A stretch of 41,205 bases of DNA, taken from positions 1 through 41,205 of the forward strand of contig JAJYFY010000007.1 of the NCBI GenBank assembly GCA_021785265.1, written 5' to 3'. The first letter of the stretch is position 1. Every line of letters starts with the position of its first letter. This document shows, in pieces, positions 1 to 41,205 of this stretch. The notes beneath the pieces are model-generated. The model did not search any database, was not told the DNA's origin, and worked only from the letters and a program-made list of their open reading frames with translations. Both the position numbers and the translations under genes were made by a program. This DNA comes from Pseudomonadota bacterium. GTDB taxonomy: Bacteria > Pseudomonadota > Gammaproteobacteria > JAKAQQ01.

Positions 1-93
1 TCTCCGGTGGCGATGGAGGAGGGACTACGGTTTGCGATCCGCGAGGGCGGTCATACCGTGGGTGCCGGCGTCGTCAGCAAAGTCCTCGCCTGA
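1..93 (+). CDS. tuf: Elongation factor Tu, 3' end (partial)
   Basis: The window opens inside the last 30 codons of EF-Tu, the GTPase that delivers aminoacyl-tRNA to the ribosome. The frame ends with the conserved C-terminal stretch containing [12 protein letters not shown], then SKVLA and TGA at 91-93. GTPase domain I lies outside the window. The stop codon adjoins the rpsJ ribosome binding site (GGGAG at 94-98), so tuf and rpsJ are probably co-transcribed, as in many proteobacterial str-S10 junctions. Confidence 0.95.
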
Positions 94-103
94 GGGAGTA
101 TCC

Positions 104-418
104 ATGCCACAGCAACAACGTATTCGCATCCGGCTCAAGTCGTTTGACCACCGTCTGATCGACAAGGCGGCACGTGAGATTCTCGATACCGCGAAACGCA
201 GTGGGGCCAAAGTCATGGGCCCGATTCCCCTGCCCGTTCGCCACGAGCGCTATACGGTGCTGGTGTCGCCAAATGCGGACAAAGACGCACGCGACCAGTA
301 CGAACTCAGAACTCATAAACGGCTCATTGACATCGTTGAACCCACTGAAAAGACGGTCGACTCCCTCATGAAGCTCAGCCTGGCGGCGGGCGTAGACGTC
401 AAGATCCAACTCAACTGA
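104..418 (+). CDS. rpsJ: 30S ribosomal protein S10
   Basis: S10 (104 residues, normal length) sits in the 30S head and also binds NusB in transcription antitermination. The N-terminal [13 protein letters not shown] and the internal RTHKRLIDI motif are diagnostic. The ATG at 104 is chosen because GGGAG lies 5 bases upstream and the homologous protein starts here; an upstream in-frame start at 32 would fall inside tuf. It is followed by an unusually long 153-base gap with its own promoter, so S10 is partly uncoupled from the genes after it. Confidence 0.97.
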
Positions 419-454
419 GTGCGGGTGGCCCTAGTCCGGATCGGGGTCCGGAGT

Positions 455-483
455 GGGGGCGTGGGTTCGGGCCCCCGTTGATT
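455..483 (+). terminator. Possible weak terminator or attenuator hairpin after rpsJ
   Basis: GGGGGC (455-460) pairs with GCCCCC (471-476) around a 10-base loop, followed by the mixed T-rich stretch GTTGATTT. The stem is short and the T tract interrupted, so termination would be partial at best. It ends just before the -35 box of the rplC promoter, an arrangement that would separate tuf-rpsJ transcription from the following operon. Confidence 0.3.
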
Positions 484-506
484 TGACCGCATGGAAATCG
501 TATAAT
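478..506 (+). promoter_or_regulatory. Sigma-70 promoter upstream of rplC
   Basis: TTGATT (478-483), a 17-base spacer and a perfect TATAAT (501-506) form a strong sigma-70 promoter, with a predicted start near 513. The leader to the rplC ATG at 572 would be about 59 bases. In E. coli the S10 operon promoter lies upstream of rpsJ; here a good promoter falls after it. Confidence 0.75.
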
Positions 507-571
507 CTCCGGTTCACTAGGTTTTCCTGCGCCGGTCAATCGTAATCGGTGCGAGACGAGGATAAATCGCC

Positions 572-1234
572 ATGACGATTGGCGTGATCGGCCGCAAGTG
601 CGGCATGACGCGTTTTGTCACTGAAACGGGCGCCGTGATTGCGGCGACGGTCATTCAGGTCGAGAACAACGCCATTACCCAGGTTAAAAGCCCGGCGTCA
701 GACGGCTATGCAGCCATTCAGGTGGCACATGGTCCCCGGCGTCGTCCCACACGGGTGGGGAAGGCCTTGGCCGGCCATTTTGCGAAGGCGGGGGTTGAGC
801 CAGCCGCAGGTTTGCACGAATGGCGGATCGAGGCTGAAGATGCCGCCCGATATACGCCTGGACAAGTTCTCTCGGTTACGATTTTCAGCGCTGGCCAGAA
901 GGTTGACGTGCAGGGCTTGACGCGAGGGAAGGGTTTTGCGGGCACGATCAAGCGACACCATTTTTCGAGCCAGGATGCAACGCACGGCAACTCACTTTCG
1001 CATCGTGCGCCGGGATCCATCGGCCAGCGGCAAACACCCGGCCGGGTCTTCAAGGGTAAGCGCATGGCCGGCCGCCTCGGCCATGATGTCCAGAGGATTC
1101 AGAATCTTCCCGTATTGCGGATCGACGAGGGTAAAGGGCTCCTGTTTGTGGGAGGTGCGGTACCGGGCGCGCCCGGGACGACACTGGTGGTCGCCCCAGC
1201 GGTCAAGTCACGACGGACGGAGGTGGCTTCGTGA
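572..1234 (+). CDS. rplC: 50S ribosomal protein L3
   Basis: L3 (220 residues) is an early-assembly protein whose long loop reaches the peptidyl transferase centre. The start [14 protein letters not shown] and the loop containing [19 protein letters not shown] are diagnostic. The glutamine before TPG is the position methylated by PrmB in E. coli, so the site is conserved. GAGGA lies about 10 bases before the ATG. The stop overlaps the GTG start of rplD (GTGA at 1231-1234), implying translational coupling. Confidence 0.98.
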
Positions 1235-1839
1235 AGCTCAAGATACTAGGCGGTGTCGGCGGAGAAGTGGAAATTGCCGAGGGACGTCTGGAGACGCCCT
1301 TTAACGAACCGCTTGTCCATCAGCTGGTCACGGCCTATTTCGCAGCCGGACGGCAAGGCAGTAAAGCGCAGAAATCAAAGGCGCAGGTGCGCGGAGGTGG
1401 GCGTAAACCCTGGCGCCAGAAAGGCACCGGTCGGGCCCGTGCCGGCAGCATCCGCAGCCCATTGTGGCGGGGCGGCGGGCGAGTTTTTGCGGCAGCCCCG
1501 CGCGATTACAGCCAGAAGGTCAATCGCAGCATGTACCGGGGTGCTCTCCGCAGTATCGTGGGCGAACTGATCCGGGAAAACTGCCTCCTGCTCGTTGAAG
1601 AGATCAAGCTTGAAGCCCCGAAGACACGAGAACTGGCCGCCCGGCTCAAGGATTACCAGTTGGCCAATGTTCTGATCGTCACCGAGGCGTTTGACGAAAG
1701 ACTGGAACTGGCCTCGCGCAACCTGACGTGGGCCGAACTCTGTCCCCTGACGCGTCTGCATCCCGTCGATCTTTTGCGCTACGAGAAGGTGTTGATGACG
1801 GTGCCGGCCTGGAAACAGCTCGAGGCCCGACTGGCATGA
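1231..1839 (+). CDS. rplD: 50S ribosomal protein L4
   Basis: L4 (202 residues) lines the nascent-chain exit tunnel; in E. coli it also represses the S10 operon through a leader RNA upstream of rpsJ. The tunnel-loop signature [19 protein letters not shown] is intact. The start is a GTG overlapping the rplC stop. No leader resembling the E. coli L4 target is visible in the 59 bases before rplC, so the autoregulation may differ here. Confidence 0.97.
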
Positions 1840-2150
1840 ACACGAAGAAGTCGCTCCAACCCGCGGATCTCGTTGTCGGCCCCCATCTAACGGAAAAAGC
1901 CACGCGGCTGGCCAGCGATCACCGGCAGTACGTTTTCAAGGTTCGCTCAGCGGCCAGCAAGACCGATGTCCGCCGCGCCATCGAGACGCTTTTTGGTGTC
2001 CAGGTTGCCCGGGTCACCCTGCTCAACCAGCCGGGGAAGACCAAGCGTCATGGCGGCCGGACTGGCTGGCGGTCAGGATACAAGAAGGCCTATGTATGCC
2101 TTGTGCCTGGGCAGAATCTCGATCTCGGTGGAGGCGTCGAAACCCCATGA
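1836..2150 (+). CDS. rplW: 50S ribosomal protein L23
   Basis: L23 (104 residues) sits at the tunnel exit and docks trigger factor and SRP. The sequence has the expected VVGPHLTEKATRL start region and GRTGWRSGYKKAYV end region. The ATG at 1836 overlaps the rplD stop as ATGA. A longer frame reaching back to 1728 lies inside rplD and is not credible. Confidence 0.97.
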   Translation: MNTKKSLQPADLVVGPHLTEKATRLASDHRQYVFKVRSAASKTDVRRAIETLFGVQVARVTLLNQPGKTKRHGGRTGWRSGYKKAYVCLVPGQNLDLGGGVETP

Positions 2151-2181
2151 TGAATGACCTCTGTTGCTCCGGAGAAGTGAC

Positions 2182-3006
2182 ATGGTGCTGATCAAGCCGA
2201 AACCGACCTCGCCGGGCCGACGTTTTGCCGTCAAGGTGGTGACTCCGGAACTCTATCGTGGTGAACCGTGCGAGTCCCTGCTCGAGCCTGTCCGCAAGCA
2301 TGGGGGACGGAACAATCTCGGTCGGATCTGTCTCCGGCATCGCGGCGGGGGTCATGCGCGCCGCTACCGGATCGTTGATTTCAAGCGCAACAAGGATACC
2401 ATTCCCGGGCGGGTGGAGCGGATTGAGTACGATCCGAACCGGACCGCCAACCTGGCCCTCATTCTCTATCCGGATGGGGAGCGCCGCTACATCCTTGCGC
2501 CGGCGGGACTCGGCGTGGGCGATACGGTGGTGTCGGGCAACCAGGCGGCGATTCGTCCGGGCAACTGTCTGCCCCTGCGCAACATTCCAGTCGGCTCGCA
2601 GGTACATGCCATCGAACTCAAGCCCGGACGCGGGGCTCAGTTGGCCCGTAGTGCCGGTGCCAGCGCACAACTCATCGCCCGCGAGGGACATCTCGTCACC
2701 CTGCGGCTGCGTTCGGGAGAACTCCGGAAGGTTCCGGTCGAATGCCGGGCCTCGATCGGGGAGGTCGGCAATCTGGAACACAACCTCGAGTCCTACGGCA
2801 AGGCCGGGGCGAAGCGGCACCGGGGCATCCGGCCGACGGTACGGGGCGTCGCGATGAACCCAGTCGATCATCCCCACGGTGGGGGCGAAGGAAGAGGCAA
2901 AGGGAATCACCCGCAGTCGCCTTGGGGCCAGCCGGCCAAGGGTTACAAGACGCGCAACAACAAGCGGACCGACCGGCTGATTGTCCGCCGGCGCCAGGCC
3001 AAATAA
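2182..3006 (+). CDS. rplB: 50S ribosomal protein L2
   Basis: L2 (274 residues, standard length) is needed for subunit association and lies near the peptidyl transferase centre. The C-terminal signature [18 protein letters not shown] includes the functionally important histidine. The ATG at 2182 follows GGAGA at 2171-2175 and gives the canonical start [13 protein letters not shown]; a TTG six codons upstream is less likely. Confidence 0.98.
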
Positions 3007-3021
3007 ATCGAGGCTCCTGAT

Positions 3022-3315
3022 ATGTCGAGATCCGTCCGCAAGGGACCCTTTGTTGATCCCCATCTGGCCCGCAAGGTGGCCGAGGCAGGGGCGAGTCATA
3101 ACAAGCGTCCCATCAAGACCTGGTCGCGCCGTTCCATGGTGATACCCGAAATGGTGGGGCTCACCCTCGCGGTCCATAACGGTCGCCAGCACCTGCCGGT
3201 TCTCGTGTCCGAAAACATGGTGGGCCACAAGCTTGGCGAGTTCGCTCCGACCCGGACTTTCAAGGGACATCCGGCGGACAAAAAGACGCCGCAGCCAGCC
3301 GGCAAGACGGGTTGA
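3022..3315 (+). CDS. rpsS: 30S ribosomal protein S19
   Basis: S19 (97 residues) is a 30S head protein that contacts S13 and forms an intersubunit bridge. [11 protein letters not shown] at the start and [16 protein letters not shown] near the end are family signatures. It starts 15 bases after rplB, and only 3 bases separate its stop from the rplV start. Confidence 0.98.
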
Positions 3316-3318
3316 GCC

Positions 3319-3651
3319 ATGACGGATGCGATTGCCTCCCACCGTTATGCCCGCGTTTCGCCGCAGAAGGCACGTCTGGTGGCCGACCTAGTCCGCGGGA
3401 AGCCGGTTGCCCAAGCGGTCGAAATTCTCCGCTTCGGTCATCCGGCCGCCTGCCGGCTGGTGCTCAAGGTCTTGGAATCTGCTATCGCCAACGCCGAAAA
3501 CAATGCGGGTGCCGATGTGGATGTACTCAAGGTGACCCGGATCCAGGTCGATGAGGGTCCTCGGCTCAAGCGTTTTCATGCCCGCGCCCGTGGCCGGTCG
3601 AATGTCATCATCAAGCGCACGAGCCACATTACCGTTCAGGTAGGGGGTTAG
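3319..3651 (+). CDS. rplV: 50S ribosomal protein L22
   Basis: L22 (110 residues) has a beta-hairpin forming part of the exit-tunnel constriction with L4. The sequence shows [19 protein letters not shown] near the N-terminus and the hairpin region [18 protein letters not shown] near the C-terminus. Length is normal and it is tightly packed between rpsS and rpsC. Confidence 0.98.
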
Positions 3652-3653
3652 CC

Positions 3654-4328
3654 GTGGGTCAAAAAGTCAATCCAATCGGTTTCCGGCTCGGTATCTCGAA
3701 TGAGTGGAATTCGCGTTGGTATGCGGAACGGAAGGCCTTTGTCAGCCAGCTCCGGACGGATGCCGAGATCCGCGAGCACCTGAGGCGTCGACTGGCCCAG
3801 GCGGCCGTGAGTCGCATTGAAATCCTTCGGCGCGGCAACCAGTGCGAAGTCACGTTGCATACGGCCCGACCGGGTGTGGTGATCGGCAAGCGGGGAGAAG
3901 AGATTGCCGCACTGGAACGAGATCTGGCCAGCCGCCTCCAGGGTAGCGAGGTTAACCTGCACATCCAGGAGGTCCGCAAGCCTGAACTCGACGCGACGCT
4001 CGTGGCCCAAAGTATCGCCGACCAGCTCGAGCGCCGCATCATGTTCCGACGAGCCATGCGTCGCGCGGTCACTTCGGCTATGCGGGCCGGGGCACAGGGT
4101 GTCAAAGTCAGGGTTTCAGGGCGGCTCAATGGAGCGGAAATTGCCCGAAGCGAGTGGTACCACGAAGGTCGGGTCCCCCTGCACACGCTACGTGCGGATA
4201 TTGATTTCGGCCAGGCCACAGCCAAAACCACATACGGGACGATCGGCATCAAGGTCTGGATTTTCAAGGGAGAACTGATCGAGCCCGTGGTGGCGTCGGC
4301 GACGGCAGTGGAAACCGGAACTTCGTAG
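3654..4328 (+). CDS. rpsC: 30S ribosomal protein S3
   Basis: S3 (224 residues) lines the mRNA entry channel. It starts [14 protein letters not shown] and carries a KH RNA-binding domain with the loop [10 protein letters not shown] at about residues 75-84, followed by the C-terminal domain with [18 protein letters not shown]. The start is a GTG two bases after the rplV stop. Confidence 0.98.
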
Positions 4329-4344
4329 GAGCGAGAGCAAAACC

Positions 4345-4761
4345 ATGTTACAGCCGAAACGAAGCAAGTTCCGCAAGCAGCAGAAAGGCCGCAACCGGGG
4401 GGTCGCCACGCGGGGTCATACCGTGGCCTTTGGCGAGTTCGGCCTCAAGGCGGCCGAAGCGGGGATGGTGACAGCCCGCCAGATCGAGGCGGCCCGGCGC
4501 GCGATTACGCACCATGTCCGGCGTGGCGGAAAAATCTGGATCCGGGTCTTTCCGGATGTCCCGGTGACCCGCAAGCCGCTCGAAGTCCGGATGGGAAGTG
4601 GTAAGGGGAACGTGGAGTACTGGGCTGCACGGATCCGTCCGGGCTTTGTCCTTTACGAGATGGAAGGGGTCACCGAGGAGGTGGCCCGTGAAGCCCTGCG
4701 TCTCGCGGCCGCCAAGCTGCCGATTCGAACCCACTTTGTGATGCGGACGGTACTCGGATGA
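4345..4761 (+). CDS. rplP: 50S ribosomal protein L16
   Basis: L16 (138 residues) organises the A-site tRNA elbow region of the 50S subunit. [16 protein letters not shown] at the start and [17 protein letters not shown] in the middle are diagnostic. The stop overlaps the rpmC start as ATGA at 4758-4761. Confidence 0.98.
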
Positions 4762-4967
4762 ACATGAAAGAACGTCGTGCCCAAACGATCGCGGAGCTGA
4801 CCGAGGCTGTGGCCGCGGAAAAGCGGAGCCTGGCCAAGCTTCGGATCGAACGGGGGGTAGGTCAGATGGGCAAGCCCCACGAGTTCCGGAAATCACGGCG
4901 GGAGGCGGCGCGGATCCTGACGGTCCTGAACGAACACTTGTCCCGGGGAGTGGTCCATGATGAATGA
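4758..4967 (+). CDS. rpmC: 50S ribosomal protein L29
   Basis: L29 (69 residues; 67 if the second ATG at 4764 is used) is a small two-helix protein beside L23 at the tunnel exit. It matches the family through [22 protein letters not shown] and [22 protein letters not shown]. The first ATG overlaps the rplP stop, favouring coupled initiation. Its 3' end overlaps the rpsQ start by 11 bases. Confidence 0.95.
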
Positions 4968-5244
4968 AACCTCAGCCGATCGGGGCCGGGTCATGACCGG
5001 ACGAGCAGTTCGCGCCACGCTGTCGAAATCGGTGGTGATCGAACTGGCTCGGCAGGTCCGGCACCCCAAATACCACAAGTACATCCGGCGCCGGACCCGG
5101 ATCATGGCGCATGATGAAAGTGGTGCGGTGAAGGCTGGAGACCTCGTACGCATTCGCGAATGCCGGCCTTTTTCCAACCGGAAAAGCTGGAGTGTCGAGG
5201 CGGTTATCGGACACGAGGGAATCACCGAGGGGGATCAGTCATGA
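4957..5244 (+). CDS. rpsQ: 30S ribosomal protein S17
   Basis: S17 (95 residues, or 94 from the second ATG) is an OB-fold protein that binds 16S rRNA early in assembly. The region [20 protein letters not shown] and the end region [18 protein letters not shown] are family signatures. Two consecutive ATGs leave a one-codon start ambiguity. The 3' end overlaps rplN by four bases. Confidence 0.96.
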
Positions 5245-5609
5245 TCCAGATGGAAACCGTACTGGCCTCAGCAGACAACAGTGGCGCCAAGCGGCTTCGC
5301 TGTATCAAGGTCTTGGGCGGATCCAAGCGCCGCTATGCCGGCATCGGGGACATTATCAAGGTCAGCATCAGCGAGGCGATGCCGCGGGGAAAGGTCAAGA
5401 AAGGCGAGGTCTACGATGCGCTCGTGGTGCGAACCCGGCGGGGGATCCGCCGTCCGGATGGTTCTCTGATCCGTTTTGACACCAATGCGGCGGTCTTGCT
5501 CAACAACAAGCAAGAACCGATCGGCACACGCATTTTCGGACCGGTGACGCGCGAGCTCCGGACCGAGCGTTTCATGCGGATTGTCTCGTTGGCACCTGAA
5601 GTCCTGTGA
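5241..5609 (+). CDS. rplN: 50S ribosomal protein L14
   Basis: L14 (122 residues, exactly the usual length) contacts the 30S subunit and is the docking site of the silencing factor Rsf[20 protein letters not shown] and [21 protein letters not shown] are typical. The ATG at 5241 overlaps the rpsQ stop. A frame opening at 5160 lies inside rpsQ and is rejected. Confidence 0.98.
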
Positions 5610-5619
5610 GGAGCGTGAG

Positions 5620-5934
5620 ATGAAGCGAATCCGCAAAGGGGATGAGGTCATGGTGATCGCTGGCCGCGACAGGGGTCGGCGGGGTATCGTCCTGCGGGTG
5701 GCGGAAGACCGGGTGTGGGTCGAGGGGATCCATATGGTCAAAAAGCACCTCAAGCCCAACCCGAACACCAATACCCAGGGCGGGATCGTCGAGCGTGAGG
5801 CGCCGCTGCACGTCTCGAACATCATGATTTACAACTCCGTCGAGAAGAAACCGTCCCGCATTGGTTACCGCAAGCTCGCGGATGGTCGCAAGGTCCGCTT
5901 CTTCCGGTCGACCGGTGAGTCGGTGGATGCCTGA
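5620..5934 (+). CDS. rplX: 50S ribosomal protein L24
   Basis: L24 (104 residues) is an assembly initiator near the tunnel exit. It has an N-terminal KOW motif ([18 protein letters not shown], residues 4-21) and the conserved [16 protein letters not shown] segment. The ATG at 5620 is preceded by GAGGAGCGTGAG; an earlier in-frame start lies inside rplN. Confidence 0.97.
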
Positions 5935-5944
5935 GAGGAATTCC

Positions 5945-6484
5945 ATGAGTCGTCTGCAAGAACAGTATGAACAGGAAATCGTGCCCCGCTTGATGCGGGA
6001 GCATGGCTATGTCAATCGCATGGCGGTTCCCCGCATCACCAAGATCACCCTGAACATGGGGGTCGGCGAAGCGACCGGGGACCGCAAGATCATCGACCAC
6101 GCCGTCTCCGATCTCTCGGCCATCACCGGTCAACGGCCGGTCGTGACCCACGCCCGAAAGTCGATTGCCAGTTTCAAGGTCCGTGAAGGATGGCCCATCG
6201 GTTGCAAGGTGACCCTGCGCCGGGTTCGCATGTACGAGTTTCTGGATCGCCTGATCCAGGTGGCGATTCCGCGGATCCGCGATTTCCGGGGGCTTAACCC
6301 GCGCGCCTTTGACGGACGGGGGAACTATACCCTGGGCATCCGTGAGCAGATCATCTTCCCGGAAATCGACTACGACAAGATTGATGCCCTGCGCGGGCTC
6401 GATGTTAATTTCACGACGACTGCCCGGACCGATGACGAGGCCCGGCTGTTGCTTAAGGCGTTTTCATTTCCGTTCCGGAACTAG
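5945..6484 (+). CDS. rplE: 50S ribosomal protein L5
   Basis: L5 (179 residues, standard) binds 5S rRNA and contacts P-site tRNA. Signature segments are [35 protein letters not shown] and [19 protein letters not shown]. The ATG at 5945 begins the canonical [15 protein letters not shown] start, preceded by GAGAGGAA. Confidence 0.98.
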
Positions 6485-6500
6485 GTGGACGGGGGGACCG

Positions 6501-6806
6501 ATGGCCAAGAAATCGATGATCAACCGTGAACTCAAGCGGAAAAAGCAGGCGCAGCGGCTGCAGGCCCGGCGCGATGTGCTGAAAACTGCAGCGCGTGACC
6601 TCAAGCTCACGTTCGAAGAGCGCCGGAACGCAGTCGATGCGTTAGCGCGCCTGCCCCGCGACAGTAGCCCGTGTCGGCAGCGACGACGCTGCTCGATGAC
6701 CGGACGCTCGCGGGGGGTTTACCGGAAGTTTGGTCTCGGCCGGTCCGCCCTGCGGGAACTGGCCATGCGCGGGGATATTCCAGGCCTCCGCAAGGCCAGC
6801 TGGTAG
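6501..6806 (+). CDS. rpsN: 30S ribosomal protein S14 (long, zinc-independent form)
   Basis: S14 (101 residues) is a 30S head protein. It starts MAKKSMINRELKRKKQ and ends with the family signature GRSRGVYRKFGLGRSALRELA. The length and absence of the paired CxxC motifs mark the C-minus form, with no zinc ribbon. The start is the ATG preceded by GGGGGGA; upstream codons of the same frame lie within rplE. Confidence 0.97.
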   Translation: MAKKSMINRELKRKKQAQRLQARRDVLKTAARDLKLTFEERRNAVDALARLPRDSSPCRQRRRCSMTGRSRGVYRKFGLGRSALRELAMRGDIPGLRKASW

Positions 6807-6815
6807 GAGACGACG

Positions 6816-7211
6816 ATGACGATGTCCGATCCCCTGGCTGATCTTTTGACGCGGATCCGGAACGCCCAGCGGGCCGGTCATACGGAAGTCGAGTTGCCCT
6901 CCTCCCGGCTCAAGCGGGAGGTCGCGCGTGTCCTCAAGGAGGAGGGCTACCTCGATGAAGTCCACGAACGCAACGATGGACCGATTCCCCTTCTCCGGAT
7001 CCGACTGCGTTACCACGAAGGTCGTCCGGCGATCCGTCTGTTACGGCGTGTGAGTCGACCGGGATTGCGGGTTTACCGGGACCGGCGTCGGTTGCCCCGG
7101 GTCCAGAATGGCTACGGCGTGGCGGTCATTTCAACTTCCCGTGGCGTCATGAGTGATCGTCAAGCGCGGGTCATCGGCGAAGGGGGAGAAATCCTGTGTC
7201 TTGTTTCCTGA
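6816..7211 (+). CDS. rpsH: 30S ribosomal protein S8
   Basis: S8 (131 residues; 129 from the ATG at 6822) is a central-domain 16S rRNA binder and, in E. coli, the translational repressor of the spc operon. SDPLADLLTRIRNAQRAGH opens the protein and SRGVMSDRQARVIGEGGEI closes it, both diagnostic. The start at 6822 would match the usual N-terminus MSDP. Confidence 0.97.
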   Translation: MTMSDPLADLLTRIRNAQRAGHTEVELPSSRLKREVARVLKEEGYLDEVHERNDGPIPLLRIRLRYHEGRPAIRLLRRVSRPGLRVYRDRRRLPRVQNGYGVAVISTSRGVMSDRQARVIGEGGEILCLVS

Positions 7212-7243
7212 CGAATTCCGATCCGATCCGGGAGGGGTGTTAA

Positions 7244-7777
7244 ATGTCCCGGGTCGGCAAACGTCCCATTCCGATTCCCAAGGGGATTTCGGTCGAATTC
7301 AAGGACCAGTCTGTGGCCATCCAGGGGCCACGGGGGAAGTTACATCTGGAATGTCCACCGGCTTTGGGGTTCGTGCGGACCGAAGGCTCGCTCTCCATTG
7401 CCGTGCAAAGTTCCAACCGGCAGAACCAGGCCCTTTCCGGGACGATCCGGGCGATTGTGGCCAATATGGTCGAAGGGGTCAGCCGGGGGTTCGAACGCCG
7501 CCTCGAACTGGTTGGGGTGGGTTACCGTGCCCAGATCCAGGGGCGCAGCCTGCAACTGACACTGGGGTATTCCAAACCGGTCATCTATCCGGTACCGCCC
7601 GAGATCACGATCGAGACACCATCCCAGACCGAAATCGTGATCAAGGGATGTGATCGCCAGCGGGTCGGTCAGGTGGCAGCCGAGATCCGGTCGCTGCGAC
7701 GCTCCGATCCCTACAAGGGGAAAGGGGTTCGGTACGCTGGCGAGGTGCTTAAACTGAAGGAGACAAAAAAGAAATGA
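7244..7777 (+). CDS. rplF: 50S ribosomal protein L6
   Basis: L6 (177 residues) lies near the sarcin-ricin loop. [14 protein letters not shown] begins the protein, and the C-terminal repeat has the signature [16 protein letters not shown]. The stop overlaps the rplR start as ATGA at 7774-7777. Confidence 0.98.
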
Positions 7778-8151
7778 CCTTGAAGATCACCCCTCCCGGA
7801 AAGAAGTCGGCGCGCCTCAGGCGGGCCCGACGCGCCCGTGCCCGGATTGCCCGCCAGGGGGCGATGCGGCTCACCGTGTTCCGGACGCCGAACCATATCT
7901 ATGCCCAGATTTTCAGCCCGGAGGGAGCACGGGTCCTGGTCCAGGCGTCAAGCCTCGAGTCCGCGGTTCGCGCGTCCTGGGCCCCGGGAACCACGAAGAC
8001 CGCGCGGGCCGAGCGAGTCGGTCGGCTGCTGGCCGAACGCGCAGTTGCCCTGGGCATCGACCGGGTGGCGTTCGACCGGTCCGGGTTCAAGTACCACGGT
8101 CGTGTGCGGGCCCTAGCCGAAGCGGCCCGGTCCGGCGGCCTCCAGTTTTAG
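7774..8151 (+). CDS. rplR: 50S ribosomal protein L18
   Basis: L18 (125 residues) binds 5S rRNA with L5. The core [14 protein letters not shown] and [26 protein letters not shown] are characteristic. It is a few residues longer than the roughly 117-residue E. coli protein because of a basic N-terminal stretch. It starts within the rplF stop. Confidence 0.97.
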
Positions 8152-8172
8152 CTGATCTATCAGGAAGCGTAC

Positions 8173-8679
8173 ATGGCACGAGAGAATGCGGAAACAAGCG
8201 AATTCCAGGAGAAACTGGTGGCTGTCAACCGGGTGGCCAAGGTGGTCAAGGGTGGGCGTCGATTCGGTTTTGCCGCCCTCACCGTGGTCGGTGATGGTCG
8301 GGGCCGTGTCGGGTTCGGCTACGGCAAAGCCCGGGAAGTGCCACTCGCCATTCAGAAAGCCATGGAAGAGGCCCGCGGCCATCTTTTGAGGATTCCCCTC
8401 AATCAAGGCACGCTGCATTATGCGGTCCACGGCCGCCATGGAGCCACACGGGTGTACCTCCAGCCGGCTTCTGAGGGAACCGGGATCATTGCCGGCGGTG
8501 CGATGCGTTCTTTGCTTGAAGTCCTGGGGGTGCGCAATGTCTTGGCCAAAGCCATGGGTTCTAGGAATCCCATCAACGTGGTCCGCGCCACGATGGCAGC
8601 GCTGACCGGGCTTGAATCGCCCAAAACCATTGCGGCCCGCCGTGGACTTCCCAAAGATCAACTTCGGGTGAAGCCATGA
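8173..8679 (+). CDS. rpsE: 30S ribosomal protein S5
   Basis: S5 (168 residues) shapes the mRNA entry site and affects decoding fidelity. The N-terminal dsRNA-binding-like domain contains [20 protein letters not shown], and the second domain contains [19 protein letters not shown]. Its stop overlaps the rpmD start. Confidence 0.98.
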
Positions 8680-8879
8680 TGGCGGTTCGTCGTCTCCGTC
8701 TGACACTCGTGCGGAGTCTGGCTAAAAAAACCAGCCGGCAGCGTTCCTGTGCCTTCGGACTGGGTCTCAAGCGTCGTGGCCATAGCGTTCTGGTGGATGC
8801 CACTCCTGAAAATCTGGGCATGATCCGGAAAATCGAAAGCCTCTTGGCCGTGGAGGATCAATCTCATGCGACTCAATGA
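8676..8879 (+). CDS. rpmD: 50S ribosomal protein L30
   Basis: L30 (67 residues) is a small 50S protein. The order rpsE-rpmD-rplO and the segments [11 protein letters not shown] and [21 protein letters not shown] identify it. ATGATG at 8676 leaves a one-codon start ambiguity. Its 3' end overlaps rplO by 14 bases. Confidence 0.95.
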
Positions 8880-9300
8880 CTTGCATCCGGGACCGGGTGC
8901 CCGCGTCCGTACCAAGCGAGTGGGTCGCGGCGTAGGTTCCGGGCTGGGCAAGACGGCCGGACGCGGCCACAAGGGACAGCATGCCCGCACGGGCGGACTC
9001 CGAAAGGTCGGCTTCGAGGGTGGTCAGATGCCTTTGCAGCGCCGCCTGCCCAAGGTGGGGTTTCGTTCGGCCCTCTCGCGCCGCTACGCTGCAGTCCGGC
9101 TGGGAGACCTTGCCCGGCTCGAGGAGCCGGTGATCGATCTCGCGGTGCTGAGGCGCGCCCGGCTGGTGCCACAGGGAACCGGTGTGGTCAAGGTGATCCT
9201 GAACGGAAACTGCGAGAAAGCACTCACGATCCGTGGACTCCGTGTGACCCGTGGGGCCCGAGCCCGTATCGAGGCCTTGGGCGGCCGGGTGGAGGATTAA
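8866..9300 (+). CDS. rplO: 50S ribosomal protein L15
   Basis: L15 (144 residues, standard) is a late-assembly protein of the 50S core. It starts [13 protein letters not shown] and has the glycine-rich arm [19 protein letters not shown] followed by [20 protein letters not shown] within its last codons is the ribosome binding site of secY. Confidence 0.98.
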
Positions 9301-9301
9301 T

Positions 9302-10633
9302 ATGTCGCGGACGGCAGGTGCCATGACCGGTTCCCTCGGAGGGATCAAGGGATCCGCTGAGCTGCGTGGGCGCTTCCTTTTCCTGATCGGCGCGCTGTTT
9401 GTCTTCCGCGTCGGAGCACACATCCCGGTCCCGGGCATCAACCCGGTGGCCTTGTCCCGGCTGTTCAATGCGCAGCAGGGTGGCATCCTCTCGATGTTCA
9501 ACATGTTCTCCGGCGGAGCCTTGGCTCGCATGAGTGTTTTTGCCTTGGGCATCATGCCTTACATTTCGGCCTCGATCGTCATCCAGCTTTTGACCTCGGT
9601 GCTGCCCAGTTTCGAAGCCCTGAAAAAGGAAGGCTACTCGGGCCAGCGCAAGCTGACCCGCTACACCCGTTACAGTACCGTCGGCCTGGCCTTCATCCAG
9701 GCGTTGTTTGCCTCCATCGCCCTGCAGTCACAGGGGGTGGTGGTCGACCCCGGCATCGGCTTTATCGTGACGGCGGTCGTGAGTCTGGTGACGGGGACAG
9801 TCTTTTTGATGTGGCTCGGCGAACAGATGACGGAGCGGGGCATTGGTAATGGAATTTCGATGATTATCTTCGCCGGAATTGTGGCCGGCTTGCCGTCCGC
9901 GGTTGCGGGTACCCTCCAGCTCGTCAGCACCGGGCAGATGTCACCAATCATGGCGATCTTTATCGCGGTGGTCGTGCTCCTGGTGACGATGTTTGTGGTG
10001 TTCATCGAGCGAGGCCAGCGGCGCATCACGGTGAATTATGCCAAGCGGCAGCAGGGCAATCGCCTCTACGCCGCGCAGAGTTCCCATCTGCCCCTCAAGC
10101 TCAACATGCCGGGCGTGATCCCACCCATTTTTGCCTCGAGCCTGATTCTGTTCCCGGCCCTGATAGGCGGGTGGTTCGGAAACAGCAAGCACTTCCTGTG
10201 GCTGGATCGGCTCAAGACGATCCTGAGTTTTCCGCAACCCCTTTACGTGATCCTTTACTCTGCCCTCATCATCTTCTTCTGTTTCTTCTATACGGCCTTG
10301 GTTTTCAACTCCAAGGAAACGGCGGACAACCTCAAGAAGTCGGGCGCCTTCATTCCGGGGATCCGTCCGGGCGAACAAACCGCCGGCTTCATCGATGGCA
10401 TCCTCAACCGCCTGACCTTCTGGGGATCGATTTACGTCACGGCTGTCTGCCTCTTGCCCCAGTTTCTCATGTCCGATTTTCATGTCCCCTTCTACTTCGG
10501 GGGGACCTCGCTTTTGATTATTGTGGTCGTGGTCATGGATTTCATGGCCCAGTTGCAGGCGCACCTCATGTCGCATCAATACGAAAGCCTGCTCAAGCGG
10601 TCCGGTTTCCATGGCGCGCGCCGGACGACCTAG
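9302..10633 (+). CDS. secY: Protein translocase subunit SecY
   Basis: SecY (443 residues) is the ten-helix channel of the Sec translocon in the inner membrane. [20 protein letters not shown] marks the first helix and plug region; [20 protein letters not shown] is the conserved TM5 signature, and [16 protein letters not shown] with [15 protein letters not shown] are later helices. The ATG at 9302 is one base after the rplO stop; upstream in-frame codons are inside rplO. Confidence 0.98.
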
Positions 10634-10648
10634 CCCCAGGGGAGAACC

Positions 10649-10762
10649 ATGAAAGTACGAACCTCAGTCAAGCGTATTTGCCGGAATTGCAAGATCGTCA
10701 AAAGGGGACGGGTGATCCGGGTGGTCTGCAAGGAAGCCCGGCATAAACAGCGGCAAGGTTAG
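10649..10762 (+). CDS. rpmJ: 50S ribosomal protein L36 (zinc-ribbon form)
   Basis: A 37-codon gene starts at the ATG after GGGGAGAACC. The product begins [19 protein letters not shown] and contains C11, C14, C27 and H32, the zinc ligands of the C-plus form of L36. L36 binds the 23S rRNA near the GTPase-associated region. It lies between secY and rpsM as in most gammaproteobacteria and ends in KQRQG. Confidence 0.97.
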
Positions 10763-10766
10763 GGTC

Positions 10767-10795
10767 TTGCCGGTGCACGATCGATTGGTTACAAT
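10767..10795 (+). promoter_or_regulatory. Sigma-70 promoter of the alpha operon
   Basis: TTGCCG (10767-10772), a 17-base spacer and TACAAT (10790-10795) precede rpsM. The predicted start is near 10802, leaving a leader of about 21 bases, which holds GGGAG as ribosome binding site. That is too short for the E. coli type S4-binding pseudoknot. Confidence 0.65.
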
Positions 10796-10822
10796 TGCCC
10801 ATTTGACCGGGAGTTTCACGCC

Positions 10823-11179
10823 ATGGCCCGAATAGCGGGTGTCAACATACCGGCGACCCAGCATGCCGCCATCGCCCTCACCGCGATCTACGGAATCGGC
10901 CGGTCGCGGGCGAGACAGATCTGTCAGGCAGTGGGAATCAACCCGATGGTTCAGGTTCGTGAACTCACCGAACCGCAGATCGAGGCGCTTCGCGTTGGCG
11001 TCTCGCGCTTCGTCGTGGAGGGTGACCTCCGCCGGGAAGTGGCCATGAACATCAAACGGCTCATGGATCTCGGTACCTACCGGGGATTGCGCCACCGGCG
11101 CGGTTTACCGGTCCGGGGCCAACGGACACGCACGAATGCACGGACCCGCAAGGGTCGCTCACGTCAGGCCAAGCGGTAG
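10823..11179 (+). CDS. rpsM: 30S ribosomal protein S13
   Basis: S13 (118 residues) sits in the 30S head, contacts P-site tRNA and forms bridges to L5. [10 protein letters not shown] at the start, the helix-turn region [16 protein letters not shown] and the basic tail [18 protein letters not shown] are diagnostic. It is the first gene after its own promoter. Confidence 0.98.
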
Positions 11180-11222
11180 GCCGGCCAGGTTTTTTCTGAT
11201 CGACAACGAGGCGCGAAGGCGA

Positions 11223-11618
11223 ATGGTCGAAAACGAAAGCGGTTCTTCTCGGACCCGAAAAGCACGCAAAGTGGTGGTGGATGCCTTGGTCCACATTCAT
11301 GCCTCTTTCAATAACACCATCATCACGGTGACCGACCGTCAGGGCAATGTGTTGGCCTGGTCGAGTGCCGGTCAGGCGGGCTACCGCGGTTCGAGGAAGA
11401 GCACGCCTTTTGCGGCCCAGGTTGCGGCGGAAAAAGTGGCCGGGCAACTGGCCGATCACGGGGTCCGCAATCTCGATGTTCAGGTTCAGGGCCCGGGACC
11501 AGGACGCGAATCCGCGGTCCGGGCGCTCAATAACCTGGGATTCAAAGTCAATAGCATTTCGGACGTGACGCCGATTCCCCACAACGGTTGCCGACCGCCC
11601 AAGAAGCGGCGGGTCTGA
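11223..11618 (+). CDS. rpsK: 30S ribosomal protein S11
   Basis: S11 (131 residues) lines the mRNA exit region of the platform. The motifs [33 protein letters not shown] and the C-terminal [11 protein letters not shown] are typical. The ATG at 11223 is chosen by homology; an earlier start at 11136 lies inside rpsM. The 43-base gap after rpsM shows no clear signal. Confidence 0.97.
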
Positions 11619-11641
11619 CCGGGGACGAGGAGACACACATC

Positions 11642-12265
11642 ATGGCGCGGTATCTCGGACCCCGACTCAAACTTTCCCGGCGTGAAGGGACCGACCTGTT
11701 TCTGACGGGTTCGGCACGTCCCTTGTCGAGCAAGTGTCATCACGAAGTTCCCCCCGGTCAGCATGGCCACAGCCGGACCACCAAATCTTCTGACTATGGT
11801 TTGCAGCTCCGTGAAAAACAGAAGGTTCGTCGTATGTACGGTCTCCTGGAGCGGCAGTTTCATCGCTACTATGAGGAGGCGGTGCGTCGGCGCGGGGCGA
11901 CCGGAGAGACCCTGCTCCAGCTCTTGGAGTCCCGGCTCGACAATGTCGTCTACCGGATGGGATTTGCGGCAACTCGAGCGGAGGCACGACAGCTGGTCGG
12001 GCATCGGGCTGTCGAAGTGAACGGCCGGACCGTGGACTTGCCGTCCTACCAGGTGAGCCCACAGGATGTCGTCACGATCCGGACCAAGGCCCGGAAGCAG
12101 CCCCGTATCCGAGCAGCGCTCGACCAGGCCAAAGGCTTGGGATTCCCGGAGTGGGTCGAGGTCGACGATGGCGAGTACAAGGGGATTTTCAAGTCGATCC
12201 CCCAGCGTGCGGCCCTGTCACCGGACATCAACGAGAACTTGGTCGTCGAGTTTTATTCGAAGTAA
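11642..12265 (+). CDS. rpsD: 30S ribosomal protein S4
   Basis: S4 (207 residues) nucleates 30S assembly and in E. coli represses the alpha operon. [20 protein letters not shown] opens the protein, and an S4 RNA-binding domain with [20 protein letters not shown] spans roughly residues 95-160. The N-terminus lacks the zinc-binding cysteine cluster found in some bacteria. GGGGACGAGGAGA upstream is the ribosome binding site. Confidence 0.98.
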
Positions 12266-12293
12266 ACCTTCACTGACTGTTGTTGGGTGGCTT

Positions 12294-13310
12294 ATGGTGA
12301 ATTCAGCCAGCGATCTGATGAAAGCAAATCGTGTCGAGAGCGAGGCCATCGGGCCGAATGCCTCGAGGATCATCTTGGAACCGCTCGAACGCGGTTTCGG
12401 GCATACGCTGGGTAATGCCCTGCGCCGGATCCTTCTCTCCTCGATCCCCGGTTATGCCGTGACCGAGGTCGAGATTTCGGGGGTCGTACACGAGTACACG
12501 ACTATCGAGGGGGTCAATGAGGATGTCATTGACCTGCTGCTCAATCTCAAAGGGCTTGCCATCCGAGCCCCGCATACGGTCGAGCGCGCTGTCCTTCGGC
12601 TGACCAAGAAAGGTCCCGGGGTTGTACAGGCTTCCGATATCCAGCTGGACCATCAGGTGGAGATCCTCAACCCTGATCACGTGATCGCCCATCTCAACAA
12701 GCAGGGACATCTCAGCCTGGAGCTCGTGATCGAGAGGGGTCGGGGCTATGCCCCGGCCGTTCAGCGACAGGATGCGGGTGGACGGACGCTTGGCCATCTC
12801 CGGCTGGATGCGTCCTTTTCTCCGATCCTTCGTGTTGCCTTCCAGGTGGAAAATGCCCGGGTCGAGCAGCGGACCGACCTCGACCGGCTTGTGCTGGAGG
12901 TCGAGACCAACGGGACGCTGACAGCAGAAGCGGCCGTGAACGAGGCGGCGCAGATCCTGAGAAGTCAGCTCAGTGTTTTCCTGACCGACGAGGAAACCCG
13001 GATGCCGGCGGCGGGTGCTGTGGCGACGTCCGCATCGCCATTGGATACCGTATTTCTCAAGCCGGTCGATGAACTGGACCTCACGGTTCGGTCCCTGAAC
13101 GCCCTCAAGGCCGAGCAGATTGAGTTCATTGGTGATCTCGTCCAGCGGACCGAAGCCGATCTGTTGCGGACGCCCAACCTCGGCAAAAAGTCGCTGGTGG
13201 AAATCAAGGATGCCTTGGCGGTTCATGCGCTCTCACTCGGCATGACGATCGAAAACTGGCCGCCCCGTTTGCTGACGCGTCATCCAGAAGCGCCAGCTGC
13301 GGCCAGCTGA
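12294..13310 (+). CDS. rpoA: RNA polymerase subunit alpha
   Basis: The alpha subunit (338 residues) scaffolds RNA polymerase assembly. The N-terminal dimerisation domain contains [20 protein letters not shown]. The C-terminal domain contains [20 protein letters not shown] and [13 protein letters not shown], preserving the arginine and asparagine equivalent to E. coli R265 and N268 that bind UP-element DNA and activators. The long upstream extension of the frame lies within rpsD, so the ATG at 12294 is used. Confidence 0.98.
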
Positions 13311-13326
13311 GCGGAGGGACAACGAC

Positions 13327-13908
13327 ATGCGTCACCGCAATATTGGCCGACAACTCGGCCGTACGAGCAGTCATCGGGCGAGCCTTCTCCGGAACCTCGC
13401 GATCTCCCTCATCACGGAGGAACAGATCCGGACCACGGTTGCCAAGGCGAAGGAGCTCAGGCGGGTGGTGGAACCGATCATCACGCTGGCCCGTGATGGA
13501 GATACGGTGGCCCACCGGCGCTTGGCCTTTGACCGGCTGCGCCACCGCCCGACCGTGACCAAGTTGTTTACGGACCTCGGCCCCCATTACCGGTCGCGAC
13601 CCGGGGGCTACCTTCGTATCGTTCATGCCGGGTACCGCAGTGGCGATCACGCACCGGTTGCCTTGGTCCAGTTGGTGGATCGCCCGGAGAAGGTCCGGCA
13701 TCGGCCATCACCGAAGGTGGATGGGACGACTCCGGTTGTAGCGGAGGAAGCGGCCAAGAAACGGGTCTCCAGCTCGTCTGCATCGGGACAAAAAAAGAAG
13801 ACTGAAGCGGCTCCTGCGACCGAAGCCGCCGGAACGGAGAAAACCCCCAAGCGCACCGGTATTTTCCGGCGCCGGCGCAAAACGGACGATCCGTCCGGAA
13901 ACTCCTAG
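13327..13908 (+). CDS. rplQ: 50S ribosomal protein L17 with long C-terminal extension
   Basis: Residues 1 to about 122 are a normal L17: [36 protein letters not shown] and [17 protein letters not shown]. The chain then continues for about 70 residues of low-complexity sequence rich in Ala, Ser, Thr, Lys and Arg, ending [16 protein letters not shown]. Typical L17 proteins have about 120-130 residues, so the tail is unusual. The stop TAG (13906-13908) overlaps the stop of the convergent uvrA in the palindrome CTAG. Confidence 0.95.
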
Positions 13909-16787
13909 GATCGGGCTCTCTGAGTCCGGGCTTCCGGTTTCCGCTTTCGCGGCGGTGAGGCTGTGATTTGCCGGAGCGCCCCTTGGAGGAAGCGGCCGGT
14001 AACCGAGTTCGGTGATTGAGCCACCTTTTCGGGGGTCCCTTGGGCGATCAACGCCCCGCCACCGGCACCCCCTTCAGGTCCCAAGTCAATGATCCAGTCA
14101 GCGCATTTGATGACATCCAAGTGATGCTCGATGACGATGATGGTATTGCCGCGGTCGCGCAACCGGAACAGGACCCGGAGCAGTTGTGAGATATCCTCGA
14201 AGTGGAGTCCGGTGGTCGGCTCATCGAGGAGGTAAAGACTTTTTCCCATCTCCCGCTTACTGAGTTCCCGCGAAAGCTTGATCCGCTGGGCCTCTCCGCC
14301 GGACAACGTGGTGGCGTTCTGGCCGAGGCGAACGTAACCCATGCCCACATCCCGAAGGGTTGCCAGTTTCTGGGCAACGGACGGGATGGGGGAGAAAAAG
14401 TCCAGCGCCTCTTCGACACTCATGTCGAGAACTTCAGCGATTGTTTTGCCTTTGTACCGGATTTCAAGCGTTTCCCGGTTGTAGCGGAGACCATGACAGT
14501 GTTCACAGGGGATATAAAAATCGGGCATGAAATGCATCTCGACCCGGATCAGTCCGTCGCCTTCACAGGCCTCGCAGCGCCCGCCTCGGACGTTGAAGGA
14601 GAAACGGCCCGATGCGTATCCGCGCGCACGGGCTTCCGGTGTCAGGGAAAAGAGTTCCCGGATCGGCGTGAAAAGCCCCGTATAGGTCGCCGGGTTGGAT
14701 CGAGGGGTGCGCCCGATCGGACTCTGGTCAATCGAGATCACCCGCTCGACGGCACTGGCTCCTTCGAGGGCGGCATGGGGGGCCGGCTCGGCTTCGTTGA
14801 GGCCGAGATGGCGGGCGAGTGCGCGGTACAAGGTATCGTTCACGAGCGTGGATTTTCCGGACCCTGAGACCCCGGTGACGCAGATTAGGAGACCCAGCGG
14901 AAAGGCCACATCGATCGCGCGCAGGTTGTTGCCGGACACCTGTTTCAAAACCAGCTGGCGGGACGGGTCCGGAGCCTTGCGGCTGGGCGGGAGCGGAATC
15001 TGCCGCTGCCGTGACAGGTATTGCCCGGTCAGGGAGTCCGGATTGCGGGTAATTTCCTCCGGATGCCCGGTGGCCATGATCCGGCCACCATGGATTCCGG
15101 CTCCCGGACCCATGTCGACCACAAAGTCGGCGGCCCGGATGGTTTCCTCGTCGTGTTCGACGATGAGCAGCGTGTTGCCAAGATCCCGGAGGCGGGAGAG
15201 CGTATCCAGAAGTCTCTGGTTGTCACGGGGATGCAGGCCGATCGACGGCTCGTCAAGAACGTAAAGGACGCCCACCAGTCCGGACCCGATCTGGCTGGCC
15301 AAGCGGATCCGCTGGGCCTCCCCCCCGGATAACGTTTCCGTGGCTCGTTCAAGTGCCAGGTAGCCGAGACCGACATCGGACAAAAAACGTAGGCGATCCT
15401 GGATTTCCTTGATGATTTGGCTCGCGATCTGGGCCTTCTGTCCTTCGAGGGACAGGTTCTGAAAAAACGCCAGGGACCGCTCAATCGGCCAGCGGGTGAC
15501 CGAAGGCAGGTCCTCCCCCGCCACGAACACGTTTCTCGCTGCTCGGTTCAAGCGTCCGCCACCGCATTCACTGCACGGCTGGGTTTTGAGCAGCTGGGCC
15601 CACTCCAGTTTCAGGAGTTCAGAGTCCGTTTCGCGGTAGCGGCGAGTCAGATTCGGGATGACCCCTTCGAACCGGCTTTCACGGGTTTTCCGCCGGGATC
15701 CAAAGCGGTGCTGAAAGCGGATCCGTTCGTTGCCGCTTCCCCATAAGATGACTTTCCGGATGTCGGCGGGAAGTTCCTCGAATGGGCTCTCCAGGCTGAA
15801 GCCGTAATGGCCGGCCAGTCCTTTCAGGATCTCGTAGTAATAGGGACTCCCCGGATCCCAGCCCTGGACCGCTCCGGCAGCCAGGCTGAGGGCCGGGCGG
15901 GGCACGAGGCGTTGGGGGTCAAAGGATTCGTGGACGCCCAGTCCCTCGCAGGCCGGGCAGGCACCGGCTGGATTGTTGAATGAGAACAGCCGCGGTTCGA
16001 GTTCGGGAAGGCTATAACCGCAGACCGGACAGGCATAGCGGTTGGACAGGGTCAGGAGAGTTTTCCCGGGATCCTCCTCAAGGGCAATCTCGATCAGGCC
16101 GGTTCCGAGTCCGAGGGCCGTATCGATGGACTCGGCGAGTCGGCTGGCCAGTTCCGGGCGGACCCGGAAGCGGTCGACGACCACGTCAATCTGGTGCTTG
16201 CTGCGGGGGTTGAGCCGGGGTGGGCTGTCGAGTTCCACGAGTTCGCCGTCCAGCCGGATCCGGATGAACCCGCGTGCCTGGAGCATTTTGAAAAGCTCGA
16301 TGTAACTGCCCTTGCGTTCGCTCACGACCGGGGTCATGAGGAGATAGCGGCGATCTGGAGCCAGAGCCAGCAGGCTGTCGACCATCTGCGAGACCGTGAG
16401 TGCGTCGAGCGGGAGTTGGTGATCCGGGCACCGGGGGGTCCCAGCCCGCGCAAAGAGGAGCCTCAGGTAGTCATAAATCTCGGTGACGGTACCGACGGTC
16501 GAGCGAGGGTTGTGGGAAGTTGATTTCTGTTCGATCGAGATGGCGGGTGACAATCCCTCGATGAGATCGACATCGGGTTTATCCATGACCGACAGGAACT
16601 GGCGTGCATAGGCCGACAGCGACTCTACATACCGGCGCTGACCCTCGGCGTAGATCGTGTCAAAGGCGAGCGAGGACTTCCCACTGCCCGACAGACCGGT
16701 AATGACGACCAGCCGGTCACGGGGCAGATCGAGGTTGATATTCCGGAGATTGTGGGTGCGCGCCCCGCGAATGCGGATCTCGTCCAT
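13905..16787 (-). CDS. uvrA: Excinuclease ABC subunit A
   Basis: UvrA (960 residues) is the ABC-type damage sensor that loads UvrB in nucleotide excision repair. Two ATPase modules are visible: Walker [15 protein letters not shown] near residue 31 and [13 protein letters not shown] near 645, each with an ABC signature ([28 protein letters not shown]) and Walker B ([18 protein letters not shown]). Zinc cysteines occur in CPVC/CPAC and in CEAC/CEHC. It is the last gene of the minus-strand run gmhA-glcD-like-uvrA. I saw no LexA-type CTGT-N8-ACAG box just upstream. Confidence 0.98.
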
Positions 16788-16812
16788 CCCGGTCGTTCCA
16801 GGGGGTAACCGT

Positions 16813-18222
16813 TTATTTTACCGGATTGGCGTACGGGAAGTCCGGGAGGTCGGGCAGGAGCTTGCCCGGGTTGAGGATCCCCATGGGGTCAAAAACCCCC
16901 TTGATCTCTCTCATGAGGGTGAGCGTGGGCTCATCGACTTGCCAGGGCATGAAGGTGCGTTTGCTGAGGCCAATGCCATGTTCGCCCGAGAGGGCACCCT
17001 CGAGCCGGAGCACCAGCCGGAACACCGCTTCCAGGGCCTGATTGGCCCGCAGCGCCGCTGTCGCATCGTCTGCGTCGAAGATGAGGTTGACATGGAGGTT
17101 CCCGTTGCCGGCATGCCCAAAGGTCACGAGGGCGGTTTCATATTCAGCACTCAGTGCGGTCAGGCCGAGCAGGAGTTCAGGCAAGCGGCTCGTCGGAACC
17201 ACGACATCCTCGTTGATCTTCCCCGACCCCAGCCGTCTCAGGGCCGGGGATAGTGATTTCCTCACCAGCCAGAGCGGGGCTGCAGCCTCCGGGTTTTCGG
17301 CAAGATCGAGGTCCAGAAGCCCAAGCTGGCCGAGAACCCGTTCGAGGCGGGCACGGTCTGTGCTTTCGAACGGACGATCGGATTCGATTTCGACCAAAAG
17401 GAGTGCCCGGGCACCTTTCGGAAGACCGGGGACCGAATCTCGGATCAGGTCGATCGCGGTTTGATCCATGAACTCGATGGCGGAGGGAGGGATCGGTTGT
17501 TTCAGGAGTGTAATCACGCTCTCGGTGGCAGATTCCAGCGAACTGTACAGGGCTCGGTAGGTGAGGCATGCCGTCGGACGGGGAACCAGCCTCAAGGTCG
17601 CCTCCGCGACGATGGCGAGCGTGCCTTCCGACCCCACGATCAGTCTCGTCAGGTCATAGCCGATCGCACTTTTGGTCGTCTTGACACCGCTCCGGAATGA
17701 GCGACCTCGTCCATCGACGCCCACCAATCCCAGTACGTGGTCCCTCGTCGTGCCGTAGCGGACCGCATGGGGTCCCCCTGCATTGGTACCGATGTTGCCA
17801 CCCACGGTCGAATAGGGTGCCGATGAAGGATCTGGTGGCCAGAACAATCCCTCCCGGGCTGCCGTTTTCTGGATCATTTCGTTGGTTACGCCGGCTTGGG
17901 CAACGATGAGTCGGTCCCGGGGTTCGAACTCGAGGATCCGGTTCATGCGTTCAGTCGACAGCACCAGACCCCCCGCTACGGGGACGCTGGCCCCGGTGGT
18001 GTTACTGCCGAGACCGCGTGGAACGACCGCCACCCGGTCGCGGGCAGCCCACTCGAGAATGCAACGGATCTCCTCGAGGGTTTCGGGGAAGACGACGGCC
18101 TCGGGGCGGGCACTGCGCCGGCTATTGTCATATCCGTAGGCGAGACAGGCAGCCGGGTCCTCTCGACAGCGCTCGGGACCGAGCAGGTCACGGAGGACCG
18201 ATCGGTCTGCTTCGCGGTTCAT
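16813..18222 (-). CDS. FAD-linked oxidase, GlcD / D-lactate dehydrogenase family
   Basis: This 469-residue protein has the vanillyl-alcohol oxidase fold of GlcD and D-lactate or D-2-hydroxyglutarate dehydrogenases. The FAD-binding domain (about residues 40-220) shows [38 protein letters not shown] and [17 protein letters not shown]. The C-terminal domain shows [15 protein letters not shown] and [11 protein letters not shown]. It presumably oxidises a D-2-hydroxy acid; the exact substrate cannot be read from sequence. GlcE and GlcF partners are absent nearby. Its ATG overlaps the gmhA stop (ATGA), implying coupled translation. Confidence 0.9.
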
Positions 18223-18821
18223 CCGGCTGCGAGGTGGCGGTCGATCACCGCACAGAAGGCATGCAGGATCAGAATGTGCATTTCCTGGATACGGGCCGTG
18301 GAGGCATCCGGGACCCGAAGTTCGATATCCTCCGGGCGCAGCAGGGAAGCCAAGACTCCGCCGTCACGGCCGGTCAGGGCAATGACTCCAAGACCCTTCT
18401 CTTGCGCGACCCGGACCGCCGTATTGACGTTGGCGGACTTTCCGCTGGTCGACAGGGCGATCAGGGCGTCTCCGGGTTGTCCGAGGGCTCTCACGGGTTT
18501 GGCAAAGACCTCCTCATAGGCGTAGTCATTCGCGATCGAGGTCAACGTGGAGCTGTCGGTCGTGAGCGCGATGGCAGGCAGAGGCTGGCGTTCGGATTCA
18601 AAGCGGTTGAGGAGTTCCGCCGAAAAATGCTGTGCGTCAGCAGCCGAACCCCCATTGCCGCAGATGAGGATCTTCCGTCCCGCGGCGAGGGTCGTAGCGA
18701 GGCGCGAGGCGGCGCGACTCAGGGGTTCGATGAGCGCGGTACGAGTGCGGCGGCAGGTTTCAAGGTGCTGTTCGAAGAGCGGCTCGATGGCCGGATCAAT
18801 ACTGGGAAAGGGAGGGTTCAT
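18219..18821 (-). CDS. gmhA: Phosphoheptose isomerase (GmhA/DiaA family)
   Basis: A 200-residue SIS-domain protein of the sedoheptulose-7-phosphate isomerase family, which begins ADP-heptose synthesis for lipopolysaccharide. ILICGNGGSAADAQHFSAEL contains the phosphate loop and the histidine and glutamate metal ligands; SLIKE substrate residues occur in ALTTDSS and ALSTSGKSANV; IQEMHILILHAF supplies the later glutamine and histidine. DiaA, a DnaA-binding paralogue, shares the fold, so the replication role is an alternative. No other heptose genes are adjacent. Confidence 0.85.
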   Translation of the reverse strand: MNPPFPSIDPAIEPLFEQHLETCRRTRTALIEPLSRAASRLATTLAAGRKILICGNGGSAADAQHFSAELLNRFESERQPLPAIALTTDSSTLTSIANDYAYEEVFAKPVRALGQPGDALIALSTSGKSANVNTAVRVAQEKGLGVIALTGRDGGVLASLLRPEDIELRVPDASTARIQEMHILILHAFCAVIDRHLAAG

Positions 18822-18872
18822 TCACGAGGACTCCGGGATCTCGAGAGATTGTAAGCCGGAACCGCCGATCCA

Positions 18873-19793
18873 TCAGGAAAACCAGAAGCCTGTACGGCTT
18901 TTCGTCCTGATTTCCTCGAGCAGATGTTCCGGGATGCCAGAGGGGCCTGCTTTTGCGGTTTTGCGCCAGGCGAGGTACAGCGCGGTGGATCCGTCCGGGC
19001 TGTGGGCCGTGCGGCGGGTCACGAGACGCCCTGCGGTGAGATCTTCCCGGATCAGGTGGTCAGGCAGGTGCCCCACCCCGAGTCCCGCCAGAATGGCAAG
19101 ACGTTTTGCGGCCTGGTCCGGGACCCGCAGCAGGTCCTGGCCCGCCAGGATTCCAAAATGACCCGGCGAAAGCACACGGGAACTGTCGATGGCGGCAACC
19201 GTCCGCTCGGCCCGGATTTTCTCGGGATCGAGCGGTTCCGGTTCCCGTGCCAGCGGGTGGTTGGGGTGCATGACAAAATGGAATCGAACTTCCCCAATGG
19301 GTTCCAGGTGAAATATCCCGTCGGCAGGATAGCCCGGCAGTGCCACGCCGAGAGCGAGGTCCGCCCGGCCGGCCTGGAGGGCGTCCCACAAGCCACGCAG
19401 CACTTCCGTGGTCCACAGAATTTCCGGTGGCCGTTGATTACGTGGTAAATGCTCGAGGAGCTCAATGATCCGTTCGGGGAGGATGAGGTCGCTCACGGCC
19501 ATCCGGATGCGGTATTGTCCTCCCTGAGCCAAGGTTCTCAGTCGGTCAAACCGGGCTTCGGCGATGGTGAGAAGAGTCCGGGCTTCGGTGATCGCGATGA
19601 CCCCAAACGGTGTTGGGGTAAGGCGCCGGTGGGCTCGAGTGAAAACGGCTTGCCCCAGACTTTTTTCGATGCGTGCGAGCTGGTAACTCAGGGTTGCGGG
19701 TGACCGGTCAAGCTGGCGGGCGGCTTCCGTGAGGCTTCGACTCTCCGTGATCAGAAGGAGCAGACGGAGCTGGTCGAGGTCGAGATCGATCAT
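18873..19793 (-). CDS. LysR-family transcriptional regulator
   Basis: This 306-residue protein has an N-terminal winged helix-turn-helix (LLLITESRSLTEAARQLDRS then ATLSYQLARIEKSLGQAVF, residues 13-51) and an effector-binding domain typical of LysR regulators. It is divergent from the dioxygenase-YceI-WrbA-hydrolase cluster with only 69 AT-rich bases between start codons, so it probably controls that cluster and itself. No Shine-Dalgarno sequence precedes the ATG. The ligand is unknown; an aromatic or quinone compound is a guess from the neighbours. Confidence 0.9.
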   Translation of the reverse strand: MIDLDLDQLRLLLLITESRSLTEAARQLDRSPATLSYQLARIEKSLGQAVFTRAHRRLTPTPFGVIAITEARTLLTIAEARFDRLRTLAQGGQYRIRMAVSDLILPERIIELLEHLPRNQRPPEILWTTEVLRGLWDALQAGRADLALGVALPGYPADGIFHLEPIGEVRFHFVMHPNHPLAREPEPLDPEKIRAERTVAAIDSSRVLSPGHFGILAGQDLLRVPDQAAKRLAILAGLGVGHLPDHLIREDLTAGRLVTRRTAHSPDGSTALYLAWRKTAKAGPSGIPEHLLEEIRTKSRTGFWFS

Positions 19794-19820
19794 TAGATTA
19801 TTTCGAATGATAAATAAGCA

Positions 19821-19856
19821 ATTGTAGCAATTTTATCTATAAAATACCATTACAAT
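19821..19856. promoter_or_regulatory. Nested inverted repeat in the divergent LysR/dioxygenase promoter
   Basis: ATTGTA (19821-19826) and TACAAT (19851-19856) are inverted copies flanking a second pair, ATTTTA (19830-19835) and TAAAAT (19840-19845). The 69-base region is strikingly AT-rich against GC-rich genes. TACAAT also reads as a -10 box on either strand. LysR proteins bind interrupted dyads of this kind, so this is a likely operator. Confidence 0.5.
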
Positions 19857-19862
19857 ACACTC

Positions 19863-20738
19863 ATGGAAGCCCATCACCAGCTAGCGGACCGCAAGGGTCG
19901 TCCTCCTGCGCTTTTTCTGAGCCATGGGTCTCCCATCTACCTTGTCAATCACCATCCGGTCACTCGGATCTGGAGACAACTCGGAGAGGGGCTCGGAGCG
20001 GACTTCGAGGCGGTCGTTGTGGTATCGGCCCACGGGCGTGGGGCTCCGACCCTCTTCGGCGGTGGCCTATCATGCCGGGTTGCCTACGATTTTTTCGGTT
20101 TCCCCCCAGATTGCTACACCACCAACTGGACTCCTCCAAAGGATACAGCGCTTGCCCGCAAACTCGCTCGGGAGTTGAGCGAGGTGATGGGTCATGAGGT
20201 GTCTCGTGTGCCGGAGGGACCGCTGGATCACGGGGTCTGGCTTCCCTTGAGCTTTCTCTGGCCGGATCCTCAACGTCCGGTTTTCTCGCTCGGCTTCCCT
20301 GAGACCCAGGATCCGGCCCGATGGTGGGAGTGGGGTGAATGCCTGCGGCCGGTTTTGGCCCGTTCCTATCTCTGGATCGGAAGCGGAGGCCTCGTCCACA
20401 ATCTCCGTTCTCTTGAGCATGACCAACATGACCCCGAGGGAAGCGACTGGGCACGGCTGTTCGCCGACTGGGTGGTTGAGGCCGCGGCCCACTCGGATTC
20501 GGATGCACTCCTCCATCCCAGCCGGGGCCCACATGCCCTGCAGGCGCTTCCCACGCTTGAGCACTATGGTCCCCTGCTTACGATCTGTGCCCTGATCGGT
20601 CCCCGATGCTTGCTTCCCTTCTATCAAGCGTTCGACTTGGGGAGCCTCGGCCTCCATGTTCTCATCGAAGAGTCGGCCCCAACCGGACATGCTACCCTTC
20701 CCGCTGTGACCCCAGGAGTGATCCGCCATGTCTCTTGA
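19863..20738 (+). CDS. ygiD: DODA-type extradiol aromatic-ring dioxygenase
   Basis: This 291-residue protein belongs to the LigB-superfamily 4,5-DOPA dioxygenase family (E. coli YgiD). Metal and active-site histidines are visible in FLSHGSP, VVSAHG, GPLDHGVWLPLSFL, GSGGLVHNLR and PTLEHYGPLL. Members open catechol rings such as DOPA with iron or are described with zinc. The ATG follows TACAAT by six bases and has no ribosome binding site, so the mRNA may be leaderless. It overlaps the next gene by 11 bases and heads the cluster facing the LysR gene. Confidence 0.88.
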   Translation: MEAHHQLADRKGRPPALFLSHGSPIYLVNHHPVTRIWRQLGEGLGADFEAVVVVSAHGRGAPTLFGGGLSCRVAYDFFGFPPDCYTTNWTPPKDTALARKLARELSEVMGHEVSRVPEGPLDHGVWLPLSFLWPDPQRPVFSLGFPETQDPARWWEWGECLRPVLARSYLWIGSGGLVHNLRSLEHDQHDPEGSDWARLFADWVVEAAAHSDSDALLHPSRGPHALQALPTLEHYGPLLTICALIGPRCLLPFYQAFDLGSLGLHVLIEESAPTGHATLPAVTPGVIRHVS

Positions 20739-21348
20739 CCATCCCAAACGCACCCTTTCGTGGATTGCCCTGCTGGGGCTTTCCACTTGCCTCGTCTCAG
20801 CCCAGGCTGCCATTTACCAGCTCAACCCGCCACATACCTTTCCCCAGTTCGAGATCCGGCATCTCGTTTTCTCACTGATTCATGGACAGTTCAACAAGAC
20901 TCGGGGCTACCTCCGGCTTAACCGGAAGACCGGTCAGGCTGCAGTCGTGGCCAAGATCTGGGTCCGTTCACTCGATACCGGCTATGCGCCGCGCGACCAT
21001 GATCTCATGGCCAAGCCATTTTTCGATGCGAGGCGCTACCCCTACATGTTTTTCCACTCGACACACGTGGTGTTTCACGGGAGACGAAAGGCGACCCTCA
21101 CAGGAATCCTCACGATGAGGGGTATCTCGCATCCAGTGGTGCTCCAGGTGACACGGATCCACTGCGCGATCAGCCCGCTGAACCAGAAACGGACCTGTGG
21201 TTTCGACGCCCAAGGGTCACTCGAGCGGTCCTGGTTCGGCGTGGATGGTTTCCTGCCGATGCTGCCCGACCAGGTCCGTCTGATTCTCAACGCGGATGCG
21301 GTCATCGTGCAGCATCCTTCCAAAACGGTTCGCAAGGCTCTCCGTTGA
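20728..21348 (+). CDS. YceI-family periplasmic lipid-binding protein
   Basis: A 206-residue protein with an N-terminal signal peptide (basic start, hydrophobic SWIALLGLSTCLVSAQA, cleavage near residue 27) and a YceI lipocalin-like barrel: YQLNPPHTFPQFEIRHLVFS, then DLMAKPFFDARRYPYMFF and GILTMRGISHPVVLQV. YceI proteins bind isoprenoid chains such as those of quinones. Its place between a dioxygenase and a quinone reductase fits that. It overlaps the dioxygenase gene by 11 bases. Confidence 0.9.
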   Translation: MSLDHPKRTLSWIALLGLSTCLVSAQAAIYQLNPPHTFPQFEIRHLVFSLIHGQFNKTRGYLRLNRKTGQAAVVAKIWVRSLDTGYAPRDHDLMAKPFFDARRYPYMFFHSTHVVFHGRRKATLTGILTMRGISHPVVLQVTRIHCAISPLNQKRTCGFDAQGSLERSWFGVDGFLPMLPDQVRLILNADAVIVQHPSKTVRKALR

Positions 21349-21392
21349 TCGTGTCGAACCGTTTCCCCCTGTGATCAGATAGAGGTGAATCC

Positions 21393-22058
21393 ATGAAAAC
21401 CAAGATTCGTGTCATTTTTTACAGCATGTACGGCCACCTCTACCGGATGGCAGAAAAAGTGGCGGAAGGCGCCCGTTCGGTCTCCGGGACCGAGGTGATT
21501 GTGAGCCAGGTACCGGAACTGGTTCCCGATACAGTGCTTGAAAAATCCGGCGCCAAAGCGGCCCGTCGCAATTTCGCGCATGTTCCCATGGCCCAGGTCG
21601 ACGACCTTCGCGATGCAGATGCGGTCCTGTTCGGAACGCCGACCCGTTATGGAACCATGTGCGCGCAGATGAAAAATTTCCTCGACCAGACCGGTCCACT
21701 GTGGGCAGAGGGTGCGCTCATCGGCAAGGTCGCGAGCGTGTTTATGGGAACCGCGACCCAGCATGGGGGCCAGGAAACGACCGCCCTGACCTTCTACCCG
21801 GTGCTCGTTCATCATGGCATGATCATCGCGGGGGTGCCCTATAGCGAAGCCCGGCTCATGACACTGGAGGAGATTACGGGCGGAGGTCCGTACGGGGCCG
21901 GTACCCTGTCCGGATCGGATGGACGGCGACAGCCTTCGGCAAATGAGCTGGCCATTGCTGAAACCCAGGGTCGGCACGTCGCCCAGATTACCCGGGAGCT
22001 CAAGCTCGGCCGGGAAAGTGCCCGTTCGTCATCCTCGCCTTCTGTCTCTGGCGCTTGA
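21393..22058 (+). CDS. wrbA: NAD(P)H:quinone oxidoreductase WrbA
   Basis: This 221-residue flavodoxin-like protein matches WrbA, an FMN enzyme that reduces quinones by two electrons and so avoids semiquinones. [20 protein letters not shown] is the FMN phosphate loop; [20 protein letters not shown] and [14 protein letters not shown] are the ring-binding loops. GAGGTG precedes the ATG. An extra serine-rich tail ends the protein. It is the third gene of the LysR-facing cluster. Confidence 0.95.
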
Positions 22059-22084
22059 CCCGATATGCTCCTCGAGGAGGCTCC

Positions 22085-22816
22085 ATGAAAACCGGAATCG
22101 TGAAATACGCTCATGAAGGCGTGGATCTGGAAGGGTACGTGGCCTACGACGAGCAAAAGACCGGGCCGCGCCCGGCAATCCTGATTGCCCATGAGTGGTT
22201 CGGAATCGGCGACCACGAGCGAGAATCGGCCGAGCGGCTCGCCCACGCAGGCTACTTGGCCTTTGCCGCGGATCTTTACGGCGTCCGGAACCGGCCACAG
22301 ACAACGGAGGAGGCGGCGCGGATGGCCACCGAATACCGGTCCGGAGACCGACACCTCTTGCGCGAACGAGTGAGCACCGCCCTCAGAGAAATGAAAAATC
22401 ATCCGCAGGCCCGAAAGGAGGCCACGGGAGCGATTGGATTCTGTTTTGGGGGGACGGCTGTTCTCGAACTGGCGCGCAGTGGGGCTTCAACCCGGGGAGT
22501 CGTGAGCTTTCACGGCGGCCTGGCTCCGTCCGAGGCATCGCGAGCCCCAAAGATCCAGGCCGCGGTGCTTGCCCTGCATGGGGCTGATGATCCCTTTGTT
22601 CCGCCGGCCGATGTGACGGCGTTCCAGGAGGAGATGAGAAGTCGTAGTGTTGATTGGCAGCTCGTTTTTTACGGTGCAACCGTGCACAGTTTCACCAATC
22701 CGAAAGCGGGCCATGATGTCAGCCAGGGGTTTGCCTACGAGCCGCGATCAGCGGAACGAGCCTGGCAGGCGGCTCTCGCCTTTTTCAGGGAAAGGTTCGA
22801 CAACACTGACCGCTAA
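22085..22816 (+). CDS. Dienelactone hydrolase family protein
   Basis: A 243-residue alpha/beta hydrolase of the dienelactone hydrolase family. The nucleophile is the cysteine in GFCFGG, the acid the aspartate in HGADDPF and the base the histidine in VHSFTN, with HEWFGIGDHERE near the start. Such enzymes open lactones formed after catechol ring cleavage, although many members are general esterases. The ATG at 22085 follows GAGGAGGCTCC; an upstream start at 22055 overlaps wrbA. It ends the cluster and converges on the cytochrome gene. Confidence 0.9.
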   Translation: MKTGIVKYAHEGVDLEGYVAYDEQKTGPRPAILIAHEWFGIGDHERESAERLAHAGYLAFAADLYGVRNRPQTTEEAARMATEYRSGDRHLLRERVSTALREMKNHPQARKEATGAIGFCFGGTAVLELARSGASTRGVVSFHGGLAPSEASRAPKIQAAVLALHGADDPFVPPADVTAFQEEMRSRSVDWQLVFYGATVHSFTNPKAGHDVSQGFAYEPRSAERAWQAALAFFRERFDNTDR

Positions 22817-22862
22817 CTGACCGGCGGAAAGGATTCTGTCGATCAGCCGTGCCCGAGCCAGT

Positions 22863-23477
22863 TCAGTGCAGCCCCTGGAGATAACTCGCCACCGCCTTCA
22901 TCTGAGCCGGGGTGAGGTGGGCGGCTACATAGTTCATCATCCCATGGTTCGTGCTTTTTCGTTTCCCATGGGCGAAAGCGTTGAGTTGCTCGAGCAGGTA
23001 AGGCGCCCACTGGCCGGCCAGGCGCGGATAAGCAGCCGGTTCATTGCCCATGCCATCCGGTCCATGGCAGGCCATGCAGGCCGGAACCCCCTGTTTGGGC
23101 AAGCCGCCACGGAAAATTCGCTGACCCAACGCCACGAGCTTCGGATTCGCAGTCCCGGGTGACATCTTCTGTTTCGAGAAAAAATGGGCGACCGAATCCA
23201 TTTCTGATGGAGTCAGGGTTTGGGCCATCGAGTACATGATCGGGTTGCTCCGACGCCCCGATTTGAAGTCTTTCAGGGAATGGATGAGGTAAGCCTCCCC
23301 CTGGCCTGCGAGTTTCGGAAAACTTGGGGTGAGGCTGTTGCCATCCGGTCCGTGGCAGGCGGAGCAAACGTTCTGTGCCAGTGCGGCCCCGCTGCTGGCG
23401 GTCGCCCAGGCTGGCACCATCCCACTCACGGCGATGAGGCTTATGCTGCAGAACAAAAGGATCACCGACGACTTCAT
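22863..23477 (-). CDS. Periplasmic diheme cytochrome c4
   Basis: A 204-residue protein with a signal peptide (SSVILLFCSISLIAVSG, cleavage after AWA) and two class I cytochrome c domains, each with a heme site: CSACHGPDGNS and CMACHGPDGMG. Methionines in NPIMYSMA and NHGMMNYVA are likely sixth ligands. Cytochrome c4 passes electrons between the bc1 complex and terminal oxidases. The ATG at 23477 is preferred because AGGAG lies 10 bases upstream; an ATG at 23495 adds six residues. Promoter elements are noted upstream. Confidence 0.92.
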   Translation of the reverse strand: MKSSVILLFCSISLIAVSGMVPAWATASSGAALAQNVCSACHGPDGNSLTPSFPKLAGQGEAYLIHSLKDFKSGRRSNPIMYSMAQTLTPSEMDSVAHFFSKQKMSPGTANPKLVALGQRIFRGGLPKQGVPACMACHGPDGMGNEPAAYPRLAGQWAPYLLEQLNAFAHGKRKSTNHGMMNYVAAHLTPAQMKAVASYLQGLH

Positions 23478-23520
23478 GGTCCGGGCACTCCTCATGACGC
23501 GGGACGGGACTGGGAAATTC

Positions 23521-23562
23521 ACAGTACTGTTATTGTAACCGAGCCACTGTGGGACCGTCCAA
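23521..23562 (-). promoter_or_regulatory. Possible promoter and palindrome upstream of cytochrome c4
   Basis: On the minus strand TTGGAC (23557-23562), a 19-base spacer and TACAAT (23532-23537) could form a promoter. The perfect 10-base palindrome ACAGTACTGT (23521-23530) lies at the predicted transcription start, where a repressor could act. The spacer is longer than ideal. Confidence 0.35.
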
Positions 23563-23649
23563 CCGGAATCCGAAACAAATGCCGGGCGCTTCCTGGGCCC
23601 TGAGCCGCATATCCAGTATAAAATAACCCCTTCCCACTCCGGCCTGCTC

Positions 23650-24648
23650 ATGAAACGATCCTTCGGATTGCCGCTGCTCATGGCTCTCGGGATCGCGGGA
23701 GTTGTCCTGATGGTGGTGCGCTCGGGCCTTCAGGGCATCGTGCGGGCACTGACCACTGCGGGGTGGGGGCTCCTTTGGCTTGTGCCCCTCCATGTACTCA
23801 CCATCGTGCTGGACAGCGAAGGCTGGCGCGATCTGCTCTGGAACCAGGGTCATCGCTTATCACGCGCTTATCTCGGGTGGGCTGCCTGCGTCCGCGGGGC
23901 GATGCAGGCGCTCGTGCCCATCAGCGCGGGCGGAGTGACGGCCGGGGTCCGCCTGCTCTGGATCCGCGGGGTCCCTCTGGCCGAGGCCGTGGCCAACGTG
24001 GTCGTCGAGGGAACGCTCAATGTGGCGAGCGAATGGTTGCTGGTGTTTATGACGCTCCTCCTGGCGCTCGGGTGGTTTCACCGGGCTGCGTCTCTGATCG
24101 CCGTCGCGGGATTCCTGCTGGCCGGGTCGGCGATCATTCTGGGACTGATCTTCTGGGCACAGGTCAACGGCCGCGCTTTCGAGTGGATGACCCGGCAGGG
24201 ACTCCGCCTGACGGCCCGATTCCGATCGGCCCAGACGTCGTCTGACCCCCAGTCGCTCAGGAAGGCAGTTCGAGGAATCTACGGACGGCCCGGGGTGCTT
24301 GTCCGTTGCACCCTCTGGCAAATGCTCAGTATCGTTGCGGGTGGTATCGAGATCTGGATCATTCTCCGTCTCATGGATCTCCCCGGCAGTCTGGTGTTTG
24401 CCCTCCTGCTCCAGTGTCTCGGCCGGGCTGCGCGTTCCTTCACTTTTTTCATGCCCGGTGGCATCGGGATCCAGGAGGTGGTGTATGCCCTCCTCGCCCC
24501 GGTCGGACAGATGAGCCCGGCCATGGGGATTGCCATCTCTCTGGCCACTCGTTTCCGGGACCTCCTTTTCGGGCTGCCACTGCTGGTCTCCTGGCAACGA
24601 GTCGAATCGCACTGGATACGGCATAAACGTGCCCGGGCCGCTTCGTGA
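23650..24648 (+). CDS. HpnL-like multi-pass membrane protein (LPG synthase TM-domain family)
   Basis: This 332-residue protein has about seven to eight hydrophobic segments (for example GLLWLVPLHVLTIVL, LLALGWFHRAASLIAVAGFL, GLIFWA) and the family motif FFMPGGIGIQEVVYALLAP near residue 275. The membrane family includes HpnL, linked to hopanoid metabolism, and the flippase domain of lysylphosphatidylglycerol synthases. No hopanoid or aminoacyl transferase gene is adjacent, so the substrate is unknown. A TATAAAAT box occurs 30-40 bases upstream. Confidence 0.8.
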   Translation: MKRSFGLPLLMALGIAGVVLMVVRSGLQGIVRALTTAGWGLLWLVPLHVLTIVLDSEGWRDLLWNQGHRLSRAYLGWAACVRGAMQALVPISAGGVTAGVRLLWIRGVPLAEAVANVVVEGTLNVASEWLLVFMTLLLALGWFHRAASLIAVAGFLLAGSAIILGLIFWAQVNGRAFEWMTRQGLRLTARFRSAQTSSDPQSLRKAVRGIYGRPGVLVRCTLWQMLSIVAGGIEIWIILRLMDLPGSLVFALLLQCLGRAARSFTFFMPGGIGIQEVVYALLAPVGQMSPAMGIAISLATRFRDLLFGLPLLVSWQRVESHWIRHKRARAAS

Positions 24649-24699
24649 GAGCCCGGATGGCGCAGTTCGGTCTGACCGGGAACCGGTGGGAAGATTCAG

Positions 24700-25971
24700 G
24701 TGAGTAATCAGTCGTACCGTCTCCATGAGGCCTTGAAGTGGCAGCTGGCTAAATCAGCCCGCGGGCTAGTCAATCGGACGGGACCTCTCTGGGAGGCCCT
24801 TGTGCGTCGGGATCATCGGATCAGCCCGGATGCCCTCCTGGAAAAGGCCGTGCGCGAAACCGGTCTCGTGGACTTTGGCGAACCGCCGATTGAACTGCCG
24901 CTCCGGATGCTTTCCGAGTCCATCGAGGGTGAGGCCCGTCTCAGTTATCTTGGCCGGTTAAGTTTCCTTTGGGATACGTTTCGCCTGCTGGTGAATCGGC
25001 TCTGGGTCACGGAAACCCTGAAGCGGTATCCATCAATCGAGCAGGAAGGGCTCCCCGCGCCCGTCTTCATCACGGGCCTGCCGCGAACGGCCAGCACCTT
25101 CCTCCAAACCCTATTCCTTCAGGATCCGGCCAATCGGTCGCCGCGGGTCTGGGAGGTGACCTATCCGCGTCCGGGCCAGGGACAGCCTCCGGATTTTCGG
25201 ATCTGGCAACGGAAGGTGCGGCAGGAACTCGCCTGGTTCGATTTCCTGGAGCCGGAGTTCCAGAGTGTCTATCCGACCACGTGGGATTCCCCCCAGGAAT
25301 GCAGCGAGATCCTGAGCCACAGCTTTGAGAGCTACCGCTTTGATGGCACCTACGAGATTCCCTCCTACCTCCGGTGGATGGACCAGCGGGATCCGCAACC
25401 TCCATATGTGCAACACCGCCGCTTTCTCCAGCTACTACAGCACCAGGGCGGATCCGGGCGCTGGGTGCTCAAGGCCCCCGACCACGTGTTTACCCTGGAC
25501 GGACTTCTTCGGACCTATCCCGATGCACGGGTCATCGTGACCCATCGTGATCCGGCTTCGGTTCTCCCCTCGGTCGTGGCACTGACGGCGCTCCTGCATG
25601 GTTTATTCAGCGATGCTATTGGACTGGAACAGGTGTGCCGCAAGGTGACCGATCGCTGGATTGAGGGGGCAAATCAGATCGTCGCTTTTGCGAAGGCTCC
25701 GGCGAGCCTGGAGGGACGCGTGACCCATGTTTTTTATGAGGAACTGACGAGGGATCCCGTCGGGGTCATGGCGCGGCTTTATGGGTTTTTGGGCTGGCCT
25801 TGGTCGAAGGAAAAACGCGTGATTTTAAGCAGTTACCTCATGCATTCGCGAGCCGGGCGCTATCGACCGAACCGTTTTCAGCAACAACTGGCCAAAAGCA
25901 TGCCCTCAGCACTCATCCGCGAACGCTTTTCTTACTACCTCTCGGCCTACGACATCCGTACGGAAAGCTGA
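24700..25971 (+). CDS. Sulfotransferase family protein
   Basis: A 423-residue cytosolic protein with the PAPS-dependent sulfotransferase fold. The 5'-phosphosulfate loop is VFITGLPRTASTFLQTLFL (about residue 124) and the 3'-phosphate region is DARVIVTHRDPASVLPSVVA (about 278). It would transfer sulfate from PAPS to an alcohol or amine of an unidentified acceptor. The start is a GTG preceded by a weak GGTGGGAAG. It lies 51 bases after the HpnL-like gene on the same strand, so they may be co-expressed. Confidence 0.85.
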   Translation: MSNQSYRLHEALKWQLAKSARGLVNRTGPLWEALVRRDHRISPDALLEKAVRETGLVDFGEPPIELPLRMLSESIEGEARLSYLGRLSFLWDTFRLLVNRLWVTETLKRYPSIEQEGLPAPVFITGLPRTASTFLQTLFLQDPANRSPRVWEVTYPRPGQGQPPDFRIWQRKVRQELAWFDFLEPEFQSVYPTTWDSPQECSEILSHSFESYRFDGTYEIPSYLRWMDQRDPQPPYVQHRRFLQLLQHQGGSGRWVLKAPDHVFTLDGLLRTYPDARVIVTHRDPASVLPSVVALTALLHGLFSDAIGLEQVCRKVTDRWIEGANQIVAFAKAPASLEGRVTHVFYEELTRDPVGVMARLYGFLGWPWSKEKRVILSSYLMHSRAGRYRPNRFQQQLAKSMPSALIRERFSYYLSAYDIRTES

Positions 25972-26102
25972 TCCGTGAATATCCAGGTTTGCGGGGGGCA
26001 AGGGAGTCAAGGAAGATCCGGAGTGGCCCGGCGGACAGGTGTTTTTGGATATGAGTCAGGAACGGGTTCGGGTATTTCCGGATAAGATATTGATTAACGG
26101 AT

Positions 26103-26136
26103 AAAAAAAGCCCCGGCGCCAAAAGTTGCCGGGGCT
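26103..26136 (-). terminator. Rho-independent terminator of polA
   Basis: On the minus strand AGCCCCGGC pairs with GCCGGGGCT (26109-26117 with 26128-26136) around a 10-base loop, followed by seven T. It lies about 110 bases past the polA stop. A second hairpin, TTCCGCTC with GAGCGGAA (26173-26180 and 26189-26196), lies between. The rest of the 275-base gap 25972-26246 holds nothing I recognise. Confidence 0.85.
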
Positions 26137-26246
26137 AGGCATCGCCGGGTGGTTGGGGAAACCCGCCGGCGCTTCCGCTCAGGGAGGAGAGCGGAATGGA
26201 GACAGACAACATTAAGACAGGAGGTTGCCCAGGAAGTTCCCCAGGA

Positions 26247-28937
26247 TCAGTGGGCCAGTCCCCAGTTGGGTCCGACCCCTACCTGGACGGTCAGAGGAAC
26301 CGTCAACTCTACGGCGGAGCTCATTTCCTGGCTGATGCCCGATGTGACGGCATCCAGTTCCTCCTCGGAAACCTCAAGGACCAGTTCATCGTGGACTTGA
26401 AGGATGAGTCGGGATGCACAGCCATGGTCACGGAGCCAACGTTCGGCACCGATCATGGCGATCTTGATGATATCGGCTGCGGTACCCTGCATGGGGGCAT
26501 TGATGGCGGCTCGCTCGGCGGTCTGCCGCAATCCAGGAGCACGGCTTTCAAGGTCGGGCAGGTAGAGACGCCGGCCCAACAGGGTTTCGACGAAACCTTG
26601 TTGGTGAGCCTGTCGCCGGGTAGCCTCGAGAAAATCACGGACTCCTGAGTACCGAGAAAAGTAGCGGTCCATATAGTTTTTGGCCAGTTCACGGGAAAGC
26701 CCGAGTTGTCGGGCAAGCCCAAAGGCAGACATCCCGTAAATGAGTCCGAAATTGATGGTCTTGGCCAGTCGGCGCTGATCGTCGTTGACCGCTTCGGATG
26801 GGATGCCGAAAATCTCCGCCGCGGTGGCACGATGGACATCCTGGTGTGCGGCAAAGGCGGCCAGAAGACCCGGGTCTCCCGAGAAATGCGCCAGGATCCG
26901 GAGTTCGATCTGTGAATAATCAAGGGAGACGATCCGGGCGCCGGGTCCGGCGACAAACGCTTGGCGGATTCGCTGGCCGGCTGCTGTGCGGATCGGGATG
27001 TTCTGCAGGTTGGGGTCCGAGGAGGACAGCCGGCCCGTGGCGGTCACTGCTTGATGGTAGCTGGTGTGGATCCGGCCCGTCTGCGGATTGATTTCCTGGG
27101 GTAGTTTTTCCGTGTAAGTGGACCGGAGTTTGGCCAGGCTCCGGTATTCCAGGATCAGGTGCGGAAGCGGATGGTGCAAGGCGAGCTCCTCGAGTACCGC
27201 TTCCGAGGTAGAACGCTGTCCTCCGGGAGTTTTTCCTTGGGCGGGAATGTGCAGTTCATCGAACAGGACGGCTTGCAGCTGCTTGGGCGAATCCGGATTA
27301 AACTCCCGGCCTGCCAGTGCGTGGGCCTGTCCCCGCAGCTCCCGGAGGGCGGAGTCGAGCTCACGCGACTGTTCAGCAAGCTGTTCGCGGTCAATCCGGA
27401 CACCGGTCCGCTCCATTCCGAAGAGGACTGAGGACAGCGGGACTTCAATGGATTCGACCAGTCTGGCCAGGCGGGGGGTCGTCTCCAGTGAATGGCTGAG
27501 GTGCTGATGGAGTCGCCAGGTGAGCCACGCGTCCGCCCCAGCATAGGCCGTTGCCTGGTCCAAGGGAACCTCATCAAACGTTTTCCGGTGCTGACCACGA
27601 CCCGTGAGCGATTCGAAGGGGGTCTTATGGATCCCGAGATAGCGCGAGGCCACCGAATCGAGATCGTGCCGGCCCGCTGTACTGTTCAGGACGTAGCTCT
27701 CAAGCATGGTGTCGGAACGGATTCCGGCCAGTACAATGCCCTCGTTCATGAAAACGTGACGGTCGTACTTGATGTGGTGCCCAACCTTTGGGCGGGCCGG
27801 ATCCTCCAGCAGGGGGCGCAGCGCTTCAAGAACCGCCTGGGCCGGTAACTGTGTGCCGACGGCTTCGGGTCGGTGTCGGAGCGGGAGGTACACCGCCCTC
27901 TCGCCATCGAGGCTGAAGGACAGGCCGACGAGGCGAGCTTCCAGGTAGTTGAGGGAGGTGGTTTCGGTATCGATGGCAATCAGTTCCGCTCGGGCCAGGC
28001 GTTCCCGCCACTGCTCGAACTCCGCCCATTCGGTGATGCAGATGGAGTGTCCTGCACCGGGCGCGGGGGGGGACTCCGGTCGATCCAATGCGATCAGGGG
28101 ATCTTGGATCTCGAGTGTGGCCAGGGTTTCGCTGAGCCGTGTAGGGTCGGGAGGGGAGAGCCGAAGGGTCTCCAACCGCGCTTCCAGCGGGACACCGCAA
28201 TCCAGGGTGACGAGGCGGCGCGCCAACTCCAGCGTACCCTGTCCGTCCTGCAGGGCCCGACCCGCCTGTCCGGGAACTTCCATCCGGTGTGCCCACAGCT
28301 GGTCCAGAGATCCGTATTGCTCGAGCCAGCGGGCCGCTGTTTTGGGTCCGACTCCCGGGATGCCGGGGATATTGTCGGAACTGTCGCCGACCAAGGCAAG
28401 GTAATCGACCATCTGCTCCGGCCAGACCCCATATCGGGCCTTGACCCCCTCCCGGTCCAGCGTCTCTCGCGTCACCGGGTTGACCAGGCTGATATCCGGG
28501 GTGACCAGCTGGGCGAGATCCTTGTCGGTGCTAAACAAAAAGACCCGGAATCCCTGCCCGGAAGCTGTGCAGGCCAGAGTGCCGAGTATGTCGTCGGCCT
28601 CCACGCCGGGAACCTGAACGATCGGAAAGCCCATCGCCGCGAGGGCTGCCTGCAAGGGTGCGATCTGGACACCCAGTGATTCCGGCATGGGCGGGCGCTG
28701 GGCTTTGTACTGGGGGAAGAGGGTATGGCGAAAGGAACGACCGGGACTGTCAAAGACGATTGCGGCCCACGGGGCCGGGTACTGCTCGCGCAAACTACGG
28801 ACCATGTTGAGCACCCCCTTGATGGCTCCTGTGGGAAAGCCGCGGGAGGTGGCGAGGGGCGGAAGCGCGTGAAAAGCCCGGTACAGGTAGGCGGTGCCGT
28901 CGACCAGGAGGATCCGTCGTTCGTCAGTGGTGGGCAT
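26247..28937 (-). CDS. polA: DNA polymerase I
   Basis: Pol I (896 residues) fills gaps in repair and removes RNA primers. The 5' nuclease domain (about 1-290) begins RILLVDGTAYLYRAFHALP. The 3'-5' exonuclease domain retains its acidic residues in AIDTETTSL, HHIKYDRHVF and AYAGADAWLTW, so proofreading looks intact. The polymerase domain has VSLDYSQIELRILAHFSGD, RRLAKTINFGLIYGMSAFGL and LQVHDELVLEV. The ATG at 28937 is chosen because homologues start there; it lies inside the 3' end of lptM (14-base overlap), with no independent ribosome binding site, implying coupling. Confidence 0.97.
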   Translation of the reverse strand: MPTTDERRILLVDGTAYLYRAFHALPPLATSRGFPTGAIKGVLNMVRSLREQYPAPWAAIVFDSPGRSFRHTLFPQYKAQRPPMPESLGVQIAPLQAALAAMGFPIVQVPGVEADDILGTLACTASGQGFRVFLFSTDKDLAQLVTPDISLVNPVTRETLDREGVKARYGVWPEQMVDYLALVGDSSDNIPGIPGVGPKTAARWLEQYGSLDQLWAHRMEVPGQAGRALQDGQGTLELARRLVTLDCGVPLEARLETLRLSPPDPTRLSETLATLEIQDPLIALDRPESPPAPGAGHSICITEWAEFEQWRERLARAELIAIDTETTSLNYLEARLVGLSFSLDGERAVYLPLRHRPEAVGTQLPAQAVLEALRPLLEDPARPKVGHHIKYDRHVFMNEGIVLAGIRSDTMLESYVLNSTAGRHDLDSVASRYLGIHKTPFESLTGRGQHRKTFDEVPLDQATAYAGADAWLTWRLHQHLSHSLETTPRLARLVESIEVPLSSVLFGMERTGVRIDREQLAEQSRELDSALRELRGQAHALAGREFNPDSPKQLQAVLFDELHIPAQGKTPGGQRSTSEAVLEELALHHPLPHLILEYRSLAKLRSTYTEKLPQEINPQTGRIHTSYHQAVTATGRLSSSDPNLQNIPIRTAAGQRIRQAFVAGPGARIVSLDYSQIELRILAHFSGDPGLLAAFAAHQDVHRATAAEIFGIPSEAVNDDQRRLAKTINFGLIYGMSAFGLARQLGLSRELAKNYMDRYFSRYSGVRDFLEATRRQAHQQGFVETLLGRRLYLPDLESRAPGLRQTAERAAINAPMQGTAADIIKIAMIGAERWLRDHGCASRLILQVHDELVLEVSEEELDAVTSGISQEMSSAVELTVPLTVQVGVGPNWGLAH

Positions 28938-29082
28938 ACGCGGCGGCCGGTCGGGAATGGGTGGCCGGTGCCGGGAGCTTATGGTGCACGTGAGGGGGGG
29001 GGAGGTAGAGGGGACCCTTCTGCCCACAGCCGACGAGCCCCACGAGGCAGCAAAGGATCAATCCCGCCCGCAAGGCTTTCAT
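28924..29082 (-). CDS. lptM: LPS-assembly lipoprotein LptM (YifL family), small gene
   Basis: A 52-codon gene starts at the ATG 29082-29080 with GGAG nine bases upstream and a TATACT box at 29113-29118. The product has a short lipoprotein signal (KALRAGLILCCLVGLVGC) whose lipobox cysteine is C19, followed by GQKGPLYLPPP. The CGxKGPLYxP start is the hallmark of LptM, an outer-membrane lipoprotein that stabilises the LptD-LptE translocon in E. coli. The tail is rich in His, Pro and Ala. A run of nine C (28994-29002) encodes the prolines. The gene overlaps the polA start by 14 bases. Confidence 0.85.
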   Translation of the reverse strand: MKALRAGLILCCLVGLVGCGQKGPLYLPPPHVHHKLPAPATHSRPAAAYAHH

Positions 29083-29217
29083 GGGTGTTGGCTCCAGTAT
29101 GTCACCCGTGGCAGTATATCAAGCGTCACCCGGAGCTGGTCTGCCCATGATTTCTTTTGCCCTCGCGATCTTGAGGAACAGGCGGGTGATTGCTCGGCGC
29201 GGCCCGGAACCACTGAT

Positions 29218-30969
29218 TTGAGCGCGGAAGACTGCTGGCCGGCACGATGGGAAGCGCTGCGGGGTATCGACCCCGTGACCGGATTGTTGCGGAGGGCGCA
29301 CTGGCTTGAGGCCGTCAGCCAGCGCGGAGCGCACGGGATCCCCCCGGAGGGGGCGGCCGCACTCCTGCTGGTGGGGCTCGAGGGGTTGGAAGAACGCATG
29401 CCGCGTCCGGGGGACCCCTCGCCCGAACGCTTGCTCCAGGCCGTGTCCGAGCGTTTAAAGAGCCTCGTTGGTGATCTGGATCTTCTGGGGGTCGTCCGCG
29501 AGGGGGTGTTCGGTTTTTCCTTGCCCGGGTTCGCGAGTGAACAGTCCTTGATGAGTTTCGCTGAAACCCTTCTCAAGGCTCTCCAGCGGCCGCTTCCGGT
29601 TGAGGGTGCCGCCTGCCCGGGATTGCCCGCCCGACTGGGCGTCGTCCTCTACCCGAACGACCCGGATTTTCCGGTCGAGATCCGGCTTCGCCAGGCTGAA
29701 CTCGCGCTTTGGGAAGCTCGGCGGCAGGGTCTCCGCTCTCTCCTTTATTCCGAGGAGATGATGCAGCGCTGGGACCACCGCCGCCAGATGGAATCGCGCT
29801 TCACGGAAGCCCTTCGTGCCTGCAAACCGTTTCTCCGTTACCAGCCGATCGTGGACATGTCCGACGGCACCCTGTTTGGATTCGAGGGATTGATCAGCTG
29901 GCGGCCCGATGATCGCCAGCTGGTCCCAGCCGCCCAGTTTATCGAGGGCATCGAGGCCGATACGGAGCTCGCCCGGGAACTGGGCCAGTATGTTCTGGGA
30001 TACGCCGCCGAGCATATCGAGCACTGGTCTGCGGTTGGTTTTGAAGGCGTGATCACGGTCAACATCAGTGCCCGTCACCTCCTTTGCGAGGGTTTCCTGG
30101 ATGATGTGGCCGAAGCCCTGCAGCGGATCCGGCATGAGCGAGATCGACTCATGATCGAAGTGACGGAAACCAGCCCCATCACCGACTTGGCTCGCGCACG
30201 GCAGGTTATCGAAACCCTGCAATCCTGGGGGGTACGGTTTTTGCTGGATGACTTCGGCACTGGAAATGCCACGATGCAGTACCTTCAAGAGCTGCCGGTC
30301 GATGGCATCAAGATCGAAAAACGCTTCGTGGGAGACCTCCTCCGGCACGATCAAGCGCTCGGGATCGTGACGGCGCAGTTGTTGCATGCCCAGAGCCAGG
30401 GACTCACCGTGATCGCGGAGGGCGTGGAGAATGAAAGCGTGGGCACCCTGCTTCTTGAGCTGGGGTGCCGATATGCCCAAGGATACTGTATCGCCCCTCC
30501 GTTACTGCCCTGGGATATCCCCAACTGGTTGGGCCGATGGGCTCCGCCTCCCCAGTGGTATCAGCGGGATCGTCGTCCGTGGCCGATCAACCACGTCGAT
30601 GGCATGGCTGCTGCCTTTTCGCATCTGCGTTGGTTGGAAGCCCTCCGCCACGCCGTGACCCGGGCGACCGTAGGCGAGTCCGGATTTTTGGATCCCACGG
30701 ATATCCTCGGTCGGCCCGAGTCGTGTCGGCTCGATGGCTGGCTCAGGCGGACCATGCACGAAGGTTCCCCGACCGAATCATTTTTTTTCGCCCGTCTCGG
30801 CCAATTGCACGAATCCATCCATGCCCAAGGCTTGCGCTTCGCCTCCGACTGGTCGGAGCGGAAGAACCCGTCTGCAGCGCAGATTTTCGATCGCGACCTC
30901 GCCCGGCCCTCGCAGGAACTCATGACCCGCCTGGTCAGCATTCTGGGTCAGATCGACGCGCCGGACTAG
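29218..30969 (+). CDS. Degenerate GGDEF - EAL - CZB protein, probable zinc-responsive c-di-GMP phosphodiesterase
   Basis: A 583-residue cytosolic protein counted from TTG 29218. A GGDEF-like domain (about 20-200) starts DPVTGLLRRAHW but has REGVF instead of GGDEF, so it should not make c-di-GMP. The EAL domain (about 205-440) keeps all catalytic positions: E in GFEGLISW, N in VNISARH, E in IEVTET, DD in LLDDFGTG, K in IKIEKRF, E in AEGVEN and Q in AQGY. The C-terminus (about 460-540) resembles a chemoreceptor zinc-binding domain with H469, C503 in SCRLDGWL, H531 and H535. The frame is open back to 28894, but that part is antisense to lptM and polA; no clear ATG exists, so the start is uncertain. 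Confidence 0.85.
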   Translation: MSAEDCWPARWEALRGIDPVTGLLRRAHWLEAVSQRGAHGIPPEGAAALLLVGLEGLEERMPRPGDPSPERLLQAVSERLKSLVGDLDLLGVVREGVFGFSLPGFASEQSLMSFAETLLKALQRPLPVEGAACPGLPARLGVVLYPNDPDFPVEIRLRQAELALWEARRQGLRSLLYSEEMMQRWDHRRQMESRFTEALRACKPFLRYQPIVDMSDGTLFGFEGLISWRPDDRQLVPAAQFIEGIEADTELARELGQYVLGYAAEHIEHWSAVGFEGVITVNISARHLLCEGFLDDVAEALQRIRHERDRLMIEVTETSPITDLARARQVIETLQSWGVRFLLDDFGTGNATMQYLQELPVDGIKIEKRFVGDLLRHDQALGIVTAQLLHAQSQGLTVIAEGVENESVGTLLLELGCRYAQGYCIAPPLLPWDIPNWLGRWAPPPQWYQRDRRPWPINHVDGMAAAFSHLRWLEALRHAVTRATVGESGFLDPTDILGRPESCRLDGWLRRTMHEGSPTESFFFARLGQLHESIHAQGLRFASDWSERKNPSAAQIFDRDLARPSQELMTRLVSILGQIDAPD

Positions 30970-31679
30970 GCCGGTCCCGGAACGACTTCGAAGTCGAGAC
31001 GGCAGCTGCCCACCAGTTCGGCGAATCCACGGTCACCCACAGCCAGGGGTCCCACGCCCGCCGGGGTCCCTGTGAAAAGCAGGTCACCGGCCGCGAGCTC
31101 CTCGTAACGGGAGAGTTCGGAGAGGAGCGTGGCCATCGGCCAGATCATCTGGTCACTCTGTCCCTCTTGCCGCAAGCTGCCATTCACGATAAGCCGGATC
31201 CTGTGGGGAACTCGATGGATGCTTTCGGCTCCCGCCGGAACCAGGGCAGAACAGGCGGCTGACCCGGTGAAACTTTTGGACAGTTCCCACGGCTGACTCT
31301 GTTTCTTGAGCTGGGCCTGGAGATCGCGGCGAGTCAGGTCGAGTCCGATCCCGTACCCGAAGATGCACCGCATGGCTTCCTCAGGCGGGATCCGGCGGCC
31401 TCCGGACCCCAGGGCGATGACCAGTTCCACTTCGTGCTGGAAATCGCTCGTTGCTGGAGGATAGGGAATTCGGGAACTGTCAGAAAGGAGCGCATGGGCC
31501 GGCTTCATGAAGAAACAGGGGGCCCCATCCACGGGTGCCCCCATCTCTCGCGCATGCTCCCGGTAATTGCGTCCGACGCAGTAGATTGCCCGGACGGGGA
31601 ACCGGGTCTCCGTCCCGGCAATGGCCAGTGAGTGCTGTGGGGGTGGGGGGAAACAGAACCGGGGTTCGGATGATGTCAT
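30966..31679 (-). CDS. Fumarylacetoacetate hydrolase family protein
   Basis: A 237-residue single-domain FAH-family enzyme, like fumarylpyruvate hydrolase or acylpyruvase. YCVGRNYREHAREMG, CFFMKPAHAL, DFQHEVELVIALG (acidic metal ligands), GYGIGLDLTRRDLQ and LFTGTPAGVGPL are all conserved. It would cleave a 1,3-diketo acid or decarboxylate oxaloacetate; the substrate cannot be fixed. Its ATG overlaps the stop of the PP-loop gene (ATGA), and its own stop overlaps the stop of the convergent EAL gene in CTAG. Confidence 0.9.
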   Translation of the reverse strand: MTSSEPRFCFPPPPQHSLAIAGTETRFPVRAIYCVGRNYREHAREMGAPVDGAPCFFMKPAHALLSDSSRIPYPPATSDFQHEVELVIALGSGGRRIPPEEAMRCIFGYGIGLDLTRRDLQAQLKKQSQPWELSKSFTGSAACSALVPAGAESIHRVPHRIRLIVNGSLRQEGQSDQMIWPMATLLSELSRYEELAAGDLLFTGTPAGVGPLAVGDRGFAELVGSCRLDFEVVPGPA

Positions 31680-32449
31680 CGCAGTCTTCCTCCGGATCGG
31701 GCATCAGCCGATGGGGGGTTGAATGGCCAGGGGTGGAGTTCACAGTACTGGAAACGCTGGTCACGGAGCACCGTCTCACCCCGCTGGAACATGACGGGGT
31801 GGATGAAGGGTGGGCCGTCGTAAACGAAACTGTGAAACTCGCCGCGTTCCCCACAGGGATCAACGGTGACCGGCAGGTCGGCCAGAAAGCGGTCATCAAA
31901 CTCGCGGCCAGCGAACGAGGGATCCAACTGGGTGGTATCCACACAGACCACAATGGCCCGGTAGCCTTCGGCGATGAAACGCCGGGCCAGGCGGTCTGTC
32001 GGCTGTCCCCACAGGGGAAAGAGGCCTGTCATGTCCACCTGGGCGAGGTGGGTCTCCCGGTAACGACGGACCTCCTCCAGGAAGAGGTCACCGAAGGCCA
32101 CATGGTGGATTCCGTTCTCCCGATATTCCATCAGTCGGTGGCCGAGAGCGGCTTCGTATTCGGCATTGCCGCCGTGAACCGGCAGGAAAACGAGGTCCAG
32201 TGGCAGTCCAAGCGAGCTGGCCTGTGCTTCAAGGAGTGAACGCCGCACGCCGTGCATGGCAATGCGTTGGTAGCTTTCGTTTAGGGTTGTCAGCAGACGG
32301 ACGACCTGCCAGTCGGGATCGGCGGCCAGTCGGGCGAGTGCCAGGAGTGAATCCTTGCCTCCGGAGAAGGACAGGACCACCGGTTGCCGTTGCCCCGCCA
32401 CGGTCAGGAGTCCAGGTTCTCGAGATGAGCCATGGACCAGATCAGCCAT
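31676..32449 (-). CDS. DUF71 / Dph6-like PP-loop ATPase
   Basis: About 257 residues, with the ATP pyrophosphatase loop VVLSFSGGKDSLLALARL near the start and the family motif CGERGEFHSFVYDGPPF near residue 210. Eukaryotic Dph6 amidates diphthine on EF2, but bacteria lack diphthamide, so the bacterial role is open; B12-related salvage has been proposed for some members. Three starts are possible: ATG 32488, ATG 32449 (GGGAG nearby), and GTG 32401, two bases after the uvrD stop and closest to the conserved domain. It lies between uvrD and the FAH gene in one transcription unit. Confidence 0.85.
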   Translation of the reverse strand: MADLVHGSSREPGLLTVAGQRQPVVLSFSGGKDSLLALARLAADPDWQVVRLLTTLNESYQRIAMHGVRRSLLEAQASSLGLPLDLVFLPVHGGNAEYEAALGHRLMEYRENGIHHVAFGDLFLEEVRRYRETHLAQVDMTGLFPLWGQPTDRLARRFIAEGYRAIVVCVDTTQLDPSFAGREFDDRFLADLPVTVDPCGERGEFHSFVYDGPPFIHPVMFQRGETVLRDQRFQYCELHPWPFNPPSADARSGGRLR

Positions 32450-34593
32450 TTGCTCCCGGCCTGGTCGAAGCGGACCTGGACCCGACATTGGGCTCCGGTG
32501 CCTTCGTGGTCCAGAACGACCCCTTCACCGAATCGTGGATGACGGACCCGCCGACCGATTGAAACCGGCTGTCCAGCCTCTGGGAGACGGGAACGGGGAG
32601 GGCTCGCGGGTTTCATGCCCCAGGCGGGCGTCAGGGTTCGCACGGAAGGATTGAGGACATCCAGATGGCTTTCGGGAATTTCACGGAGAAACCGCGAAGG
32701 CAGGGACTGGTAGAGACGGCCACGCAGCCGTCGTTGTCGGGCCACGGTCAGAAAAAGCTGCTCTTGGGCGCGGGTCATGCCAACGTAAAAGAGCCGGCGT
32801 TCCTCCTCGAGTCCGCCTGCGGTATCGAGAGAACGGATATGTGGCACTAGCCCTTCTTCGAGGCCGCTGATGAATACCGTGTGGAATTCAAGTCCCTTTG
32901 CGGCATGCAGGCTCATGAGCTGAACTTCAGCCGGTCGTGTTTCTCCCGACTCGAGATCGGTGGCGAGTGTCATCTGCGCAAGGAAGGCGGCCAAACGAGA
33001 CAGTGGGGATTCCCCGTCCGGGACTTCCTCGGGCTCGAATGTGGCAGCGGCGTTGATGAGCTCGCCCAGACTTTCGAGTCGGCTTTCTGCCCGCAGGGGA
33101 TCCTCCTGCCGGTAGAACTCGGGCAGACCGCTCAGTTCGATGACCCGTTCAACCTGCTGTGGCAGATCCTGCCCGGCGATCGCTTCCTGCATCCGCGACA
33201 GCAGGCTGAACCACTGTCCGAGGGCCGAACGGGTTCGTGAGGCGAGCGTCGCATCCTGGGCCAGCCGGGATAATGCCACGTTGAGGGATCGGGATTCCGT
33301 TTGGGCCAGCTCGCGGGCGCGTTCGAGGGTTTTGTCTCCAATCCCTCGCGGTGGGGCGTGGAGCGCCCGCTCCAGGGCCGAGGTGTGGTCTGGGTTGACG
33401 AGCAATCGGAGGTAGGACAGGACATCCTTGATCTCGGCGCGCTCGAGGAAGCGGACCCCGCCATAGACGCGATAGGGGATGCGATGCCGGACGAGCCCCT
33501 CCTCGATGACGCGGGATTGACTGTTCGAACGGTAGAGCACGGCGATGGTGGAGGCGGCCAGCCCGGTGGCCAGCTGTCGCTCGATCTCGGTGACGATGTA
33601 GTCGGCTTCTTCCTGTTCATGGTCGGCCGTGAAAAGGACCGGACGGCGGCCTTGCTCCCCCTCGGTCCAGAGCGTTTTCCCCAGCCGGGAAGGATTATGT
33701 GAGATCAGGGCATTGGCCGCCTGGAGAATGGATCGGCTCGAACGGTAGTTCTGTTCGAGGCGGATCGTGCGGGATTGGGGGAAATCTCGGGAAAAGGCCA
33801 GGATGTGCTCGATCCGGGCTCCCCGCCAGCCGTAAATGGCCTGATCGTCGTCACCCACCACGAAGGGTCGTGCCCCCGGGCCCGTCAGCTCACGGAACCA
33901 GAGATACTGGAGCGGGTTCGTGTCCTGGAATTCGTCGATCAGGATTTCGGCAAAACGTTCTCGATACTGGTCGCGGATCCGGGGATGGGCTCGCCAGAGT
34001 TCAAGACATCCGAAGAGGAGTTCGGGAAAATCAGTGGCACCGAGTGTCTTTAGTTTTTTTTCGTAGTCGGTATAAAGCAGCCGCAGGGCCTCGTCTCCTT
34101 CTCCACCGCTTTCGGCCACCTGCCCGGCGCGCCGACCGGCATCCTTCTGCTGGTTGATGTACCACTGGACCAGGGACGGGGCGTGGTTCCGCTCATCCCA
34201 CTGCCGATCCCGGATGAGCTGTCGGACCAGACGGCGCTGATCCTCATCATCGAGGATCGTGAAATCGGCGGTGAGTCCGGCCTGGGCGGCATGGCGGACC
34301 AAGATGCGGTAGCCGATACTGTGGAACGTCCCGAGCCACATGGAGCGAGCCTTGGGACCGGCCAGCTGGAAGATTCGTTCCCGCATTTCCCGGGCGGCCT
34401 TGTTGGTGAAGGTGACGGCCAGCACCTGATCCGGCCGGCATCCATCGATGGCAAGGCGCCAAGCCACCCGGTGAACCAAGACCCGGGTCTTGCCACTGCC
34501 GGCGCCAGCCAAGACCAAGACGGGGATTTCCGGCTGGTTCACGGCCTCTTGCTGGGCTGTGTTCAGGGACTGGAGCAGGCGGGTGGTATCCAT
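32404..34593 (-). CDS. uvrD: DNA helicase UvrD/PcrA family (helicase II)
   Basis: A 729-residue superfamily 1A 3'-5' helicase used in excision and mismatch repair. Motifs in order: VLAGAGSGKTRVLVHR (Walker A, near residue 30), VTFTNKAAREMRERI, LIDEFQDTN, VVGDDDQAIYGWRGA, IRLEQNYRSS, LMSLHAAKGLEFHTVF and RRLFYVGMTRA. Length and C-terminus, including RRVRHPRFGEGVVLDHEG, fit UvrD rather than Rep. A TACAAT box ends seven bases before the ATG and no ribosome binding site is visible, so the transcript may be leaderless. The last codons overlap the next gene in two of its possible starts. Confidence 0.95.
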   Translation of the reverse strand: MDTTRLLQSLNTAQQEAVNQPEIPVLVLAGAGSGKTRVLVHRVAWRLAIDGCRPDQVLAVTFTNKAAREMRERIFQLAGPKARSMWLGTFHSIGYRILVRHAAQAGLTADFTILDDEDQRRLVRQLIRDRQWDERNHAPSLVQWYINQQKDAGRRAGQVAESGGEGDEALRLLYTDYEKKLKTLGATDFPELLFGCLELWRAHPRIRDQYRERFAEILIDEFQDTNPLQYLWFRELTGPGARPFVVGDDDQAIYGWRGARIEHILAFSRDFPQSRTIRLEQNYRSSRSILQAANALISHNPSRLGKTLWTEGEQGRRPVLFTADHEQEEADYIVTEIERQLATGLAASTIAVLYRSNSQSRVIEEGLVRHRIPYRVYGGVRFLERAEIKDVLSYLRLLVNPDHTSALERALHAPPRGIGDKTLERARELAQTESRSLNVALSRLAQDATLASRTRSALGQWFSLLSRMQEAIAGQDLPQQVERVIELSGLPEFYRQEDPLRAESRLESLGELINAAATFEPEEVPDGESPLSRLAAFLAQMTLATDLESGETRPAEVQLMSLHAAKGLEFHTVFISGLEEGLVPHIRSLDTAGGLEEERRLFYVGMTRAQEQLFLTVARQRRLRGRLYQSLPSRFLREIPESHLDVLNPSVRTLTPAWGMKPASPPRSRLPEAGQPVSIGRRVRHPRFGEGVVLDHEGTGAQCRVQVRFDQAGSKWLIWSMAHLENLDS

Positions 34594-34600
34594 GTTTGCT

Positions 34601-34606
34601 ATTGTA
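34601..34606 (-). promoter_or_regulatory. -10 box of uvrD, seven bases from the start codon
   Basis: TACAAT on the minus strand is followed by seven bases and the uvrD ATG. The spacing places the transcription start at or next to the A of the ATG. No convincing -35 box is present at 17 bases. No LexA-like site was seen here. Confidence 0.45.
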
Positions 34607-34640
34607 AGGGACGCCCATCGGCCGGAGTGTCTACCCGTTC

Positions 34641-35573
34641 ATGGTTCCCGCGGAATCCCGCACGGATCGTCATGCGGTTGCGGTCTCGATCCTGAACTAC
34701 AACTCTGCCGCGCATACGCGGACCGCTGTGGCCTCGATCCTCGAGAAAACCGATCCCCTTCTGGACTTCCGGATCGTCGTCGCCGAAAACGGCTCACGGT
34801 CCTCCGAGCAGGTTCATCCTGGGGAGTGGCCCGATGCACGGGTCCAGGTGGTGGCGAGCCGGATCAACCTGGGCTTTGCCGGAGGTCACCAGTTCGCCTT
34901 GCAGTTTGTTCGTGCCCGCTATTATTTCCTCTTCAATAACGATGGATACGTTTTGAACGATGTCCTGCGTGGCCTGTTCGATTTCATGGAAGCTCACCCC
35001 GATGTGGGACTGACAACCGGTCGATGCCAGGGACCGGATGGCGACCTGCGGCCCTCGTTCGATTACCTGCCCAGCCTGCTCAGGGCAGTCGTTGGGTCCG
35101 GTCTTCTGAGGCGGGTCCGACGAGCGCGCTACCCCGATCGCCGGGCCGACTACTCGGGGCCGCTCGATGTCCCCATGGTCACCGGGAGCGCGCTGTTCGT
35201 CCGGGGTGAGCTGCTCGAATCCTTGGGGGGGCTGGATACCCAGTTTTTTCTTTACTGTGAAGAAGAAGATCTGGCCCGGCGTATCCGTGATGCGGGATGG
35301 CGGATCTGTTATGTCCCCGACGCACATTTTTGCCACGTGGGTGGAGGGAGCATGCCCATGCAGCTCGCACTCCGCAAGGAGTTTTATCTGTCCTTCCTGT
35401 ATTACCTGAGAAAACATCACGGCCGGCTTTACGTCCTGGGTTTCCGGTTTTTTCTCCTGGTCAAACTCCTGGTCCGGGCACTCCGGGGAAGGGATTCATG
35501 GACCCTGTGGTGGTTTGTGGTCCGTGGCGCTCCCGTATCTGAGAGTCTCCGGTACCGGCAGCGGATGAACTAG
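34641..35573 (+). CDS. Family 2 glycosyltransferase
   Basis: A 310-residue inverting glycosyltransferase of the rhamnosyltransferase-like GT2 group, acting on the cytoplasmic face of the membrane. VAVSILNYNSAAHTRTAVAS is the nucleotide-sugar entry strand; YYFLFNNDGYVL holds the metal-binding acidic position; FLYCEEEDLARRIRDAGWRI is the typical acceptor-side motif. A hydrophobic, basic stretch FRFFLLVKLLVRALRGR near the end may touch the membrane. It is isolated from other sugar genes; GGAG lies rather far (14 bases) from the ATG. Donor and acceptor are unknown. Confidence 0.88.
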   Translation: MVPAESRTDRHAVAVSILNYNSAAHTRTAVASILEKTDPLLDFRIVVAENGSRSSEQVHPGEWPDARVQVVASRINLGFAGGHQFALQFVRARYYFLFNNDGYVLNDVLRGLFDFMEAHPDVGLTTGRCQGPDGDLRPSFDYLPSLLRAVVGSGLLRRVRRARYPDRRADYSGPLDVPMVTGSALFVRGELLESLGGLDTQFFLYCEEEDLARRIRDAGWRICYVPDAHFCHVGGGSMPMQLALRKEFYLSFLYYLRKHHGRLYVLGFRFFLLVKLLVRALRGRDSWTLWWFVVRGAPVSESLRYRQRMN

Positions 35574-35721
35574 ATCGAACCCTCGTTCGCTGCCAGGATC
35601 CGTGATTGCACGAGTGGCCATGAAACTCTCTAACGCTTATCGTCCAGGGATCGTGCAGGAGCGCTTGGGTTTGCAGACGACCATGACAGCGATGCCGCTT
35701 CTCACCCATTCACGCGCCGAC

Positions 35722-35748
35722 AAAAAAGCCCCCCGGGAACCGGGGGGC
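35722..35748 (-). terminator. Rho-independent terminator of the Hsp20 operon
   Basis: A 9-bp stem (35728-35736 with 35740-35748, GCCCCCCGG) with a 3-base loop is followed on the minus strand by six T, 19 bases after the last hsp20 stop. The plus strand has no T run after the stem, so it does not serve the convergent glycosyltransferase. The remainder of the 35574-35766 gap shows nothing further. Confidence 0.9.
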
Positions 35749-35766
35749 CAGAGTGGACAGGACTGT

Positions 35767-36174
35767 TCAGCTTGCGATCGGGATCCGCCGTGTCCTGTGG
35801 CTTTCGCGTTTCTGGAGAAAAACCCGGAGCACTCCGTTCTTGAGCTCGGCTCGGATCTTCTCGGGATCAATTGTCTGTTGTCCCAGCGTAAACTGCCGCT
35901 GATAGTGGGATCCCCGCAGGTCCGCATCCACCGAAGTCATGGCTTCGGGCAGCTCGATCGCGAGTGTACCTTCCAGGGTGAGCCGGTTATCGGCCACCTC
36001 GACCTTGAGAGAGTCCGGGGACACTCCGGGCATATCCGCCTCGATCAGGATCGCCTCCGCCGTCTCGCGGATATCCACGGGAGGCAGGATCACCGGTTCC
36101 CGCCGGGTAGCCTGGGCCGGATCCTTGGTGGCTGATAGGGGTTTGACGTGGGTGCTCATTTGCTGACTGGTCAT
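35767..36174 (-). CDS. Small heat shock protein, Hsp20/alpha-crystallin family (second gene)
   Basis: A 135-residue small heat shock protein that holds unfolding proteins in oligomers. The alpha-crystallin domain covers about residues 28-120, with VDIRETAEAILIEADMPGV opening it and the C-terminal signature AELKNGVLRVFLQK. The N-terminal arm is short, and the usual C-terminal I-x-I anchor is present as RRIPI. AGGAGGT precedes the ATG at good spacing. It lies 26 bases downstream of a second Hsp20 gene and ends at a strong terminator. Confidence 0.93.
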   Translation of the reverse strand: MTSQQMSTHVKPLSATKDPAQATRREPVILPPVDIRETAEAILIEADMPGVSPDSLKVEVADNRLTLEGTLAIELPEAMTSVDADLRGSHYQRQFTLGQQTIDPEKIRAELKNGVLRVFLQKRESHRTRRIPIAS

Positions 36175-36200
36175 GGTTGTTACCTCCTCGTGAATCCGGG

Positions 36201-36665
36201 TCAGGCGGCGCGAACTTCAACCCGTCGCGGCTGCAGTGCGGCCTTCTTCGGAAGGATCAGGGTGACGACCCCGTTTTTGGCCTGAGCCGTAATGGCCTCG
36301 GGATCAACGGAGTCCGGAAGGCTCAGGGTTCTCAGGAACTCACCGCTGAAACGTTCCTGCCGATAAACGGTGGTTTCCTTGTTTTCCTTCTCGGCTGCCG
36401 TAGCCCGCTTGCCCGCGATGGTGATGAGACCGTCTTTGACCTCCACGGAGAGGTCTTTCTGGTCGATCCCGGGAGCAAACACATAGACCCGGAATTCCTG
36501 TTCCGTTTCCCCGATATTCACCAGCGGGAACCGGCTGGCTGAACTGGCCCTGAGGTCCCGGCTGAATGAATCGGCGAACCAGCTTTCCAGGGCCGAACGG
36601 ATGGGCCCCATCTCACTGAAAAACGGGAAATCAGTCTCTAACGGACTCATGAGATCAAACCACAT
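36201..36665 (-). CDS. Small heat shock protein, Hsp20/alpha-crystallin family (first gene)
   Basis: A 154-residue small heat shock protein. After an N-terminal arm MWFDLMSPLETDFPFF, the alpha-crystallin domain (about 45-140) begins PLVNIGETEQEFRVYVFAPG and ends AQAKNGVVTLILPKK, the classic signature. The ATG at 36665 is chosen because GGAGGTG lies five bases upstream; a longer frame to 36710 would cover the leader hairpin. It is the promoter-proximal gene of a two-gene chaperone operon, and the two paralogues probably co-assemble. Confidence 0.94.
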   Translation of the reverse strand: MWFDLMSPLETDFPFFSEMGPIRSALESWFADSFSRDLRASSASRFPLVNIGETEQEFRVYVFAPGIDQKDLSVEVKDGLITIAGKRATAAEKENKETTVYRQERFSGEFLRTLSLPDSVDPEAITAQAKNGVVTLILPKKAALQPRRVEVRAA

Positions 36666-36696
36666 GGCGACACCTCCATACCTCGACGAAATGGCC

Positions 36697-36714
36697 GGGG
36701 GTGGAACCACCCCC
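36697..36714 (-). promoter_or_regulatory. 5'-terminal hairpin in the hsp20 leader
   Basis: GGGGGTGG and CCACCCCC form a perfect inverted repeat separated by TT. With the predicted start near 36717 it begins about four bases into the mRNA. The 3' arm could also pair with the Shine-Dalgarno GGAGGUG at 36671-36677 with one mismatch. Confidence 0.55.
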
Positions 36715-36723
36715 TTTGCCTTT

Positions 36724-36757
36724 CTAGATGGGGGCGTCGGTCCGCGGTTTCAAGGGG
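36724..36757 (-). promoter_or_regulatory. Sigma-32 (RpoH) heat-shock promoter of the hsp20 operon
   Basis: On the minus strand CCCCTTGAAA (36757-36748) is followed after 14 bases by CCCCATCTAG (36733-36724). This matches the E. coli sigma-32 consensus CTTGAA-N13-17-CCCCATNT almost perfectly. The TGA inside TTGAAA is the stop codon of the upstream beta-propeller gene. Confidence 0.88.
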
Positions 36758-38123
36758 CGGGTGCGATCTTCCGCTTCCGGATCCCGAGGACGGCCAGGCA
36801 GAGCGCCAGACCGGCAAGCGTCAAGGGACCCAAGGCGCTCGAACTACTAACGTTGGGATTCTGGTAGCTTACGAAAACGCTAACCGTGGCGGGTGCCGAG
36901 ACCGGAGAAGGCCCGCCCGCGACCGTTTCGCAGATGAAACTGAAGGCATCTTCACCCGAGAATCCGCCGTCCGGGACATAGGTGAAAAGGCCGCTGCTGG
37001 GCACGATCGTGACGGAGCCATGGATCGGCGGGACCAGCAAATGAAAGTCACGCTCGCGTCCCAAGACATCGCTGCAGCCCAGCGTATTCTGGCTCGGGGT
37101 ATTTTCAATGCTGTTGTAGACCCCGCCGATGGCAATGAGGTCGCCTGGTCCGACGAAGGCACCGACGGATCCGGGACCGGCGAACGGTCCCAAGGTTCTC
37201 GTGATGGAGCGGGTTGCGGTACTGATGACGAGCACGCTGTTCTGGCCGGGTTCGACGGCATAGAGATGGGCACCGGAGGGGGAAATCGCGAGTCCTGCGG
37301 GATCCCCGCCCACATCAAGGGTGGCCTCGACGCTGTCGGTGGCCGTATCAATCAGGGTGAGAGTCCCGCTCCCGGTGTTCGAGACATAGAGAATGCTCCC
37401 GTTGGGAGACAGGGCCAGGCCGGTCGGGTCAGTCCCCACGGGGATGGTCGTGATCACCTTTCTTTCGTGCCGGTTGATCACGGAAACGCTGTTGCTGCCG
37501 GTATTGGCCACATAAACCGTGAATCCGCGTGGAGAAATCACGACCGCACCCGGCTCCTTCCCTACCGGAATGGTCAGCAGGCTGGCGGCCAAGGGAGCCG
37601 AGACCACCGAAACCGTGTCGTCCCCGCGATTGGATACGAACAGCAAGGAACCGTCGGGTGTCATGGCCATACCGTCCGGCTGGTTGCCCACGGCAATGGT
37701 CTGGAGTACGGTCCCTGCCGCAACGTTGATCTCGGAGACGTCGTTGGCTCCGGCACTGGCGACATAGGCTGCACTCCCGGCCGGGCTAAAGACGATGCTA
37801 TTCGGGTCGGCCCCGACCGGAATGGTGCCCGTGACCACGTTGTTCACGTTCATCACGGTGACGGTGCCACTGGCGGAGTTGGCGATGTAAATGGGACTGC
37901 CGATGGGGGCGACCGCGATAGCCGTTGGGGACTGCTGGGTATTGACCGTCGCCACTTCATTGAAGTTGTTGCCCGTGTCCAGAACCGCCACCGTCTGGTT
38001 GCCATTCTGGGTAACGTAAAGATCAGGAAGGGCCTCTGCCGTTCCCAAAGCAGTAACGGTAGCGACGATGATGAACGCCACAAGGGAAGCCCGAGGGCGC
38101 CATCTGGAAAGTTCGAGCGGCAT
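36750..38123 (-). CDS. Secreted or cell-surface YVTN beta-propeller protein with C-terminal anchor
   Basis: A 457-residue protein. A signal peptide (LVAFIIVATVTALGTAEA) is followed by about six to seven repeats of roughly 42 residues with the pattern VGxxPxGxxxSPxGxxxYVxNxGxxxVSVI, the YVTN/NHL-like propeller. After residue 320 comes a cadherin- or Ig-like domain (HGSVTIVPSSGLFTYVPDGG, then DAFSFICET). The C-terminus has a serine stretch, the hydrophobic segment GPLTLAGLALCLAVLGI and RKRK, the layout of PEP-CTERM-like sorting tails but without the PEP motif. GTG 38132 is an alternative start. Binding partner unknown. Confidence 0.88.
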   Translation of the reverse strand: MPLELSRWRPRASLVAFIIVATVTALGTAEALPDLYVTQNGNQTVAVLDTGNNFNEVATVNTQQSPTAIAVAPIGSPIYIANSASGTVTVMNVNNVVTGTIPVGADPNSIVFSPAGSAAYVASAGANDVSEINVAAGTVLQTIAVGNQPDGMAMTPDGSLLFVSNRGDDTVSVVSAPLAASLLTIPVGKEPGAVVISPRGFTVYVANTGSNSVSVINRHERKVITTIPVGTDPTGLALSPNGSILYVSNTGSGTLTLIDTATDSVEATLDVGGDPAGLAISPSGAHLYAVEPGQNSVLVISTATRSITRTLGPFAGPGSVGAFVGPGDLIAIGGVYNSIENTPSQNTLGCSDVLGRERDFHLLVPPIHGSVTIVPSSGLFTYVPDGGFSGEDAFSFICETVAGGPSPVSAPATVSVFVSYQNPNVSSSSALGPLTLAGLALCLAVLGIRKRKIAPAP

Positions 38124-38225
38124 GAAAGTCACGAATCCGGGTCAGACCCCTAGTTTATGCGTGATTCCCCCGAGGATCAAGGGTAAACCGGGCAGAGAGG
38201 TCTCGACTTGCGCCGGCGGAGAGCC

Positions 38226-38254
38226 GTCAACCATCAACAAAGCTCCCGGTTGAC
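38226..38254 (+). promoter_or_regulatory. BirA-type biotin operator
   Basis: GTCAACC (38226-38232) and GGTTGAC (38248-38254) are perfect inverted half-sites with a 15-base spacer. The geometry and the AACC/GGTT core match BirA operators (E. coli TTGTAAACC-N-GGTTTACAA with about 15 bases). The right half-site overlaps the bioB -35 box, so BirA with biotinyl-AMP would block transcription. Confidence 0.75.
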
Positions 38255-38280
38255 AGAAAGAGGGGGGTGCGGGCTAGACT
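38250..38280 (+). promoter_or_regulatory. Promoter of the biotin operon
   Basis: A perfect -35 TTGACA (38250-38255) is followed after 19 bases by TAGACT (38275-38280), a weak -10. The long spacer suggests modest strength. The leader to bioB is about 22 bases. The upstream part of the gap (38124-38225) shows nothing recognisable. Confidence 0.5.
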
Positions 38281-38308
38281 GACCGCAAAATGCCAGGCTT
38301 CGTGATCC

Positions 38309-39301
38309 ATGACAGATGCCCCTGATCTTGATCGACCTTGGTCCCTGGAACGGGTTCTCGAACTTTTCCGGGCGCCCTTGAACGACCTCCTTTTCTGGTC
38401 CCATGGCATCCATCGACGGCACTTTAATCCCAATGAAATCCAGTTGAGTACGCTCCTCAGTGTCAAAACCGGGGGCTGTCCCGAGGATTGCCATTACTGT
38501 CCCCAAAGTGCACGTCATGCGACCTCGGTTGAGGCCGGGCCTTTACTGCCTGTCGAGCGGGTGGTTGAGGCCGCCCGCCAAGCTCAGGCGGCGGGGGCTA
38601 CGCGCTTTTGCATGGGGGCGGCTTTTCGCGGTCCCAAGGACCGGGATCTTGATCACATCATCGAGTACATCCGGGCAGTCAAGGCCCTTGGACTCGAAAC
38701 CTGTGCCACTCTGGGCCTTTTGACCGACGAACAGGCTGAAAGGCTGGGTCAGGCCGGGCTCGATTTCTACAATCACAACCTGGATACTTCGCGTGACTAC
38801 TACGCCGAGATTGTGACGACCCGGAGCTTCGACGACCGGTTGGAAACCCTGCGACGGGTTCGCAAAGCCGGCATGCACGTCTGCTGTGGCGGGATCCTGG
38901 GGATGGGCGAACGCATGGAGGATCGTGCCGCACTTCTCCTCGAGCTGGCCGAGATGGACCCGCCACCGGAAAGTGTGCCTCTCAATGCCCTGGTTCCCGT
39001 ACCCGGGACCCCGCTCGCCGGCCGCGATCCGGTGCCCCCGCTAGAGTTTGTCCGGACAGTGGCCGTCGCCCGGATTCTCATGCCGGCGGCGCATGTTCGC
39101 CTGTCGGCCGGCCGCAGTGGGATGAGCGAGGAACTCCAGGCCCTGTGTTTTTTTGCCGGCGCCAACTCGATTTTTTACGGCGAGGAACTGCTGACCACGC
39201 CGAACAACGAGATGGAGGCAGATCGCGATCTGTTTCGGACCCTCGGGATCCGTGCCGAGATGCAGCCGGGGAGGCAGGAGGCTCATGTTCCCGGGGATTG
39301 A
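38309..39301 (+). CDS. bioB: Biotin synthase
   Basis: BioB (330 residues) is a radical-SAM enzyme inserting sulfur into dethiobiotin. The cluster-binding motif is [13 protein letters not shown] (cysteines in C-x3-C-x2-C). [31 protein letters not shown], and [13 protein letters not shown] with its conserved arginine bind the second cluster and substrate. Length is normal. It is the first gene of bioB-bioF-bioH and overlaps bioF by 17 bases. The ribosome binding site before the ATG is weak. Confidence 0.97.
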
Positions 39302-40451
39302 GTCCCGTCCGGAGCCGAAGCGGCTGGCTATGGGGGTCCGGATCCGCCGGGTCCGCGAGTCCAGCTGTCGGCCCCGGGTCGTGGTCGACGGACATCGACT
39401 GATCAGTTTTGCCTCGAATGACTACCTGGGGCTTGCCACCCACCCGGCCGTGATCGAGGCATGGAGCACGGGAGCACGAGTTTGGGGGGTTGGGAGCGGT
39501 GGATCCGTGCTCCTTTCGGGATATACCTCAGCCCACCGCGAACTCGAGGACGCGCTGTCCGATTGGCTTGGGCGGGATCGGGTGCTGCTCTTTTCGAACG
39601 GTTACATGGCCAATCTTTCGGTCTTGCAATCCCATTGCCGTCGTGGACAGACGATCGTCCAGGATCGTCTGAATCACGCCTCGCTTTACGATGCCGTCCG
39701 TCTGGCGCAAGGACATCTCCGCCGTTATGCCCATGGGAACGTTTCGGATGCGGCCCGCCAGCTGGCACAGGCAGTACCGTCGACCGGGGCACTGCTCGTC
39801 ACCGAAGGAATTTTCAGCATGGACGGGGACCAGGCACCCTTAGCCGAACTGGCACGGGTCGCCTGCGCGGTGGGGGCCGAATTCATGGTTGACGACGCCC
39901 ATGGCATCGGCCTGTGGGGAGAGGTCGGGCAAGGCACCGTGGCATCCTGCCATCTTGGCCAGGACGAGGTTCCACTGCTCATGGCCACTTTCGGAAAGGC
40001 GTTCGGAACCTATGGGGCCTTTGTCGCCGGACCCGCGGATCGCATCGAGACCCTGGTGCAAAAGGCGCGACCCTTCCGCTATACCACGGCGCTCCCGCCA
40101 GCTCTGGCGGTGGCCACGCACGAGGCGCTCCGGCAAGTCATCGGGGAGCCCGAAAGGCGAACCTGGTTGCATGAACAGGTGGATTACTTTCGTCGGAGTG
40201 CCCTTGAGCTTGATCTGCCACTGGCCCCTTCCCGCTCTCCCATCCAGCCCCTCATGGTCGGATCGGCGGCGGAGACGCAGACACTCAGCAAGGCGCTTGA
40301 AGCTCGCGGAATTTATGCACCGGCCATTCTTCCGCCGACCGTACCGCGCGGGAAGGCTCGTTTGCGCATCAGTCTGAGTGCCGCGCATACCCGGTCTGAT
40401 CTCAACCATCTGCTCGAGGCGCTGCACAGCCTGTGCCCCCGCCGCATCTGA
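39285..40451 (+). CDS. bioF: 8-amino-7-oxononanoate synthase
   Basis: BioF (388 residues) is a PLP enzyme joining pimeloyl-ACP and alanine. [14 protein letters not shown] opens the core; [36 protein letters not shown] and [15 protein letters not shown] follow, the lysine in TFGKAFG being the PLP anchor. The ATG at 39285 has AGGAGG just upstream, inside bioB. The last bases overlap the GTG start of bioH. Confidence 0.97.
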
Positions 40452-41200
40452 CCCTGGCAACCGTTCACGGCTGGGGGTTCAACGCCCGCGTTTTCGACCC
40501 CTTGAGGGAGCCGCTCACGCGGGCGGGGATCGACCTGTTTTGTGCCGAACTCCCGGGACACGGAGGACGGGGGGACGAGGTGGTGGATCCGACGCTTCCG
40601 GCATGGGCCGCGGATTGTCTGGACGCGTTGCCGGCAGATCCCGTGGCACTCCTCGGTTGGTCGCTCGGTGGGCAGGTGGCACTCGAGATTGCAATCCGGC
40701 ACCCACAGCGGATTGGGGCACTCATTCTCGTCAGCGCCACGCCGAAGTTCGTGGAGGGCCCGGATTGGATCTACGGGTGTGATCCCGCTGTTCTGGATCG
40801 TTTTGCCCGTGATCTCGAGACCGATTACACGGGGATCCTGGACGATTTCCTTTTTCTGCAGCTCCAGGGCCGAGGTGAGGCGCGGACACTGATTCCCCAC
40901 TTGAGAGCCGCGCTGCGAATGGGGGGTGAGCCCACACCGGCCGGACTCCGGGCCGGGCTCGAAATCCTGAGGATGACGGATTTGCGGGTGGACGTGCGGG
41001 ATGGAGTCCGGGTTCCCGTACTCCTCGTAGCCGGCCGGCTGGATCGGCTGGTTCCACCGGAAGCGGAGGAGTGGCTGGCTCAGGCGCTCCGGACCGAGCC
41101 CCATTGGTTCGAGAAGGCTGGCCACGCCCCCTTTCTCAGTAATCCGGAAGCATTTTGCCGACTCCTCACCGGGTTTCTGACCGGCCTCGACCATGCCTGA
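40433..41200 (+). CDS. bioH: Pimeloyl-ACP methyl ester carboxylesterase BioH
   Basis: A 255-residue alpha/beta hydrolase. VHGWGFNARVFDPL forms the oxyanion region, GWSLGGQVAL carries the serine nucleophile, GRLDRLVPP the aspartate and AGHAPFLSNPEAF the histidine. BioH removes the methyl ester that BioC adds, releasing pimeloyl-ACP for BioF. The start is a GTG overlapping bioF by 19 bases; position between bioF and a likely bioC supports the name. Confidence 0.93.
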   Translation: MPPPHLTLATVHGWGFNARVFDPLREPLTRAGIDLFCAELPGHGGRGDEVVDPTLPAWAADCLDALPADPVALLGWSLGGQVALEIAIRHPQRIGALILVSATPKFVEGPDWIYGCDPAVLDRFARDLETDYTGILDDFLFLQLQGRGEARTLIPHLRAALRMGGEPTPAGLRAGLEILRMTDLRVDVRDGVRVPVLLVAGRLDRLVPPEAEEWLAQALRTEPHWFEKAGHAPFLSNPEAFCRLLTGFLTGLDHA

Positions 41201-41205
41201 ACTCG
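41193..41205 (+). CDS. Start of the next gene, probably bioC (partial)
   Basis: An ATG at 41193 overlaps the bioH stop by eight bases and encodes MPEL before the window ends. In gammaproteobacteria bioC commonly follows bioH, so this may be the malonyl-ACP methyltransferase gene. Only four codons are visible, so identity is inferred from position. Confidence 0.4.

Follow-up and report, generated by a model that had tools for sequence, protein, structure and literature searches.

The window, a 41,205-nucleotide stretch of gammaproteobacterial DNA, encodes a protein with a degenerate GGDEF domain, an EAL domain, and a putative CZB zinc-binding domain at its C terminus. The question raised by this locus is whether a CZB domain may govern the breakdown of c-di-GMP. 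Regulation by CZB has been demonstrated for a cyclase and for chemoreceptors. We found no biochemical test of CZB control on EAL output, and no experiments on any GGDEF-EAL-CZB protein, in the open-access literature. The reading that we favor, with a probability of about 0.5, is a c-di-GMP phosphodiesterase of the known GGDEF-EAL-CZB type, controlled by CZB and altered in how it binds substrate. The features on which the argument draws are as follows.

29218 to 30969, + strand: degenerate GGDEF-EAL-CZB gene, 583 aa, start codon TTG (backed by a three-species comparison)
29266 to 29730, + strand: GGDEF domain, dead at its signature (Pfam PF00990)
29497 to 29511, + strand: REGVF replacing the GGDEF signature, residues 94 to 98 (alignments)
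29797 to 30501, + strand: EAL domain with metal/catalytic residues E223, N282, E314, D344, D345, K365, E401, and Q421 (Pfam PF00563 and site table)
29896 to 29898, + strand: Ser227 codon AGC replacing the ExLxR arginine (R179 of RocR, R192 of BlrP1; alignments)
30316 to 30318, + strand: Glu367 replacing the KxD aspartate (site table)
30595 to 30966, + strand: predicted C-terminal CZB zinc-binding domain, a helical bundle (Pfam, model, and profile search)
30622 to 30624, + strand: predicted zinc ligand H469 (family alignment and profile)
30724 to 30726, + strand: predicted zinc ligand C503 (family alignment and profile)
30808 to 30810, + strand: predicted zinc ligand H531 (family alignment and profile)
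30820 to 30822, + strand: predicted zinc ligand H535 (family alignment and profile)

The 583-aa frame is open throughout, and its TTG at 29218 is the sole in-frame start common to the three congeners. The frame stays open upstream to 28897 in the window. A longer frame from 28894 was rejected, as the extension is unconserved and both congeners (L003 and L004) are interrupted by in-frame stops, which lie 60 and 93 bases before the start. A scan for promoters and terminators gave no signal above shuffles. The genomes are assemblies of uncultured proteobacteria. Divergent from the EAL-CZB gene, a small 52-aa lipoprotein frame (MKALRAGLILCCLVGLVGCGQKGPLYLPPP...) at 28924 to 29082 (- strand) resembles LptM (YifL); it lies immediately before and overlaps polA (true start near 28937).

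We then compared the locus between genera. In a sister genus (g3), polA and the FAA-hydrolase gene flank an orthologue in the same position. Two N-terminal PAS domains were found in the single g3 protein scanned, and the other two g3 open frames are similar in length. In another genus (g2), the region from the FAA-hydrolase gene to polA is occupied by other genes and contains no EAL-CZB gene. In a tree of EAL domains, the six members of the family group in a single clade, separate from the remaining EAL proteins of the window genome. The protein of the window genus has no N-terminal PAS domain, and CZB is its only recognizable sensor. For this reason it is a small test case for whether a single zinc/redox domain is able to drive c-di-GMP synthesis as well as breakdown.

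A CZB domain at the C terminus of an EAL protein had been thought uncommon in the preliminary description of the locus, a view that we abandoned: the GGDEF-EAL-CZB architecture is neither new nor rare. CZB occurs in 62 of 387 GGDEF-EAL proteins of Acidithiobacillia, where a Protoglobin-GGDEF-EAL-CZB protein is conserved across the class (PMC6416229), and EAL-CZB is a named subgroup amounting to 3.4% of CZB proteins (PMC8262984). Among 369 gammaproteobacterial genomes, a further 14 proteins had CZB after GGDEF-EAL, and CZB itself was present in 121 of the 370 genomes sampled, about one in three. By their description, Acidithiobacillus AFE_1712 (Protoglobin-GGDEF-EAL-CZB) and AFE_1725 (PAS-GGDEF-EAL-CZB) share the domain order and the C-terminal CZB with the window protein but have a protoglobin or PAS sensor at the N terminus, both of which it lacks (PMC6416229). 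The EAL-CZB subgroup, catalogued without biochemistry, likewise shares the EAL output, the CZB domain, and an arginine after the ligand cysteine, whereas the window protein has Asp at a nearly universal motif Gly (PMC8262984). The combination of a dead GGDEF domain, a missing ExLxR arginine, and CZB as the sole recognizable sensor was not found described in open-access papers.

To gauge selection on the gene, we calculated dN/dS pairwise among the three congeners. Values were 0.019 to 0.036 for EAL, 0.11 to 0.15 for CZB, and 0.13 to 0.20 for GGDEF, with 0.08 to 0.10 overall. Between the window and its congeners, the EAL domain shares 96 to 97% identity, more than any other EAL domain of the genus (72 to 95% for orthologue pairs of the others), and the conservation extends over the whole domain, beyond the active site. 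The neighboring PolA, UvrD, FAA hydrolase, and Dph6-like proteins are 73 to 85% identical between the window and one congener (G001). The best-conserved EAL domain of the genus, with a dN/dS of about 0.02, is therefore under strong selection and is not decaying. Judged by this pattern of substitution, the EAL-CZB protein is functional. We considered a decaying pseudogene and rejected it on the same ratios (about 0.02 to 0.04 in EAL, and the low overall value).

The cyclase signature of the protein is lost. The GGDEF domain is readily recognized at residues 17 to 171 (40.8 bits against a Pfam cutoff of 23.8), and, as described earlier, it is degenerate at its signature, which reads REGVF. The GG(D/E)EF signature and the metal/GTP residues of a diguanylate cyclase are absent, and the remaining cyclase-site residues, kept by 16/16 outside relatives, have been replaced as well. 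The sister genus has RERVF at the signature, and the domain is dead in both genera. Every outside relative examined keeps an intact GGDEF signature; among the proteins compared, only this family has lost it. In the favored reading, the domain is a dead scaffold.

The EAL domain (residues 194 to 428; 191.8 bits against a Pfam cutoff of 31.3) had been credited with an intact catalytic set. The metal-binding and catalytic part of that claim holds, because all eight residues equivalent to E175, N233, E265, D295, D296, K316, E352, and Q372 of RocR are present; the catalytic lysine is kept, as is DDFGTG in loop 6. The claim fails at two other positions. The arginine of ExLxR is Ser227 in 3/3 congeners of the window genus, compared with Arg in the three sister-genus orthologues, in 16/16 outside relatives, and in four nondegenerate paralogues of the window genome. 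The KxD aspartate is Glu in 6/6 family members. The lost arginine is listed as substrate binding in RocR (R179; PMC7911125), and its counterpart in BlrP1 (R192) holds a phosphodiester of c-di-GMP (PMC3989770). Full phosphodiesterase activity should therefore not be assumed, and we propose that substrate binding is altered or weaker because of Ser227. The disappearance of this arginine under strong purifying selection raises the question of what role an EAL domain has in its absence. A further EAL paralogue in the genus (L013, L088, and L089) has a degenerate EDLAxL motif and evolves faster (72 to 84% identity) than the EAL-CZB protein.

The same substitutions could mean that the protein is a noncatalytic regulator, in which EAL serves as a module that binds proteins, or binds c-di-GMP weakly, and the zinc state of CZB switches partner binding. 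We regard this as unlikely, though as the strongest competitor of the favored reading. The serine fixed in all three congeners where relatives have arginine, the family-wide KxE, and the dead GGDEF domain all fit it, as does the exceptional conservation of the whole EAL domain, which would suit a constrained interface. Degenerate GGDEF-EAL regulators are also well documented; in inactive EAL domains, ExLxR is described as the motif that decides c-di-GMP binding (PMC10333796). Against a noncatalytic role, all metal ligands are retained together with the lysine and loop 6, and Leptospira LIC_20198, with Gly at the R179 position, still appears to function as a phosphodiesterase in vivo (discussed in PMC12943098).

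Possible parallels for such a regulator are FimX, LapD, and YdiV, the last of which neither cleaves nor binds c-di-GMP. FimX and LapD resemble the window protein in having a degenerate GGDEF domain and an altered EAL domain, but they keep ExLxR for binding and lose catalysis (PMC10333796), whereas the window protein keeps the catalytic residues and has lost the ExLxR arginine. A zinc- or redox-switched nonenzymatic regulator that retained the metal site, dropped the substrate arginine, and had its EAL surface fixed by a partner would reverse the FimX/LapD route (binding kept, catalysis lost). To this more specific version we assign a rather small probability.

The case for zinc depends on whether the C-terminal domain is a CZB. 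PF13682 matches residues 469 to 538 with 23.9 bits in the full protein and 27.3 bits (E = 4.6e-6) in the isolated domain, the latter slightly under the Pfam cutoff of 29.4. When the PDB was searched with this region, as a single sequence and as six sequences, no CZB structure matched; the top match of these small queries was a designed repeat protein that contains numerous weak repeats. The wider family was more informative. The C-terminal domains of the window protein and its relatives all matched CZB (20/20; best E value, 3.9e-14), and a profile of the 20 sequences reached the CZB structure of E. coli DgcZ (3t9o; E = 3.8e-6) with the H...C...HxxxH pattern in register. Because of this profile match, membership of the domain in the CZB family is very likely on sequence grounds. 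A structure model built from the 20-row alignment was a confident helical bundle (mean pLDDT, 85; pTM, 0.78) in which H469 lies on the first long helix, C503 just ahead of a short helix, and H531 and H535 on the next long helix; the ligands were thus located at the level of helices. In a fold search, the model matched 3t9o at a TM score of 0.61 (target length), no better than other helical bundles. The full-length model was poor (pLDDT, 66) and was left out for domain contacts. The preliminary description, which had placed H469, C503, H531, and H535 at C-x27-H-x3-H spacing and proposed a CZB profile search and a helical-bundle prediction as checks, was thus correct in positions and spacing and was supported by both checks, with the single-sequence score just short of the Pfam cutoff and the ligands placed at helix level.

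The ligand positions are fixed across the family. All four are invariant in six orthologues that are otherwise only 36 to 86% identical in the domain; in the set of 20, the C, the W, and the last two H residues never vary, and at least 90% of the sequences have the first H. This pattern counts against the idea that the EAL metal site is itself the target of zinc, as in Vibrio cholerae ZpdA, with CZB no more than a dimerization element. We think this idea very improbable. It draws on purified ZpdA, which is reported to be inhibited by zinc and to depend for its activity on other cations such as Mn2+ (PMC12607878). ZpdA is like the window protein as proposed here in being a zinc-linked c-di-GMP phosphodiesterase; it differs in that zinc is reported to inhibit it and to repress its gene via Zur, and its abstract names no CZB domain (PMC12607878).

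One position of the Cys motif departs from the consensus. Position 4 of the alpha3 motif is nearly universally Gly in CZB domains (PMC8262984); it is Gly in the sister genus (CRLGSWL) and Asp in the window genus (CRLDGWL). Two outside relatives have Ser, so that this Gly is not absolute and the Asp does not exclude CZB membership. The motif Asp, together with Ser227, KxE, and the CZB score below the Pfam cutoff, was counted against the phosphodiesterase reading. The only CZB of the window genome above the Pfam cutoff is a stand-alone protein (L001; contig C22, 1282 to 1833, - strand) with a CTLGQW motif and HxxxH, adjoining a fasciclin-like protein and a sigma factor.

C503 and the arginine that follows it are conserved in the family alignment, which would also suit a domain that senses oxidants or redox state instead of measuring zinc supply, the signal being C503 oxidation or redox-driven loss of available zinc. 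HOCl oxidizes the CZB cysteine in DgcZ and TlpD (PMC8262984), and for McpA, available zinc is reported to serve as a redox messenger (PMC13370339). As an exclusive account, we consider this improbable; as inputs to CZB, oxidant sensing and zinc-availability sensing are equally open.

For the CZB-controlled phosphodiesterase, we picture a cytoplasmic protein whose output is the EAL domain, with c-di-GMP hydrolysis probably retained. The C-terminal CZB domains would form a homodimer binding one zinc per subunit through H469, C503, H531, and H535. Loss of zinc through scarcity or C503 oxidation would change the packing of the bundle, and repacking would in turn alter the geometry and activity of the EAL dimer. 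The sequences themselves establish the domains, the ligand set, the substitutions, and the selection; hydrolysis, zinc binding, dimerization, and coupling we infer, and zinc control of the window protein is suggested by homology only. DgcZ (3t9o, 4h54), with which the window protein shares the H...C...HxxxH pattern and probably zinc-dependent control of c-di-GMP turnover, differs in its N-terminal CZB, its active GGDEF output, and its lack of EAL. By analogy with DgcZ, our guess is that bound zinc would keep the activity of the enzyme low.

A natural CZB-dead version exists among the related proteins. L045 (G163 C3, 2791 to 3198, + strand) is a GGDEF-EAL protein with a CZB-like C terminus that has neither the ligand cysteine nor the histidines; an EAL-CZB protein on the same contig (L037) keeps the ligands in part.
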